NCBI GenBank assembly: GCA_030595665.1
Contig: JAUVCV010000001.1
Span: forward strand, 1 to 64,000
Direction of reading: 5' to 3'
Length of the DNA stretch: 64,000 nt
Source: Methanogenium sp.
GTDB taxonomy: Archaea > Halobacteriota > Methanomicrobia > Methanomicrobiales > Methanomicrobiaceae
Shown: in pieces, positions 1 through 64,000 of the stretch
How the letters are laid out: each line of letters opens with the position of its first letter
How positions within the stretch are numbered: the first letter of the stretch is position 1
Program-made: the position numbers and the translations under genes
The notes under the pieces: model-generated
Told to the model about the DNA's origin: nothing
The model's database searches: none
Seen by the model: the letters and a program-made list of their open reading frames with translations, nothing else

Positions 1-64
1 TTGCAGCTTGAGGATCGGTCAGAACCAAATGCAATATCTGGTCCAGATTGGAAGGCACACTCAT
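1..64 (-). CDS. N-terminus of unknown protein (cut by window edge)
   Basis: On the minus strand an ATG at 64-62 opens a frame that stays open to the window edge, giving about 21 residues that start MSVPSNLDQILHLVL. It is too short to assign. It would be divergent from ruvC, with the 258 bases between them serving both. I see no clear ribosome binding site. Confidence 0.35.
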   Translation of the reverse strand, partial: MSVPSNLDQILHLVLTDPQAA

Positions 65-322
65 TGTAAGTTAATATGTAGCCATGATATTTTGATCTAC
101 CGGTTAATTGTCACTAAAATTGAGGGGGGCTGAATAGTTACGATATTTGTTATACCCATTACAGCAACACAATAGTACGAAAAAACAGGCAAGAAGCCCA
201 TTGACTATGTGTGAAGGCGCAAGTAGTTGACAATAGGTATCTACCATAAGAACGGAATACTCATTCAGAAAGGCAGGGGCGAAGAGCAGGGCCCTTTCCA
301 ATAGGGAGAGATAAATAATTAC

Positions 323-793
323 ATGATTGTTGTTGGGATTGATCCGGGTATTGCACGGGTCGGGTATGGCGTTCTTGACAAAACCGGCCGGTATCCGACG
401 CCAATCACCTATGGCTGTATTGAGACCAAAAGCAGCCTCGCACAGTCACAACGTCTGCGGGAGGTATATGAGAAAATCTCACAGGTTCTCGATGAGTACA
501 ACCCGGAATGCGTCGCCATTGAACAACTCTTCTTCTCCCGGAACACCACCTCTGCTATGCAGGTCAGTGAGGCACGGGGCGTTTTGCTCCTCGCCGTCGA
601 GCAGCGGGATATTCCGATTGCAGAGTACACGCCCAACCAGATCAAGCAGGCGGTCACCGGATCGGGACGTGCCGACAAACACCAGGTGCAGGAGATGATG
701 CGCCGGCTCCTCCGTCTGCAGGAAATTCCCCGCCCGGACGATGCTGCAGACGGCCTTGCGGTCGCTCTCTGCCACATTAATATGATGCGATAA
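323..793 (+). CDS. ruvC: Holliday junction resolvase RuvC
   Basis: RuvC cuts Holliday junctions symmetrically, working with the RuvAB branch-migration motor. The 156-residue protein starts MIVVGIDPGIARVGYG, with the first catalytic Asp in GIDPG (residue 7), the Glu of the IEQLFF segment near residue 67 and the C-terminal acidic pair in the DDAADGLAVALCH segment, so the metal-binding site looks intact. Length is near the family norm. It is followed after one base by ruvA and then ruvB, in one operon. Archaea normally resolve junctions with the unrelated Hjc, so this bacterial-type operon was probably acquired by an ancestor of the lineage. Confidence 0.96.
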   Translation: MIVVGIDPGIARVGYGVLDKTGRYPTPITYGCIETKSSLAQSQRLREVYEKISQVLDEYNPECVAIEQLFFSRNTTSAMQVSEARGVLLLAVEQRDIPIAEYTPNQIKQAVTGSGRADKHQVQEMMRRLLRLQEIPRPDDAADGLAVALCHINMMR

Positions 794-794
794 T

Positions 795-1379
795 ATGATA
801 GCACACCTCTCAGGAATTCTGGCATCCACCGGAGACCGGTGGGTGGTGATAGATGTCGGCGGTATCGGCTACCGGGTGCAGGTCACCCAGCCCGCACTGC
901 AGAGTCTCCAACAGACGGAAGGTCTTGTCCGGGTGCATACCCACATGGCTGTTCGTGACGATGACATTCAGCTTTATGGATTCCTCCACCAGAGTGAACT
1001 GGAACTTTTCAGAATCTTAATAGGCGTCTCGGGAATCGGCCCCCAGATAGCAATGAACATCCTCTCCCAGATCTCATTTGCAGATTTTGCCATCGCAATT
1101 GTCAGTGACGACGAGAAAGTCCTTACCCGGATACCGGGAATCGGGCAGAAGAGTGCAAAACGCCTGATCCTGGAACTCAAGGACAAGATGAAGGAACATC
1201 CCGTGACTACCACCGGTGGCAAACGGACGACAGAAGAAGGCGATGCAGTGAGCGCCCTTATTTCACTCGGGTTTTCCCCACGGGAGGCGCAGGAGGCAGT
1301 TGACGCGTCCCTGCCTATCCCTGACCCGACTGTGCAGAACCTGATTCGTGCGGCTCTGGCCCGCCTGCGGGAGCACTGA
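795..1379 (+). CDS. ruvA: Holliday junction DNA helicase subunit RuvA
   Basis: RuvA is the tetrameric junction-binding subunit that loads RuvB rings. The 194-residue protein has the N-terminal OB-fold start ([11 protein letters not shown]), the helix-hairpin-helix segments around residues 70-125 (ISGIGPQ-like and [13 protein letters not shown]) and a C-terminal UBA-like domain III ([16 protein letters not shown]) that contacts RuvB. The start lies one base after the ruvC stop and the stop lies 4 bases before the ruvB start, so translation is probably coupled. Confidence 0.96.
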
Positions 1380-1383
1380 TACT

Positions 1384-2385
1384 ATGAAAGATGATTCCAT
1401 GCAGGAGAGACTTCCTTCACCCGGACTTCTGACGGAAGAGCCGGATGATGTCACCATCCGGCCGGCACACTTCGACGAGTTTGTGGGTCAGGCGCAGATT
1501 AAAGAGACACTGGGGATAGCTATTGCGGCGGCGAATACGCGGGGGGAGACCCTTGACCACATTCTCTTCTCCGGCCCGCCCGGTCTCGGGAAGACGACGC
1601 TCGCCCAGATTGTCGCCCGGGAGATGGGGGTGGCCATCCGGAGCACGACGGGTCCGGTACTGGACAAGCCCGGCGACCTTGCCGCCCAGTTAACGGCGCT
1701 CTCGCAGGGAGATGTGCTCTTCATTGATGAAATTCACCGGCTGAACCCGGTGGTCGAGGAAATTCTGTATCCTGCAATGGAGGACTCCTGTATTGACGTG
1801 ATGATAGGCGAAGGTCCGGGTGCACGCTCGGTGCAGCTCCCCTTAGAGGAGTTCACTTTGGTCGGTGCAACAACAAAGGTCGGCCTGTTGGGCTCTCCCC
1901 TGCGTGACCGGTTCGGCTTTATATTCCGCCTCACTCTCTACGAAGTAGCCGATCTCGTGAAAATTGTGTTGCGCAGCGCTGCCATCATGCAGACATCGAT
2001 CACACAGGACGGTGCACAGGAAATTGCACAGCGAAGCCGCGGAACACCCCGGATAGCAAACCGTCTCTTACGACGGGTGCGTGATTTCGCCCTGGTCCGG
2101 GAGGACGGCACCATTGACAAGGAAACAGCAGACCGTGCGCTGACCATGCTCGGCATTGACTCCCTGGGCCTTGATAACGTCGACCGGAAGATTCTCTCGG
2201 TGATTGCCCATGACTTCGGCGGCGGCCCGGTGGGTGTCAAGACGATTGCGATAGCGATTGGGGAGGAGGTGCGGACGGTGGAAGAGGTGTATGAGCCTTA
2301 TTTGATTCAGATTGGATTTATTAAAAGGACGCCGCAGGGAAGGGATATTACTGAGGCGGGACGGGGGCATGTTGAGGGGGAGTGA
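1384..2385 (+). CDS. ruvB: Holliday junction branch migration ATPase RuvB
   Basis: RuvB is the AAA+ motor that pumps DNA through RuvA-bound junctions. The 333-residue protein carries Walker [12 protein letters not shown], Walker [10 protein letters not shown], a sensor-1 GATTK segment and the C-terminal winged helix ([18 protein letters not shown]). I chose the ATG at 1384, because the open frame upstream of it (from 1348) only overlaps ruvA and is not RuvB-like. It is the last gene of the ruvCAB operon. The next 200 bases contain no recognisable gene. Confidence 0.96.
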
Positions 2386-2587
2386 GGTTTCGGTGTTGTC
2401 AGGTGCAGGAGATACAACAAGGACGAAGGTGCTCCCCAGCTGTACAGACCAGGAATTCATTGCCATTATTTGCCACAACGTAGTTCATCTGGCAGCAACC
2501 CGGTGCTCATTCCGGTGGTGCTGGAGCTGGAGGCTGATGCGTTGTTGGTACAACAAAATGCAGAATCTGGGATTATATGAGAAAAAA

Positions 2588-4420
2588 TTAATTCAATTCG
2601 GATGGCTGCACAGGAATTTTTTCATCCCTCTGGCCCAGGTATAACTTCCGGTATTCACCATTTAAATTCATTAATGCATCATGAGAACCGCTTTCAACAA
2701 GCATTCCGTCCTTTAACACACAGATGAGATTCGCACCCTGAATTGTTGATAACCGATGAGCAATAGTAATCACCGTCATATTTTCAGACAACTTCTCAAC
2801 AGATTCCATTATTCTCTGTTCTGATATATTGTCAAGAGAACTCGTTGCCTCATCAAGGAGTAAAATCTCAGGCTTCCGTAAAACGATACGTGCAATGGCA
2901 ACCCTCTGCCGCTGACCTCCGGACAGTTTTATTCCCTGGTCACCAATGATGGTATCATATCCGTCAGCAGTCTCCAGGATAAATTCATGCGCATCAGCAA
3001 GCTTTGCCGCATCAATTATCTCTTCATCAGTGCAATCAAGACCAAATCTGATATTCTCTTTGATGGTATCATGGTACACGAAGGTTTCCTGACCGATATA
3101 TCCAAGTGAACGGAGGTAATCAGCAGAGTCAATATCATTGAGATTCACACCGTCCACAAATATCCCACCGGAGGTTGGCCTGTACAACAGTGCCAGAAGA
3201 TTAGCTGTTGTAGTCTTCCCCGAACCTGAACTTCCGACAATTGCCACCTTTGTATTCTTATTGATCTCCAGAGTAAGATTTTGAATGGTATCTTCCTGAC
3301 TACTATCATAGCTAAATGAGACATCCCGGAATTCAATTTTTTCATCAAAAGATAATTGTGTTTTTCCCGATTTTTCTGATTTATCAGAACATAGAGATTT
3401 ATTCACGTCATTCTCATGCAAAATAGCATAGACCAGCTCAAGTGCGGGAAGGTACTGCACTAAACCAGATAAGTTTCTCTGTGCAGCAGTTAAAGATGGC
3501 ACAAGACGATAGAGTGCAAGCATAAATGTTCCAAATATCCCTATATACGGAATAAAATTGCCACCGGTGAAAAAATACAGAAGAATTCCACCAAGTGCAA
3601 TGATTGAGAACATAATAAAATCATTCGCTATGGATGGGATCTTGTTCAATGCAAATACATTAATATATGCCTTTAAGAGTTTTTTTACAGCAGATTCATA
3701 CTTTTTTTTCCAGACCCCAACAGAACCTGTTATAAACATCGTTTTGATTCCGGAGATAAATTCCTGATAAACCACCGATTTTTCCATTGAAGAACGGGTC
3801 AATTCTCCACTGTTCCTGTAAACACGTGAAAATAACTGTTTTTTTACAATAAATGCATATACCGCCCCAAGCACCATGACGCCCACAGTCAGCCAAAATG
3901 AGAGATAAAGAAGAAATAACAGATATAACAAAGATAACAATAAATTTCTCATTAGTTCAACAAACTGATTTATAGCCTGACCAGACTCATTGACAGCACC
4001 CTGACCTAAATAGAGAAGATCACCCTGCTTTTTTGAAGCGAAATAACTATAGGGTCTGCTTTGTATTGTATCAAAAACCTGCCTGTCCAGTGAATCACGG
4101 ACTGTTGCAAAAAGATATGCCCCCCCGTATGCAACAACCGAATAAAAACCTGCAATGAGAAACGTAGTTATGAGGAGCATTGATGCTGATGCTAAAAAAG
4201 GATCGACTGACGATGGCAGAAGATAACCATAAAATGCATCCAGAAGTTTTGGCTGATTTTCGACACCGAGCCCATAATTAATGATTGGGTAAACCAAAGA
4301 AATTCTAAATACTTCAAGAAAACTGAGAGCAATAACAGCTATCAGATAAAGAGCAATTATTTTCTTAAAAGGACTGAAAAGATATCGCATTATCTTAACA
4401 GAATCGCTTATTATTGACAT
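2588..4420 (-). CDS. ABC exporter, transmembrane and ATPase domains fused (MsbA-like)
   Basis: This is a half-transporter of the lipid/glycan/peptide exporter type. About six membrane segments fill roughly residues 15-300, followed by an ATP-binding domain with Walker A GSSGSGKTT, signature LSGGQRQRVAIAR and Walker B EILLLDEATSSLD. The substrate cannot be read from the sequence; such genes often export polysaccharide-linked lipids. The frame stays open upstream to 4492, but the ATG at 4420 (MSIISDSVKIM) or the one at 4390 fits the family better. It is markedly AT-rich compared with ruvB and stands alone beside an insertion sequence, which suggests horizontal transfer. Confidence 0.85.
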   Translation of the reverse strand: MSIISDSVKIMRYLFSPFKKIIALYLIAVIALSFLEVFRISLVYPIINYGLGVENQPKLLDAFYGYLLPSSVDPFLASASMLLITTFLIAGFYSVVAYGGAYLFATVRDSLDRQVFDTIQSRPYSYFASKKQGDLLYLGQGAVNESGQAINQFVELMRNLLLSLLYLLFLLYLSFWLTVGVMVLGAVYAFIVKKQLFSRVYRNSGELTRSSMEKSVVYQEFISGIKTMFITGSVGVWKKKYESAVKKLLKAYINVFALNKIPSIANDFIMFSIIALGGILLYFFTGGNFIPYIGIFGTFMLALYRLVPSLTAAQRNLSGLVQYLPALELVYAILHENDVNKSLCSDKSEKSGKTQLSFDEKIEFRDVSFSYDSSQEDTIQNLTLEINKNTKVAIVGSSGSGKTTTANLLALLYRPTSGGIFVDGVNLNDIDSADYLRSLGYIGQETFVYHDTIKENIRFGLDCTDEEIIDAAKLADAHEFILETADGYDTIIGDQGIKLSGGQRQRVAIARIVLRKPEILLLDEATSSLDNISEQRIMESVEKLSENMTVITIAHRLSTIQGANLICVLKDGMLVESGSHDALMNLNGEYRKLYLGQRDEKIPVQPSELN

Positions 4421-4640
4421 TATATGAAATACCTGTAAAAAATATAGCAATCCTGATACTTTAAGCAACTGTTGTAAACTGACATTCCACATTACCCTTA
4501 TCAGGAATAATATTTTTCATACGCCCCATCACCGATGATCCCACGACTGATTTATCCTGAGGGGCCTTCCCAGATGATCCACACCAAGATGCCCCGTGCC
4601 CAGAGATAACAATAAACTACCGCGTATATGGGTCCAGGTT

Positions 4641-4656
4641 CCTAGTGCCGAGTCAA
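4641..4656 (+). repeat. IS630 left inverted repeat with TA target duplication
   Basis: CCTAGTGCCGAGTCAA is the exact reverse complement of 5836-5851. The TA at 4643-4644 belongs to the target site; the element proper starts at 4645. Confidence 0.9.
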
Positions 4657-5847
4657 ACATAAATCAGCGTAACAATAATGTAACATGAGCGATTGATATC
4701 TTCATCAATGAGGAAATATTTTGTAACACTTACTCGCGATGAACGCGACTCCCTTTCAGAGATTGTCTCAAAAGGCAAACATCCATCCCAAAAAGTGCTG
4801 AATGCACTCATCCTTCTTGGGTGTGATGAAGGTGATTATCAGAAAAATCGTTCAACAAATGAAGATTTATCCCGGGTTCTCAACATTGGCATGCGAAAGA
4901 TTGACCGGGTTAAGAAACGGTTTGTTGAGGAAGGTTTTGATGCGGCGCTTTCAAGGAAAAAACCCGATCGTACATATGACAAAAAAACCGATGGTGATTT
5001 CGAGGCAAAGCTCATTGCGTTGAGTTGCAGTGATCCACCCGGGGGTTATTTACGCTGGACACTACGATTATTGGCCGACAAAGTGGTCGAACTTGAGTAT
5101 ATCGATTCCATCTCTCATGAAAGCATCAGACAGGTTTTAAAAAAACGAGCTCAAACCCTGGAGAAATCAGGGATGGGTAATTCCTCCAGAGCAGAACGGT
5201 AACTTTGTTGCCCAGATGGAGCTGGTTTTGGATGTATATAAGCGACCTTTTGATCCCAGGTATCCAGTCATCTGTATGGATGAATCGCCCAAACAACTCA
5301 TAGACGAGACTCGACTGCCTATGCTTTGTTCCCCAGGACAACCTGCAAGACAGGATTATGAATATCGCCGCTGTGGCACGTGTAATATTTTCCTTGCTTG
5401 CCAGCCACTTGCGGGAAAACGGATGGTAAAAATCACAGAGCGGAGAACCAAAAAAGATTGGGCTCTATTTCTCCAGGATATTGCAGAGCAATACCATATG
5501 GCGGAAAAAATCACCTTGGTGATGGACAATCTGAACACACATACGCTTGGATCACTCTATGATACTTTTACGCCTGAGGTGGCGAAGGCCCTGTGGAATC
5601 GGTTTGAATTTGTTTATACACCAAAACATGGGAGTTGGCTCAATATCGCCGAAATCGAATTGAGCGTCCTCCATTCCCAGCGTCTTGACAGAAGGATCCC
5701 TTATATTGATATTATCCGGAATGAGGTAAAAGCGTGGGAAAAAGCGAGAAATAACAAGATAGCTTGTATCAAGTGGCAATTTACAACAGACGATGCACGA
5801 ATAAAACTATCTCATCTTTATCCGACATTTGAGGATTGACTCGGCAC
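4645..5847 (+). mobile_element. IS630-family insertion sequence, complete ends
   Basis: The element is 1203 bp with inverted ends that start GTGCCGAGTCAA on the left (4645-4656) and match exactly on the right (5836-5847). TA dinucleotides at 4643-4644 and 5848-5849 are the target duplication typical of the IS630/Tc1 superfamily. The inverted match extends by chance through the TA and two further bases on each side. One transposase is encoded in two frames. Removing the element restores a site reading GGTTCC-TA-GGATAATC. Confidence 0.93.
4708..5839 (+). pseudogene. IS630-family transposase split by a +1 frameshift at an A7 tract
   Basis: The first frame (4708-5202) encodes the N-terminal helix-turn-helix DNA-binding region. 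The second (open from 5141, ending 5839) encodes the DDE catalytic domain, with first Asp in VICMDESPKQL, second Asp in LVMDNLNTHT and Glu in GSWLNIAEIELS. The joined reading is expected at 5139-5145, a run of seven A: frame one gives VLKKRA, while the other frame gives KNELKPWRNQGW, the normal continuation. The shift could be a mutation or recoding/transcript slippage on the A-run. The catalytic triad is intact. The stop codon lies inside the right inverted repeat. Confidence 0.85.
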
Positions 5848-5851
5848 TAGG
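5836..5851 (+). repeat. IS630 right inverted repeat with TA target duplication
   Basis: TTGACTCGGCACTAGG is the exact reverse complement of 4641-4656. The TA at 5848-5849 is the duplicated target; the element proper ends at 5847. Confidence 0.9.
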
Positions 5852-5855
5852 ATAA

Positions 5856-6002
5856 TCTATTTCGTACTCTCCTATAACTGAAAAATCCGACAGTGCCGAT
5901 CTACTCGTGTCGGAGAGGGATGTCCTGCAGGATGTGACCCGGACACTGACAGAAAATGACTGGGAGAGAATTGAGGCAGAGCTGAAACGGGCCATCCGCT
6001 GA
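5856..6002 (+). pseudogene. Possible C-terminal coding remnant beside the IS
   Basis: Between a TAA at 5853 next to the IS edge and a TGA at 6000-6002 there is an open stretch whose second half looks like protein (DVLQDVTRTLTENDWERIEA), a hydrophilic helical tail. No start codon is evident and the frame does not run into the sequence left of the IS after its removal. It may be the end of a gene lost at this site. I do not recognise the family. Confidence 0.3.
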
Positions 6003-6194
6003 AGACTTCACCCGGTGAGGAAGTGGGAATGACTGCCTGGTGTTTGTATAAGAGGAACCGGTGATGTGGTATATTTTTGCTGGCAAACAAGGGGACAGGA
6101 TTTTCCGCTACTTCTCCGGTTGCAGGAAGATAAGAATATATTACCTGATTTGTTGGAAAAACCTCAATACTGGTTTTTGCCCTGAAAATTTCCG
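6003..6194. other. Non-coding stretch upstream of the response regulator
   Basis: I see no convincing gene here. The stretch becomes AT-rich towards the promoter at 6195. Confidence 0.5.
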
Positions 6195-6244
6195 AATATT
6201 ATATACATTCTGAACCATAATCCAGAGACATAGCTATTTGGAGG
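6195..6244 (+). promoter_or_regulatory. TATA box and Shine-Dalgarno of the receiver-PocR gene
   Basis: AATATTATATACATT at 6195-6209 resembles an archaeal TATA box. About 30 bases downstream lies TTTGGAGGGG (6237-6246), a strong ribosome binding site. The only codon at normal spacing in the right frame is ATT at 6252, so this site decides the start of the next gene. Confidence 0.55.
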
Positions 6245-6251
6245 GGATCAG

Positions 6252-7865
6252 ATTACGAATTCAATCCTGTATGTCGATGACGAAGATGCGTTGCTGGAGA
6301 TCACAAAAATATTTTTGGAACGAACCGGCACCTTTTCTGTCGATACCGCTGGTTCTGCTTCAGAAGCACTTGAGCTGATTCAGACCAAAGCATACAGTGC
6401 AATCGTTTCGGATTATGAGATGCCGGGGATGAACGGTATTGAATTTTTACAAGTGGTACGCATGGATTCACCTGATCTCCCGTTTATCATCTTTACCGGC
6501 AGAGGACGGGAAGATGTAGTGATCGAGGCATTAAATAGTGGGGTCAGTTATTATATCCAGAAAGGCGGGGACCCAAAGGCACAGTTTGCTGAACTCTCGT
6601 ACAAAATAATCCTCGCCATTGAGAAGCGAAACACCGAGGAACATCTGCGGCTCGATGAACAGCGTCTGGAGGCACTGGTGGATTTTAACGAGAAATCCGT
6701 CTTGCCGTTTCACGATTTTATGGATTATGCAATTGAGGAGATCACCCGGATCACTGGTAGTCAGTATGGTTTCATTGCCTTTGTCAAAGGGGAGGAAGAT
6801 CACCTCTCGATATATAGCTGGTCCAAACAGTCAGTAAAGGACTGTCGGTTACCGATGCACTGGAAAGAATATCCGCTGGAAGAGACCGGAATTTGGGGTG
6901 ATGCGGTGCGAAAAAGGCAGGCAACCATCGTCAATGATTTTGAAACCGCCACTTGTGGCCGGACAAAAATTCCGGACGGACACGTGCACCTGAACCGTTA
7001 TCTGGGCGTCCCAATCTTTGACAACGGAAAAATAGTCATCCTCGCCGGTGCCGCCAACAAAAAAAGCCCGTATGATGAGGCCGATGTCCGGCAGATAACT
7101 CTGCTCATGAACGGCCTGTGGGTAATTGTCAAGCGGAAAAATGCGGAGGATGAACTGAATGGCGCCTATGAGGAGCTTATGGCAAGCCAGGACGAGCTAG
7201 TCAGTATGCATGGAGAACTGGAAGTAAGCAGAAACCGCCTGCAGATGCAGGTCAACTACCTCCTCACCCCCACATCAGATGTCCCGGAACCGGAGCTGAC
7301 CGATCTCATCTGCGTCGATGACCTTCAGCGTATCCAGGATGCCTTTGCCGATGCCTGCAATGTGGCATCACTGATAACCGATATAGAGGGCAACCCCATC
7401 ACCCGGCTGAGCAATGGTTGTGAGGTATGTGGCCTCATCCGCAGTACTGAGAAGGGTGCAGAGAACTGTAGGATATCAGATCGGATACTTGGAATTGAGG
7501 CACGCGACAAGATGGAACCAACCTTTGCAGCATGCCACGGCATTGGGTTCGTCGATGCCAGTGCACCAATAATTGTCGGAGGGAGGCACATCGCCAACTG
7601 GCTCATCGGCCAGAGCAATCCGATGGGGGTAACACGAAATCAGGTTGCCCGGTATGCCAGGGGGATCGGTCTGGATGAGACTACACTCGTCACCTCCTTC
7701 GAAGGTATGGAGACGATGTCTCTTGATACGTTCAGGAAAATTCTGCACCTGCTCTGGATTGTCGCGGGGCAGATTTCCGCTCTTGCCTATACCAATTTCC
7801 GGCTCGCTAAGGATGTACAGCAGGCACGGTCGGGTGAAAGTGTCGGCAGGGCTGAAGAGGAGTGA
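6252..7865 (+). CDS. Response regulator with GAF and PocR sensory domains, non-AUG start
   Basis: A cytoplasmic signalling protein of about 537 residues. Receiver domain residues 4-125 (acidic pocket VDDED, phospho-acceptor Asp in the VSDYEMPGMNG segment, Thr in IIFTGRG, Lys in YIQKGG); GAF-like domain about 150-285; short coiled coil; PocR ligand-binding domain about 330-515, with the Cys-rich features of that family (GCEVCGL, GAENC, FAACHG). It has no output kinase or DNA-binding domain. The frame holds no ATG, GTG or TTG before the receiver: after GGAGGGG at 6240-6246 the candidates are ATT (6252) and ACG (6255). The first TTG (6291) would delete the acidic pocket. A mutated ATG or a true ATT start are both possible. 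Confidence 0.8.
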   Translation: MTNSILYVDDEDALLEITKIFLERTGTFSVDTAGSASEALELIQTKAYSAIVSDYEMPGMNGIEFLQVVRMDSPDLPFIIFTGRGREDVVIEALNSGVSYYIQKGGDPKAQFAELSYKIILAIEKRNTEEHLRLDEQRLEALVDFNEKSVLPFHDFMDYAIEEITRITGSQYGFIAFVKGEEDHLSIYSWSKQSVKDCRLPMHWKEYPLEETGIWGDAVRKRQATIVNDFETATCGRTKIPDGHVHLNRYLGVPIFDNGKIVILAGAANKKSPYDEADVRQITLLMNGLWVIVKRKNAEDELNGAYEELMASQDELVSMHGELEVSRNRLQMQVNYLLTPTSDVPEPELTDLICVDDLQRIQDAFADACNVASLITDIEGNPITRLSNGCEVCGLIRSTEKGAENCRISDRILGIEARDKMEPTFAACHGIGFVDASAPIIVGGRHIANWLIGQSNPMGVTRNQVARYARGIGLDETTLVTSFEGMETMSLDTFRKILHLLWIVAGQISALAYTNFRLAKDVQQARSGESVGRAEEE

Positions 7866-8027
7866 AGCCTGGCTGTTTAAAAAATGTGGGCAGGAATGTG
7901 GTTCGTGATGAGGGCCACTATGTCACTCCCCGCCTAATATCGTTGAAATACTGCCCCTTCTTTTCCGGAATAATTTTTACCGATACTCTGAACCGGTATC
8001 TGCTGTGGGGGGATTTGCGTATCTCTT

Positions 8028-8342
8028 TTATCCCAGCACCCCAAGCGCTTCTTCGCCGGTCATTCCCACCCGGACACCCTTCTCTTCTGCAGGGACATTT
8101 GCCTCTTTAATAGTTCCCTGAAGGAGGTCATTTGCGGTTGCAACTGATGTCTGCCCCTCCGGCGGGCGGATACGTGCCGCTGCATATCCGAAACCTGCCA
8201 ATGCTGCCACATCAATGGCGCCACAGCCCACGAGGCCGTGTTCGTTTGGGGCAAAGACAATATTGACCGGGCCTGCAGGGATGACGGAGCAGACGAATTC
8301 TGTTCCTCCAACGTTGATCTTCTCGTCTGTCATGAAAGACAC
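8028..8342 (-). CDS. DUF1805 (YunC-like) protein
   Basis: The protein of about 104 residues follows the DUF1805 pattern: a conserved GCGAIDVAALAGFG segment in the middle and a C-terminal VRVGMTGEEALGVL. The function of the family is not established. A GTG at 8342 sits 4 bases after GGAGG; the ATG at 8333 is the alternative. It lies downstream of recQ on the same strand, about 100 bases away. Confidence 0.8.
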   Translation of the reverse strand: MSFMTDEKINVGGTEFVCSVIPAGPVNIVFAPNEHGLVGCGAIDVAALAGFGYAAARIRPPEGQTSVATANDLLQGTIKEANVPAEEKGVRVGMTGEEALGVLG

Positions 8343-8448
8343 TATGCCTCCACTCCGGTAAAAATATGGTGCCCGGTTTCTTTTTTCCCAGACGGTTTAG
8401 GTACACAGGCATCGGACAGAATATATGCCGTCCAGAGGTTACTCCGCT

Positions 8449-10539
8449 TCATTTCTGATTATTTTGTCGGTCCACAGCACAGGTGAGCCGGATGTCAGTG
8501 TAGGTGAACCGTTCGCCAAGAACAACCTTCAGCCGCCGGAGATCCCGTGTCCCTTCCTGTGCCACTGCCTCCCGGATGGCCGCCTGCCGGTGAGGGGGGA
8601 TGAGGTCATCTATCTCCACCGGTTCGCCGTTTTCAATTGCTTCCGCGAGATGGGCACCACAGATATCCGGGGTAAGGGAGCGTGTCTCTGCAATCTCTGC
8701 CATCGTGCACCCGGCACGATAGAGGCGCAGGGTCTCTGTCGCGGACCCATCAGCTCCACTCCCGGCAGGTGTCAGCGCTGCCATAAAGGTGGGGCCAAAC
8801 CGCTCCAGTTTGGCAGCACCTACCCCTTTGATGGAGAGAAATGCTGCATCTGTTTCCGGCCGTGTGGTGGCCATCGCCCGGAGTGTTGCATCAGAAAAGA
8901 TCATATACGGGGCAATTCCCTCCCGGTCTGCAATCTCCCGTCTGAGTGCCTTCAGCCTGAGGAAGAGTGGGTCCGTTGGTTCTTCCTTCCGGGTACCCGG
9001 CACCTTCTTTGTCCTGGTTAAAAAGACGCTGCCCGCTGTTTCACCAGCGGCAATAAGTTCCCTGCCTGCCTCCCCGACGGTAAGCACCGGATAGGCACCG
9101 CTCTCGCGTTCAAGATAGCCGAGGCGAATAAGTTCGCGGATAAAGGAGCGCCAATCGTCCTTTGAATGTCCCTTCCCTGTCCCGTAACCGGTGGTATCTT
9201 TCTGACCCATCTCGCGGATCTTCTTTGTATTCGCCCCACGGAGCAGATCGATGAGGTGGCTACTGCCACAGGGGATTTCCAGACCCTGCACACAGGTGAT
9301 GGCCGCCCTGGCAATTGTTGTTCCATCAAAACGCTCCCGTGGAGAGCAGCAGACATCGCAGACACCACATCCGCCCACCGGGGGTTCTTCCCCGAAATAC
9401 TGCAGAATCATTGCCTGCCGACAGCGTTGCTCTTCACAGTATGTGGCCATCTCCTCAAGTTTTGCATACTCCGCCCGCTGCCGGGCAGCAGATGACTCCT
9501 GCCGGATGAAAAATGCCTGCCGGTGCAGGTCTCCGGGGGAATAGAAGAGAATGCAGTCTGCCGGGTCACCGTCCCGCCCGGCCCTGCCGGTCTCCTGATA
9601 GTAATGTTCAGGCGACCGGGGCAGGTCGTAGTGAATGACAAACCGCACGTCCGGCTTGTCAATGCCCATCCCGAAGGCGACGGTGGCAACGATGACCTGC
9701 ACCCGGTCGCGGACAAACGCCTCCTGTGTCTCCTCCCGTACCTTCCGGGTGAGGCCGGCATGATAAGGCAGGGCACGAATGCCGGTGCGGCGGAGGGTGT
9801 CTGACAGTTCTTCCACTCCTTTACGGCTGAGACAGTAGATGATCCCCGCCTGATTCCGGTGATTTCGGAGATAGGAGAGGATTGCCCCTTTTGTGTCCTT
9901 CTTCGGCCTGACCTCATAGCGGAGGTTTTCGCGATAGAAACTCCCCGTTACCCGGCGGGGGCGACGGAGGTGGAGTTGTGCGATGATATCGTTCTGCACC
10001 GCAGGAGTTGCGGTGGCTGTCAGTGCCACCACCGGTGCATGCGAAAATTCACGGATGAGTCGGGAGAGTTCGCGGTATTCCGGCCGGAATTCATGTCCCC
10101 ACTGCGAGATGCAGTGTGCCTCGTCAACAGCGATGAGGGTTATTTGTGCCTTCTTCAAAAGAGAGAAAAATTCTGTCTTCACCGCCCGTTCAGGCGATAC
10201 ATAAAGAACTCGCAGATCCCCGCGGATGATTGCTGCTTCTGTCTCCCGGCGTTCGCTGTAGTCCTGCAGTGAGGTGATGCAGGCAGCAGGCACCCCACAT
10301 TCCCGGAGGGTGTCCACCTGATCCTTCATCAGTGCAATCAGTGGTGATATGACGACGGTCATCCCGCCGGAGAGCAGTGCCGGTATCTGGTAACAGAGGG
10401 ATTTCCCGCCACCGGTGGCAATCACCCCTAATACGTCCTCCCCGTCTGTAAGAGCACGGATAATCTCCTCCTGATAGGGGTACAGAGATTCATATCCGAA
10501 GTACTGCCTCAGAACGGTGGTGGCGTCAGTTAGCGGCAT
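8449..10539 (-). CDS. recQ: RecQ-family ATP-dependent DNA helicase
   Basis: A 3'-5' superfamily 2 helicase that unwinds forks, D-loops and broken ends. The 696-residue protein has Walker A ATGGGKS (41-47), the DEAH box with the RecQ aromatic-rich loop (VDEAHCISQWGHEFRP, about 138-153), motif VI region QETGRAGRDG, the zinc-binding Cys set (CR near 395 then CGVCDVC), a winged-helix region and an HRDC domain (LRALRREIADREGIAPYMIF-like, about 545-610). The domain order matches bacterial RecQ. Together with RuvABC and AddAB it suggests a bacterial-style recombination set. Confidence 0.94.
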   Translation of the reverse strand: MPLTDATTVLRQYFGYESLYPYQEEIIRALTDGEDVLGVIATGGGKSLCYQIPALLSGGMTVVISPLIALMKDQVDTLRECGVPAACITSLQDYSERRETEAAIIRGDLRVLYVSPERAVKTEFFSLLKKAQITLIAVDEAHCISQWGHEFRPEYRELSRLIREFSHAPVVALTATATPAVQNDIIAQLHLRRPRRVTGSFYRENLRYEVRPKKDTKGAILSYLRNHRNQAGIIYCLSRKGVEELSDTLRRTGIRALPYHAGLTRKVREETQEAFVRDRVQVIVATVAFGMGIDKPDVRFVIHYDLPRSPEHYYQETGRAGRDGDPADCILFYSPGDLHRQAFFIRQESSAARQRAEYAKLEEMATYCEEQRCRQAMILQYFGEEPPVGGCGVCDVCCSPRERFDGTTIARAAITCVQGLEIPCGSSHLIDLLRGANTKKIREMGQKDTTGYGTGKGHSKDDWRSFIRELIRLGYLERESGAYPVLTVGEAGRELIAAGETAGSVFLTRTKKVPGTRKEEPTDPLFLRLKALRREIADREGIAPYMIFSDATLRAMATTRPETDAAFLSIKGVGAAKLERFGPTFMAALTPAGSGADGSATETLRLYRAGCTMAEIAETRSLTPDICGAHLAEAIENGEPVEIDDLIPPHRQAAIREAVAQEGTRDLRRLKVVLGERFTYTDIRLTCAVDRQNNQK

Positions 10540-10688
10540 GGAATATATTCAGAATAGGTTTGGCAGAAGATCAGGTTATGGGTTGTGATGCAGGCCGGGT
10601 GCCCGAGAAAAGGACAGGATGAGGTATTCCTCACCCTGATGAAGGGATGTGCAGTATGTATACGTGTTTGGGGCTCTGGATTCGGGCC

Positions 10689-11066
10689 TTAACAACCGCT
10701 GTTGCCTTGGCTGTGACCCGCACAGGCGCCGGCGGGATCCATTTCGCTGAGTTTACCGTCGTTCAGTGCCTGAACATTATCTCCGACGGTACCGGGTATG
10801 GCGCAGAATACTTTTATTCCTGCACCATTGAGGCTCATGATAGCCCCTTTGCCGATTCCGCCGACAAGAACTGCATCTACAGAATGTTCTGCCAGTTCCC
10901 CTGCCGGTGCGCAGCCCCCACTACCATGGGTTGAACTTGTGGGTGGTATCTGTGAGCATTCTTTTGTCTCCGTGTCGACCAGAAGAAATGCGGATGCAGA
11001 TCCGAAATGGCCGTATGGGACACTCTCAAGTCCATTATCTTCGTTGATTGGTATGCAGAGTTTCAT
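10689..11066 (-). CDS. NifX/NifB-like (dinitrogenase iron-molybdenum cofactor family) protein
   Basis: The 125-residue protein has the RNase H-like cofactor-binding fold of the NifX/NafY/MTH1175 group: MKLCIPINEDNGLES at the start, PYGHFGSASAFLLVD, and GIGKGAIMSLNGAGIKVF. Small stand-alone members are widespread in methanogens and are thought to bind metal-sulfur clusters. No nitrogenase genes are nearby, so a role in nitrogen fixation cannot be claimed. Several His/Cys residues at the C-terminus (CAGHSQGNSGC) could bind metal. Confidence 0.85.
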   Translation of the reverse strand: MKLCIPINEDNGLESVPYGHFGSASAFLLVDTETKECSQIPPTSSTHGSGGCAPAGELAEHSVDAVLVGGIGKGAIMSLNGAGIKVFCAIPGTVGDNVQALNDGKLSEMDPAGACAGHSQGNSGC

Positions 11067-11149
11067 AACTGTTACACTGTCTCCTGTAATACAATATGTA
11101 TCTTATTATTCAAGTGCGCATAATTGTAGTGGTTCCGGCAGATGGTATT

Positions 11150-11788
11150 TTAATGTAGGACGGGAGGGTGGTTGCGACTCTGATATGTTGCGTATCCTGC
11201 AATGAATGCCATGAATCCCACCGCGATAAGTATTGCTGCCGCCCATGTCGTGAGATCAGCAATATCTGAAGATGCGAGGATAAGAATGGCTGCTGTTCCC
11301 ACCGGGATATTCAGGGCAAGGCTAGCCGCAAGGCCAGGATTGTAGGAGCGGTCCTGCATCCATGCGATGACATGCGACAGTCCGTTTAATACTGTAAAAC
11401 AGGGTACCCAGAGTCCCCAGATTGGATCTACAACCATCGCAGCTACAGCCGAGGCGGGGAAGAGCACCCAGACGATATCAACATTGATCCAGTATGCCTC
11501 TCGTGCGGAGAGGACCGGTGTATTCGGGTCTGACCCGTGTTTTTTGGTAAACCTGTGCGTGAGCATCGTCATAATTCCTCCCGACCAGAGATACTCTTCG
11601 CACTGGTGCACAAAATAGACCGGCAGGCAGATCCATATCCAGAAGAGTGTTGTTTCCGTTGGGTAAACGAAGAGCAGCAGGAAAAAAGTGGTATATATGG
11701 CAAGGAACGGTGTCCCATACTGCCAGTGGGTATGCAGCCATGATGTGGCTGCAAAGAACCTACACTGGCATGGGCATTTATCCTCCAT
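11150..11788 (-). CDS. HXXEE-domain integral membrane protein
   Basis: The 212-residue protein has about five to six membrane segments and the H-x-x-E-E signature HQCEEYLWSGG inside the second segment region, which defines the HXXEE family. Further conserved-looking His and Asn residues (LNGLSHVIAW) suggest a metal site in the membrane; the function is unknown. The N-terminus carries Cys pairs (CPCQC). It stands upstream of the NifX-like gene and downstream of the thioredoxin on the same strand. Confidence 0.75.
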   Translation of the reverse strand: MEDKCPCQCRFFAATSWLHTHWQYGTPFLAIYTTFFLLLFVYPTETTLFWIWICLPVYFVHQCEEYLWSGGIMTMLTHRFTKKHGSDPNTPVLSAREAYWINVDIVWVLFPASAVAAMVVDPIWGLWVPCFTVLNGLSHVIAWMQDRSYNPGLAASLALNIPVGTAAILILASSDIADLTTWAAAILIAVGFMAFIAGYATYQSRNHPPVLH

Positions 11789-11856
11789 ATATGGGTGTCC
11801 TTTTACTGACTCAAATGGTTTTTTATCTGGGTTTAGGTAGTGCGGCAGGATGCTGG

Positions 11857-12249
11857 TTATGCATACCCGCTGACCTCATAGTCAACCACAGAAGACATCT
11901 TAGCACATTCTTCTCCGTGCAACAGTACATCTTCGGTCCTCTGTTTGAGAATCGTTGGGTATACGGCACCTGAAAAACTCTGTACTGGTTTTCCAGCGCA
12001 GAAGAATCCGAAGGTCGGTGTCGCCATCACCCCGTATCGTTCACCTATCCATTGATTCTCCGCAAGGTTTAGCCTTACAAAGAGCATTTTTCCTGAATAT
12101 TCCTTTGCATAATCACGGAAATATGGCTCCATGGTTTTGCAGTGTGGACAGGTTGGGCTGTAAAACATCACAGCAACCGGAATCCTGCTTTTTTCCACTG
12201 TTTTCTCCCAGTCAGTTCCAAATAATTCCTGCACAGTTGTTTCCGGCAT
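11857..12249 (-). CDS. Thioredoxin-family protein
   Basis: The 130-residue thioredoxin fold has the redox motif CPHC (in FYSPTCPHCKTMEP) and the cis-Pro segment VMATPTFGFF. The CPHC active site is that of DsbA-type or redox-tuned thioredoxins rather than the CGPC of classical thioredoxin. There is no signal peptide, so it should be cytoplasmic. The C-terminal 30 residues extend beyond the fold and carry an extra Cys. It lies 72 bases downstream of the flavodoxin-ferredoxin gene, so a redox partnership is possible. Confidence 0.88.
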   Translation of the reverse strand: MPETTVQELFGTDWEKTVEKSRIPVAVMFYSPTCPHCKTMEPYFRDYAKEYSGKMLFVRLNLAENQWIGERYGVMATPTFGFFCAGKPVQSFSGAVYPTILKQRTEDVLLHGEECAKMSSVVDYEVSGYA

Positions 12250-12321
12250 ATTATCTCCCTCTTCTCTCTATCCGGAATATAGTGTGCATCCACAAAAAGA
12301 TTACCGTGACCATACCTTCGG

Positions 12322-13119
12322 TTATTCCCTGCCGTTCTGGATCATGAGATCTTTGATACTGACATCCGGGTGATGATATCGTCCGCGTGACGTTGTCTTC
12401 TTTCCTGACTGAATGGCGCTTCGGGGACAGTAGTTTATGCAGGCAAAGCATGATTCACATGCATTTCCCCATTCTGGTGGGTTCACGCCTTTTACTGTGA
12501 TATTGTAGGTCGGGCAGACCAGTTCGCATGTTCCGCAGTTATTGCATTTTTCATCTGCACTGAACCGACTTCCCTGCGCTCGTAGTTGACTCTTTAGGAG
12601 AGGATATGGGGCACTATTTAAGGCATTCATCACAAAGGGGCCCTTCTCAAATCCCTTAGCTCCTTGTGATATTTTCCCTGCAATCCTCTCGAGATCAGAC
12701 CTTGCGGCAGCAATCACGGCAATCTCCTGTGCTTCGGGGAGCACGTCTCCCAAGAGCATGTAATTTGTGGGTGTTTTCACACTATATGCCGCATCCATAT
12801 GATATGAACGCTTTTTGAGGGTGCTTTTAATCCGTTTCCATGCTCCGTCACCACAGCCCTCCATCGTCACAAGAGCAAATATCTCGTCTGCGGCATCCAG
12901 GTTTATCGCTTTGGCAAATTCTGAGACAAGAAGGGGTGGCCCTCCGATGTACACCGGGAATATAAATCCAATTCTCCCTTCTGGTGCGGTAATCGTCCCC
13001 CCATCATGTATCAGTCGTGCCATGGGTGCCAGCTCAGCATCTGGGATATGTCGGGCGAGTTCTCGTGCTGCCCAAAGGGAATTCCCGGTGCTGGTAAAGT
13101 AATATAATGTTGTCTTCAT
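12322..13119 (-). CDS. EFR1-type flavodoxin-ferredoxin fusion protein
   Basis: The 265-residue protein joins an N-terminal flavodoxin-like domain (YYFTSTGNSLWAARELA, an FMN-phosphate loop) to a C-terminal 2[4Fe-4S] ferredoxin domain with CNNCGTCELVCP and CESCFACINYCP. Members of this family move electrons in anaerobes; the exact partner is not known. The start ATG at 13119 is close to a GGAGGGAGGGG-like ribosome binding site on the minus strand. Confidence 0.9.
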   Translation of the reverse strand: MKTTLYYFTSTGNSLWAARELARHIPDAELAPMARLIHDGGTITAPEGRIGFIFPVYIGGPPLLVSEFAKAINLDAADEIFALVTMEGCGDGAWKRIKSTLKKRSYHMDAAYSVKTPTNYMLLGDVLPEAQEIAVIAAARSDLERIAGKISQGAKGFEKGPFVMNALNSAPYPLLKSQLRAQGSRFSADEKCNNCGTCELVCPTYNITVKGVNPPEWGNACESCFACINYCPRSAIQSGKKTTSRGRYHHPDVSIKDLMIQNGRE

Positions 13120-13208
13120 GCCCCTCCCTCCTGAAGAAGAATACTCCTTCTTTGGTGATAATAATGGTGGAAAACAGATGAATTTGTAATCAAAATAATG
13201 GAATTATG

Positions 13209-13934
13209 TTAACAGTCAGAGACTGTAACCACACACACGGTGATGTTGTCGTCAGAAACCGGAACCGCTGCGGTGAGCAGTGCGGTTGCTGCCGCATGAG
13301 CGTTTTTTCCCTGCACTTCACGAACGATACGCTCCGGGGTCAGGGCATCATGCATGCCGTCTGTCGAGAGGATCACACAATCTCTGGGAAAAATTGGAGT
13401 CTCTGTCACATCGGCTGCAAAGAGGGAGCCGATGGAACGGGTGATGATATGTTTCTGTGGATGGCCGAATGCCTCATCAAGATGGATGATGCCTGCGTCA
13501 ATCTGTTCCTGCACGAGGGAATGATCCCGTGTCACCGGGACGAGACAGCCATCCCGCACTACAGTACATCGTGAATCTCCGGTATTGCAGACGGTGAGGC
13601 AGCCGTTGTAGAAAAGTGCTGTTGTGAGGGTGGTGCCCATGCCTGTTCGCTGCCCGGTGGCATCCGCCTTCACAGCCGCATCTGCACGGGCATGTGCCTC
13701 CGAAAGAGTTGCAGGGAAATCAGGACAGTCGTCTGCGGCAAAGGCACAGGCGACCACATCTTCTGCTACCTGCACCGCACAGGATGAAGCTATGTCCCCT
13801 GCCGGCTGGCCGCCGATACCGTCCGCCACCGCACAGAACAGTGTCTCGCCATGCCAGTGTACCGCCCAGGTATCCTCATTTTTGGGCCGTCTTCCTGCTA
13901 CTGATATCGCATTGTATGCAAACCGGGTACGCAT
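13209..13934 (-). CDS. PP2C-family serine/threonine protein phosphatase
   Basis: The 241-residue protein carries the PP2C metal-binding motifs in order: RPKNEDTWAV near residue 16, CAVADGIGGQPAGD near 35, GTTLTTALF, STDGMHDALT and DNITVCVV at the end. All core Asp residues are visible, so it should be an active Mn/Mg-dependent phosphatase of the prokaryotic Stp type. No partner kinase is next to it, so its targets are unknown. Confidence 0.92.
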   Translation of the reverse strand: MRTRFAYNAISVAGRRPKNEDTWAVHWHGETLFCAVADGIGGQPAGDIASSCAVQVAEDVVACAFAADDCPDFPATLSEAHARADAAVKADATGQRTGMGTTLTTALFYNGCLTVCNTGDSRCTVVRDGCLVPVTRDHSLVQEQIDAGIIHLDEAFGHPQKHIITRSIGSLFAADVTETPIFPRDCVILSTDGMHDALTPERIVREVQGKNAHAAATALLTAAVPVSDDNITVCVVTVSDC

Positions 13935-14071
13935 TCTCCTCTCCTTGCAGTTGCTATGGTATCCCTTTGCACGAGAGAAGAGATAAGGGCGGCGTTCGGG
14001 ATGGTAGGTTGCTGGCTGAAGGGCATTACCAATATCTAAAGAAGGGATGCAACACGATTATCTGTTCCCGG

Positions 14072-14236
14072 TTATTCCTGAAACACTGAATTGAGTTTCT
14101 GAACAAACTCCGGGTCAGAGAAGACTGCATCACACTCTTTTGAAAGCCGGCACCGGAGTACATCATATTCGTCCTCAGAATACTGGTTGACGGAATGACA
14201 TATTTGGTCCACAAAGAGATCTGGATTTTTTGGCAT
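14072..14236 (-). CDS. Small acidic protein, 54 residues
   Basis: A short ORF starts MPKNPDLFVDQICHSVNQYS and ends FVQKLNSVFQE. It is soluble, acidic, helical in character and uses the codons of its neighbours. I do not recognise a family. It lies about 137 bases upstream of the PP2C gene on the same strand. Confidence 0.6.
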   Translation of the reverse strand: MPKNPDLFVDQICHSVNQYSEDEYDVLRCRLSKECDAVFSDPEFVQKLNSVFQE

Positions 14237-14550
14237 AGGAACTCTGGGCTTACATGAGGGTGGAAATATTATATGCCTTATGTGTAGGATGCAAATGCAG
14301 AAAAACTATTAAAACTACCATTAAAAATATTTCGGTATTATTTGGCCAAAGTATATATGTAACTCTTTGTTTTCCGTATGTCTGCAATCTTAGGATTTCA
14401 GAAGGAAAAGATGTTTTTCCTGTTTCAAAATGCTGAATATTTCTGTTAATTAAAAAAAGGATAGTTCTTTGGGTTTATTTCATGATGGAATGGTTTTTAA
14501 TAATTATTCAGGCATTATATGTAATTTAAAGTGTAATTTGCCTTTTCTTA
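14237..14550. other. AT-rich intergenic stretch without a gene
   Basis: No frame here looks coding. The sequence is strongly AT-rich, with TATA-like blocks, and separates the 54-residue gene from the 3' end of the addA-like gene. It may hold the promoter of the small gene and the terminator of addA. Confidence 0.6.
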
Positions 14551-17500
14551 TTATCTCCGGCGTATCTCTGCCTTAGCTTCCGCCTGTGCCGCGGCTGCTT
14601 GTGCTGCAACCGCCTGTGCCGTTGCAATATCGGGAATAATGTTCACCATTCTCCCGGTCCGGGTATAGTAGAGGAAGGTATTCGGTACTGCCCCGGTCAG
14701 GGCACGGACCGCATCGGCATAAACAGCAAGCTGGATGAGATATTCCTTCCGGCAGGAACCATCCCCCGGGTCGGACCCGGTCTTGTAGTCAATAACCACA
14801 TACTGCCCGTCTGCCCTGCGGACGATTCGGTCGATGGCCCCCCGGACCATCACATCACCGAACCGGTGGACAAATGCCACCTCACACTGGTGGCAGGTGC
14901 TCTCATGGATGAGTGGGTGGCAACAGAAATCCTCGTATGCTGCCTCACAGGTGGCCAGCCGTGCCGCATCCGCAGGGAACCCGTGGAGGGCACAGGCACG
15001 GGCGGGAGCCATACCGGCAAAAACGGCGTGCATGAGGTTCCCTTCCCGTGCGGCGGGATTATCTCCCCCGCCGGACTGCAGGAGGTCCACGGGGTCTGGC
15101 CCCTCTGCACCCCTGCCGCCGGAAGCATACCGGTGGATGGCAGTCACCGGCAGGGGTGGGCGTGACCGTCCGGCAGCAGGCGGGGGTGGGTTTGTCCATG
15201 CCGCGTCTGCCCTCTCTGCGGGCAGAGGTGCAGTTATCGTTATCGCTACCGGTGGAGGAGAGCATTTCACTGACACATTACTCTTCTCCGCTGTGGTAAT
15301 GGTAACCCACCACGTTCGGCCGTCAGGGGTGGTGCAGGGAACTCCCCCCGCCTCAACGGCGTCCGGGGTAATGCCAAGGGCAGCAAACGTCCGGTGCATC
15401 CGTGTCTTCCCGGCGTCCGGGCCGAGGGCAACCAACTCCATATCTGGCAGGGTCCCTGAGAACAGGATATGGTCACGGGCCCGGGTGACCGCCACATAGA
15501 AGAGGCGGCGTGCCTCTGCTGCTTCCTTCTGTTTGCGCCGGTGCCGGATCAGAAGAGAGATGGGTGCATCAACCGGGCCGTCCTGTCCTGGGATCTTTAC
15601 GGCAAGACCCAGCTCATCTTCAAATACTGTCCCGTTCCTGCGGCCGCCACTGTCTGCGTTCGTAAAGGGCAGGGCAACAACCGGAAATTCCAGCCCTTTT
15701 GAGGCATGGACGGTCATTACCAGAACTGCGTCCTCTCCTGCTGTCGGCAGGGGTGCGTCCTCCTCTTTCGGTGCGTCCCGTACCGCCTGTCTGAGGTCTG
15801 CTGCAAAGTCATCAAACCCATAGCATCCGGCAGACTCACGGGATCGGGCGATCCCAGTTATCTTCCTGAGGTTGGCAGTCTTCTGGTCACCGTTGTTCTG
15901 CCCGGCACAGACGGCGTACATGCCTGACTCCCGGAGTATTCGGGTGACGAGTGCCGATGGTGGTTCCCGGCGTGCATACGTCTGCCAGCGTACGAGCATC
16001 CGGCAAGCATCCGCGGCAGGGCCAGTGGGGTCTTCCCTGAGGCGGGAAAAGAGTCCCCGTCCCCGGCCTCCCGTGGCACGGAATATATCCGCGTCAGAGA
16101 GGCCGAAGAAGGGTGACCGGAGGGCCCCGTAGAGGGCGATGTCATCGGCATTATCGGCAAGGAAGGAGATTACCGCCGCACAGTCACGCACCTCCTGACG
16201 TTCATAGAAGGCGGTGCCCCCGTAGATACGGTAGGGCACCCCGGCCCGGCAGAAGGCATCTTCGATGAGGTGCAGGCGGCTCCGTGTCTCGATGAGGACG
16301 GCGCAGTCCCCAAATGAGGCGGGTCTCTTGTTCCATTCCCCATCCGCCCCCCTCTCATAGACCGTTTTTCGCTGTTCTCTGACCAGATCCGCGAGCCATG
16401 CGGCGAGTGCATCTGCCTCCACCGGGTCGCGTTCTGCATTGGTTTTACCGGGAGGTGTGATGAGAATCTCGGCTGACCCGGTATGTGTCTCCCGGCTATC
16501 CGTCACGCTGAGGGGGTCGTATCCAAACTCCCAGGGTAACCGGTCGGCGCCAAGTATTGCAGAGAAAAGGGTGTTGACAAGACCGATTATTTCCGGTGCA
16601 CTGCGGAAACTGGTGTCCAGTGCCACCTCGCGTCCTGCACGTTCTGCAAGGATACGGTCACGGGTTGCCTTGAACTGTGCCACATCGGCATTTCTGAAGA
16701 GGTAGATGGACTGCTTCGGGTCACCGACCACAAAGAGGGAACGTTCCTTTCCTGCGGCCGTGAGGATATCAGAGATGATGGTGGCCTGTAGGGGGTCGGT
16801 ATCTTGGAACTCATCCACCATGATGACCCGGTACTTTGCCGCGATACCGTTTCGTGCCGCGGGGTTTTCTGCAAGCAGGGTCTGGGTGAGGATGAGCATG
16901 TCCCCAAAGTCAATCGCCCCACGCTGTGTCTTCATCCGCCCGATGGTTTCAGAGAACCAGGAGAAGGCGGTCCCGAGTGCCTGCAGTATGCGGATGGTCT
17001 CTGTTGTCTTCGGGTCGTCCGGGGAGACGGTGAGTGTCAGCAGGCCCTGGGAGTTGTCGTCTTCCCATTCTTTCAGGGCGCTGTATGCCGTGATTAGCTG
17101 TCTCTTTCTGTCCTGACCAAAGATTTTTGCACTCCCCATCCTCTTGCTGCCCTTACAGGAGAGTATGTCGGCAAGGGCCTGGCAGGTCTCTGCGGGTTGG
17201 TCAGGGTTGAGGGCCTTCAGGCCGGGGGCTGCCGCGGCAAGGTAGCGCGTCCCTGCATCGTCCTCTCCGGCAAAGGCTATGGCCAGGTCCCGGAGCACTG
17301 CTGCGGCCTCTCCTGCCGGTGAGGCAAAGAACTGTGCACAGATGTCTGCCTGTTCTGCCTCTACTGCCTTCATCCAGGCGGTAATCACCGCCTCCGGTGC
17401 ATCCGTGACCCAGGTGAAGAACCGGTCTGCATTCCATCGCTGGTTATAGAGGGCAATGAGTGTCTTCTGCAGTTCTCCGATCCCAAGGGTTCGCAGACAA

Positions 17501-17958
17501 CCGAGCACTGCTGTTCTGACGGGTTCCGGCAGTGGTGTGTAAAGGAGGTGGTAGAGTGTCTCTTCTGTCATCTCCACGAGTTCATAACTCTCGATGACGG
17601 CAAATCCGGGTTCCAGACCCGCTTCGAGTGCATACTCCCGCAGAATCTTTGTACAAAAGGAGTGGATGGTGGAGATGCCGGCCCACATCAGGTCATCGCG
17701 GAAACGGGCGGCCTCTTCCCCCTCCGCTGCTGCAAGGGCCTGGCGGACACGGTCCTTCATCTCTGCTGCCGCCTTCTCGGTGAAGGTGAGGGCCAGAATT
17801 TCCTTCATATCTGCCCGTTCATCTCCCTCCCGTTCGAGAAGATCCAGATACCGGCTGACGAGGACATAGGTCTTTCCGGTACCGGCCCCGGCGGTGACAC
17901 AGAGGCTGCCCGGGCAGGTGATGGCGGTCTCCTGAACCGGGGTGCGCTGTGGTGGCAT
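14551..17958 (-). CDS. addA: AddA-like UvrD/RecB-family helicase-nuclease
   Basis: A superfamily 1 helicase of 1135 residues with Walker A AGAGTGKT (23-30), FTEKAAAEMKDR, Walker B MVDEFQDTDPLQ, GDPKQSIYLFRNAD, the motif V/VI region (MTVHASKGLEFP; RLFYVAVTRARD) and a C-terminal PD-(D/E)xK nuclease domain (GAIDRIVRR, then VIDYKTGSDP and QLAVYADAV). This is the AddA layout: helicase plus one nuclease. The gene overlaps the upstream addB-like gene by one base. The pair should resect double-strand breaks; whether it recognises Chi-like sites is unknown. Such a pair is uncommon in archaea. Confidence 0.88.
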   Translation of the reverse strand: MPPQRTPVQETAITCPGSLCVTAGAGTGKTYVLVSRYLDLLEREGDERADMKEILALTFTEKAAAEMKDRVRQALAAAEGEEAARFRDDLMWAGISTIHSFCTKILREYALEAGLEPGFAVIESYELVEMTEETLYHLLYTPLPEPVRTAVLGCLRTLGIGELQKTLIALYNQRWNADRFFTWVTDAPEAVITAWMKAVEAEQADICAQFFASPAGEAAAVLRDLAIAFAGEDDAGTRYLAAAAPGLKALNPDQPAETCQALADILSCKGSKRMGSAKIFGQDRKRQLITAYSALKEWEDDNSQGLLTLTVSPDDPKTTETIRILQALGTAFSWFSETIGRMKTQRGAIDFGDMLILTQTLLAENPAARNGIAAKYRVIMVDEFQDTDPLQATIISDILTAAGKERSLFVVGDPKQSIYLFRNADVAQFKATRDRILAERAGREVALDTSFRSAPEIIGLVNTLFSAILGADRLPWEFGYDPLSVTDSRETHTGSAEILITPPGKTNAERDPVEADALAAWLADLVREQRKTVYERGADGEWNKRPASFGDCAVLIETRSRLHLIEDAFCRAGVPYRIYGGTAFYERQEVRDCAAVISFLADNADDIALYGALRSPFFGLSDADIFRATGGRGRGLFSRLREDPTGPAADACRMLVRWQTYARREPPSALVTRILRESGMYAVCAGQNNGDQKTANLRKITGIARSRESAGCYGFDDFAADLRQAVRDAPKEEDAPLPTAGEDAVLVMTVHASKGLEFPVVALPFTNADSGGRRNGTVFEDELGLAVKIPGQDGPVDAPISLLIRHRRKQKEAAEARRLFYVAVTRARDHILFSGTLPDMELVALGPDAGKTRMHRTFAALGITPDAVEAGGVPCTTPDGRTWWVTITTAEKSNVSVKCSPPPVAITITAPLPAERADAAWTNPPPPAAGRSRPPLPVTAIHRYASGGRGAEGPDPVDLLQSGGGDNPAAREGNLMHAVFAGMAPARACALHGFPADAARLATCEAAYEDFCCHPLIHESTCHQCEVAFVHRFGDVMVRGAIDRIVRRADGQYVVIDYKTGSDPGDGSCRKEYLIQLAVYADAVRALTGAVPNTFLYYTRTGRMVNIIPDIATAQAVAAQAAAAQAEAKAEIRRR

Positions 17959-20900
17959 TATGCCTTCTCCCCGGTGCGGCGTGTTTCAAGGGTTCTGAGT
18001 ATGCTGTTCCGGCAGATTCGGGTATATTCACAGTAGCCTGGGCATTTGTCTGCATCGTCTGCAAGTGGAAATCGGCCGGCGCGAACGCCTGCTGTGGCAC
18101 GGGCTGCCGCAGTCACCGCGTTGTTGATTATTTCCGGGAAGGGGGGGGCGTCTTTTTTCATCTTCTGCACTTTATATGGGGAAAGGGCGTCTGCGTAGCG
18201 GGCGTCATGGACCACCACCGTGTTTGTCACCTTCCGCCTTTTCATTGCGTAGTAGGATGCACCCGCCCCGGCAGCGCCAGTGATCACCTCGAGGGCCCGC
18301 ACATAGAGGGCGAGCTGGAGGGCATTTCCTGCGAGTATTTCAGGCTGTTTTGGGTGTGACCCGGTCTTATAGTCAGTGACAAGAAACGTCCCGTCTGGCA
18401 TACGGTCCACCCGGTCGATGAAGCCCCTGAGGAGAAGGGGAGTCTCCTCTCCCGGCACCGGCAGGGCCACCGGTGCATCATGGATACTGCCTGGACGGTC
18501 CGGGGTGCCGAAGCCTGCTTCAAAGAGGCTTGGCACGAAGGAAGACGAACGGGTATTTGTCTCCTGCAGGATAAACTCCTCAAATAGTCCTGGTCCCAAT
18601 TCGTCTGTGCCGAGTAAGGTCTCCGCTCCGGCCTCCCATGCGGCACCCGGGCGGGCATACCGGGCCAGCGTGGATTCTGCCTCTGCCAGGATACGGGCGG
18701 TTGCCTCTTTTTGTTCCTGCGGTCCCGGCCCGGTGGTATGATCGGTCATCCAGTCATGGTAGAAGAGCTGGCAGACCTCGTGGACGATGGTCCCGTGTGC
18801 GGTGGCGGAGAGATCTCTCTCCTCCTCCGGGAGTGGTTCGGTGCCCAGCACATGGCGCATATAAAACCGGAACGGGCAGGTGACATAATCCTCCAGCATG
18901 GTTGCCGACCAGATGGTATCTCCGGGGTAGCGTTCGGCAAGCATGCCGGGGATCTCCGGGTCAGTGTCCAGCATGCCGTCAAAGGCCGAGTCACAGGAAC
19001 CGTGGCGGTGGAACTCCTCAGCGGTGATGCGGGCAGCCACAGATTCGGCGGTGATGCCCCCCGGCAGCCACACTGAAGGTGGCATGAAGCCATCTCTCAC
19101 GGCATGGCCGGCCCGTTCCATCCGGCTCTCCCCTGAGGCGGGCATGCTGGTGCATCTCCATGTTTCATGTGCAAAGGCATCCTGTGCAGCGGCATAGAAT
19201 GGCGAGGGGATGAGCACCCCGCCGTCACTCTCCGCATGGCTGAGCCAGAGCCGCTCTCCGGCACTCAGGAGGGCGGCGAGGAAGTAGTAGCGTTCTTCCC
19301 GCAGTTTTTCCCGCCGGCGCATCGTGCCCATTGCCCGTTCCTCCTGTTCAGTGGTATAGGGTAGAAGGGACGGGATATCCGGCAGCCGTCCGTCGGTGAG
19401 ATCGGCGATGAAGACGACCGGCAGATGCAGCCCCTGGAGTTCCCGGATACCGCAAATCTGGACAGCATCCGGGTTTGGTTCATGCTCGGGACGTGCCTCT
19501 GCGGCTGCTGCCATGAGGGCAGCGGTAGCCTCACGGATGCTCACTGTCGGTTCTTCCCGTCCGGGGGTACCGGCCATCCGGCCCAGCAGGCTGTGGAATT
19601 CACGCAGGGCGGTATTCTCGCGTTCTTCAACTGTTGCATCCGGTGCCGGCGGGAGGAGTGGGGCATCCCATCTGGTGTAGATATCCCTGAGTGCCTGGAC
19701 ATGACCTGCCATCGTTTTTGGTTTCTCCAGTGTTTGCAGGTCATTGATGAGGGCAGAGACCGTATGTGCCACCCGCTCTGTTGCCATAAGGTCATGTGCG
19801 GCGATCTTCTGCCGGTGGGGAGGATTCGCAGGGTTTTCTGCTGCCTCTCTCAGGCGCTCGGTCAGGTGACTGAACCCTTCCTGCCAGCGGACTGCCCCCC
19901 CCCGGATGCCGGCCTGGCAGGCCCGGTGGTTTATATCACTTCCGGATACCCTCTCTCCGTCTGCATCGTTGAACTGAAAGAATGGCTGGGAGAAGAGCTG
20001 TACAACAGTCTGGCGTTCATAACCGTCTGCGACCACACGTATTGGCAAAAGGAGGGCCTGGACGAGTGGTTCCTGTGCGAGCGGCAGGGTGGCGGACAAG
20101 GCTGCAGGGATACCAAAGTCAGCAAAGATGGCTGAAAGCCGCCCCTCTTCTGCCCGAATGTCAGGCAGGGCGACTGCGATCTCTCCTGGGGGGGTGCCGA
20201 TATGGATAAGGTCACAAATTTGCTGGGCCACCGCCCGAAACTCGGTTCGCCGGTCCGGGAATGTACCACAGGAGAGCGGCACCGGGGGAATGAGGTCTGT
20301 TGTTTCAGAGAAGAGCCACTCCGGTCCATTTCCTGTTTCTGCTGACGGGAGTGCCGCCGGTCCAAATATGGCCTGGTTTGGCCCGGTGGGAGTGAAGACC
20401 ATCCACTCCCCGCCGGTTTCGGTGAGTAGCCTGAGGAAGCGTTCTGCCTCTGGCAACGCTGCATGGATACCATATATACAGCCGGAGAGTCGGACCGGGG
20501 AACGCGTCAGGGCATCTGCCGCGGCGCTGCATACCAAGGAACTGTCCACTACACCCTCTGTGTCCAGACGTGCCCGGTAGTCTGCAAATATGTCACCGAT
20601 GACCCGGCTCTTCTCTCCTGCAACGCTGCCAAGACAGGCGGGATAGTCAATCCCGCGTTCAGCTATTACTCCAAAGAGACGGGAGAGATCCTGAACCAGA
20701 CGTTGTCCTCCTTCCTTTCCCTTGGGGGTGAGAATGCCCCGGTTTGGGTGGGCCCGTATGGCCTGGTGCATGATGACCCGTGCCTTCTCTGCGGGAATGA
20801 TGCGCAGGTCAGGGGCCGTCCGGGCGAGGATGGCCTTTGCCACATCAGTGGGGGTACCTGCAAGTGCCGGGATATGGGGAATGTCCCGGTTGTTCATCAG

Positions 20901-21050
20901 GCTGCGCAGGGTGGATGCGAGGCGTATTGTTGGCAGGCAGAGGACTGCAGAAAATGGGTCTTCCGCTGCACATTTGGTGAAGAACCGGAGGCATTCTTCC
21001 TCTTTTTCTCCCGGTAAAACAGGTATTTTTGTCAGTCTGTCTACGGTCAT
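17958..21050 (-). CDS. addB: AddB-like nuclease with probable Fe-S cluster
   Basis: A large protein of about 1030 residues. The N-terminal part is an inactivated helicase-like region with no clear Walker A. The C-terminal PD-(D/E)xK nuclease shows LRGFIDRVDRMPDG, VTDYKTGSHP and LQLALYV. One Cys in DYVTCPFRFYMRHVLG and three in DKCPGYCEYTRIC match the four-Cys [4Fe-4S] staple of AddB nucleases. I prefer the ATG at 21050, which follows GGGGGA, over the GTG at 21089. It is the first gene of the addB-addA pair, and the two stop/start codons overlap. Confidence 0.85.
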   Translation of the reverse strand: MTVDRLTKIPVLPGEKEEECLRFFTKCAAEDPFSAVLCLPTIRLASTLRSLMNNRDIPHIPALAGTPTDVAKAILARTAPDLRIIPAEKARVIMHQAIRAHPNRGILTPKGKEGGQRLVQDLSRLFGVIAERGIDYPACLGSVAGEKSRVIGDIFADYRARLDTEGVVDSSLVCSAAADALTRSPVRLSGCIYGIHAALPEAERFLRLLTETGGEWMVFTPTGPNQAIFGPAALPSAETGNGPEWLFSETTDLIPPVPLSCGTFPDRRTEFRAVAQQICDLIHIGTPPGEIAVALPDIRAEEGRLSAIFADFGIPAALSATLPLAQEPLVQALLLPIRVVADGYERQTVVQLFSQPFFQFNDADGERVSGSDINHRACQAGIRGGAVRWQEGFSHLTERLREAAENPANPPHRQKIAAHDLMATERVAHTVSALINDLQTLEKPKTMAGHVQALRDIYTRWDAPLLPPAPDATVEERENTALREFHSLLGRMAGTPGREEPTVSIREATAALMAAAAEARPEHEPNPDAVQICGIRELQGLHLPVVFIADLTDGRLPDIPSLLPYTTEQEERAMGTMRRREKLREERYYFLAALLSAGERLWLSHAESDGGVLIPSPFYAAAQDAFAHETWRCTSMPASGESRMERAGHAVRDGFMPPSVWLPGGITAESVAARITAEEFHRHGSCDSAFDGMLDTDPEIPGMLAERYPGDTIWSATMLEDYVTCPFRFYMRHVLGTEPLPEEERDLSATAHGTIVHEVCQLFYHDWMTDHTTGPGPQEQKEATARILAEAESTLARYARPGAAWEAGAETLLGTDELGPGLFEEFILQETNTRSSSFVPSLFEAGFGTPDRPGSIHDAPVALPVPGEETPLLLRGFIDRVDRMPDGTFLVTDYKTGSHPKQPEILAGNALQLALYVRALEVITGAAGAGASYYAMKRRKVTNTVVVHDARYADALSPYKVQKMKKDAPPFPEIINNAVTAAARATAGVRAGRFPLADDADKCPGYCEYTRICRNSILRTLETRRTGEKA

Positions 21051-21157
21051 GCTCAGGTCCCCCGCTGGTACATGACAGTATCTTCGCACCTGAAGGTATT
21101 ACTTCTCACGTTGTGCATGGCACAAAAAAAGGATCGGCAGATGTCACCTGTGAGATG

Positions 21158-21703
21158 TTATCCCAGGGTGGCAATTTTCTGGCCGACTTTTTCTGCGGCC
21201 TCAAGTGCCGCTGTGTCATCTGCGATCTCACCCGGTAAAAATGCCTTGCCAGTCACCGATCCTGCATAGATGAACTCATGGGCATTCGCAAAACCTTCGA
21301 GAGTTTCAAGGGCACGGTCTCCTCCGGAGTCCCCGTTCACTGCCACGGTGACCACATACTTGCCGGAGAGTCTGCGGTCATGCCAGAGAGAATATGTCCG
21401 GTCGATGAAATTCTTCATCTGCCCACATACATCATAGTAATAGACCGGTGTGCCGATTACAAGGACATCACACTCAATCATCTTCTCTGCGACACTCCCC
21501 CAGTCATCATTGATGATGACACATTCCTTCTTTTCTTTGCACTGGAGGCACCCGGTGCACGGGTAGATGTGGTGCCCACCAAGTGAGACAAACTCACAGG
21601 TCGCCTCTGTGTTTGCTTCTGTTGCCGCTTCAAGGATCTTCTTCACGAGATAGGCTGTATTCCCGTTCGCCTGCATGCTCCCTGAGATTCCCAGGATATT
21701 CAT
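21158..21703 (-). CDS. NADPH-dependent FMN reductase-like iron-sulfur flavoprotein
   Basis: The 181-residue flavodoxin-fold protein starts ILGISGSMQANGNTAYL, the FMN phosphate loop, and has a compact Cys motif CTGCLQCKEKKEC as in archaeal iron-sulfur flavoproteins, plus GTPVYYYDVCGQMKNF. It probably carries FMN and a [4Fe-4S] cluster and moves electrons. It lies close downstream of DUF123 on the same strand, 53 bases away. Confidence 0.88.
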   Translation of the reverse strand: MNILGISGSMQANGNTAYLVKKILEAATEANTEATCEFVSLGGHHIYPCTGCLQCKEKKECVIINDDWGSVAEKMIECDVLVIGTPVYYYDVCGQMKNFIDRTYSLWHDRRLSGKYVVTVAVNGDSGGDRALETLEGFANAHEFIYAGSVTGKAFLPGEIADDTAALEAAEKVGQKIATLG

Positions 21704-21756
21704 ATGGGTAGGTCGAATTCAACCTATTTCAGCATTATGGCTGTACTAAATCAACG

Positions 21757-22212
21757 TCAAAATCCGTTGTGACGGGGGATCACCACCGGTATGCACCCAC
21801 AGGAATCAAGGGCATGGCAGCACCCTTTCTGTGGGTTGTCGTTGCGGTACAGAAGATGGGTGATGCACTGGCAGTCACTGCACCCGAATCCCCGCATTCC
21901 TTCTCCCCCGAGACGGCGGGCGAAGGTGCACTCCAGTGGGTTTGTGGTCTTTCCGCAGACGGCCGCTGTGAGCACAAACCGTTTATCTGTAAGCAGGCGG
22001 TCGATGTGCCACCGTGGCCGGTGATCTCCTGTTCCCCGGTACACACGAATATGCCGGTCTACCCGTGCAAGTCCTCCCGATCCAAGGGCGGAACCCACGT
22101 AGATGTACCACCCGGCAGGGAATGTCACCTCACCCAGTGCACCCACAGAAAGCACTGCGCCGTTGGTTTTTAGAATGAGGCCGTAGATGCCTTTCTCCGC
22201 CATCGCCACCAT
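21757..22212 (-). CDS. DUF123 (GIY-YIG-like) protein
   Basis: The protein of about 150 residues matches DUF123: GIYGLILKTNG, GWYIYVGSALGSGGL, RVDRHIRVYRG and RPRWHIDRLL, then a Cys-rich C-terminal part (CSDCQCITHLLY). DUF123 resembles the GIY-YIG nuclease fold and in some archaea is fused to endonuclease III, so a DNA-repair role is possible but not shown. The start may be the ATG at 22212 or the one at 22203. Confidence 0.82.
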   Translation of the reverse strand: MVAMAEKGIYGLILKTNGAVLSVGALGEVTFPAGWYIYVGSALGSGGLARVDRHIRVYRGTGDHRPRWHIDRLLTDKRFVLTAAVCGKTTNPLECTFARRLGGEGMRGFGCSDCQCITHLLYRNDNPQKGCCHALDSCGCIPVVIPRHNGF

Positions 22213-22226
22213 CCTCTATCTTTCTT

Positions 22227-22829
22227 TTAGTAATAACCGATCATCTGGCGTGCCGCCTTGATATGCCGGAACCCGTTCTCTTTTGCGGGCATCCCATGGC
22301 CCGGCCAGATTGCCTGCACATCATAGCCTGCCAGCCGGTCAAGGGAGTGGATCAGTTCCTCCTTTGATCCTCCGGGAAAATCGGTCCGGCCCACGCCGCC
22401 GTCGGCAAATACTGTGTCGCCGGAGATGAGGTTCTCGTCTTCCTGGTCCCAGAGGCATATTGACCCCGGGGTGTGACCAGGCGTATGAATCACCTTCAGG
22501 CCGCCGATGGTATCTCCGTCCTCCAGAGTGCCTGCAAGCGGCACTGCGGGTGTCCGTTCCCCGAACATCGCCGAGAGTGTCACCTCTGAACGCCCATATT
22601 TCAGAGCCGGTTCATCCGCCTCGTGGATGAAGACCTCTGCATCACACATATACGCGATATGGTGGGCATGGGCAATGTGGTCATAGTGGCAGTGGGTCAG
22701 CACAATTGTTGTTATGTCTGAGGCAAAGGCCTCCACCTGCATCGGGGTGACCCCCGCGTCTACGAGCACGTCTCCACAGATATATGCGTTTGCCCAGTAG
22801 CCGTCTCCCGGAATCCATCTCACCTGCAT
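22227..22829 (-). CDS. Metallo-beta-lactamase-fold hydrolase, glyoxalase II-like
   Basis: The 200-residue enzyme has the metal-binding motif LTHCHYDHIAHAHH, GHTPGSICLWD, GDTVFADGGVGRTDFPGG and a final His in WPGHGMPAKE. This is the common glyoxalase II-like branch; the substrate is not known. It is divergent from thiC, with 35 bases or fewer between the start codons, so the two promoters must overlap the coding ends or one transcript is leaderless. Confidence 0.88.
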   Translation of the reverse strand: MQVRWIPGDGYWANAYICGDVLVDAGVTPMQVEAFASDITTIVLTHCHYDHIAHAHHIAYMCDAEVFIHEADEPALKYGRSEVTLSAMFGERTPAVPLAGTLEDGDTIGGLKVIHTPGHTPGSICLWDQEDENLISGDTVFADGGVGRTDFPGGSKEELIHSLDRLAGYDVQAIWPGHGMPAKENGFRHIKAARQMIGYY

Positions 22830-22864
22830 GTAGGATAATAAGGATGCACCACCAAATGTTTGTT

Positions 22865-24136
22865 ATGCAGACCCTTGTCAGGGAGTGCCTCTCCGGTGTA
22901 CCGGACGAGATAGAAGCACTGGCCCGAAGAGAGGGGCTTGATGGGAGAAAGATGGCACGTGATGTCGTGCGGGGACGTATCGTCGTTCCGGCAAATCCAC
23001 GACGTGAACACCGTCTCTGTGCCATCGGGTCCGGCTGCCGGGTAAAAGTAAATGTGAACATCGGGACCTCGGGTGCCCGGTGTGACCCGGCACTTGAACT
23101 GAAGAAAGGGGAAGTGGCCCTTGCAAACGGTGCAGACGCTCTCATGGACCTCTCCACCGGAGGGGATCTCCACGCGATACGTCAAAGTATCCTGGGGCTG
23201 GATACCACCGTTGGAACTGTGCCTATCTATGATGCTGTGCGTCGTGCCGGCAGTGCCCATGATATCACCGCAGATCTCCTCTTCAACACCATCCGTGACC
23301 ACTGCCGTGACGGGGTGGACTTCCTCACCCTGCACTGTGGGGTCAATCGTGATGCATTCGCCTCTCTGCGGCGTGACCCGCGGGTGATGGGTGTTGTCTC
23401 ACGGGGCGGTTCCTTTCATTTGGCGATGATGGATGCGACCGGTGAGGAGAATCCTCTCTATGCAGAGTATGACTACCTGATGGAGATCCTCAGAGAAGAA
23501 GACGTTTGTATCTCCCTCGGTGACGGGATGCGGCCCGGTGCGGTTGTCGATGCCAGCCGCCAGGCAAAGACGGTGGAATATCTCACCCTTGGCACCCTTG
23601 CCGCACGGGCACAGGAACAGGGTGTCCAGCGGATGATTGAGGGGCCGGGCCATATGCCGGTTGACCAGATCACCTACAATGTGAAGATGATAAAGGAGCT
23701 CACCGATCAGGCACCACTCTACCTTCTGGGGCCGCTTGTCACAGACATTGTCCCGGGCTATGATCATATCTCTGCTGCCATCGGCGGGTCGATTGCCGCG
23801 ATGGCCGGTGCAGATTTCCTCTGTATGGTATCTCCCGCCGAACACCTTGCCCTGCCGGATTTGGCAGACATCGAGGAAGGGACGCGGGTGGCAAAAATTG
23901 CCGCACACATCGGCGATACCACCCGTCGGCCTGATACATGGTACACCGAAGGAGAGCGGCAGATGGCCGATGCCCGCCGTGCCCTTGACTGGGACCGGCA
24001 GTTCTCCATTGCAATGTTCCCGGAGCATGCGAAACGAATACATGAACGGGACGGGGAAATCGAGACCTGTTCAATGTGTGGGGACCTCTGTGCGGTGAAA
24101 CTGGTCCGTGACATCCTGAGTGAGAAGAGAGACTAA
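22865..24136 (+). CDS. thiC: Phosphomethylpyrimidine synthase ThiC
   Basis: ThiC is the radical SAM enzyme that turns AIR into HMP-phosphate for thiamine. The protein of about 423 residues covers the archaeal-length family. Visible features are SGCRVKVNVNIGTSG near the N-terminus, TLHCGVNRD, MIEGPGHMPVDQI, GPLVTDIVPGYDHI and the C-terminal cluster motif CSMCGDLCAVK (C-x2-C-x4-C). The start is uncertain: in-frame ATGs at 22844, 22856 and 22865 all precede recognisable sequence, and I chose MQTLVREC. No TPP riboswitch is possible in the short gap. Confidence 0.95.
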   Translation: MQTLVRECLSGVPDEIEALARREGLDGRKMARDVVRGRIVVPANPRREHRLCAIGSGCRVKVNVNIGTSGARCDPALELKKGEVALANGADALMDLSTGGDLHAIRQSILGLDTTVGTVPIYDAVRRAGSAHDITADLLFNTIRDHCRDGVDFLTLHCGVNRDAFASLRRDPRVMGVVSRGGSFHLAMMDATGEENPLYAEYDYLMEILREEDVCISLGDGMRPGAVVDASRQAKTVEYLTLGTLAARAQEQGVQRMIEGPGHMPVDQITYNVKMIKELTDQAPLYLLGPLVTDIVPGYDHISAAIGGSIAAMAGADFLCMVSPAEHLALPDLADIEEGTRVAKIAAHIGDTTRRPDTWYTEGERQMADARRALDWDRQFSIAMFPEHAKRIHERDGEIETCSMCGDLCAVKLVRDILSEKRD

Positions 24137-24431
24137 CATCATCCAGAATTTATTAAGATTCTTTTTTTTTGCGTTTTGCCGTTTATTTCTCTTTTATCTG
24201 TCACCCGGACAGAACTGGAGGATTTCGCCCGCATATGTGGCCATTATGATGTACATAACCTCTCGGTTGCGGATCTCTGCACCATCAATACTGAGATTTC
24301 AGATTATACCCGTATCCGGCATGTATGAGACGGATATACTATTTTTGCGGAGATATACGAGTTTCCACTACAGAACGGTTTATATGAGAACGGTGGTTAA
24401 TGGTTGATAACATACAAGCACAGAGTCTGTT
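24137..24431. other. Intergenic region with poly-T terminator and promoter of the sensor kinase
   Basis: A run of nine T at 24162-24170 follows the thiC stop by about 25 bases and is a likely archaeal terminator. The remaining AT-rich stretch contains TATA-like blocks (for example GGTTTATATGAG near 24379-24386) upstream of the kinase start. No gene is seen. Confidence 0.5.
24162..24170 (+). terminator. Oligo-T terminator after thiC
   Basis: Nine consecutive T residues shortly after the thiC stop fit the U-rich termination signals of archaeal RNA polymerase. Confidence 0.6.
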
Positions 24432-26249
24432 ATGCCATCTGAAGAAAATACCCCCCCAATCACCATTGCCTCATGTGTACAGATAGCCACAGTCATGACT
24501 CGGGAACTGGTGTCTGTCCCGCCAGATGCTACCGTTGCTGCGGCTGCTGCACTGATGACAGAACGCCGGATCGGGAGTTGTCTTGTCATGGATGAAGATA
24601 TTCTCCGGGGGGTCATAACGGAGCAGGATCTTACCCGTAAGGTCGTGGCAGCGGGAGGAAATCCGGTGGAGATTCCGGTCTCAGATATCATGTCGTCACC
24701 AGTGGTCAGCGTTGGCATTGGGGGGACGGTTGGTGAGGCCTCTGACCTGATGATCCGGCACAATATCCGCCGCATTGTGGTGGAAGAGGGAGGTCGGGCA
24801 GTAGGTATTGTGACTGCACGCGACGTGCTTGGGTTTGCAAGTGGCATGAACACCATTCTGCAGGACCTGTCGGGGATGTACGGGACCATGATGTTCCTTG
24901 ACCAGAATATGCAGGTTCTCTGGGTCAACAGACAGCCTGTGGATACCGATGCTGCAGGAAGACCCGGCCCGGTGCACTGCTATGAACTCCTCCATGGCAG
25001 TCCCACCCCCTGCCATGGCTGTCCTCTCACACTCTCCGGCACTACTCCCGAAAGGCCGGTGCGAGCATCAGAGATAATCGACAAAGACCATCGTATCTGG
25101 CAGGTGCAGTGTCATCCGGTCAGTTGGGGTGACGGAAACATCCTTGGGGTGATTGAGTCAGCAATTGAAGTCACCCGCGAACGTGAACTGGAACGGGATC
25201 TTCGTGAACACCGTGACCGTCTGCATGTTGCGGTTGAAGGCGCGGATATTGAGACCTGGTACTACCGTGCAGGCCCTGACGGGACTGCTATCGGGGCAGA
25301 TGGGGGAGTAGTCTTTGCGCCTGACAGCCGGTTTTCCGGAATCGGGGAGATGTTTGGGTATCTGCAGACGCGGGTGCATCCCGATGATCTCCCGGAATTC
25401 CGGGAGATGGTTGAGTCCCTTGTCCTGGGGATAGAGGACTCAGGTGAGGGACGGTTCCGTATTATCATCCCCGGAGGCGGATGGCGGTGGATCCGGGTGA
25501 TGTGCCGGGTCATTGAAATCGCTCCGGACGGGACCGCCGTGGTCATAGCCGGTGTCAATATCGATATCACGGATCTCACCAACTATCAGGCCGCCATTCA
25601 CCGGGCAAATAAAAAACTCAATCTGCTCGCATCAATAACCCGGCATGATATCCTCAACCAGGTGAGCGCCATCATGCTTGCGGGTGAACTGCTGGAGATG
25701 GATGGTTATCTGGATGGGAACAGTGGGCTTGCAGAGACCATTGGGCGAATAATATCCTCTGCAGGCACCATTGAACGCCAGATCCGTTTCACTCAGGAGT
25801 ATCAGGGTCTTGGGGAGGCGGATCCGGAGTGGCAGAATGTTTCACTCCTTGCTGAAAAAGCAGCAACGGAGTTCAGGGAAAATGGCATTACTATTGACTG
25901 TGCATGTGATGGGCTGGACATCTACGCGGACCCGATGTTTGGGAATGTCATTTTTAATATCATTGATAATGCGGTCCGTCACGGGACCGACACGTCCGCT
26001 ATTGGCATACGGTTTACTGATACCAAAGAAGGGGGGATACTTATGGTTGAAGACAACGGGGGGGGTGTCCCTGTTGAACTCAAAGAGCAGATATTCGCCA
26101 GTGGATTTGGTAAAAACACCGGTTTTGGTTTATTTCTCTCTCGTGAAATCCTGGAGATCACCGGCATTTCAATCCGTGAATGTGGAGAACCCGGTGAGGG
26201 AGCCAGGTTTGAGATGCTGATTCCCCATTCCGGATATCATATCGCCTGA
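24432..26249 (+). CDS. CBS-PAS sensor histidine kinase
   Basis: A soluble sensor kinase of 605 residues. Two CBS domains fill residues about 15-140 (VMTRELVSVPPDATV; DIMSSPVVSVGIGG), then a Cys-containing PAS-like domain to about 250, a second PAS fold to about 385, a phospho-acceptor helix with ITRHDILNQVSAIM, and an ATPase domain with the N-box NIIDNAVRHG, MVEDNGGGVP and GFGLFLSREI. The H-D-I-x-N acceptor motif is typical of methanogen kinases. CBS domains suggest sensing of adenosine nucleotides. No response regulator is adjacent. Confidence 0.9.
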   Translation: MPSEENTPPITIASCVQIATVMTRELVSVPPDATVAAAAALMTERRIGSCLVMDEDILRGVITEQDLTRKVVAAGGNPVEIPVSDIMSSPVVSVGIGGTVGEASDLMIRHNIRRIVVEEGGRAVGIVTARDVLGFASGMNTILQDLSGMYGTMMFLDQNMQVLWVNRQPVDTDAAGRPGPVHCYELLHGSPTPCHGCPLTLSGTTPERPVRASEIIDKDHRIWQVQCHPVSWGDGNILGVIESAIEVTRERELERDLREHRDRLHVAVEGADIETWYYRAGPDGTAIGADGGVVFAPDSRFSGIGEMFGYLQTRVHPDDLPEFREMVESLVLGIEDSGEGRFRIIIPGGGWRWIRVMCRVIEIAPDGTAVVIAGVNIDITDLTNYQAAIHRANKKLNLLASITRHDILNQVSAIMLAGELLEMDGYLDGNSGLAETIGRIISSAGTIERQIRFTQEYQGLGEADPEWQNVSLLAEKAATEFRENGITIDCACDGLDIYADPMFGNVIFNIIDNAVRHGTDTSAIGIRFTDTKEGGILMVEDNGGGVPVELKEQIFASGFGKNTGFGLFLSREILEITGISIRECGEPGEGARFEMLIPHSGYHIA

Positions 26250-26333
26250 GTGCGAGGAACCCGGTTTTTTAAGAGAAAGGTATACCTGCCGGGAAGATAA
26301 TAACAGGTTACCAGACAGGGGGACACAGGAAAT

Positions 26334-26756
26334 ATGCCAGAGAAGATACGGGTATGCCCGGTGTGTGGGAACCCGCTTCCCGGAGGAATGACCGGACTCT
26401 GTCCGTCCTGCAGGAAATGGGAGGAGTCTGCGCTCCCTCCCCCACATAAAAATGTGCATGCGGCAGTTGTGCTTTCGTTCTTCTTCCCTGGCTTCGGGCA
26501 GGTCTATAACGGGCAGTACAAAAAGGGCCTCCTTGTGCTGGTCGCAACAATATCCGGTCTATATTTATTTCTTGTTCCGGGTCTTGTTATCCTCTGCGCC
26601 GGTGTCTATGATGCCTACCGGACGGCTCTGCGGCAGAACGCCGGCACCCTGCCATTTTCTGAGATGCATCTCTACCATGTTGTCCTGTATGTCCTCATTT
26701 TCATTCTCGTCTGCTTTGGTGCGATGTCGGTTTCATCGGTCTTTATGATGCAATGA
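26334..26756 (+). CDS. Zinc-ribbon TM2-like membrane protein
   Basis: The 140-residue protein begins with a zinc ribbon (CPVCGNPLPGG, then CPSCRK), followed by a TM2-type unit (VLSFFFPGFGQVYNGQYKKG and a second hydrophobic segment) and one more membrane segment near the C-terminus. The function is unknown. It stands alone on the plus strand. Confidence 0.78.
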   Translation: MPEKIRVCPVCGNPLPGGMTGLCPSCRKWEESALPPPHKNVHAAVVLSFFFPGFGQVYNGQYKKGLLVLVATISGLYLFLVPGLVILCAGVYDAYRTALRQNAGTLPFSEMHLYHVVLYVLIFILVCFGAMSVSSVFMMQ

Positions 26757-26975
26757 ATGGGACATTTCTCTATTTTGCGGTTTTTGTGGATGCATCACAT
26801 TGGATGGATGAACAGCCGTTTTTGCATGGTGAGGATCGCTGAGCGCTTCTGAAGCATCCTGTGTTCAAAAATGTCTGAATTGAGTCTCTTACGATATTTT
26901 GTTTTACCCGTGTCCGGGCCCCTGTTTTTAGCTCAAACCTTTCTTTTAAGATGCTGACCTGCAAATATCAGGACA
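26757..26975. other. Intergenic, no gene seen
   Basis: No frame looks coding. The last 30 bases carry T-rich and AT-rich blocks that may be the promoter of the next gene. Confidence 0.5.
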
Positions 26976-27821
26976 ATGGCAATGGAATGCACAATTTTGG
27001 TTGATAACAGGTCTTTTACCGACCGGTATCTCCTTTCGGAATCTGGTTTCTCTGCATATATCAGGGACGGGGATGTGCGGGTGCTTTTTGATACCGGATT
27101 CTCCGGTGTGTTTATGGATAATGCACGGCGGATGGACATTGAACCTGCGGATGCAACGCATGTGATCTTCTCCCACGGGCATCTGGATCATACCTGGGGC
27201 ATGCAGGCACTGCTACCGGAACTCGGGAATGAGACGACCGAGGGCGACGGACGTGGGCACCCGATCTTCCTTTCCCACCCGGATGTCTACCGGCCCCGCA
27301 GGCGCCCCGGTTCCTCTGAGATTGGCACGCTTTATAGTGCGGATATTCTTGCCCGGTTTGGTCCCGTGCAGCTCTCAAAGGAGCCGGTCTGGCTTACCGA
27401 CCGGCTGGTATTCCTCGGTGAGATCCCACGGGTGCATGCCTGGGAGGACTTTGCCCCGAACGCAGAGGTTACGCTCCCGGATGGCACCAACGCACCGGAC
27501 CACATCATCGATGATACCGCGCTTGCGTACAAAAGTGATGAGGGCCTCGTTATAATCAGCGGCTGTTCGCACTCGGGCATCATAAATATCATTGACCATG
27601 CCCGGAAGGTCTGTGGTGAAAACTGTATCCGTTCAGTCATCGGGGGTCTGCACCTGATGTACGCCGATCAGGAGAGAATTGATAAAACGGCCCGTGCACT
27701 GGAGGAGATGGGCCTTGAATCGCTGCATGCCTGCCACTGCACCGGGTTTGCCGCCCAGCACACCTTCTCCCGGACTTTGCCTCTGAAGGAGACGGGAACT
27801 GGGCTGAAGACGGTGTGGTGA
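26976..27821 (+). CDS. Metallo-beta-lactamase-fold hydrolase of the dihydropterin phosphate synthase-like group
   Basis: The 281-residue enzyme has FDTGFSGVFMDN, the metal site VIFSHGHLDHTWG, SGCSHSGIINII, GGLHLM and a late CHCTGF. These features match the archaeal family often named 7,8-dihydropterin-6-methyl-4-(ribofuranosyl)aminobenzene-5'-phosphate synthase (methanopterin route), but family assignment by motif does not prove that reaction. The ATGs at 26976 and 26982 are both possible starts. Confidence 0.82.
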   Translation: MAMECTILVDNRSFTDRYLLSESGFSAYIRDGDVRVLFDTGFSGVFMDNARRMDIEPADATHVIFSHGHLDHTWGMQALLPELGNETTEGDGRGHPIFLSHPDVYRPRRRPGSSEIGTLYSADILARFGPVQLSKEPVWLTDRLVFLGEIPRVHAWEDFAPNAEVTLPDGTNAPDHIIDDTALAYKSDEGLVIISGCSHSGIINIIDHARKVCGENCIRSVIGGLHLMYADQERIDKTARALEEMGLESLHACHCTGFAAQHTFSRTLPLKETGTGLKTVW

Positions 27822-27955
27822 TTTACGTTTGTCATTGTTTTGTGGTGGCCGGGATGGTTCTGTAGCGTTCCTGTCTTCCCCCTGCATTTTTTCAAAATGC
27901 GTTTGGCACGTCCAAAATAGAAAAGGTCATGTATCAAAGGGTCATAATCCAAAAC

Positions 27956-28138
27956 ATGAAAAACATAGAGATGACTCTTGAAGGCACCATTCTTACGATG
28001 AAAATTGATATATCTAAGGATTTTGGTCCATCAAAATCAGGAAAATCCATCACAATTGCATCAACCGAGGGTAACGTCTCCCTTCCTGACACAGAAGATG
28101 TCAAGATTGGCGTGAACGTGTATAAAAGTAATAAATAG
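27956..28138 (+). CDS. Small conserved methanogen protein, about 60 residues
   Basis: The protein starts MKNIEMTLEGTILTMKIDIS and contains SKSGKSITIASTEGN and IGVNVYK. I recognise this as a short family common in methanogens, with no known function. It is predicted to be beta-rich and cytoplasmic. The frame is open from 27929, but the ATG at 27956 matches the usual start. Confidence 0.7.
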   Translation: MKNIEMTLEGTILTMKIDISKDFGPSKSGKSITIASTEGNVSLPDTEDVKIGVNVYKSNK

Positions 28139-28340
28139 AGAATTTAGAGACACCCCTGGCCGAATTATTTTTCAATTTTATTTTTGAGTTCATGTGTGTG
28201 GGAATTATTTGGGATTCTCAATAGTATGATCTGTAGAACTCCTCTGTGAAATTAGCGAACATAAATAGATGATATGTTGGTTAATTTCGGACATCTAATG
28301 TCAAATATTGTTTAAATGGACGATCCGGGCGATCTTTGCC
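28139..28340. other. AT-rich intergenic, no gene seen
   Basis: Low-GC sequence between the small protein and the repeat element. It contains T-rich stretches just after the stop codon (28167-28185) that could end transcription. No open frame looks coding. Confidence 0.5.
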
Positions 28341-28584
28341 CCAAAAATATGCATCCACACAGTGGGCCGGATGGGGCAGTTCTCAGTCGATACAGCCCAT
28401 ACGTCCTCCTAAAATATTCACAAATAACGGGTGCTTATTAGTCTGCAATAATCCGTATTTTCAGCAAATAAATGGCATTGTGACCGTATTTTTCCAACAG
28501 TAAATACGATTGAAAAATACGCCCGCTTTATTCCCCGATTCCCCTACGCAGGAGGGCAAATTGGGTGGGTGGAGGGTGACAAAA
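28341..28584 (-). ncRNA. Dispersed intergenic element, copy A (candidate structured RNA)
   Basis: Read on the minus strand, this 244-nt stretch aligns over its whole length with copy B at 62259-62492. Shared blocks are TTTTxTCACCCT at the start, GGGGAATCGG, a CGTATTTTTC...GGAAAAATACG hairpin, ACTAATAAG/ATTAATAAG, GAGGAxGTA, CTGTGTGGATG and a final T-run. It starts about 25 bases after the response regulator stop on the same strand. No coding frame is conserved. It could be an RNA with a U-run end or a non-autonomous repeat. Confidence 0.5.
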
Positions 28585-28608
28585 TAATATGTTGAACGTA
28601 TTGCCCGC

Positions 28609-28989
28609 TTACCCGGTGATCCCCTGAGTCAGGGTAGAGATGAGCAGCTGTTTGTTGATTGGTTTCGAAAGGAAGGCATATGGTCTCACTTTCTCCGCCC
28701 GTTCCTTTGTCCGGGAGTCTGTATATGCGGTGAGGAATATAATGGGTATGTTGGAAAACTCCCTGATTAGGGTTGCTGCCTCAATGCCGTCCATATCGTC
28801 ATCCAGGTTGATATCCATCAGCATGATCTCCGGGGTCATCTCCCGTACGCAGTTCACTGCTTCTTGGCCGGTCTTCACTGTGCAGACGACGTCAAATCCC
28901 TCCCGTGTCAGGAGTTCACGCAGGAGCATTGCAATCATTCCCTCGTCTTCAACAATCCCGACGGAGCGCCGTTTCTCATCCTCATCCAT
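28609..28989 (-). CDS. Stand-alone response regulator receiver protein
   Basis: The 126-residue protein is a single receiver domain: acidic pocket VEDEGM, phospho-acceptor Asp in IMLMDINLDD, Thr in IIFLTAYTD and Lys in AFLSKPINKQ. It has no output domain. The kinase gene ends 3 bases upstream on the same strand, so the two form a two-component pair. Confidence 0.93.
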   Translation of the reverse strand: MDEDEKRRSVGIVEDEGMIAMLLRELLTREGFDVVCTVKTGQEAVNCVREMTPEIMLMDINLDDDMDGIEAATLIREFSNIPIIFLTAYTDSRTKERAEKVRPYAFLSKPINKQLLISTLTQGITG

Positions 28990-28992
28990 TAT

Positions 28993-31182
28993 CTATCTGT
29001 TCTCCTCTGGCTGTTTCTGAAATAATCTGGTGTCAAGTGGAAACCATATTGTCCATGCAGTCCCGTCGGGACCCGTTGTTATCTCGTAGCTGCCGTCAAG
29101 CTGGTACTCAACGAACGTTTTTACCATCCGTATTCCAAGAGATGCAGTCTGTTCCGGTTCGGACCCATCCGGAAACCCAATCCCATTGTCACTGACAATA
29201 AGCACAGCTCTTGCACCATCAGGTTGCATTTGTATTGTGATTATACCTTCTGTTTGACCCGCAAAGGCATACTTCATCGCATTTGTGAGGAGTTCATTGA
29301 TGATGAGGCTCACAGGAATCGCCTTATCAAGTGTGAGTCTGCAGTTCTCTACCTTTATCCTCAGGCTGACCTTTGCCGCATCCGGGAAGGTGTTGATGAT
29401 GTCATGGGCCAGATGTTCGAAGTGGGACTCTGTGTCAATTGCTCCAAAGGAGTCTGACCGGTAAAGTTCTTCATGGACTGCAGCCATAGAGCGTATGCGG
29501 CCTTCGGCATCACGTATCCGGGTTGCTACATAGGGATTTGTTTCCTCTTCTTTCATCGCCTGCATCTCAAGCATGGAGGAGATGACCGCGAGGTTGTTTT
29601 TTACCCGGTGATGAACCTCCTGCAGGAGCACAGTCTTCTCCTGCAGTGAGTCCTGAATTTTTACTTCTGCCTCTTTTTGTTCGGTGATATCCATACCAAC
29701 GGACTGGTATTCGGTCACCTTCCCGTCTTTGTCAGAGATGGCATGATCATCCCAGCGATGCCAGCGGATACTGCCATCGTTCAGGACGATGCGCTGTTCA
29801 ATTATCTGGTCTGCACTACCGGAACGGAGGGCAGCAAAGTGCGCCGCGACCCGGTTCCGGTCGGCCTCATATATCCGGGCACGAAACTTCATCCCTTTGG
29901 CTGCATCCTGGTTCAGACCGAAGTAGCGTGCATAGGCGGAATTGATGAAGATGATGGTGCCGTCGACCCGGAACCGGGTGATCATCTCGGTCTGACCCTC
30001 CACTACCGATCGGTAGAGATGTTCATTTTTCGTGAGCAGTGCCCGGGTCTTTGTGAGTGCCACATTCTGGACGATGAGGAGAAGCACAAGGATGCCGAGG
30101 ATAAATGCAATCGCAATGGTGCCAATTGCAATCCCCCGGTCAACGGTGATGAAGTCTGGCGGCCGGTTCATAATGGTTGAACCTTTCGGCAGGGCTGATT
30201 CCGGTATCCCGAAGCGCTGCAATTCGTTATAGTCAAAGACGGGTGTAATATTCGCGGTGTAGATGATCGGATCTGTTTCCCGGGCCGGCGCCTCATCAAG
30301 CACCCATATGGCCTGGCTACCGGCATCGTAGCCCAGGTCATAAGGGGAGATCTGCACCCCGCCGACCACACCAATGTTATTGAACATACTTGATGTGGAA
30401 TAGATGGGAACGGGACTCGCCGCAGAGAGTTCAATTGAGATCTCATCAATATGGTAGGGGGTGAGGCCCTGGTCATTCAGGTAGTAGGTGAGGATCAGGA
30501 TGGCTGCCGTCTCCGGCAGGTCTGCCAGGTCTGCACTGATTCCATTGATGTTGGCATCCGCCTCCGGGTAACGGAAGGTGATGGTGCCGGTATATTCGGT
30601 GGCCTGTTCATCGATCTGTTTCCGGATGGCACGGCCGGTGTAGGTATTGTCCAGGATGACGTAGATGGTGTCAGTCATGGGGTTGATTACCCGGATCACA
30701 TCGACCATCTTTTGCAAGGGCACTTCTTCCAGTGTCCCAATATAAAATGACGTATCCTCACCTGTTTCCGGCAGGTTGGATGCATTGTTTATCCCTGTGA
30801 AGACGACCGGGACTCCCGGAAAAAGATGGTCACCGTATTCATCCATAAAGAGAAGGGCGGAGTCGTCAGAGGCGATGATGACATCCGGGCTCGCGGTTGC
30901 ATATTTATGGGCGAAGGTCTGGTAGAGATTTTCGAAATGGGTTGCATCACTGATGACCTTTGTGTCCAGATATTCGATGGATAACTGGAGGTGTGTGTGT
31001 TCGGAATCTGCGATGGCCGCCTCAATGCCTGCTTCAATCTCCTGATTCCAGATGTAGCTCGGGCCGTATGAACTGATATAGACGATCTGATCCTGGCCTT
31101 CGGTCTCAGCCGCGGCCACGGGCAGGATGAGGAGAGTAATGATAAGAATTCCTGCCGCCAGGCTCCAGAGTTCCGGTCGCAT
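28993..31182 (-). CDS. Membrane sensor histidine kinase with ABC-type substrate-binding ectodomain
   Basis: The 729-residue protein has an N-terminal signal/membrane segment, a large outside domain (about 30-345) resembling ABC transporter substrate-binding proteins (IVYISSYGPSYIWNQEIE; VVFTGINNASNLP), a second membrane helix near 350-372, a PAS domain and a HisKA_2-type core (VHHRVKNNLAVISSMLEMQ) with ATPase motifs LLTNAMKYAF and VSDNGIGFPDG. It should sense an external ligand and phosphorylate the adjacent receiver. The start ATG at 31182 precedes a hydrophobic stretch. Confidence 0.92.
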   Translation of the reverse strand: MRPELWSLAAGILIITLLILPVAAAETEGQDQIVYISSYGPSYIWNQEIEAGIEAAIADSEHTHLQLSIEYLDTKVISDATHFENLYQTFAHKYATASPDVIIASDDSALLFMDEYGDHLFPGVPVVFTGINNASNLPETGEDTSFYIGTLEEVPLQKMVDVIRVINPMTDTIYVILDNTYTGRAIRKQIDEQATEYTGTITFRYPEADANINGISADLADLPETAAILILTYYLNDQGLTPYHIDEISIELSAASPVPIYSTSSMFNNIGVVGGVQISPYDLGYDAGSQAIWVLDEAPARETDPIIYTANITPVFDYNELQRFGIPESALPKGSTIMNRPPDFITVDRGIAIGTIAIAFILGILVLLLIVQNVALTKTRALLTKNEHLYRSVVEGQTEMITRFRVDGTIIFINSAYARYFGLNQDAAKGMKFRARIYEADRNRVAAHFAALRSGSADQIIEQRIVLNDGSIRWHRWDDHAISDKDGKVTEYQSVGMDITEQKEAEVKIQDSLQEKTVLLQEVHHRVKNNLAVISSMLEMQAMKEEETNPYVATRIRDAEGRIRSMAAVHEELYRSDSFGAIDTESHFEHLAHDIINTFPDAAKVSLRIKVENCRLTLDKAIPVSLIINELLTNAMKYAFAGQTEGIITIQMQPDGARAVLIVSDNGIGFPDGSEPEQTASLGIRMVKTFVEYQLDGSYEITTGPDGTAWTIWFPLDTRLFQKQPEENR

Positions 31183-31285
31183 CTATAGATGCGTGGGGTG
31201 CATACGGGTATAAATGAATTTTATTGTGCACGTTTTTTCCGGAGGATATAACCCGTAGAGACTGCTTTTGAATGATAAACGGGGA

Positions 31286-31672
31286 TTATGCCTTCAGGAT
31301 ACGCACCGCAAGGTGGGCGGCATTGGTCCCATTTCCGATACCGACACAGGCCACCGGGACACCGCGGGGCATCTGGGCGATTGCAAGAAGTGCGTCAAGT
31401 CCACCGAGGGTCCCTGCCGCAACGGGCACACCGATTACCGGTTTTTCGGTCAGGGATGCAACAACCCCCGGGAGTGCAGCAGAGAGTCCCGCAACCGTGA
31501 TGAAGACCCGTGCTTCTGAATTCTTCACGTATGCGGACAGTTCCTCCGGGTTCCGGTGTGCAGAGAGTACCTGAAAGTCATAGGTGATGCCCTCTTCTTC
31601 GAGTACACTTGTTGCTTTGCTCACGATTTCTCCGTCTGATGCCGATCCGGCAATTACCGCTACATCTGCCAT
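31286..31672 (-). CDS. purE: N5-carboxyaminoimidazole ribonucleotide mutase / AIR carboxylase PurE
   Basis: PurE acts in purine synthesis. The 128-residue protein has [47 protein letters not shown] and [15 protein letters not shown], which form the CO2/AIR site. The frame stays open far upstream (to 31888), but sequence before the ATG at 31672 is not PurE-like, so that start is chosen. Whether it is the mutase or the class II carboxylase cannot be told from what I can see; no purK is in the window. Confidence 0.92.
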
Positions 31673-32215
31673 TGCCAGAGTGTATCGAAGTCTCTGCATA
31701 AAGAGATTGACTTTGGAGTTCTGAGATGTGAAGAAAAGTGCGCCAGGAGACGTCAGGGCACCGTTTGCCGGGAAGTCCCGGTCCTGTAAATAATATACAG
31801 GGGTGTGTTGTGTGTTGTGAGGTGCCCTGAGGTGTGTATTCCATCCCGTATGCCTGGCAGCACAGGATATGCAGATGTTGCGCTGCACACCCGGACTGCG
31901 AGACTGGGTAATTTATCAAAGCAATTATTTGTATGAATGGATGGATGCACCATCCGTCCTGCAGCGTATCACCTGATTTTCTGCAGGATGCTTCCATACC
32001 TGTCCTGGTGCGGGAAATGATGGTGCGACAGTATGTCCCTTTCCCTGTCGGATATGATACCGATTTATCCGGGGATGAGTTATGACACAGGTGGCGCCAG
32101 TGTAATGCGGCCTGTGATCTTTATGTCCCCGGGTGGCCTGAATCTGCCATGCATCTGACATATCCTGCATAACCTCCATATGGCATAACCGCTAAAATTT
32201 ATCCCACTGATCAAT
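31673..32215. other. Long intergenic region, one weak ORF
   Basis: No known gene or RNA is recognised. A 50-codon frame at 31933-32085 (starting MNGWMHHPSC) is possible but lacks a ribosome binding site and is opposed by an antisense frame. The end (32190-32212) is AT-rich and probably holds the promoter of the next gene. Confidence 0.45.
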
Positions 32216-33801
<1,586 letters not shown>

Positions 33802-34011
33802 TACTTTTTTAAAATCCCGTGTTCACGCCACTGGCCCATTCGTCCATTCGTTAGATATTTCGGAGGCGATGCTATGTGAAATCTGCCGGAAGTGAATTTG
33901 TCCACTTTGATTCAGGGTGTTCGTCCTCCTCACTTTCGGGAAGCATCACTTTTATGGGATAAGTGCCAATCTGTATTTACCTGAAATATACGATACGGAG
34001 CTGAAGAGAAA
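33802..34011. other. Intergenic region before ribH
   Basis: A T-run right after the ribC stop (33806-33811) may end the upstream transcript. An AT-rich block and a GGAGCTGAAGAG-like ribosome binding region precede ribH. No RFN-type riboswitch is recognised. Confidence 0.4.
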
Positions 34012-34419
34012 ATGGTAATTAAACTCGGATTTGTTGTCGCAGAATTCAACCGCGACCTGACCTATATGATGGAAATAGAAGCCGAAGAACATGCAAAGTT
34101 CCTCGGTGCAGAAGTGATTGAGAAGTTCTATGTGCCCGGTGCCTATGACATGCCGCTTGCCATCAAAAAGATACTCGAAGACGGAAATGTCGATGCTGTT
34201 GTGACCATCGGGTGCGTTATCGAGGGTGCCACCCAGCACGACGAGATCGTCGTCCAGCACGCCGCCCGGAAAATAATTGACCTTTCCCTTGAATACAACA
34301 AGCCGGTTACCCTCGGCATCTCCGGGCCGGGCATGTCCCGCCTTGAGGCACACCAGAGAATCGATTACGCCCGCCGTGCGGTTGAATCGGCAATTAAACT
34401 GGTTCAGCGGTTAGCATGA
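34012..34419 (+). CDS. ribH: 6,7-dimethyl-8-ribityllumazine synthase
   Basis: The 135-residue enzyme condenses the pyrimidine dione with dihydroxybutanone phosphate. Features are [41 protein letters not shown] (with the catalytic His) and [13 protein letters not shown]. It is the short archaeal form. The stop overlaps the start of the next aminotransferase by 4 bases. Confidence 0.96.
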
Positions 34420-35552
34420 AATCTCTCTCCCGGAAAGTGGCAGACATCGCACCGTCTGCCACCATAGAGATATCTGACCGGGCAGCACAGATGCGGGCGG
34501 CAGGCATTGATGTCATCGGCCTCTCCATTGGAGAACCCGATTTCCCGACCCCCGCTCACATCACCCGGGCATGCATCGATGCACTGGAACGCGGGGAGAC
34601 CCACTATTCCCCGTCCCCGGGCATCCCGGCACTCCGTGAGGCGATCGCAACGAAACTGGAGACTGAGAATCGTATCCCCTGCACACCGGGACAGGTCGTT
34701 GTTGCCTGCGGAGCAAAGGATTCCATCTATGAAGCAATGGAGGCTGTCCTTAACCCCGGTGATGAAGTTGTCATAATCGACCCTTCGTGGGTTAGTTATG
34801 AGCCCTGTGTGCAGCTTGCGGGTGGAACACCGGTTCATTGCAGAGTCCGTGAGAGCGACTTCCAGGTGGACGACAGTTTCCTTGAGGCAGTCACCCCAAA
34901 GACAAAGATGATCGTCTGCAACAGCCCGTCCAACCCGTCGGGTGCGGTGATGAACGATGCGTCCCTCCGGTTGATTGCTGATGCAGCCGTAGACAACGAC
35001 TGTTACGTCCTCTCTGACGAGATATACGAGAAGCTCATCTATGGGAAGAAACATGTCTCCATCGGGTCGTTTGATGGCATGGCAGATCGGACAATAACCG
35101 TAAACGGCTTTTCCAAGGCCTATGCAATGACTGGCTGGCGGATTGGCTATGCAGCAGCACCCGTGCCCGTGGCAAAACAGATGATCAAAGTGCAGCAGCA
35201 CACGATCAGTCACCCGGCAACATTTGCGATGCACGGGGCAGTGGCAGCCCTCACCGGTGACCAGCAGTGCGTTGAAGAGATGAGGTGTGAGTTTGACACC
35301 CGCCGACAATATTTCATCGGTGCCCTGCATGAGATGGGCTATGAAACCGCACCTGCAGAGGGTGCCTTCTATGCCTATGTGAAGACAGGGGGAGATGATC
35401 TGGCAGTGTCTGCCCAATGGCTTGCAGACGCTCATGTGGCCGTGACACCGGGAACCGCCTTTGGCACCCCCGGGTGGGCCCGCCTCTCCTATGCGGCATC
35501 CCTCGACCGGCTGAAAGAAGCGATGCGGCGCATCGCTGCTCTTTCAGACTAA
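34416..35552 (+). CDS. Class I PLP-dependent aminotransferase (aspartate type)
   Basis: The 378-residue protein shows the class I layout: [55 protein letters not shown], the Asp/Tyr pair [12 protein letters not shown] and the PLP Lys in [18 protein letters not shown]. It is an aspartate or broad-range aminotransferase. It is coupled to ribH by overlapping codons, an arrangement that suggests co-expression rather than a shared pathway. Confidence 0.92.
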
Positions 35553-35568
35553 TCATTTTTTGGTGTTA

Positions 35569-36018
35569 ATGATGACTCCTGAACCACATCGTGTTCTCTT
35601 TGTCTGCACGTATAATTCAGTCCGTTCCCCGATGGCTGCAGCCATTCTGAATGCAGCTACAGGTGATCAGTACCTGGCAGAAAGTGCAGGTATCTTTCCC
35701 TCCGCCGTGGATTTGGGTGTGGTGGCTGTGATGCGGGAGAGGGGAATTGACCTGTCCTCGCATCATCCCCGATCCCTCGGGTCCTGTTCAGAAACAGCAT
35801 ACGACACCATTGTATTTCTTTCGCCCTCTGTGCGGGAGAGTGCATACCGTCTTCCTGCTGCAGAGGAGGTGATCATCCTGAATATTCCTGTCCCCGGTGT
35901 GTCGGGTGCTGACGGACTGGATGGATGCCGCAGACTCTGTCAGACCCTGGCGGGGGTCATTGCTTCATGTTTTCCGGATTGCGGAGATGTGAATCTGCAC
36001 CGCTCCGGGCATACGTAA
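35569..36018 (+). CDS. Low-molecular-weight phosphatase / arsenate reductase-like protein
   Basis: The protein of about 149 residues has the C-x5-R phosphate loop (LFVCTYNSVRSPMAAAIL) of the LMW-PTP and thioredoxin-type ArsC fold, and AESAGIFPSAVD. The general-acid DP pair of active LMW-PTPs is not clear: the C-terminal part reads IPVPGVSGAD, so it may be an altered member. The start is the ATG at 35569 or 35572. A second, different LMW-PTP lies beyond the two CDF genes. Confidence 0.8.
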   Translation: MMTPEPHRVLFVCTYNSVRSPMAAAILNAATGDQYLAESAGIFPSAVDLGVVAVMRERGIDLSSHHPRSLGSCSETAYDTIVFLSPSVRESAYRLPAAEEVIILNIPVPGVSGADGLDGCRRLCQTLAGVIASCFPDCGDVNLHRSGHT

Positions 36019-36304
36019 TCCGTGTCCCGTTTTTTGCAGGTGACTATATGTACCGAAGAGTCCCGGCGGGAATGAATAGATAATCGAAGATCACTGCATT
36101 CAGACACATGGGAGATATTCTTTCCTTTTCTCTGGATAGTTCCGTCTCGTTTCCGGACTGTTCATATGTTAAATCCCTTGTCTGGTGGATAGGATAAAGA
36201 GGCTAATTCATTATCCTGATGTTGGTGATACTGAACGGCGATGGTCGGAGATTTTTTGAGAAAGCATTATGGGATGCTGGATTCCTAAGGTATCCTGATT
36301 GTCG
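36019..36304. other. Intergenic region before the CDF pair, no gene seen
   Basis: No coding frame is convincing. The stretch contains several T-rich and AT-rich blocks. Promoter elements cannot be placed with confidence. Confidence 0.5.
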
Positions 36305-37219
36305 GTGGATTATCAAAACGTACGGAACACGCTCATCATCACCCTTATCCTGAATATTTCTGTTTCTGTTGCAAAGGGCGTGGTGGGTGCGTGGGCAGGC
36401 TCTGTAAGTATGGTCGCAGATGCAGTCCATTCGCTCTTTGATTCTGTTTCAAACATTGTTGGTCTGATTGCCATCCGCTTCTCTGACATGCCCCCTGATA
36501 TTGAACATCCCTATGGCCACGGAAAGTATGAGACCATGGGGACTTTATTTGTCGGTGCTCTCCTCTTCATTACGACAGGCATCGTTGCCTGGGAGGCATT
36601 TGGTCGTTTCTTTTCGGGAGCAGTGCCGGAGATAACTCTCCTCACCGTTTTGGTGATGCTTGCCACCATCAGTATCAACCTTGGGGTAACCTGGTATGAA
36701 CACAGGGTGGGGAAAAAAGAGGGGAGTGCCTTTCTTCTCGCTGATGCGAAGCACACCTTCAGTGATGTAGCAGTCTCGGTATCTGTCCTCGTCGGTTTTT
36801 TCTTTATTCGTCTGGGATATCCGGCAGCTGATGCTGTGGTCGGTCTTCTCATTGCAGTGGTAATCGGGAGGATGGGTGTGGAAGTGGTGAGAGATGCGAC
36901 GGGTGTTCTCACCGACATCCCGCCTGATGTTGATTATGAAGCTTTTTCTGCTATAGTTATGGACACTCCCGGTGTTGTCGGGTATCATGAGATCCGGTGC
37001 CGCGGTAAACCCGGAGAAATCTACTGTGATCTCCACATCATTGTTGATGCCGGAATCACCGTGCGGGGTGGGCATGATATTGCGGATTTGGTGCATGATC
37101 GCCTCATAGATAAGTATACAGGCATCGCAGATGTGCTCATCCACACCGACCCTGATGATGGCTCATGCATACCGGCAGACCTGCCGCCACACCGGCGCTC
37201 GGGGGATGGGCCGGGCTGA
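36305..37219 (+). CDS. Cation diffusion facilitator transporter, first copy
   Basis: The CDF protein of about 304 residues exports divalent metals such as Zn, Fe, Mn or Co. It has SMVADAVHSLFDSVSN (metal site of helix 2), HPYGHGKYETMG, LLADAKHTFSDVAVS (metal site of helix 5) and a C-terminal cytoplasmic domain. By comparison with its neighbour, which starts GTG-AAT-TAC-CAG, the start is probably the GTG at 36305 rather than the TTG at 36299. It is a tandem duplicate of the next gene. Confidence 0.92.
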   Translation: MDYQNVRNTLIITLILNISVSVAKGVVGAWAGSVSMVADAVHSLFDSVSNIVGLIAIRFSDMPPDIEHPYGHGKYETMGTLFVGALLFITTGIVAWEAFGRFFSGAVPEITLLTVLVMLATISINLGVTWYEHRVGKKEGSAFLLADAKHTFSDVAVSVSVLVGFFFIRLGYPAADAVVGLLIAVVIGRMGVEVVRDATGVLTDIPPDVDYEAFSAIVMDTPGVVGYHEIRCRGKPGEIYCDLHIIVDAGITVRGGHDIADLVHDRLIDKYTGIADVLIHTDPDDGSCIPADLPPHRRSGDGPG

Positions 37220-37318
37220 AATACATAATTCTCCGTTCCTTTCGGCTGTACTGGATTTTCTGCGTTGCACCGTGAGAAAGCCTTATCTGATGCCGATTCA
37301 GAAATATTCTGATAATCT

Positions 37319-38233
37319 GTGAATTACCAGCGTGTCCGTAAGACTCTCATTCTCACCTTTTTCCTGAACCTTTGTGTCTCTATTGCAAAAGGGATCGTCG
37401 GAGCACTTGCAGGCTCTGTAAGTATGGTTGCCGATGCGGTCCACTCCCTCTTTGATTCGATCTCAAACATCGTGGGCCTTATCAGTATCTACGTCGCTGA
37501 TGCCCCCCCGGACAGCCGGCACCAGTATGGACATGGTAAGTTTGAGACCATCGGCACTATGGTGGTCGGTACACTCCTTCTCATCACCGCGGCCTTTGTC
37601 GGATACGAGGGTTTCGGACGGTTCTTCTCCGGGAGTGTTCCTGATATAACACCGCTTACCGTTGCGGTGATGGTCGCCACCATCTGTGTGAATATCACCA
37701 TCACCCTCTATGAACGCCGCGTGGGCAGAGAAGAGAATAGTTCATTTCTGCTGGCTGATTCACAGCACACCGCAAGTGACATCCTTGTTTCGCTCTCTGT
37801 TCTGGGTGGTTTTGTCTTCGTCTGTCTGGGGTATCCGGTCGCCGATGCGATTATCGCACTTGGGATTGCCGTTCTCATTGCAAAGATGGGGGTGGAAATT
37901 CTCTATAATGCGCTGGAGGTACTCGCAGACGCATCCGCTCCTGTGGATTATGACAAAATCGATGCGATTATGCAGACAACAGAAGGCGTCCACAGCTACC
38001 ATGATTTCCGTTGCCGCGGGAAACCAGGCGAAATATTCTGTGATCTGCATGTAGTGGTCGACCCGGAGATCACCGTCCGTGAGGGTCATCTCATCGGCAA
38101 CCGGGTCCGCGACCGTCTGAAAGTGGAGGTGGAAGGTGTGGTGGATGTGCTGGTACATATCGATCCATTCTTTGGCAGTGCCGGGCCGACGGAAGCAGAG
38201 AAAGATAGAGATAATGATACCATGGAGTCATAG
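37319..38233 (+). CDS. Cation diffusion facilitator transporter, second copy
   Basis: The 304-residue paralogue of the previous gene has SMVADAVHSLFDSISN, HQYGHGKFETIG, LLADSQHTASDILVS and the same GKPGEI-F/Y-CDLH segment in the cytoplasmic domain. It starts with GTG. Compared with copy one the helix-5 site reads SQHTASD instead of AKHTFSD, so metal choice may differ. The two genes lie 99 bases apart. Confidence 0.92.
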   Translation: MNYQRVRKTLILTFFLNLCVSIAKGIVGALAGSVSMVADAVHSLFDSISNIVGLISIYVADAPPDSRHQYGHGKFETIGTMVVGTLLLITAAFVGYEGFGRFFSGSVPDITPLTVAVMVATICVNITITLYERRVGREENSSFLLADSQHTASDILVSLSVLGGFVFVCLGYPVADAIIALGIAVLIAKMGVEILYNALEVLADASAPVDYDKIDAIMQTTEGVHSYHDFRCRGKPGEIFCDLHVVVDPEITVREGHLIGNRVRDRLKVEVEGVVDVLVHIDPFFGSAGPTEAEKDRDNDTMES

Positions 38234-38252
38234 ATATGGGAGATATACAGGC

Positions 38253-39005
38253 ATGACACAGGAGATTCTTTTTGTCTGCAATCATAATGCAGGCAGGTCA
38301 CAGATGGCCGAGGCATATCTGAATGCCCGCTATGGGGACCGGTATGCTGCCTTCTCGGCAGGTAACTATCCCAGTTCGTCAATGAGCAAATATACCGTAC
38401 AGGTGGTGGAAGAGATGGGCATTCCCATGGAAGGGTATGCACCGAAATCACTGGGAAAATTCATGGACCGGCGGTTTGACACCGTTGCACGGCTCTGTGA
38501 CTGTTCGGGTACATGCCCTGTCCTGCCGCCTGCCCGCCGGGTGATTGACCACCCGATTTCCGATCCCTCACGATTTGTGGGGGATGAGATCGATATCATC
38601 GAGGGATTCCGGGAAGTGCGTGACCTTGTCTTTGCATGGGTGGACGAGACCTTCGGTGCCGCAGTGGGCGTCACCATCACCTGGCAGCGGCCGGACGGGC
38701 CGATACCCTCCGTTGTTCTTTGTTCTGATACCGGACGCCCGCTGCAGGAGGTCATTCGTGACATATGTTCTCTGCTGGAGAGGCAGGGGATTCCCTGCAC
38801 GATAACAGAAGTTGACGGCCCGATGCAGCTTGCATTCAATGATGTGCCCTTTGAGAAGATTGTCCCCATCCATGTGCCGAAGACCTGTTCGATGTGTGGA
38901 ACCTGTGACGGGTCTGATGGGGAATGTACAGGTGGAAGACGCTACGAAGGCATCCCTGAGTCAGTGGTGCGCCTTGCTGCAATGCGGGCAGCAGGTCTGA
39001 AATAG
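38253..39005 (+). CDS. LMW phosphatase/arsenate reductase-like domain fused to DUF2703-like domain
   Basis: The 250-residue protein has an N-terminal LMW-PTP/ArsC fold (LFVCNHNAGRSQMAEAYL, C-x5-R; FSAGNYPSS; then CDCSGTCPVLPPARRVIDHP) and a C-terminal domain with CSMCGTCDGSDGEC and EGIPESVVRLAAM, which resembles DUF2703. I start it at the ATG at 38253; the frame upstream overlaps the CDF gene. Arsenate or other oxyanion reduction is a reasonable guess given the Cys-rich tail and metal exporters next to it. It follows the second CDF by 19 bases. Confidence 0.82.
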   Translation: MTQEILFVCNHNAGRSQMAEAYLNARYGDRYAAFSAGNYPSSSMSKYTVQVVEEMGIPMEGYAPKSLGKFMDRRFDTVARLCDCSGTCPVLPPARRVIDHPISDPSRFVGDEIDIIEGFREVRDLVFAWVDETFGAAVGVTITWQRPDGPIPSVVLCSDTGRPLQEVIRDICSLLERQGIPCTITEVDGPMQLAFNDVPFEKIVPIHVPKTCSMCGTCDGSDGECTGGRRYEGIPESVVRLAAMRAAGLK

Positions 39006-39174
39006 ACACGATGGAATTACGGCTTTCAAAGGTTCTTATGTTCCTTTTTTTTCTGCATTTCTGAGTGGGCTGTTGGAGACAGGTGTACAATATATGTCAT
39101 CATAATTTTCCCTCACCGTCCGTACCGGTTGCATCCTTTTGGGAGGGCTGTTGAGGGATGAACTCTTCATATTT

Positions 39175-39184
39175 GGGGAGGAGG
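39175..39184 (+). promoter_or_regulatory. Strong Shine-Dalgarno before the small Cys-rich ORF
   Basis: GGGGAGGAGG lies 4 bases before an ATG at 39189. It is one of the best ribosome binding sites in the window and supports the plus-strand reading of this locus. Confidence 0.5.
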
Positions 39185-39188
39185 ACAA

Positions 39189-39398
39189 ATGAATTGTGAT
39201 GCACCCGCTTCAGAGATCATCGTACGTTGCTGGTATTGCCTGCAACGCGGCATATACGAGGAATGCACCGATGGAGCAGCCAGCGATGAGTGCAAGAAAG
39301 AGTGGGGTGAAAACTGCGAGAAAGATGGTTATGAATATCCCGATGCCTGCGAGCCCTGGTATCTGTCTTCGATTCATTACGACCGTCCCGCCCTGTGA
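39189..39398 (+). CDS. Possible small Cys-rich acidic protein (competes with the minus-strand ORF)
   Basis: The 69-residue frame has seven Cys, including CWYCLQRG and CKKEWGENC, and many acidic residues. It has a strong ribosome binding site and a TATA-like block (ACAATATATGT near 39088). Codon use resembles the neighbours. The opposite strand encodes a convincing membrane protein, and acidic residues are what the antisense of hydrophobic codons would produce, so only one of the two may be real. Confidence 0.4.
   Translation: MNCDAPASEIIVRCWYCLQRGIYEECTDGAASDECKKEWGENCEKDGYEYPDACEPWYLSSIHYDRPAL
39210..39377 (-). CDS. Possible 55-residue membrane protein (antisense to the Cys-rich ORF)
   Basis: The frame starts MNRRQIPGLAGIGIFITIFL, holds two hydrophobic segments with a positively charged N-terminus, and ends with PATYDDL. 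A TATA-like TAATATATT lies about 25 bases upstream, which would allow a leaderless transcript. It looks like a small two-helix membrane protein. It overlaps the plus-strand ORF completely. Confidence 0.45.
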   Translation of the reverse strand: MNRRQIPGLAGIGIFITIFLAVFTPLFLALIAGCSIGAFLVYAALQAIPATYDDL

Positions 39399-39423
39399 AT
39401 ATATTAGTTAGTATGGAGTATCA

Positions 39424-40071
39424 ATGAGTATCATGATGAATATTGCCGATATTTTACTTCGGCCGGCGGCCTTCTTTTCCGGCCGCATTGTGGGGGATAA
39501 ACCAGGCCTGAAAATGCCTCTTCTGATTGTAATGATTTATGGAATTTTGAGCGCTCTCTCTGCTGCGAATGTATCATCAGCAACAATGGTGATGATGCCT
39601 GCTGAGATTGCAGGGATGGAAACACTGATGACTGGCATCGCTGTTGTCTCGGCATTTATCGGTGCTCTTATTTTCTGGGTGATCATTGCTGCCATTTTCC
39701 ATGGCATATCTGCCCTGCGGGGTGGGAAAGGGGATTTCCAGCGCACGCTTGTGGTGACCGGGTACGGTACCCTTCCGATGGTATTCGGGAGCGTCCTCTC
39801 CGGGACTATCATTTATTTATATCTCTCCGGTGTCACCATCCGGCCAGTATCGGATCCGATGCAGGTCAGTGCTGCCATATCAGAACTTATGTCCGTCCCT
39901 TCCATGATGATAGCAGGTGTCGTATCCCTCATCTTTGTCATCTGGAGCGCAAATATCTGGGTATTCGGGATGCAGGAAGCGAGGAGTATCTCAGGGCGAG
40001 ACGCGTTGATCACCGTTGGCATTCCAGTTGTGATCTACGGTTTGATTACATTCCTTCCGTACATTGGGTGA
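39424..40071 (+). CDS. Yip1-family integral membrane protein
   Basis: The 215-residue protein has about five membrane segments and the Yip1-like pattern: an N-terminal RPAAFFSGRI, a long FHGISALRGGKGDFQRTLVVTGYG-like loop (split here at F-H-G-I-S-A-L-R) and a final hydrophobic pair. Yip1-like proteins near MacB-type transporters in methanogens are of unknown role. GGAG lies 7 bases before the ATG. It leads a four-gene run to 43089. Confidence 0.8.
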   Translation: MSIMMNIADILLRPAAFFSGRIVGDKPGLKMPLLIVMIYGILSALSAANVSSATMVMMPAEIAGMETLMTGIAVVSAFIGALIFWVIIAAIFHGISALRGGKGDFQRTLVVTGYGTLPMVFGSVLSGTIIYLYLSGVTIRPVSDPMQVSAAISELMSVPSMMIAGVVSLIFVIWSANIWVFGMQEARSISGRDALITVGIPVVIYGLITFLPYIG

Positions 40072-40076
40072 TTTGA

Positions 40077-41237
40077 ATGAAATATCGATATATATTATAT
40101 GTCTGTTGTATTCTGCTGGGACTCTGTATTGTCCCGGCAATGGCGGCTGATTCTTCAACAACAGTTGAGGGCCAGCTTGGTGTCACTGATGTGACCATTG
40201 ACCCTGGTGTGTTCATGTATGGCGACAGCGGGATGGTTAAGGTCACGGTGACAAACACCGGCACAACATCGGTTGCAATAGCACGGGCAAAACTATATCC
40301 CAGTGAACTGGATGTCATGGGGGACGAGAATTATGGCTCAGTCGGCTCCATCGGACCGGGTAATAGCCTGCAGTTCACGTTTACGATAGTGGCAGATGCA
40401 GCGGATGGCATCTACTATCCGCTCTTCTACCTTGATCTGCGTGACGCCTCCAGTCTGCGCTACCGTGTTCCGGTCAAAGTGGAGAACACGGGACTCTCGG
40501 TTTCGGTGACTGACCGGCCTGATGCGTTTACATCCGGCAAAAAGGAAGATGTCACCATCATGGTGGGAAACCCATGGGAAAACACGGTGAACGGGGTTGT
40601 AATCACCCCGATGCTGAATGGGTTTGAGACGACCGAAACTTCACACTTCATTGGCACCCTTATCCCCGATCAGGCGGCTGATGCGACTTTTTCTGTCACC
40701 CCTTATACTGAAAATGCGATGGAATTTACCATCCATTACCGCAACGGGATGAATGACCATGAAGTCTCCACCTCCGTGCCGGTCACTTTTGGCATCGACC
40801 GGAAACAGGCGGAGACTGTTCTCAACAATATTGTGGTCACTCCGGAAGGAGATCACTATATTGTCACCGGTGACGTCACCAATGCAGGACTGGAAGATGC
40901 GAAATCAGTTCAGGTCACCACTGGTTCACCTGCTGTTCCTGTGGATCCGTATCGTTCCTATGTGGTCGGTGCACTTGAACCGGATGACTTTGCGAGCTTT
41001 GAAGTAACCTTCTCAGCTGAACAGGGTATAGAGAATGTCCAGTTAATCACGAACTACAAAGACAAGGACGGAAACCTCTACTCATCACAGCTCACCCTTC
41101 CTCTGGATTCCGCTGCGGTTACTGACAAAAAAAGCCCGGTTGCGGGTGATGATCTGCCTTTTGTCTGGATTGTGGTCGTTATTATCTGTGCGGCAGTTGT
41201 TGCCGGCGTCATCTACAACTCATGGAAGAAGAAGTGA
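40077..41237 (+). CDS. Exported surface protein of the COG1361/CARDB type, C-terminal anchor
   Basis: The 386-residue protein has a signal peptide (CCILLGLCIVPAMAADSS), repeated beta-sandwich domains with VKVTVTNTGTTSVAIA and similar Thr/Val-rich strands, and a C-terminal membrane helix ending GVIYNSWKKK. Such proteins usually accompany MacB-like ABC transporters in methanogens and may act as their outside partner. Its last codons overlap the start of the ATPase gene by 16 bases. Confidence 0.85.
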   Translation: MKYRYILYVCCILLGLCIVPAMAADSSTTVEGQLGVTDVTIDPGVFMYGDSGMVKVTVTNTGTTSVAIARAKLYPSELDVMGDENYGSVGSIGPGNSLQFTFTIVADAADGIYYPLFYLDLRDASSLRYRVPVKVENTGLSVSVTDRPDAFTSGKKEDVTIMVGNPWENTVNGVVITPMLNGFETTETSHFIGTLIPDQAADATFSVTPYTENAMEFTIHYRNGMNDHEVSTSVPVTFGIDRKQAETVLNNIVVTPEGDHYIVTGDVTNAGLEDAKSVQVTTGSPAVPVDPYRSYVVGALEPDDFASFEVTFSAEQGIENVQLITNYKDKDGNLYSSQLTLPLDSAAVTDKKSPVAGDDLPFVWIVVVIICAAVVAGVIYNSWKKK

Positions 41238-41938
41238 GTGCACCGGTTTGTAACGGGGAGATTCCGGAGGATGCTGTCATCCGTCTGGAAGAGGCAACAA
41301 AGGTCTACTCTCTTCCCTTTGGTGACGTAGTGGCACTGGACAGTGTTTGCATTTCGGTGATGCCGGGTGAGTTTATCGCGATCATGGGTCCGTCCGGCTC
41401 CGGGAAATCCACCCTTCTCAATCTCATCGGTAGTCTGGATGTCCCGACGTCAGGAGATCTCTATATTGATGGGCGTGACACCCGGACGCTCTCGGATGAT
41501 GAACTTACTGAACTTCGGCGGGATCGCATCGGGTTCATCTTCCAGCAGTTCAATCTTATTCCGCTCTTAACTGTTCTTGAGAATGTGGAGTATCCCATGA
41601 TTCTCAAGAGCCGGCAGGCAGTAAAGGGCAATTCCCGTGCACGGGATCTCCTGCTGAAGGTTGGTCTGACAGAACAGATGCTCGCACACAAACCGAAGGA
41701 GCTCTCCGGCGGGCAGCAGCAGCGGGTGGCCATCGCCCGGGCACTTATCAACGACCCGGCAATTCTGCTCTGTGATGAACCGACAGGCAATCTGGACCAG
41801 GCAACCGGACGGTTGATCATGGACATGCTTTCAGAAGTGAACCGCCGGGGAAAGACCGTCATCATGGTCACGCATGATGCCGACGTCGCGGCCTATGCGA
41901 GCCGGACGATAACCATTGTGGACGGGAAGGTTGCATGA
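41222..41938 (+). CDS. ABC transporter ATP-binding protein, MacB/LolD type
   Basis: The 238-residue ATPase has Walker A MGPSGSGKST, the Q-loop FQQFNLIPLLT, signature LSGGQQQRVAIARAL and Walker B ILLCDEPTGNLD, the typical MacB/LolD set. It partners with the permease downstream, with which it overlaps by 4 bases (ATGA). Confidence 0.94.
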   Translation: MEEEVSAPVCNGEIPEDAVIRLEEATKVYSLPFGDVVALDSVCISVMPGEFIAIMGPSGSGKSTLLNLIGSLDVPTSGDLYIDGRDTRTLSDDELTELRRDRIGFIFQQFNLIPLLTVLENVEYPMILKSRQAVKGNSRARDLLLKVGLTEQMLAHKPKELSGGQQQRVAIARALINDPAILLCDEPTGNLDQATGRLIMDMLSEVNRRGKTVIMVTHDADVAAYASRTITIVDGKVA

Positions 41939-43089
41939 TATTCTTCGAAATCGCCAAACGCAACATACGCCTCAACCTGCTTCGTTCGTTTTTAGCGGCT
42001 GCAGGCATTGTTATAGGTGTGGTTGCGATCTCTTCCATGGGCATGCTCGGCAGTTCGCTTACCCTTTCGGTGACTGACTCCCTCTCGACGGTTGGTGATT
42101 CGGTCATCATTGTACCTGTCGTAGGGCAGCCAGGACAGAATATGGTGACAACTGAGTCGCTTATTACTGGCCGGCAGCTCCAGCAAATAGTCAGGGTGGT
42201 TGCCCCCAACGAGGCGGTGCCCATCTATGCCGGTGCAGACAGAATTGAGATTGGGCCCGATAAGGCTGTGGCAGCTCTTTACGGCATCAGACCGGACCAA
42301 ATTCCCTTGATGGTTGATATTGCCGAGGGTATCGTCCCTCGCAGTACCAGCGGAGCCCTTGCCGGTGCCACGCTTGCAGATGAGTATGACCTGAAGACCG
42401 GGAGCCGGGTCAAAGTCGGCAACGAGACCGTACGCATCACAGGAATTCTTGAAGAACAGGGTATGGGCTTTGACATTAACCCGGACAATGCACTCATCGT
42501 ATCTGAACGGTGGTATTCCACGACCTATGATCAGGATAACTATGACCAGGTGATTGTCAAGGTACGTGACATCAATGACATCGATGCGGTCAAACTGGCG
42601 GTGGAACGGACACTCAATCGCCGCGACGACGAGGTGACGGTATACGACACCAGAATGATTCTTGAGATGATCGTTGAGACATTTAACCAGATTTCGGTCT
42701 TTACGACAGCAATCGGTGGTATCTCACTTGTCGTTGCCGGTGTCTCCATCTTCAATGTCCAGATGATGTCAGTGACCGAGCGGATAAAAGAGATTGGCAT
42801 TATCCGTAGCATCGGGACGAAACGGTTTGAAGTGATGCGGATGTTCCTTTACGAAGCGTTCATCCTGGGTTTGATTGGTTCAGGAATCGGGGGAATTCTC
42901 TCCTTTGCAGGCGGCTACATTGCCATCTCCATCATGTTGCAGGACACGTCCTATCTTTTCAATCCGGAAACGCTCTTCTACATCCCATATGGGATGGGTA
43001 TCGGGCTCCTTGTCACCATCGTATCCGGCCTCTATCCGGCATGGAAGGCAGCAAATCTCAACCCGATTGAAGCACTCAGGTTTGAGTGA
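41935..43089 (+). CDS. ABC transporter permease, MacB/FtsX type
   Basis: The 384-residue protein has an N-terminal membrane helix (LLRSFLAAAGIVIGVVAI), a large outside MacB-like domain and three C-terminal helices with the FtsX-family element ERIKEIGIIRSIG and PAWKAANLNPIEALRFE. This family usually moves peptides or lipoproteins or acts mechanically; the cargo is unknown. It ends the operon from the Yip1-like gene. Confidence 0.92.
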   Translation: MIFFEIAKRNIRLNLLRSFLAAAGIVIGVVAISSMGMLGSSLTLSVTDSLSTVGDSVIIVPVVGQPGQNMVTTESLITGRQLQQIVRVVAPNEAVPIYAGADRIEIGPDKAVAALYGIRPDQIPLMVDIAEGIVPRSTSGALAGATLADEYDLKTGSRVKVGNETVRITGILEEQGMGFDINPDNALIVSERWYSTTYDQDNYDQVIVKVRDINDIDAVKLAVERTLNRRDDEVTVYDTRMILEMIVETFNQISVFTTAIGGISLVVAGVSIFNVQMMSVTERIKEIGIIRSIGTKRFEVMRMFLYEAFILGLIGSGIGGILSFAGGYIAISIMLQDTSYLFNPETLFYIPYGMGIGLLVTIVSGLYPAWKAANLNPIEALRFE

Positions 43090-43104
43090 AAATAAAATAG
43101 TATC

Positions 43105-43395
43105 TTATTTATTTTGTATTTCAGGTGGTTGTTCCTGAAACACGATTTGCAGGGTCTGCAGTTCCGGATATGCATCCGTGAGTTCATCCCACCATGCATA
43201 TGATCCGGTAAACGAGATGATGCGGAAAGTGGTGCCCGCGTGTATCAGGAGGCCGAGCGGTTCTTTTTCTCCCATGCCTCCTTCCGGAAACACCGTGGCC
43301 CGGCTCCGGAATACAGGAATGATGATCACACCGTCCTGTGTGTATGGGCTATCAATCCCTATTCTCTCCTTCATCTGCTTCTCACCATCTTCCAT
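43105..43395 (-). CDS. Small protein ending the GerW/DUF2953 operon
   Basis: The 96-residue protein starts MEDGEKQMKERIGIDS and contains IIIPVFRSRATVFPEG and SYAWWDELTDAYPELQTL. I do not recognise the family. It overlaps the end of the DUF2953 gene by 25 bases on the same strand, so it is probably translated with it. Hydrophilic, no membrane segment. Confidence 0.6.
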   Translation of the reverse strand: MEDGEKQMKERIGIDSPYTQDGVIIIPVFRSRATVFPEGGMGEKEPLGLLIHAGTTFRIISFTGSYAWWDELTDAYPELQTLQIVFQEQPPEIQNK

Positions 43396-44033
43396 ACCGT
43401 GGGGTGGCGGACGATTCTGACTACCGGTGGTACAAGGGAGAGGGGATGGACAATCCGGATGGCCCCTTCTGCATCCCCTTCTACCATGTTGTCATGGAAT
43501 TCTGCAGCGGCTGCAAGGGAAACCCGTTCGCCTGTCGCCATTAGCATACCCCGGATGGCCATCAGAATCCCAAACACCTCACCTGTCAGGGCGGCATCAC
43601 CCAGCCCGAACCGGACTCTGGCCCGCAGATGATCGATTGCGATCTGGTGCAGAAGAGGGCCAACCTGTGGCAGTACTGCATCTGCTATGCCAATGATATC
43701 AGGTGCCACTTTCTCTTTTTCTCTTTCCTCATCCCCTTCTTGTGGGGATTCCTGCTCTTCTTTGTCGGGGGACTCTGCCGGGCTTTCATCGGGCAGGACT
43801 CGTTTGACTGTTCGCCCGAAGAGAGAGATCTCGATTACGGACCCATCCAGTACATTCGCATGCAGGGAGACAAACCCCCACTCCACACAGAACCCAAAGA
43901 GGAGTGTCGGTGCATCCCGGCAGAGTTCACCCCGACCGGTGATGGTCACCGGCACCGCCCAGAGAATTATGAGCAGGGCTGCAATAAAGAGAATGAGAAA
44001 CACTGCTGCGGTGAGAATAATCCCGTATATCAT
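43371..44033 (-). CDS. DUF2953 (YtfI-like) membrane-anchored protein
   Basis: The 220-residue protein has one N-terminal membrane helix (TAAVFLILFIAALLIILW), a central acidic, Glu-rich linker (about 95-115) and the DUF2953 C-terminal part (VRFGLGDAALTGEVFGIL). In Firmicutes the same family (ytfI) lies next to ytfJ, as here. Its role is unknown. Confidence 0.8.
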   Translation of the reverse strand: MIYGIILTAAVFLILFIAALLIILWAVPVTITGRGELCRDAPTLLFGFCVEWGFVSLHANVLDGSVIEISLFGRTVKRVLPDESPAESPDKEEQESPQEGDEEREKEKVAPDIIGIADAVLPQVGPLLHQIAIDHLRARVRFGLGDAALTGEVFGILMAIRGMLMATGERVSLAAAAEFHDNMVEGDAEGAIRIVHPLSLVPPVVRIVRHPTVWKMVRSR

Positions 44034-44058
44034 AAAAAGAGGGTTGGGAATTTTCCGG

Positions 44059-44514
44059 TTAAGCGGTGCCTGTTTCTTCCGGCACTTCAGTTGGTGCTTC
44101 GGACTCAGGGGTATTTTCCGGTTCTGCCTTTTTTGTCATCGCTTTCAGCGTCTCTGTCACCTGCGGCAGGATGTTCTCACCGATTGTGGCAATGGCCTCT
44201 GATATAGCGGTGTGTTTCTTGAGTGAGATCACCTGAACACTCTCAATTCCCGTCAGTTTCTTGTGCAGGATTATAAGTGCCACAGGTGAGACACCACCAC
44301 CAGCTCCGGCTCCGGCCCCTTCGCCGCTGCCTTCACCCTTCGTCGCATCTTTCCCGTTTCCTTTTACCATTCCGCCGCCAAATCCAAATCCGAATGAGGC
44401 GATAGGAATGATAACCTTGTCCCCGGTATCAATTGCATCGCCCATTACGGTATTGGCATTGATGAGGCTGTCAAGTTCATCAGTTGCCAGTTTAAAGAAG
44501 TCTTCTCCTGACAT
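44059..44514 (-). CDS. GerW/YtfJ-family protein
   Basis: The protein of about 151 residues shows the family core: NTVMGDAIDTGDKVIIPIAS, a Gly-rich stretch, SPVALIILHKKLTGIESVQV. GerW (YtfJ) is known as a sporulation/germination protein in bacilli, but homologues occur in non-sporulating archaea. I start it at the ATG at 44514 (MSGEDFFKLA); the longer frame to 44709 overlaps DUF2115. The C-terminus is a low-complexity Glu/Pro tail. Confidence 0.84.
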   Translation of the reverse strand: MSGEDFFKLATDELDSLINANTVMGDAIDTGDKVIIPIASFGFGFGGGMVKGNGKDATKGEGSGEGAGAGAGGGVSPVALIILHKKLTGIESVQVISLKKHTAISEAIATIGENILPQVTETLKAMTKKAEPENTPESEAPTEVPEETGTA

Positions 44515-44654
44515 ATATTTTACCCGCCTTAGATATATTCGGGTACGTGTTAAAGTTACCGCATCCCTCTCTGATCCATTAAGATTTGTGATGCGTGTCA
44601 TCCTGGCTTTTACAGGCTGATCTGTCCTGTCTCTCCCTCCCTGAATCTCTGTTT

Positions 44655-45257
44655 TCAGAGGTTTTCCGGATCCTGCAGGGCCGGGCAGAAGTTGCAGATC
44701 GAATGCCATATTTCCTCCTCCTTGTCCCGGATAGCACAGAAATAATTCCCCTTTTTTCTATGGACCGTAAATCCGCCGGGAAACGGAGTTCCCTCCGGAT
44801 GGCCGGGTTCGTCACAGACATACATTGCAAACGCAGAGAGCAGGTAATAGAAAAGCAGGTAAAACGGTAACATTGCCTCGTTCTCTCCGGGGTAAGGAGC
44901 ATCCTGTTCATCCCTGAGGCAGGCGCCCGGGATCATACTGCAAAATTTCACAAATGTTTCATGGTCTGTGATGGGGTCCTGCATTTGTGTCCATGCTCCT
45001 TCCCGGTCGGACTTCAGGAGTTCATGGTAGCGGCCAAAGAACCACTTATTCGCATACGGGCGGAATTTCTCCCGGTAGGGATTTGGCAGGAGGTCCACCT
45101 CCTGCCTGACCCGTGCACCGATCACTGTGAGGTCATACCGGCTGAACCGTTTCACCTCACAGGCAAGAATCTCACCCAGTTCGCCTTTTGAATTCGCCGC
45201 CTCCATATCCACCGCAATACGGTGAATCTCTTTATCCGGGTCGGCGACGGTGCGCAT
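44655..45257 (-). CDS. DUF2115/UPF0305 family protein
   Basis: The 200-residue protein matches the methanogen family DUF2115, with a conserved FCSMIPGACLRDE, PFYLLFYYLLSAFAMYVCDE and Cys near the end (SICNFCPAL). The function is unknown. Its start ATG overlaps the upstream stop (TGATG), so translation is coupled to the ACT-metallohydrolase gene. Confidence 0.82.
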   Translation of the reverse strand: MRTVADPDKEIHRIAVDMEAANSKGELGEILACEVKRFSRYDLTVIGARVRQEVDLLPNPYREKFRPYANKWFFGRYHELLKSDREGAWTQMQDPITDHETFVKFCSMIPGACLRDEQDAPYPGENEAMLPFYLLFYYLLSAFAMYVCDEPGHPEGTPFPGGFTVHRKKGNYFCAIRDKEEEIWHSICNFCPALQDPENL

Positions 45258-46789
45258 CAGGGAGTATCCTCAGGAAGTTCTCTGCCGCCTGCATGGGTGT
45301 AGTGCTCGATGGTGCCCTTCACCCTGAGTGAGCCCTCATGGTAATCCGAGACTGCTCCGTGTCCGCCAAAAATAGTGCATGGCCTCCCTGTTTCTTCTGT
45401 GAAATCCTGAGCAAGCCCGGAAAGGGCACGCCGCTCAGCCCGTGCAAGATCTGAATCGACGTTCACCGATGTGACAAGGTAGTCCGCATAGGAGTTGTAA
45501 CGCTGCCGTTCTTCCGTGAGGCTTGCAAAGTTCATGAGACTGTCAGAGGTGAAGAGGTATCCTTCCTCCGGGCAGTAGAGCACGAGTTCACCCACCTGGT
45601 GGCCACCGGGTGTCTCCAGCACCTCAAAGACAAGGTCGCCGATGGTGAGGCGGCATACCATGGGGAAGATTGAGCGTTTTTCTTCGGTTTCCGGTTTGAT
45701 GAGGCGGATATTCTCCTCCGCCGGGGGATTCCACCGGGAGTAGAGGGCAATCATCGTGGTGTAGATTTCTTCGAGCACCATGCTTTCACTCCGCGACCCC
45801 CATGCACGATTGCCGGTCCGGATTATTTCCAGGGTTGCAGGGTGCATTAGGGCAGGCACATCAAAGAACCCACCTGCTCCGCAGTGATCCGCATCCCCGT
45901 GGGAGGTGATGATGCGGGTCAGCTCTTCTGTGACCGTCAGACCGTATGCGGCAAAGAGCTGCATCATGTCCGGGTTATAAACTGCATATCCGGTATCCAG
46001 CATCTGGAATCCATCCAGTGTCCGGAAAAGGTAGATGTTTCCACCGCTGGGGAGCTGGATGGCGTAGAGTGTCACCTCTTCGGAGAGGGTGATTATCTGT
46101 ATATCTGCATAAAATCCGTCTCCGCAGGTGGCTGCGATATATTCGCCAGCCTCCAGAACATTTCGGAACACCGTCTTTGGGTCTTCGCCGCGTGCGGTCA
46201 GATCCTGAGCGGTGTGATTGATGTCACCAAGGAACTGCAAAAGAAAATCATCGTCTTTGGTGTCGATAAGTTTCCGCATTTTCTGGGCAAAACGGAGATA
46301 AAATACCGTGTCATCGAGGGTTTCGCCTGTGTTGTCAAACTCCAGCACCTCGATTGGGTAGTGTGATTTGAGCGCATCAAGGAGTTCTTCGGCGGGGCCA
46401 CTCTCGCGGACACTCATGTTTATGGTGACCCGGTCGGGGTGAATTCCCACGTCATCAAAGGTGATGGATGTGATCTGAGCTCCTGCTCTGGTAGTAATCG
46501 TCAGAAAATTATTGAGGGCCCCTGATTCATGTGGTAGGTAGATGTGAATCTTCAGGGATGCGAAGGTCTCAAGGGATGTCTGGAGATAACCGATATCCGT
46601 GAGTCCCTGACGGATTCTTTCGTAATTTTCAGGGGTGGCGGTCACTTCAAAGAAGGCCGTGTGGGGGTCGATGGCACGGTCAAAGTGAATCCGGTTGATA
46701 TTGCCGTTATGGTCGGTAATGATGGCGACACCACGCTGAAGACCCCCGGTCTGAGTGGGTATGGTGGTGACAAATGCGTATCGATTCAT
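45257..46789 (-). CDS. ACT-domain and metallo-beta-lactamase fusion protein
   Basis: The 510-residue protein joins two ACT-like ligand domains (residues about 1-75 and 80-150, the second with IYLPHESGALNNFLTI) to a metallo-beta-lactamase fold with ITSHGDADHCG, a TPGGHQVGELVLY segment and a late FGGHGAVSDYHEG. ACT domains usually bind amino acids, so this could be a hydrolase regulated by a small ligand. It leads the minus-strand operon down to 43105. Confidence 0.85.
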   Translation of the reverse strand: MNRYAFVTTIPTQTGGLQRGVAIITDHNGNINRIHFDRAIDPHTAFFEVTATPENYERIRQGLTDIGYLQTSLETFASLKIHIYLPHESGALNNFLTITTRAGAQITSITFDDVGIHPDRVTINMSVRESGPAEELLDALKSHYPIEVLEFDNTGETLDDTVFYLRFAQKMRKLIDTKDDDFLLQFLGDINHTAQDLTARGEDPKTVFRNVLEAGEYIAATCGDGFYADIQIITLSEEVTLYAIQLPSGGNIYLFRTLDGFQMLDTGYAVYNPDMMQLFAAYGLTVTEELTRIITSHGDADHCGAGGFFDVPALMHPATLEIIRTGNRAWGSRSESMVLEEIYTTMIALYSRWNPPAEENIRLIKPETEEKRSIFPMVCRLTIGDLVFEVLETPGGHQVGELVLYCPEEGYLFTSDSLMNFASLTEERQRYNSYADYLVTSVNVDSDLARAERRALSGLAQDFTEETGRPCTIFGGHGAVSDYHEGSLRVKGTIEHYTHAGGRELPEDTP

Positions 46790-46821
46790 GGTTCTATTCC
46801 AGTTGTATCGTTTTTTTGAAT

Positions 46822-47553
46822 TCAGGCCGGACTGAAGAGAATCATCGTCCAGCCAATGTTCTCCCGTCCGAAGAGGATGTATTCGTCTTGTATGGCATCA
46901 AAATAAGCCGTAAGTTCAACTGATTCTGTGGCGTCGGGGTGTTCCCGCAACCATGCGGCTGTGTGAGTCCAGATGCCGGACTCGTAGTGGTCCCAGTCTG
47001 CAGGTGTTGCATGCCACAGCCATACCGGCCTAAAGCCAGCTTCGCGCCCGGCAGAGACTAGTTCATAAAGGGTCCGCACCTCTGGCCATTCACGGGCGAA
47101 TTCAGGAGGTGTGAGTGACCCCTCCCAGACGCGATCCCCAAAGAGGATGGAACCGTTCCCCCCGGCGATTTCAGCACAGGCACGAATTGCCTCATCAGGC
47201 CCGCCCCAGCAGTCAACAGATCCAAGGGCGATGACAAGGTCGGTTTCCTCCGGGAGTGCTGCTGTCGCCGCATCGCCGCAGGCAAATTCCAGGCGCCCGG
47301 ACAGGCCTGCACTGGCTGCTGCAGCTGTGGCCGCCCGGCAGGCATCCTCCCGTATGTCGATGCCATATCCTGCACAGCCGTATGTATCAGCAAGCAGGAT
47401 AAGCGCTGTCCCGTTGCCAGCCCCGGCATCGATGATGAGGCTATCTGTCCCGATGCCTGCAGCCTGTCCTGCTTCAAGGATTGCTGCGTCTGTCACCGGG
47501 TTCATGTGCCGCAGACCGCCCTGTGTGATATGAATTAGTGTATGTTCGTTCAT
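46822..47553 (-). CDS. SAM-dependent class I methyltransferase
   Basis: The 243-residue protein has motif I DSLIIDAGAGNGTALILLA, the acidic GYGIDIREDA, the FACGDAATAALPEETDLVIALG segment with motif IV. Substrate unknown. It lies 32 bases upstream of the ACT-metallohydrolase start on the same strand. Confidence 0.86.
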   Translation of the reverse strand: MNEHTLIHITQGGLRHMNPVTDAAILEAGQAAGIGTDSLIIDAGAGNGTALILLADTYGCAGYGIDIREDACRAATAAAASAGLSGRLEFACGDAATAALPEETDLVIALGSVDCWGGPDEAIRACAEIAGGNGSILFGDRVWEGSLTPPEFAREWPEVRTLYELVSAGREAGFRPVWLWHATPADWDHYESGIWTHTAAWLREHPDATESVELTAYFDAIQDEYILFGRENIGWTMILFSPA

Positions 47554-47631
47554 GTGTATCGTTGGCCAGTACCGGCCTTTATAAAAGATATGTTCGGTAT
47601 CTGAAAAAAGGGTTGGGGCAGAGATGTCCTG

Positions 47632-48210
47632 TTATTTTGAGAGGTATTCACGGTATGCATCAGGGATATCTGTTGTCTGGGGGAGGATGTCATGGTTCAG
47701 TTCCCGGATGGTCTCGGATGCCCGTCCGGCATGGGATGCCTGCACCAGAATCTGAGCACGTATCTCTTCGTCAGTGACTTCGCCTGCTATTGCCTCCAGA
47801 TTTTTGCTGATGTCGTGTAAGGGCTCCTTCAGGCGGAGTGCAGTTTCGGTGATATATCCAATGAGAGCAAAGTGCTCCTTCTCTGCCATCCCGGAGATTC
47901 CCCAGATGATAACTGCCACCACAAAATACATGAGGCCCTGCATGAGGATGGCGGGCTCAAAGATGCCTGTCAGCAGATACCCGTCGACGATGTGGAGAGT
48001 TCCCAGTGTTGCACCCATATAGATGGCTCCCTTCCTGTACCAGAGGCCGCCGATTGCAATCACGATGTAGGAAAAAGAGGTATATACGATGGAAATCCCC
48101 AGGATCAGGTGGCAGTAAAGCTCCAGAATTACAGCGATAACCACGAGAGCTACCCAGATGACAGGCTTGACTCTCTCATATGGATTCCAGTCAAATGCAG
48201 GTACCTCCAT
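47632..48210 (-). CDS. Membrane protein with kinase-like dimerisation helix
   Basis: The protein of about 192 residues has four to five membrane segments (residues about 15-115) followed by a soluble coiled tail with HDISKNLEAIAGEVTDEEI, which resembles the region after the membrane in methanogen sensor kinases, but no ATPase domain follows. I start it at the ATG at 48210 (MEVPAFDWNPYERVKP); the longer frame to 48282 begins in sequence without a ribosome site. It may be a sensor half or a degenerate kinase. Confidence 0.7.
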   Translation of the reverse strand: MEVPAFDWNPYERVKPVIWVALVVIAVILELYCHLILGISIVYTSFSYIVIAIGGLWYRKGAIYMGATLGTLHIVDGYLLTGIFEPAILMQGLMYFVVAVIIWGISGMAEKEHFALIGYITETALRLKEPLHDISKNLEAIAGEVTDEEIRAQILVQASHAGRASETIRELNHDILPQTTDIPDAYREYLSK

Positions 48211-48487
48211 ATTACTTCCTGAATGTGGATACGTCCGCGCAAAGGAAAAGGTCTTTGGGTTTATGCTTTTTCTATGCCGCAAAATATACTTTGCTATGGT
48301 ATTGTCCTAAATTTGGGCATTTTTTGCTAATTAAGGCAAATTAAGCGAATATTACACAATTTCCCCGATTGAATGGATGTATTTTTTAAAATTTGGATAA
48401 ATCATCTTTATTTTTGAAAATAGCCTGTTTTTTGCGTTTTAAAAAAAAAGATATGTAATTATATCAGACGAACGCACCATTTCCTGT
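48211..48487. other. AT-rich intergenic region between divergent genes
   Basis: The stretch is very AT-rich, contains several TTAA and TATA-like blocks and a run of nine A near 48441-48449. It should carry the promoters of both the membrane protein (minus) and the DASS transporter (plus). No gene is seen. Confidence 0.55.
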
Positions 48488-50008
48488 ATGAAGAAGACAA
48501 TCGGAAAAATCGTCGGGGTTCTGGTATTCTTTGTCATCCTTCTCTGGCCCATGGACCCCGCCTTTTTCCCGGTGCAGGCGACCGCTGCATCCACACTCCT
48601 TATGGTTATATGGTGGATCACAGAGGCAATCCCCATTCAGGCGACTGCTTTTTTGCCCATTGTGCTCTTTCCCGCCCTGGGTGTGCTGACAGCCACTGAG
48701 GCAACAGCCCCGTATGCTGACAAGGTCATCTTCCTTTTTATGGGGGGTTTTATCATTGCGATGTCCATGCAGCGTTGGGGACTGCATGAACGAATTGCAC
48801 TCGCGATTCTTAATAAGGCGGGTTCAGATTCACGCAAGCTTATTTTTGGGTTTATGGTTGCAACTGCATTTCTCTCGATGTGGATATCCAATACGGCGAC
48901 TGCGATGATGATGGTTCCCATCGCAATTGCCATCATCGCCACGATTCTTCCACGAAATGACCTGAAACTTGAGGAGATGGACAAATCACAGCGTGACTTT
49001 GCGGAATGCATTGTGATCTCCATTGCCTATGCGGCCAGTATTGGTGGTCTTGCAACGATCATCGGTACTCCGCCAAACGGCATATTCCTCGCACAGATGG
49101 AGACGATATTTCCCCTGGCGCCTACCATTGATTTCTTCACCTGGATGAAGTTTGGACTGCCGCTGGCTATTGTTTTCCTCCCGATTGCATGGGTATGGCT
49201 CACCTATGGACCGTACCGGAATATGCCGAAGAAAATATCCCACGGGCATGATATTATCCGGCAGCGTATTTCAGAACTGGGCCCGATGAGCAAAGGTGAG
49301 CGGTGGACCCTGATGGTCTTCGTACTGACTGCAGTTGCCTGGATTATGCGTTCTGAGAAGGATATTGGCGGCCTTATAATTCCCGGTATCAATACCTATA
49401 TGCCGTGGGTGCATGACTCCACGATTGCAATCGCGGGGGCTCTTCTGCTCTTCCTGCTGCCGGTTGACCGGAAACAGGGCATTTATACGATGAACTGGGA
49501 ATGGGCAAAGAAGATCCCATGGGGTATTTTGATTCTCTTTGGTGGGGGTATTGCCCTCTCTAAGGCGTTCATTGCCTCCGGCCTTGCGCAGGAAATCATC
49601 GAGGTCTTCACGGTCTTCCATGGTCTCCCGGTTGTGGTGGCAGTGGTTGCTGTGGCTGTTATTGTCTCCTTTTTAACCGAGGTGACGTCAAATACAGCGA
49701 TGGCATCGGTGATGATCCCGATCATGGCGGTCACCTCCCTTTCGATGGGTATTCATCCGTGGATTCTGATGCTCACCGCAACTTTTGCTACATCAATGGC
49801 ATTCATGTTGCCGGTTGCGACCCCGCCGAATGCGGTGGCCTATGGTTCTGGCTACATCACCATGCATGATATGATGCGTACCGGATGGGTGCTCAACTTC
49901 GTTGGTATCGGTATTCTGACTGTGATGATGTTCACCATCATCACCTGGGCCCTTGGTCTTGGTTCTGGGATTCCGACATGGGCACTGGAACCAGTGCTCG
50001 GGCCCTGA
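48488..50008 (+). CDS. DASS/SLC13-family anion:sodium symporter
   Basis: The 506-residue membrane protein has about 12 segments and the two SNT-type motifs: MWISNTATAMMMVP and LTEVTSNTAMASVMIP, plus IGTPPNGIFLAQ and MLPVATPPNAVAYGSGYI. This family carries dicarboxylates, phosphate or sulfate with sodium; the substrate is not readable. It stands alone between AT-rich regions. Confidence 0.94.
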   Translation: MKKTIGKIVGVLVFFVILLWPMDPAFFPVQATAASTLLMVIWWITEAIPIQATAFLPIVLFPALGVLTATEATAPYADKVIFLFMGGFIIAMSMQRWGLHERIALAILNKAGSDSRKLIFGFMVATAFLSMWISNTATAMMMVPIAIAIIATILPRNDLKLEEMDKSQRDFAECIVISIAYAASIGGLATIIGTPPNGIFLAQMETIFPLAPTIDFFTWMKFGLPLAIVFLPIAWVWLTYGPYRNMPKKISHGHDIIRQRISELGPMSKGERWTLMVFVLTAVAWIMRSEKDIGGLIIPGINTYMPWVHDSTIAIAGALLLFLLPVDRKQGIYTMNWEWAKKIPWGILILFGGGIALSKAFIASGLAQEIIEVFTVFHGLPVVVAVVAVAVIVSFLTEVTSNTAMASVMIPIMAVTSLSMGIHPWILMLTATFATSMAFMLPVATPPNAVAYGSGYITMHDMMRTGWVLNFVGIGILTVMMFTIITWALGLGSGIPTWALEPVLGP

Positions 50009-50040
50009 AAAAAAGGGCATACTTTTTCATTTTATTCTTT
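50002..50040 (+). terminator. Hairpin plus T-rich tail after the DASS transporter
   Basis: GCCCT (50002-50006) and AGGGC (50014-50018) can pair around an A-rich loop that contains the stop codon, followed by T-rich sequence to 50043. Confidence 0.5.
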
Positions 50041-50116
50041 TTTCAGTCTCATTCCCGGACATGAACTGTGTACCGAAGGTAGTAATGTTATCACCTCCCG
50101 GGTCAACGTTTCAAGT

Positions 50117-50320
50117 ATGGCACGGGAACGCTTCATAAAATCGGATCTTGATGAAGGCCTGGGCGTCGAAGGAAAGCGACCCCATGATGCAAAGGCCAGT
50201 GTTGATGAGGTGTCAGGCAGCCCCCTCGAACCTCAGGGACGGCCTGCCTCCGATGAACGGGACCAGAATCCAAAGGCGAAAAAAGGAAAGTCATTTGGTC
50301 GCCTCTCGATCAAAGAATGA
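50117..50320 (+). CDS. Small hydrophilic, probably disordered protein
   Basis: The 67-residue frame starts MARERFIKSDLDEGLGVEGK and is rich in charged residues, Pro and Gly, without a membrane segment. It has no clear ribosome binding site. Family unknown. Stop and codon use look normal, but a chance ORF cannot be ruled out. Confidence 0.5.
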   Translation: MARERFIKSDLDEGLGVEGKRPHDAKASVDEVSGSPLEPQGRPASDERDQNPKAKKGKSFGRLSIKE

Positions 50321-50356
50321 AATGATGTAGATATATTCCGGTAGAGAGTGTTGGAT

Positions 50357-50725
50357 TTACTGGGGCCGGATGATAATGTCTTCCGGGCACTCAACGATAA
50401 TCTCTTTTTTTTCGTGGTATGTCTGAACGATCCCGATCACGCTGACTATCTCTCCTATGGTAGTTTCAGGTTCGTCCAGAGCACCACCCGGCACAAAGAC
50501 GGAGGTATTGTTTACGGTGAGCATGAGGTGATCGCCTGTCCGGGTATTGGCTGCTACTGTAACGCTGCCCGTGAGCACAGCAAGGGTTCCGTCCTCCAGT
50601 GTCTCTGAGAAGGGTGTTGCAAATGGTTCTTTCCCCGTTGATTCAATCAGAAATGACATCACTGCAAGCAGTATGAGAACCCCGGTGAGGATGAGGATAG
50701 CAGTCCGTTCCTGAGGATGGAGCAT
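50357..50725 (-). CDS. Membrane-anchored OB-fold-like protein
   Basis: The protein of about 122 residues has one N-terminal membrane helix (AILILTGVLILLAVMSFLI) and an outside beta-rich domain with VLTGSVTVAANTRTGDHLML and ISVIGIVQTYHEKKEI-like strands, reminiscent of an OB fold (as in CcmE-type or Bof domains). I start it at the ATG at 50725. The function is unknown. Confidence 0.68.
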   Translation of the reverse strand: MLHPQERTAILILTGVLILLAVMSFLIESTGKEPFATPFSETLEDGTLAVLTGSVTVAANTRTGDHLMLTVNNTSVFVPGGALDEPETTIGEIVSVIGIVQTYHEKKEIIVECPEDIIIRPQ

Positions 50726-50887
50726 ATGTGTGAATGTTGCCGTCCTGCACCGTAAATGTGGCGGCATATATGCGGAGGGATGGGGGGATTATTTGATGCA
50801 TGTAAATCATGTTTAGTTAATATTGTGCGTAATAAATCATTAGTCTTTTAAACTCGGGGCACAGATTTCTTTAAATCTGGTGTTATT

Positions 50888-53800
50888 GTGTTTTCCCGTA
50901 TCTACCGTTTTGGTATTCTGTTTATTTTGCTCCTTGGGCTTCTCATCCTCCCTGTCATGGCCACAGATGTGGTCACGGTGGCATGCTATGCCTCCGGGGA
51001 TAGTGAACCGAAATCTGAAGAATCGTTTACCATTGCGTGGATGGAGGAAAATCTACCCGTAATGGGGGATGGCATTATCCATTATTACCTGCAGGGGCCG
51101 GTTTTTGATGAATCTGTGGACTCATGGAACCCGGATGAGGACATCAATTGTTACCCGGGTAAGGATATGGGTGCTCTCCGGGGCACGGATGTCGCTGACC
51201 TCTGTGACCAGATAGGGGGTGCCCACAAAGGTGATGTAATTGTCATTCGTGCCGATGACGGGTTCCGGAAGTCATTTCCGTATGTGAATGTTTACGCCCC
51301 TCCGCCCCGGCAGGGCAGAATGGTTCTTGCCTGGGAAAAGGATGGCCAGAAGGCAGGTACGGGATACGGTACCGGAATGCGGCTCCAGTTCTTTGCAGAT
51401 ACCTCGGTGAATCCATGGGGCGAGCATATCTTCGGAATCACTGATATGCGGTCTTCTCTCCCGGAGGAATACTGGCATTTCTTCCAACCGGGGTTGCCTG
51501 CCAGCACCGGACTGTCTGTACAGTCTGTCTCACGCATCGAAATTTATGAATCAACCGGGGGACAACCCCCGGTGATCCCATCCGGTGGGAGTGATGGAGG
51601 AGCAGATGTCTGGGCGCCTGCACTTGGCACATTGACTGTTCTCTCCGCCCCGGAGAATGCCGCCGTGGTTATAGATGGTGATGTGAGTGAATATCTGACC
51701 AACATCTCCATTCCGGAGATGCCGGAGGGATATTATGGCGTCACCGTGCAGCGGGATGGATATGAAAATCCTGATGAGGAATGGGTATGGGTTGCAGACG
51801 GTTCCAATGCCACAGTCACCTTTGCACTTGCCGGTATCCCCGCCCCCTGTATGGTGATTTCCCACCCGGCGGGTGCTACTGTCGCAGTGGACGGGACAAA
51901 CAGCGGGATTGTATCAGAAACGGACCCTTTGATGCTCATCACCGGAGATCACAAGATTACTCTCACCATGGATGGGTATGCGCCGCTTGAAATTCCGGTG
52001 TACATTACGAAAGATGGAGAGAACCGTGTGGAAGGTGTGCTCGTACCCCTTTGTAGTGAAGATGATACTCTCTCCCTCTCCGCAGGGCCACATGGTCTCC
52101 TTCCCGGTTCTCTTCTGGTGGCAGCGACACCAGGATATCCCGGCTTTATTGCCGGTGGTGAATCAATCCCGGTGAGTCTGCCTGACGCAAAGGGAGAGGA
52201 GATCACGTCATATCTTCTCTTCTCACATGGGTATGACACGGCATCAGGCCTCCCCGCTGAACCACAGCCTGCGATCTCATCAGGGGATGTACTCCTGATT
52301 CCCCGGCATTTCGCAAATGCCCTTGTCCCTGCAGGTACGGTTGATCAGACCTGTGCTCTTTTCCCGTCCGCATCAAAGGCAATCACACTCAGTGGTGCGG
52401 GAGGGGAGGAGGATGTCTTCTCTCTCTCTGCTGCCGTATCCCTTTGTGCCCTGCCCGGTCCGGGTGCATTTTCATATGCAGTGTATGAAGGATGTGTCCC
52501 GGCAGAAGGGGATATTCTGACTGTTCCCGCAGATCCGCTGTCGGAAAACGGAACCCAAACCCTTGCCCTGCTCTGTACCGGGGCAGGAATGGGCAAAGAC
52601 GCACCGGTTATCCTGGTGAATGGAATGCCGCTGAAAGCAAAACATTCTGTTCCCGTGCCGGGTTTGCTGAGCATCACTGTACCTCTCCCCCCTGGTGGTG
52701 CATATACGGTCACCGCAGCGGATGCGCCTCCCGGATGTATGGTCCGGGTTGTGGTTGCGACTGTGGCAAATCTGCCGGGTGCCATCCCGGATGAAGTCAA
52801 AACAGAAGGGGCTGCAGAAACAACAAATGCAACAGATCTCTCCGGTGACACCAGGAACGGTATTTTTGCTGGCATCTCCTGGTTCTTTTCCTCTCTCTTC
52901 TCTTCCCCTGCAGTGGGGGCGTCCACTGGTGGAGATGACTCCTCCCTCCCTGTGGCAGAAAGCCTGCCGGATGCGACATCGGCACCGGTCTCTGCTATTT
53001 CTACCCCGGAGATGACGCCCACGTATGCAGCACCTGCAGGGCCCACGGAAGACGGTAACACCCATTCTCTGACAGGGGGGATATTGGTGGAGTCTGTGCC
53101 ATCGGGTGCGTGGATCAGTCTGGACGGCAAATCTACCGGGAAAAATACCCCTGCACTTTTCGTGGGTCTCAAAGAGGGTACACATCGAATTAGTGTCTCA
53201 TCAGCGCTCTCCGATGAATCACGATCCAATACAGCATGGGTCTATCCGGGGGCACTAATACCTGCCTCCTTTGACTTCTCCGGCAGTCTCCCGGAGGCGT
53301 CCATACAGGTGGAAAGCACAACAGACGAACAGGTGGTGTTTATGGAGAACGGAAACCTGCCGGAGCAGACAACGCCTGCAGTGGTGACTATCACAGATAC
53401 TGATTCATTTGTTGCGGTCATCTCAGAAAGTGGATACCAGACGTATCCCTTGGACTACCAGCGTGATGGCGGGAGGCTCTCGATTGCTCCGACCATATCC
53501 GGGTCCTGCATGATCTCTGTTACATCCGACCCGGTGGGTGCTGAAATCTTTATCGATGGCGAAAGAACGGGTGAGATAACTCCATCTGAGATATCCGATC
53601 TCTCCACAGGTTGTCACCTGATTGCCTGTTCCCTGCCGGGATATAATCCGGATGCACAGATACTGTCGGTGAATAATCTTCCCGGAGATCTGGATGCAGA
53701 GGCGGAATTTATTCTCACCCCGTATTCAAATGGCGACCTCTGTGTGACATCAAAACCTGAGGGTGCAAAAATTTACCTCTATGATCGCTACACCGGTCTG

Positions 53801-53941
53801 GTAACACCTGCAACGATTCACGATCTTCCGATAGGCACCTATGAAATTGGCCTCTCATCGGGAGATGGAACCATCGTCAGAGAGGCAACTGTCCTTCCGG
53901 ACAGTGTTGTGACCTATGAATTCCGGTTAACAAAGGAATAA
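50888..53941 (+). CDS. Large exported PEGA-repeat surface protein with sulfite-oxidase-like N-domain
   Basis: The 1017-residue protein has a signal peptide (FILLLGLLILPVMATD). Residues about 30-230 match the ectodomain of the next gene: EENLPVMGDGIIHYYLQGP, then GTDVADLCDQIGG and DGFRKSFPYVNV, spaced as in sulfite-oxidase-type molybdopterin folds. Two PEGA-type repeats follow (about 245-390), a middle domain of unknown type, a Ser/Thr/Pro-rich linker near 690-720, then further PEGA repeats up to the C-terminus (GAEIFIDGERTGEITPSEI; GAKIYLYDRYTGLVTP). There is no C-terminal membrane anchor. The start is a GTG. It heads a four-gene operon. Confidence 0.82.
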   Translation: MFSRIYRFGILFILLLGLLILPVMATDVVTVACYASGDSEPKSEESFTIAWMEENLPVMGDGIIHYYLQGPVFDESVDSWNPDEDINCYPGKDMGALRGTDVADLCDQIGGAHKGDVIVIRADDGFRKSFPYVNVYAPPPRQGRMVLAWEKDGQKAGTGYGTGMRLQFFADTSVNPWGEHIFGITDMRSSLPEEYWHFFQPGLPASTGLSVQSVSRIEIYESTGGQPPVIPSGGSDGGADVWAPALGTLTVLSAPENAAVVIDGDVSEYLTNISIPEMPEGYYGVTVQRDGYENPDEEWVWVADGSNATVTFALAGIPAPCMVISHPAGATVAVDGTNSGIVSETDPLMLITGDHKITLTMDGYAPLEIPVYITKDGENRVEGVLVPLCSEDDTLSLSAGPHGLLPGSLLVAATPGYPGFIAGGESIPVSLPDAKGEEITSYLLFSHGYDTASGLPAEPQPAISSGDVLLIPRHFANALVPAGTVDQTCALFPSASKAITLSGAGGEEDVFSLSAAVSLCALPGPGAFSYAVYEGCVPAEGDILTVPADPLSENGTQTLALLCTGAGMGKDAPVILVNGMPLKAKHSVPVPGLLSITVPLPPGGAYTVTAADAPPGCMVRVVVATVANLPGAIPDEVKTEGAAETTNATDLSGDTRNGIFAGISWFFSSLFSSPAVGASTGGDDSSLPVAESLPDATSAPVSAISTPEMTPTYAAPAGPTEDGNTHSLTGGILVESVPSGAWISLDGKSTGKNTPALFVGLKEGTHRISVSSALSDESRSNTAWVYPGALIPASFDFSGSLPEASIQVESTTDEQVVFMENGNLPEQTTPAVVTITDTDSFVAVISESGYQTYPLDYQRDGGRLSIAPTISGSCMISVTSDPVGAEIFIDGERTGEITPSEISDLSTGCHLIACSLPGYNPDAQILSVNNLPGDLDAEAEFILTPYSNGDLCVTSKPEGAKIYLYDRYTGLVTPATIHDLPIGTYEIGLSSGDGTIVREATVLPDSVVTYEFRLTKE

Positions 53942-53944
53942 AAA

Positions 53945-54859
53945 ATGCAAAAAAGTATGAAAATGAGTATGATTTCAATGAATTCAGGATATACAAGCCC
54001 GTTAGGGCGTACTACTATCTGCCGCATAACCGTGGCAGTGATTGTGGCAGCACTCCTCCTCTGTGCAGGGGCTGCCGCAGGACCGACGACAAACATCACT
54101 GTGACCAAGATTGCGGCAGGCACGGGTGACATCATTGCTGAGAAGACGGTGGATTATCTCTGGATGCAGGAGAATCTGCCGGTACAGGGCGATGGTGTCA
54201 CTCACTACTATCATCAGGGTCCGGTCTTCTCCGACGACAAGGAAGAGGCCTGGGATCGCAATGAGACGAAAAACTACAAGGACCATGGCGCAGTGATGGG
54301 AACGGATATCGCTGACCTCTGCAGTCTGGTTGGCGGTGCTGAACCAGGAGATGAGATCATGGTGAGGTCTGGTGATGGCTATCATGTGGAGTTCCCGTAT
54401 GAAAACGTCTGTACCCCTGATCCCCGGCAAGGGCCGATGGTTGTCACCTGGTACAATGGTGAGGATGCAGTGTCTGGAGAACGGGCCGGAGTTGGGTATA
54501 CGCCGGAGGATTACTACAGCGGTATGCGCCTTGTATTCTTCGCAGATGGCTCCACCAATGCCGAGGGTAAGCATGTCTATGGAAACTGGGATATGCACGA
54601 GACAATGCCTGGGATGGTCCATCACTTCTTTGATCTGATGCCATCGACGAATGGCTACACAGCAAAATGGGTGAGCGAAGTCCGTATCTATGAGGATGGC
54701 TTTACCGGCGATACCTCAGCGCCGGTCAAGTCCCTGCAGTCTGAGTCTGCGGAGAGCACGACTAGTGCTGTGCCAGATGCCACTCCAACACCTGCTCCAC
54801 TTGTGCTTATCGCCGCAGGATTTGCCCTTGCACTTGTTCCGCTGCGCCGGAGGATCTGA
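53945..54859 (+). CDS. Exported surface protein with sulfite-oxidase-like domain and C-terminal anchor
   Basis: The 304-residue protein has an N-terminal hydrophobic export signal (about 25-45), an ectodomain similar to the N-domain of the preceding gene (QENLPVQGDGVTHYYHQGP; GTDIADLCSLVGG; DGYHVEFPYENVCTP; SGMRLVFFADGS) and a short Ser/Thr linker before a C-terminal membrane helix ending LRRRI, a typical archaeal sorting tail. It begins 3 bases after the previous stop with AAAGGA 9 bases upstream, and its stop overlaps the next start (TGATG). Confidence 0.85.
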   Translation: MQKSMKMSMISMNSGYTSPLGRTTICRITVAVIVAALLLCAGAAAGPTTNITVTKIAAGTGDIIAEKTVDYLWMQENLPVQGDGVTHYYHQGPVFSDDKEEAWDRNETKNYKDHGAVMGTDIADLCSLVGGAEPGDEIMVRSGDGYHVEFPYENVCTPDPRQGPMVVTWYNGEDAVSGERAGVGYTPEDYYSGMRLVFFADGSTNAEGKHVYGNWDMHETMPGMVHHFFDLMPSTNGYTAKWVSEVRIYEDGFTGDTSAPVKSLQSESAESTTSAVPDATPTPAPLVLIAAGFALALVPLRRRI

Positions 54860-55431
54860 TGAAGTGGTCGATTCCGGTTCTCTGTCTCTGCCTTCTGGCA
54901 GGTGCCTGTATCTGTGGGTGCACCGGGAATGCTGACCCGGTGCAAGCCACTTCGGCAATCCCGGAGCCCCTGCCGGGCAATCTGACCATAATAAATGGTG
55001 ATACTGAGATTGTACTCAACTGGGACGCCATCACTGCACTGCCTGCCTTTGAAGGATATGGTTACGCCGTATCTACTGTGGGCATCAAATACGGTCCTTA
55101 TGAAGTGAAAGGGGTTGCACTCACTGACCTCATTGCTCTTGCAGGAGATTTTGGGACAGAGAACAATACCTGGATCTCGGCACCGGATGGCTATCTCTGG
55201 GTCTTTGATTATGAGCAAGTACAGGGGGAGGGTTTCATCACCTTTGATGATGGCCTGAAAGAAGTACCATCACCACCACTGACTGTTATCATTATGTACG
55301 AACAGGACGGTCTGCCACTCTCCTATATAGATGGAGGTCCCTTCCGGATGGCTATTGCGACCGATACTCCCGGTGTGATTACGGAAGGCAGTTCATGGGT
55401 GAAGTGGGTTGATAAAATTGAAATCAAGTAG
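54859..55431 (+). CDS. Lipoprotein with molybdopterin-binding (sulfite oxidase-type) fold
   Basis: The 190-residue protein has a lipoprotein signal (CLLAGACICGC) and a domain resembling oxidoreductase molybdopterin-binding proteins: YEVKGVALTDLIALAG, SAPDGYLWVFDYEQV, IIMYEQDGLPLSYIDGGPFRMAI and a final SWVKWVDKIEI. The mature domain has no Cys that could hold molybdenum, so a catalytic cofactor is doubtful. It is coupled by overlapping codons to both neighbours. Confidence 0.85.
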   Translation: MKWSIPVLCLCLLAGACICGCTGNADPVQATSAIPEPLPGNLTIINGDTEIVLNWDAITALPAFEGYGYAVSTVGIKYGPYEVKGVALTDLIALAGDFGTENNTWISAPDGYLWVFDYEQVQGEGFITFDDGLKEVPSPPLTVIIMYEQDGLPLSYIDGGPFRMAIATDTPGVITEGSSWVKWVDKIEIK

Positions 55432-56446
55432 GTCAGGAACACCTCCTCTTCTTTTTTTGCTTCTTTGTATTGGAGTGGTCACCCTGACAGTCGCGGCCGG
55501 ATGCAGTGACACTCTGGAGAAGACGGTCGTTAATGTGGTCCCTGCGGGCAGTCTCTTAGGGCCGATGGAGACAATGGAGGCTGAATATGAAGCCCTGCAC
55601 CCGGAGATTGACATCCGGAGTGAGGGGCACGGCAGTATCCAGTGCATCCGGCAGGTGACAGACCTGCATCGTGACTTTGATGTTGTTATTGTTGCAGATG
55701 AGTCGCTGATTCCAGATATGATGTACATCCCCCGCGAGGACGGCAACGGGACCTATGCGGTGTCGTACACGCCTCTGGCCCGTAATGAGATGGTCATTAC
55801 CTATACCAATCTCAGTCAGTATGCTGATGAGATGACAGAAGATAACTGGGTGGAAATTCTCTCCCGCCCGGACGTCAGAACCGGGATTTCAAACCCAATG
55901 CTTGATGCAGCCGGATACCGTGGTCTGATGGTGCTTCTTCTGGCGGAGAATCACTACAACACGTTCGGTCTTTTTGACACAGTGATTTCCCAAAATCTTG
56001 CACATAAGCCGGTCGTGGTGCGCAACGGCACCACAGCAGAGGTTGTCCTCCCGGAAACGATGAAGACGTCAGGGCCGGGTCTTGTCATCCGGGACGGTAG
56101 TGTGTATCTGCTCTCCCTTCTTGAAGCAGGTGGCATTGATTATGCCTTTGAATACCGGAGTGTGGCAGAAGAACATGGGTTGCGGTATATCTCCCTCCCG
56201 GCAGAAATTGATCTCAGTACACCGGAATATTCTGGCCAGTATGATGATGTCAGTGTGACCTTAGGTTACCAGCGGTTCACTTCAATTGGGAGTGAGCGGA
56301 CAGGGCGGCCCATTGTATACGGAATAACCGTGCCAACGACAGCCATCCATCCGGAAGAGGGAGAGGAATTTGCAGAGTTTGTTCTTCAGTCGATGGAAGC
56401 GGGATATGATGCCTGGCCACGGCCGTATTCTGAAACAGAATATTAA
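55409..56446 (+). CDS. wtpA: Tungstate/molybdate-binding lipoprotein, WtpA/ModA type
   Basis: The 345-residue protein has a lipoprotein signal (LTVAAGCS) and the extracellular oxyanion-binding fold: VPAGSLLGPMETMEAEYEA, the VIVADESLIPDM loop, ISNPMLDAAGYRGLM and IVYGITVPTTAIHPEEG. It should deliver tungstate or molybdate to an ABC transporter, but no permease or ATPase gene follows. The start is a TTG inside the end of the previous gene (23-base overlap). Confidence 0.86.
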   Translation: MIKLKSSRSGTPPLLFLLLCIGVVTLTVAAGCSDTLEKTVVNVVPAGSLLGPMETMEAEYEALHPEIDIRSEGHGSIQCIRQVTDLHRDFDVVIVADESLIPDMMYIPREDGNGTYAVSYTPLARNEMVITYTNLSQYADEMTEDNWVEILSRPDVRTGISNPMLDAAGYRGLMVLLLAENHYNTFGLFDTVISQNLAHKPVVVRNGTTAEVVLPETMKTSGPGLVIRDGSVYLLSLLEAGGIDYAFEYRSVAEEHGLRYISLPAEIDLSTPEYSGQYDDVSVTLGYQRFTSIGSERTGRPIVYGITVPTTAIHPEEGEEFAEFVLQSMEAGYDAWPRPYSETEY

Positions 56447-56615
56447 ATCCGAATCCGTATCCTTTTTTTATATTTATGGGATAATCCTGCAGATGGTGTT
56501 TGGTGTGCTGCATCTGTGTTCTGTAATGTTCTCTTGTAACAGTGCCTCTGGGAGTCATATCTGAACAGATAAATCCACCCCGGTTGCGCTGTGGGTATAG
56601 GATAAAAGAAAGGAA

Positions 56616-57242
56616 TCAGAGGTCGTTTAAGTGCATCACTGTTTTGATGGTTCCCGGAACCCTTCGGGTGGTGGTATAGGGCGCTCCCTTCCCGTTCTGA
56701 ATCTGAACAGAGAATACCGTCCCTGGGGACAGACCTTCTGCGGGGTAGATGAGAATGGTGAATATCTCACCGGGTTCGATGATGAGGTCGTTATCTGCCT
56801 GCTCCCCTGCGTTGACGTGACTTCGGGATGCAACCGTCCAGTTCGGTCTCTCCAGTGGCATGTTGCCGGAGTACTGGAGTCCTTCGATGTGCTCTTTTGC
56901 AGATATCCTGACGTCTGCGGTCTCCATGTTGACTCCTCCCATCTCCCCTCCCATCAGACGCAGGGGAAGTGATACGGCTCCCATTCTTTCCGGATTGGTG
57001 AGGCCTTTAGCCACCGTGACACCTTCATATGGACCGCCATTGTCAGCAAACCCATAGACCCCGCCATCTGTTATGAGAGCGTCAGCGGATGCTTCTATGA
57101 AATTTGGAATGATACCTCCATCATGGTTAGCGGTTAGGGGGGATCCAAGCAGGTAATGGACTACGACCAAAAGACCGATGACAGCAATGATACCAACGAC
57201 AATATCTGCACCGGTGATGGCATCTTCACGGGAGGGGTTCAT
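56616..57242 (-). CDS. Archaellin/pilin-like exported protein
   Basis: The protein of about 208 residues starts MNPSREDAITGADIVVGIIA and has one N-terminal hydrophobic helix preceded by a short charged stretch, the layout of type IV pilin-like and archaellin proteins. The rest is beta-rich and ends with VPGTIKTVMHLNDL, as in archaellins. I start it at the ATG at 57242. It follows the PLD gene by 39 bases on the same strand. Confidence 0.7.
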   Translation of the reverse strand: MNPSREDAITGADIVVGIIAVIGLLVVVHYLLGSPLTANHDGGIIPNFIEASADALITDGGVYGFADNGGPYEGVTVAKGLTNPERMGAVSLPLRLMGGEMGGVNMETADVRISAKEHIEGLQYSGNMPLERPNWTVASRSHVNAGEQADNDLIIEPGEIFTILIYPAEGLSPGTVFSVQIQNGKGAPYTTTRRVPGTIKTVMHLNDL

Positions 57243-57281
57243 AGTATTTCTTCTGTTCCCGTCCGTTGTTAAAACCATGTT

Positions 57282-58967
57282 TTACCACCGCCGGCGCCGG
57301 ATGATGTATCCAATAAAAAGCAGCGTGATTACCCCTGCGGCAATTTCCTGCCTGAGATGGGTATCCTCACCTGGTGCTGACGGGTCATCCGGAAGTGGCC
57401 CGGCATCCTCCCAGTCTGCGGTGAATACTTCACTGAAGTAGGTTCCTGTGTCCGGGTTTTCTATGATGATACCTGCCTCGCGGTTGAAGGAAGGGGAGTT
57501 TTCGTTCCAGTTGACAGATGAGATGAGCACTGCATCGCCGTCCACGATGACTCCTTTGTTGTGCACTTTCTCCGGGTATCCGGGCCCGAGGCGGGCAAGC
57601 CGTGCCTCCATCGGAAGTCCCTCTGCTGCTGCAACGGCATTTATTCGTGCTGCCATCTCATCATTGTCGTTCTCCCCTTCAATATTGAACCAGTAACTGT
57701 CGAGAATGATACGCACGGTAACCCCCCGGCGGGCAGCGTTGACCGCCGCTTCCAGGTACGGGTTGGGGGTGTTCTTTGTCCAGTTGCTAATGTAGGCCTG
57801 CTGGATGTCAACCGTGTTCTCTGCACCTTCGATGAGTGCCGGAATGAGGTATGCGGTATCCGGGGCAAGGACCGGAGTCACGGTGGCACCGTCAAAGGAC
57901 TGTGTGCCGAATGCCGGTTTGTATGGATCTCCTGTACTCTCCTCCGGCAGGGCACTGGTGTCAGTAAACGGCACAACATCGCCCCCCGCCATGTCAGCCG
58001 TGAAGACCTCTGCGAAGTAGTCTGCTACCCTCGGGTCGGTGATAAGGACACCCCATCCCCTGTTTCCTGCCGTCCCTTTGTCCGGGAATCCGCTCTCTTT
58101 GAAGTTCTCTGATGTCACAAGGACTGCCTCGCGGTCAGCGATGAGATATTTGGCGTGGTCATAGCGGTAACGGGCATGGGCTTTGTCCGTTGTCTCCATC
58201 GTGTATATTGTGGCACCTTTGTCCCGGAGATATGCGGCCGTTCCTTTCTCTTCGGTGCTGATCCCTCCAACCGGCCCGCCTTCTAAGAGAATGGTGACAC
58301 TGACACCATCATCCAGTGCGGCGGCAATGTCTGTGGCAATTCCCGGATCTGCGAACTCATATACATTGATGAGCAGTTCTGAGTCTGCGAGGAGAATGGT
58401 GTTCTCAAGCATCTCCCGCGATGCATCCGGTGCTGCAAATGCTGTCCCGGAGACACCGGAGAAGGATACGGGGGAAAACTGTGACTGGCCGATCATCAGG
58501 GGGCGGGGATCCCATACGCCATCTTCCCGGAAGTGTACCTGCCCCTCGCGGCAGACAACATCTCCCGGCCAGGTGATACGATCGGTCTCCTGCCCGCCTT
58601 CCCGTAATATGATCCCATCACCTTTGTTTCCCAGTTTTAAGGTCCCGGTGCGGATCAGGTCCGGCACATTGGGGGCAGAGTCATACCATTCATAGTCCGG
58701 GTATGCCCCGTGTACCGTGCGGTAGGCTTCTGCCTGCTGTGCCACGACAATTCTTCCGGCTGCCTGGTCGCCATCCGGAAACCGGGCACTGCCCTCCCCG
58801 TCTGATATTGAGACATCAGTGAGGCTTCCTGTTCCCGTGATGACGATGTATTCGTCGGCCTCTCCTTTGTACCAGGTGTCCGGGCAGACTTCTGTTATCG
58901 TGAATGCCGCTGTCACCGTGCCGCAGCAGAGGAGGCAGAGTACGAGGAAGAGGGGGAGGATGTGCAT
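57282..58967 (-). CDS. Secreted, membrane-anchored phospholipase D-like protein
   Basis: The 561-residue protein has a signal peptide (LFLVLCLLCCGTVTAAF), a lamin-tail-like domain (about 25-130) and two PLD halves with HAKYLIADREAVLVTSENF and VHNKGVIVDGDAVLISSVNW; both H-x-K motifs are present. A C-terminal membrane helix ends IIRRRRW. Outside-facing nuclease or phospholipase activity is likely; the target is unknown. It is divergent from the mfnE-like gene. Confidence 0.86.
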   Translation of the reverse strand: MHILPLFLVLCLLCCGTVTAAFTITEVCPDTWYKGEADEYIVITGTGSLTDVSISDGEGSARFPDGDQAAGRIVVAQQAEAYRTVHGAYPDYEWYDSAPNVPDLIRTGTLKLGNKGDGIILREGGQETDRITWPGDVVCREGQVHFREDGVWDPRPLMIGQSQFSPVSFSGVSGTAFAAPDASREMLENTILLADSELLINVYEFADPGIATDIAAALDDGVSVTILLEGGPVGGISTEEKGTAAYLRDKGATIYTMETTDKAHARYRYDHAKYLIADREAVLVTSENFKESGFPDKGTAGNRGWGVLITDPRVADYFAEVFTADMAGGDVVPFTDTSALPEESTGDPYKPAFGTQSFDGATVTPVLAPDTAYLIPALIEGAENTVDIQQAYISNWTKNTPNPYLEAAVNAARRGVTVRIILDSYWFNIEGENDNDEMAARINAVAAAEGLPMEARLARLGPGYPEKVHNKGVIVDGDAVLISSVNWNENSPSFNREAGIIIENPDTGTYFSEVFTADWEDAGPLPDDPSAPGEDTHLRQEIAAGVITLLFIGYIIRRRRW

Positions 58968-59077
58968 ATCTGAGAGATATGCAGGGCAACATATACACGT
59001 TACGAATTGAATTCATTCGTGCTCTTTCGGCGAACTGCTTATGTCTCAGAATGGCGATGATTTATCAGGGTACGGAA

Positions 59078-59707
59078 ATGGATACGGCAGCAGAAAAGAG
59101 AGACACCCTCCTGATTGTTAAAGCCGGAGGCAGTCTGACATCAGAGATTAAGACATTATCTGAGCTTCTCGTATCATCCGGCCGTGACATTCTCATCGTC
59201 CCGGGCGGCGGCCGCTTTGCCGATGCCGTCAGGGATACGGGTGCGAAGGGTACTCCGGCGCACTGGATGGCCATCTGTGCGATGGAACAGTCTGCCTGGC
59301 TGTGGGTGGCTGCGGGAGCTGTTCCCGTGGATGGGGTGCATGATCCGGTGCAGGGTGTGGCAGTCCTGCTGCCATACCGGGCGATGCGGGAGGCAGATCC
59401 CCTGCCCCATTCCTGGGACGTGACGTCTGATACCATTGCAGCATGGGTTGCATCGGTGCGGGATGTCCCGCTTTTGCTCCTGAAATCGGTGGACGGAATA
59501 TTATGTGAGGGGGAACTATGTGAATTTGTTTCCGGGGAGATGGGGGAGGGAACAATGGAAACAGACGTTGTGGATCCGTTATTTCTTTCCTTTGCCCATG
59601 CGTCCGGTATCAGATGGACCATCATTAACGGCCGCGAACCGGATCGAATACGTCGCTTCCTGCAGGGGGAAAGGCCTCCCGGAACCTATTCTTATCCACA
59701 TCTTTAA
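59078..59707 (+). CDS. mfnE: Amino acid kinase-family protein, probable MfnE (methanofuran pathway)
   Basis: The protein of about 209 residues has VKAGGSLTSEIKTLSELL, IVPGGGRFADAVRDTG, AHWMAICAMEQSAWLW and SDTIAAWVASV, the features of small archaeal amino acid kinases including MfnE, which phosphorylates an aminomethylfuran intermediate of methanofuran. The assignment rests on this pattern and the methanogen setting. The start could be the ATG at 59057, but 59078 has a better upstream region. The zinc-ribbon and EF-1beta genes follow. Confidence 0.78.
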   Translation: MDTAAEKRDTLLIVKAGGSLTSEIKTLSELLVSSGRDILIVPGGGRFADAVRDTGAKGTPAHWMAICAMEQSAWLWVAAGAVPVDGVHDPVQGVAVLLPYRAMREADPLPHSWDVTSDTIAAWVASVRDVPLLLLKSVDGILCEGELCEFVSGEMGEGTMETDVVDPLFLSFAHASGIRWTIINGREPDRIRRFLQGERPPGTYSYPHL

Positions 59708-59737
59708 TAGTTTTGATGCTGAATTAATGAGTTAACT

Positions 59738-59899
59738 ATGGCAATAGAGAAGTGTACCTCCTGTAATGTCCCGCTCGCATCAGAGGGCTGGACAAAGTTC
59801 TCCTGCCCCAAGTGCGGAGAAACCATATACCGGTGCCATGACTGCCGGCACCAGAGTATTCCATACGAATGCAAGAAATGCGGATTTATGGGGCCCTGA
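59738..59899 (+). CDS. Zinc-ribbon protein next to EF-1beta, 53 residues
   Basis: This short ORF encodes four CxxC-type pairs (CTSC, CPKC, CHDC, CKKC), so it should bind two zinc ions. The same small gene precedes EF-1beta in many archaea and is thought to be linked to translation. It ends 3 bases before the EF-1beta start. Confidence 0.85.
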   Translation: MAIEKCTSCNVPLASEGWTKFSCPKCGETIYRCHDCRHQSIPYECKKCGFMGP

Positions 59900-59902
59900 A
59901 AC

Positions 59903-60160
59903 ATGGGAGACGTAGCAGTTATTATCAAAATTATGCCCGTGTCACCTGAAGTTGACCTTGTGGCACTGCAGGCGTTAATCAAGGAAAAGCTTCCCGGAAC
60001 ACAGGATCTGGTTGTCGAACCTATTGGGTTTGGCCTCTCCAGCCTGATGGCTGCCATCGTCGTCCCTGACGCTGAAGGGAGCACCGAAAAGGCTGAGGAA
60101 ACACTCCGCGGCCTTGAGGGTGTTGAGTCAGCAGAGATTGTCTCTGTTACCCTTACCTGA
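59903..60160 (+). CDS. ef1b: Archaeal elongation factor 1-beta
   Basis: The 85-residue nucleotide exchange factor for EF-1alpha has VAVIIKIMPVSPEVDLVAL at the start, the VEPIGFGLSSLMAAIVVPD core and VESAEIVSVT at the end. It is complete and of normal archaeal length. It follows the zinc-ribbon gene by 3 bases. Confidence 0.96.
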   Translation: MGDVAVIIKIMPVSPEVDLVALQALIKEKLPGTQDLVVEPIGFGLSSLMAAIVVPDAEGSTEKAEETLRGLEGVESAEIVSVTLT

Positions 60161-60182
60161 GAACAGAATATTTCTGTTCTTA

Positions 60183-60392
60183 TCAATTTTTTCCTGGGCC
60201 GGTGTGCCTGTTTGGTACGGTGGCGTTTACTGAAGGCTGAATGTGAGTAATTGAGATGTTCTCTGTATTCTGTCCACCTGCATCAACACACATTCGGTTT
60301 GAAATAAAATCCTCGTACGTTAATCCTTTCGTATATTGACGAATATTCTCAATACTTTTCAAGTATATCGTACAGGTAGAGATCCGTTTCAC
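60183..60392 (-). pseudogene. HepT-like toxin remnant (DUF86)
   Basis: The first 38 or so residues (LKSIENIRQYTKGLTYEDF and SNRMCVD) are clear HepT/DUF86 sequence. After DA the frame runs into unrelated sequence (GGQNTENIS) and ends after 69 residues, so the RNase motif (R-x4-6-H-x-Y) is missing. It overlaps the nucleotidyltransferase gene by 4 bases, the standard MntA-HepT order. Confidence 0.8.
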
Positions 60393-60682
60393 GTGGCATA
60401 TATAACCTCACGTAACACACTTTTTTGGATATGGGGATGGATTCCGTCAGCGGTTACCAGGTCTACCCTTCTCTTAAAAAGAGATTCAGGATAGTGTTTC
60501 AGCCCCATATAATTGTCAAATGTTTTCTCTCCGGGTGAAAATTCAACGAGTATGTCAATATCGCTATCCGGATTATCCTCTCCCCGCACAACAGATCCGA
60601 ATATACCTATTTTCCGGACCCCGAACTGTTTGAATATCTCCGTTTCATGTTTTCTCAGGATGTCAATATGAGGAGAATTCAT
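60389..60682 (-). CDS. mntA: MntA-like nucleotidyltransferase
   Basis: The protein of about 97 residues has the minimal nucleotidyltransferase signature (KIGIFGSVVRGEDNPDSDID) and continues VDLVTADGIHP. It normally AMPylates the HepT toxin; here the partner is truncated. I start it at the ATG at 60682 (MNSPHIDILR). It is probably still intact itself. Confidence 0.85.
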   Translation of the reverse strand: MNSPHIDILRKHETEIFKQFGVRKIGIFGSVVRGEDNPDSDIDILVEFSPGEKTFDNYMGLKHYPESLFKRRVDLVTADGIHPHIQKSVLREVIYAT

Positions 60683-60747
60683 GATATTGATGGTTATGGC
60701 ATGCAATTGTAAATAATCTGCCGGGAAAAGCGAAAGGAGAACTATTT

Positions 60748-61545
60748 TTATAATATCCGGGTCGGGTTTATATGATTTCCATCGTCACAAATTGCTCCTC
60801 CCGGCACCACCCGCAGCACGAACTGCGAGGTCCCCAGTCCTCCGGTCGGTGTCCTGAGATTCGCTGAAAAACAGTAATCACCCGGCGCGAGTTCGGGACT
60901 GGTAGTGAAGGTGATCTCTGAGAGATAGTTGCCGAAACTTCTGCCGGTAAAGCTGTCTGGCTCTATTGTCGCCTGTATTTCCTCCGGCCAGTCCGGGCAT
61001 GCGTCTGCGGGGATCGGTCCGTAGTTGGCGTTGCAGGGGATGGTTGAGAGACTGAGGGACACCGGACCAGTGTCGCGCTCGCCGGTGTGGATAAAGAAGT
61101 TCACACTGCCTGATTCACCAGGAGTTAGGACGAGGACTCCCTGGCAGAAACTGCCGCCACTCGTGTAAAAATGTCCGGCGAGACCGGGAACCGGTTCGTC
61201 TGTTACCGCCATCCGGATCCAGTCGTCAGCGATGGCATCATCTGTTCCCTCCGCTTCGGCATGAAGATAGAACCAGGTGGTCTGGATGCCGTGTGGGTAT
61301 ACGTCAGGATCTATCTGTGCCGTGAACCGTGCGGTGTAGATGCCGAAGGGTTCTGCCGTGATCTCTTCTGGTTCTATTCTGAATGTCAGGCCGTCCGGCA
61401 CCGGTATGGTGTCAGTTTCGAAGAGTCCTGAGACCGGCACAACCCGGAATCGGACTTTCCCTGGATTTGCTGTTCCGGAGTAAAAGGTATAGTTGACGTC
61501 AGTGGATGGAAATGATTCGGTGGCCCAGTCCTGGATGATCAGCAT
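60748..61545 (-). pseudogene. Truncated surface (S-layer-like) protein
   Basis: The frame of about 265 residues encodes beta-rich domains (GIYTARFTAQIDPDVYPHGI; ESGSVNFFIHTGERDTGPVS) like methanogen sarcinarray/S-layer proteins. It has no signal peptide, and upstream the frame runs only 19 codons further to a TAG at 61603-61605. It also ends abruptly without an anchor. It looks like an internal piece of a larger secreted protein. Confidence 0.55.
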
Positions 61546-61581
61546 GGGTTCACCAGAAAATCCTCCAATGGGGAGGACATT

Positions 61582-61842
61582 GTGGCGATAACCGATAAAG
61601 ATCTATACTTTTTCAAAAATCCTGCGCACGTATTGGATTCCGCAGTGACGACGAATGCCCGACAAAATGTGACCACTCAGCTGTTGATTGGAGAAAATGT
61701 CCCGTATCATGGAATTGAAAGTGTGTTCAGCGGTTTCTACAAATCAGCATTCCTGCCTTATATTCTTGGAGTCCTGATCGTCGTTGCAACCGGTGCAGCG
61801 TATTATCTGGTACGGCGGTATCGCAGGAACGGTGCACAATGA
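61582..61842 (+). pseudogene. C-terminal fragment of a membrane-anchored surface protein
   Basis: The 86-residue frame has a hydrophilic part and a C-terminal membrane helix (LPYILGVLIVVATGAAYYLV) followed by RRYRR, like the anchor of COG1361-type surface proteins. A GTG at 61582 follows GGGGAGG, so expression is possible, but there is no signal peptide. It starts where the minus-strand surface fragment ends, which suggests a rearrangement. Confidence 0.5.
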
Positions 61843-62001
61843 TTGGTAGCACATCAGGGGATACGAGCGAGTATGCGATCCCCGGATTAAACTCCCCGAC
61901 AAATATTTTTGATATCACGAGCATTTCCTTTAAGAGAATCGACAAAACGGATGCGATGGCCCCCCGATCTCTTATACCTTTATTGCCCCATGGAGGTATA
62001 G

Positions 62002-62115
62002 GAAGGATATGGTCTGATCTTCACCATCGGTGTGGCGCTAGGCTTTTACATCGAGGTGACGATTGTATCTACGGTATTCTGGGTGATCTTTTTAGTCTTC
62101 TCAAAATATGAATGA
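62002..62115 (+). pseudogene. C-terminal tail of a membrane protein
   Basis: Directly after a TAG at 61999-62001 an open stretch of 37 codons encodes EGYGLIFTIGVALGFYIEVT and a second hydrophobic segment ending VFSKYE. The spacing of the two helices resembles the end of MgtC/SapB-type proteins. No start is present, so it is a relic. Confidence 0.45.
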
Positions 62116-62258
62116 TTCTGCAATTAAATTATTCTGTTTTTTGGATCTGTTGGCCCTGTAGAAATGCTGCAAAGCGAAAGACGACGTGCGTTGAAATGCA
62201 AATCGGTCGGATGAACATCGGAAACGTGGGCTCCTGCATCATCCCCGTTTTCGCCTCG
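62116..62258. other. Intergenic upstream of copy B, no gene seen
   Basis: No coding frame is convincing. The stretch contains a T-run near 62128-62133 and short direct blocks, but no clear TATA box for the element that follows. Confidence 0.5.
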
Positions 62259-62492
62259 TTTTCTCACCCTTTTTGATCCCCTGTATTGGGGAATCGGAGG
62301 GTAAAACGGACGTATTTTCTGCTCTTTTTTACTGCCGAAAAAATACGTGTTTAGTGCCTGTTATTTGCGAAAATATCGGTTGATTGAAGATTAATAAGGG
62401 GTCGTGATTGTCTGGGATTTGGGGGAGGATGTAATGCTGTCTCAGGTTGAGATCGCCCCACTCCGTGCTTCTGTGTGGATGTGTTTTTTCGG
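62259..62492 (+). ncRNA. Dispersed intergenic element, copy B (candidate structured RNA)
   Basis: The 234-nt stretch aligns end to end with copy A at 28341-28584 (opposite strand). A CCCC-TGTATT-GGGG hairpin is followed by the long stem ACGTATTTT...AAAATACGT; copy A pairs the same region with different bases in part. The 3' end is CTGTGTGGATGTGTTTTTT, a T-run that could stop transcription. It runs towards the 3' end of the winged-helix gene on the other strand. Confidence 0.5.
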
Positions 62493-62505
62493 AATAATGG
62501 TTCAA

Positions 62506-63414
62506 TTATAGGTTATTTAAGCATTGCTTAATCCGATGAGGAGGTTTTGCCCGGCGTAACAAGAACCGCAGACCGCAGACCGCAGACCGCAACTTAGATG
62601 ATTCCTTTTGTGCCTGGTAGGTCGCATCCATAATCGGATGGTTTGGCAGGTAATTCCAAAGAATTTCCTTTGTCTGAGGATTGATCAGGTAGTGTATGTA
62701 TTTCCCGGATTTCGTGGCAGAAACGGTGCCGTCAGCACACAGCCGGTCCATCTGCCAGGTCACGGCGGATCCGGATATGCCCAGGTATCCAACGACCTCT
62801 TTGCGTGATGCATTGGGATGAAGGATCAGGATTTCATAGATTTGGCGCACCGTAGTGCTCCTGAGCTGCATGATTACGGTCTGTCGAAAAACCTCATATT
62901 TTCCACTATTCTCAAAATATCCGATGTACCCGTTTCTATTGGCCGAGATTATTTTATGTTCCCTCTGTAACATTTTGAGGTGATATTGTTGTATTCCCTT
63001 CCCGATGGTGCATTCACGGGTGAGAGCAGAAAAGGTAATCCCCGGATTATTGCAGATATGGTCAAAAATTCCGGAACGAACAGTGTTATCGAGCACATTA
63101 TGTTTCGTAATCTTTCGGCATCCCAGATGACACCAGAGAATGCCTTTGAACATGCCAAAAATTGCGACCAGGGTGCCTGATATCTCGGCGACCTGGATCC
63201 ACAGGGGGAGTTCCCAGAATGTGCAGGTCCCATCTGCACCGCTCGAATCGACGAGTCCCTTATCAATAAGGTCCTGATCGTAAACGTGGGGTTTTACGGT
63301 ATATCCTCCTGTTGCAGCCTGCACTCCTGTACACACAAACAGCAGAATAAAAGAGAGAAGAAGGAGATGGGATACTATCCTCCGCATGGATGTTCCGCTA
63401 AGAAAGGAATTCAT
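62506..63414 (-). CDS. Membrane-linked winged-helix transcriptional regulator
   Basis: The protein of about 302 residues has an N-terminal signal or membrane helix (SHLLLLSFILLFVCTGVQA), a short outside part, a second membrane helix (VAEISGTLVAIFGMFKGILW) and then two winged-helix units (SGIFDHICNNPGITFSALTR; RQIYEILILHPNASRKEVVG), a layout common in Methanomicrobia. The ATG at 63387 is the alternative start. Its 3' end contains three copies of a 7-bp repeat, which may change the C-terminus. Confidence 0.82.
   Translation of the reverse strand: MNSFLSGTSMRRIVSHLLLLSFILLFVCTGVQAATGGYTVKPHVYDQDLIDKGLVDSSGADGTCTFWELPLWIQVAEISGTLVAIFGMFKGILWCHLGCRKITKHNVLDNTVRSGIFDHICNNPGITFSALTRECTIGKGIQQYHLKMLQREHKIISANRNGYIGYFENSGKYEVFRQTVIMQLRSTTVRQIYEILILHPNASRKEVVGYLGISGSAVTWQMDRLCADGTVSATKSGKYIHYLINPQTKEILWNYLPNHPIMDATYQAQKESSKLRSAVCGLRFLLRRAKPPHRIKQCLNNL
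62566..62592. repeat. Triple 7-bp tandem repeat inside the regulator gene
   Basis: CCGCAGA occurs three times in a row followed by CCGCAAC. Seven is not a multiple of three, so gain or loss of one unit would change the frame of the last 30 codons of the minus-strand gene. Confidence 0.75.
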
Positions 63415-63642
63415 ATCTGATAATCCCCAGTCCCTTCTCCTCCGTAGTCATAGTGATCTGTGTGGAAGGGACGCTATTTAATTTTTCTGTTCACATCGTC
63501 CAACTGAATGGGAACGGTTGTATGACGTGTAAACGATTGGCCCATAAACAATTAATAAACCGAAATCAAAGGTCTGGTATGTGGGAAATGGTCAAATACC
63601 GGGATTATATTCAATTAAAACATCGGAACGGAGCCTATCATT
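63415..63642. other. AT-rich intergenic region between divergent genes
   Basis: The stretch carries several TATA-like and TTAATTA-like blocks (for example ATTTAATTTTT near 63476-63486 and AATTAATAAAC near 63549-63559). It should hold the promoters of both the regulator (minus) and the PEGA fragment (plus). No gene is seen. Confidence 0.5.
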
Positions 63643-64000
63643 ATGAAAAATACCACGAAGAAATATGCCGTTTGTCTTGCCATTCTTGTATTCCTGAGTA
63701 GCTTTTTTCTCGTTGGTGCGAACAGTCAGACAGAGGAGGAACCGGGATACTACATCGTCCACTGGTTACACGTATGACGATGCAGAAGTCTATTTTGATG
63801 ACGAATATAAAGGCAAAATCAGTGGCAGTGAACTATCCGTTGAGGTGGATCCGGCAACACCGCCATACAGCAGGTATTCCATCACAAAAGAGGGGCATGC
63901 GACTTTCACCGGGTATATTGATTCTGTTCCCGCACCAGGAGAAACAATTGATTTTTATCCCTGGTATGTGCAGACAGAACAGCCCGAATCAGAAGGGGTG
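63643..64000 (+). pseudogene. Frameshifted PEGA-domain surface protein, cut by window edge
   Basis: The ATG at 63643 opens a signal peptide (VCLAILVFLSSFFLVGANS) and EEEPGYYIVH, then ends at a TGA at 63775-63777. Sequence typical of PEGA proteins continues in the +1 frame (YDDAEVYFDDEYKGKISGS) and stays open to the window edge. The shift lies near 63750-63770. The gene is either broken here or the sequence has an error. Confidence 0.75.

Follow-up and report, generated by a model that had tools for sequence, protein, structure and literature searches.

Predicted sulfite-oxidase-fold surface proteins encoded with a WtpA paralogue in Methanogenium: a candidate outer module of tungstate/molybdate uptake

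Known tungsten and molybdenum uptake systems have been described as consisting of a binding protein, a permease and an ATPase. In the binding protein WtpA of P. furiosus, a change of Asp160 abolished selectivity for tungstate (PMC10221389). A second protein of relevance here, PruR, is a periplasmic, cysteine-less version of the sulfite oxidase fold which binds pterins (PMC13259868). We analysed a cluster of four adjoining genes (P1–P4) located in a 64,000-nt stretch of Methanogenium sp. DNA (the window), for which a preliminary description had suggested three exported proteins sharing one fold and ending beside a WtpA-type binder. On the basis of gene context, we propose with a probability of about 0.62 that P1–P4 constitute a cell-surface accessory module of Wtp-type tungstate/molybdate uptake.

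Composition of the cluster and predicted fold of its products

All four genes are located on the forward strand; P1 and P2 stand 3 bases apart, P2 overlaps P3 by a single base, and P3 overlaps P4 by 23 bases, exactly as previously described. The first gene, P1 (50888..53941, +), encodes an exported protein of 1017 aa composed of a signal segment, an N-terminal domain predicted to have a cysteine-less sulfite oxidase fold (SUR domain; residues 26–221, 50963..51550, +) and PEGA repeats (148 bits, 5 stretches). The product of P2 (53945..54859, +; 304 aa) is likewise exported and comprises a signal segment, a SUR domain and a C-terminal hydrophobic anchor; one P2 ortholog was present per cassette. 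P3 (54859..55431, +; 190 aa) and P4 (55409..56446, +; 345 aa) were judged to be lipoproteins by the presence of a lipobox, the cysteine of which (Cys21 in P3) was kept in 43 of 44 relatives of P3. A simple promoter scan returned sites no more numerous than those in shuffled sequences.

Sequence comparisons linked the first three products to each other. The N-terminus of P1 aligned to the P2 ectodomain with 44% identity over 207 aa (BLASTP, E = 2e-53), and the SUR domain of P1 scored 274.8 bits with the A4 profile. P2 and P3 were connected by a BLAST alignment (E = 0.003) spanning the very motif that had been noted as running parallel in the two proteins, by profile–profile comparison of their families (probability 96.5%, E = 9e-10) and by repeated cross-matches of the two family models in whole genomes. 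P3 matched the sulfite oxidase family model PF00174 with 24.4 bits (cut-off 24), and the P3-family profile retrieved plant sulfite oxidase (1ogp, E = 6.7e-7) and SoxCD (E = 1.8e-5). A search of PDB sequences with the P2 profile returned no match, and none of the 92 members of the P2 domain family matched PF00174 at E 0.1; solved relatives of P2 were found by fold search alone.

AlphaFold2 models of the P2 ectodomain (54077..54730, +) and of the mature P3 domain (54922..55428, +) were obtained with pLDDT values of 94.3 and 93.1, respectively. When aligned to the PDB using Foldseek, the P2 model gave PruR as the best match (7rkb, E = 2.3e-4; also 7kom and 7kou), and the P3 model was closest to PruR (7kom, E = 5.6e-7), followed by a sulfite dehydrogenase (E = 3.6e-6) and then by sulfite oxidases. 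The superposition of P2 on PruR was loose (rmsd 5.5–6.6, target-normalised TM about 0.6); the fold class of the P2 model is clear, although its details differ from those of PruR. Structure prediction, which had been put forward as the check on a shared fold, thus assigned P2 and P3 to the sulfite-oxidase type, and the P1 domain is placed in the same class by virtue of its identity to P2. The SUR domain defines a family of surface domains for which Pfam has no model, and most of its occurrences are in the order Methanomicrobiales.

The site of the molybdenum-ligand cysteine was occupied by Ser-Thr in all 44 P3 sequences, which agrees with the earlier remark that no classical Mo-binding cysteine is seen in this lipoprotein. 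No cysteine column was present at the Mo-ligand site among the 92 members of the P2 family, and the only frequent cysteine of this family (79/92) resides within the ADLC motif, away from the Mo site. Given the absence of the ligand cysteine, binding of Moco by the usual chemistry is unlikely in either protein, judging from these alignments. Two residues of the C-terminal sulfite oxidase motif, Arg163 and Lys182, were invariant in the 44 aligned P3 sequences; their counterparts in chicken sulfite oxidase are in contact with the pterin phosphate.

The fourth product had been described as a WtpA-type binder, and its score of 315.6 bits with TIGR03730 (cut-off 242.75) supports this assignment, while with the narrower model NF003196 it reached 288.7, below the threshold of 355. 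Its match in the PDB was MA_0280 (E = 2e-63), with MA_0280, MJ1186 and AF_0094 as solved relatives. In a WtpA tree, which includes two rows representing artefact fragments, a well-supported branch separated proteins of the P4 type (WtpA2) from ordinary WtpA; P4 itself fell on the WtpA2 side with a long branch, its exact place being unsure. On sequence grounds, P4 is a WtpA paralogue. The aspartate equivalent to P. furiosus Asp160 was present in all WtpA2 copies aligned. The position equivalent to Glu218, placed by alignment to AF_0094 with a provisional numbering, was Ser in WtpA2 and likewise Ser in the ordinary WtpA of the same genomes, and both types of protein had Glu at the EYRSV motif.

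Gene order and linkage to wtpBC

A total of 49 P3 loci were found, nearly all of them labelled as belonging to genera or families of Methanomicrobiales. P2, P3 and WtpA2 were contiguous and on one strand in 48 of these; in the exception (L085), WtpA2 was located on a separate contig, beside a giant SUR protein. Within a sample of 150 Methanomicrobiales genomes, P3 was essentially single-copy and present in 55, with WtpA2 following in the same gene run in 54 of the 55. Beyond the order, the three genes were found side by side in two other families of its phylum, P2 and P3 were fused into one ORF in L077, and a SUR domain was fused to P3 in L171. Being kept across families, the arrangement is far beyond chance, and the gene order which the preliminary description had proposed to look for in other methanogens is indeed retained.

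No ABC transporter genes adjoining the cassette were found in the 64,000-nt window. A search for wtpB and wtpC elsewhere in the genome, also proposed earlier, revealed, at a distance of some 60 kb on this contig, a complete wtpABC (C22:115360 onward), which carries the only close wtpBC of this genome (C22:115360-117113). In the genus of the window, and at the majority of loci in the corresponding family, wtpBC does not adjoin the cassette. Across the 49 loci, wtpB followed by wtpC was directly downstream of WtpA2 in 14 (WtpB being 53–61% identical to that of the window's genome), while in L113 and L115 wtpBC was the immediate neighbour in convergent orientation, and in L109, L111, L114 and L116 it was within about 10 kb. 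Direct downstream placement was also observed outside Methanomicrobiales (L166 and L172).

Fourteen of the 55 genomes with P3 contained no other strong WtpA, and permeases were looked at in eight of these. WtpA2 was the only strong WtpA in G031, G033 and G109, where wtpBC followed it on its own strand, either directly or at a short distance; wtpBC was seen in convergent orientation in G072 and was convergent by position in G092. In G030, G045 and G098, where WtpA2 was the only WtpA, wtpBC was located elsewhere and had no wtpA beside it (in G098 about 10 kb away, next to a giant SUR-domain gene). Most simply, WtpA2 would be the protein that feeds the WtpBC of these three genomes. The earlier notion of a binder without a transporter is therefore correct for the local neighbourhood, where no ABC genes adjoin, and is not supported as a statement on the nature of the system; an orphan binder was rejected as the final identity of P4 once relatives had been seen to carry wtpBC next to the cassette.

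A search of plasmids with P3 identified a Deinococcus protein (L124) of 181 aa with zero cysteines and a PF00174 score of 45.8 bits, encoded between modA/TOBE and the permease gene (modB). Relatives of this protein on other plasmids included one beside NifQ, one beside ModD, two Mop-like genes and a MoeB-like gene, and one beside a TonB receptor, moaA and nar genes. Overall, molybdenum genes were present in four of the seven annotated bacterial neighbourhoods, a small sample chosen by similarity, and three had none. Some of the bacterial plasmid relatives have a cysteine near the Mo site, and not all of them may be cofactor-free. We treat this parallel as no more than supporting evidence.

Candidate roles of the cluster

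As part of an uptake module, lipid-anchored WtpA2 would capture the tungstate or molybdate oxyanion and hand it over to the WtpBC permease/ATPase; Methanogenium WtpA2 presumably uses the single wtpBC located some 60 kb away, which would work in trans. The lipoprotein P3, the membrane-anchored P2 and the PEGA-stalk protein P1 would expose, on the outer side of the membrane, domains that have the sulfite oxidase fold and no cofactor. We infer that these domains most likely bind either a W/Mo species or some small ligand associated with one, and that what is bound would be passed through the cell-wall zone in the direction of WtpA2.

The computed basis of this proposal comprises the folds, the loss of the Mo cysteine, the gene order, the wtpBC linkage and the conservation of the WtpA2 binding site. 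Uptake is favoured by the conserved P2–P3–WtpA2 run, by wtpBC directly downstream in relatives, by genomes in which wtpBC lacks a wtpA, by retention of the Asp160 equivalent in WtpA2, by the fusions of SUR domain and P3, and by the parallel of the Deinococcus mod operon. Counted against it were the separation of wtpBC from the cassette in this genus, the affinity of the closest fold, PruR, for pterins and not for metal oxyanions, the Ser at the Glu218 equivalent (though this is also Ser in ordinary WtpA), the occurrence of the SUR domain in giant surface proteins that also contain beta-helix, Ig-like and phosphatase domains (a hint of a broader display function), and the small number of bacterial neighbourhoods. 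Of the preliminary interpretation as an outside tungstate/molybdate system, the shared fold, the gene order and a strong link to tungstate/molybdate stood; the lone binder was not supported, and the redox role is unlikely. Neither of the outcomes named in advance as refuting that interpretation, surface-domain folds unrelated to sulfite oxidase or a gene order lost in relatives, was observed.

The resemblance to PruR, whose role is metal-free, ligand-dependent signalling (PMC13259868), together with the lack of an adjoining permease in Methanogenium, could instead point to surface sensing of tungstate/molybdate or pterins, in which the state of a partner would change and WtpA2 would be a repurposed sensor. 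We consider this unlikely, as a general mapping of the cassettes recognised no DcpA-like or kinase gene among their genes, and as both the downstream wtpBC of relatives and the three genomes with wtpA-less wtpBC favour uptake. A purely structural or adhesive function, with the domain as a cell-wall building block and the wtp link as a historical one, would agree with its occurrence in up to many copies per genome and in proteins of 1000–2800 aa containing PEGA, NosD/beta-helix, PKD and Ig-like parts; however, coincidence does not explain a linkage lasting across families and extending to wtpBC, nor is it easily reconciled with an essentially single-copy P3 standing beside WtpA2 in 54/55 genomes, which leaves this function improbable.

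The fold itself, the PF00174 match and the invariant Arg and Lys of the sulfite oxidase C-terminal motif in P3 would agree with an extracellular molybdo- or tungsto-enzyme, composed of three sulfite-oxidase-like redox proteins supplied with metal by WtpA2. We regard such an enzyme as very improbable: export of the cofactor to the surface would be required, a domain search of P1–P4 yielded none for electron transfer, and the absence of the Mo-ligand cysteine from every aligned P3 and of any such column from the P2 family makes a redox role unlikely. The redox system offered as an option in the preliminary description was rejected on account of this missing metal-binding cysteine. Binding by the sulfite-oxidase-fold surface proteins of a metal-pterin or another organic W/Mo complex set free by neighbouring organisms, with WtpA2–WtpBC importing the freed metal, is a doubtful variant to which we give little weight; if true, it would represent a pterin-based W/Mo scavenging route at the archaeal cell surface.

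With respect to the preferred reading, that of an accessory module for uptake, methanogens need tungsten or molybdenum for formylmethanofuran dehydrogenase, and the prediction is therefore directly testable. It would also provide the giant surface proteins of methanogens with a first functional lead.

Comparison with known systems

Similarly to WtpABC, the cluster encodes a protein (P4) which passes the WtpA model, aligns with MA_0280, MJ1186 and AF_0094 and keeps the selectivity aspartate, and wtpBC is downstream in many relatives. Unlike in WtpABC, three proteins with a predicted sulfite oxidase fold precede WtpA here, the Glu218 position is Ser and wtpBC lies apart in this genus. PruR is the best solved fold for P2 and P3 and shares with them export and a short sulfite oxidase fold without the Mo cysteine. 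P2 and P3 differ from it in being linked to a tungstate-binding protein, in the Ser-Thr at the cysteine site of P3 (the pterin-binding residues of PruR itself being Trp160 and Tyr104) and in that no DcpA/DTB partner was recognised in the neighbourhoods covered by the general mapping.

With the sulfite oxidase family (Oxidored_molyb, PF00174), the cluster has in common the fold and the C-terminal R...VKW motif, whereas P1–P3 are without the Mo-ligand cysteine and the dimerisation domain, and domains of the P2 type fall under the detection of the Pfam model. The modA-TOBE-PF00174-permease operon of Deinococcus (L124) likewise includes a short, exported, cysteine-free sulfite-oxidase-fold protein in a molybdate transporter operon, but with ModA in place of WtpA, a single small protein and no surface stalk proteins. 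No description of the P1–P4 arrangement was found in the searched part of the literature, which included a comparative-genomics paper on molybdenum. Set against these systems, P1–P4 have the look of an outer component of tungsten/molybdenum uptake that had escaped description, one that would add to it a conserved outer layer built of a cofactor-free molybdoenzyme fold.

Genes flanking and interrupting the cassette

A DASS-type sodium:anion symporter, whose substrate could be an oxyanion, is encoded at window 48488-50008, upstream of the cassette (the gene run that holds P2, P3 and WtpA2), and was found in this position across the Methanogenium genomes mapped. Also next to the cassette, at window 57282-58967, is a gene whose exported product is anchored C-terminally and contains two PLD-like nuclease/phospholipase domains; its position is conserved within the genus. 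At locus L061, a calcineurin-like phosphatase gene (436 aa; L061:10040-11347) was located between SUR genes of the cassette, which encode the cysteine-less sulfite-oxidase-fold domain; a similarly sized ORF at the same cassette position in another genome (L062:7654-9015) probably encodes such a phosphatase too.

SUR domains in giant surface proteins

The SUR domain was also present in giant surface proteins of 1200-1800 aa at two loci, L065 (G000:C11:48726-57548) and L066 (G000:C51), where it is combined with NosD/beta-helix, PKD, Big_2 and CARDB domains and, in one of these proteins, with a purple-acid-phosphatase-like part.

Probable oxyanion binding and transport genes

Just upstream of the cassette, two loci encode 653-aa fusion lipoproteins (L097:5929-7887 and L103:6015-7973) that carry TupA-like and WtpA-like binding domains in a single chain. 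Adjoining wtpBC and tupABC-like genes in genome G045, a membrane protein gene (L179:9949-11082) specifies what looks, by eye, like a MOT1-type molybdate transporter. On the Deinococcus psychrotolerans plasmid NZ_CP034185, a molybdate operon (L124) comprises genes for an HTH-PBP regulator, modA, a TOBE protein, a cysteine-free sulfite-oxidase-fold protein and a permease.
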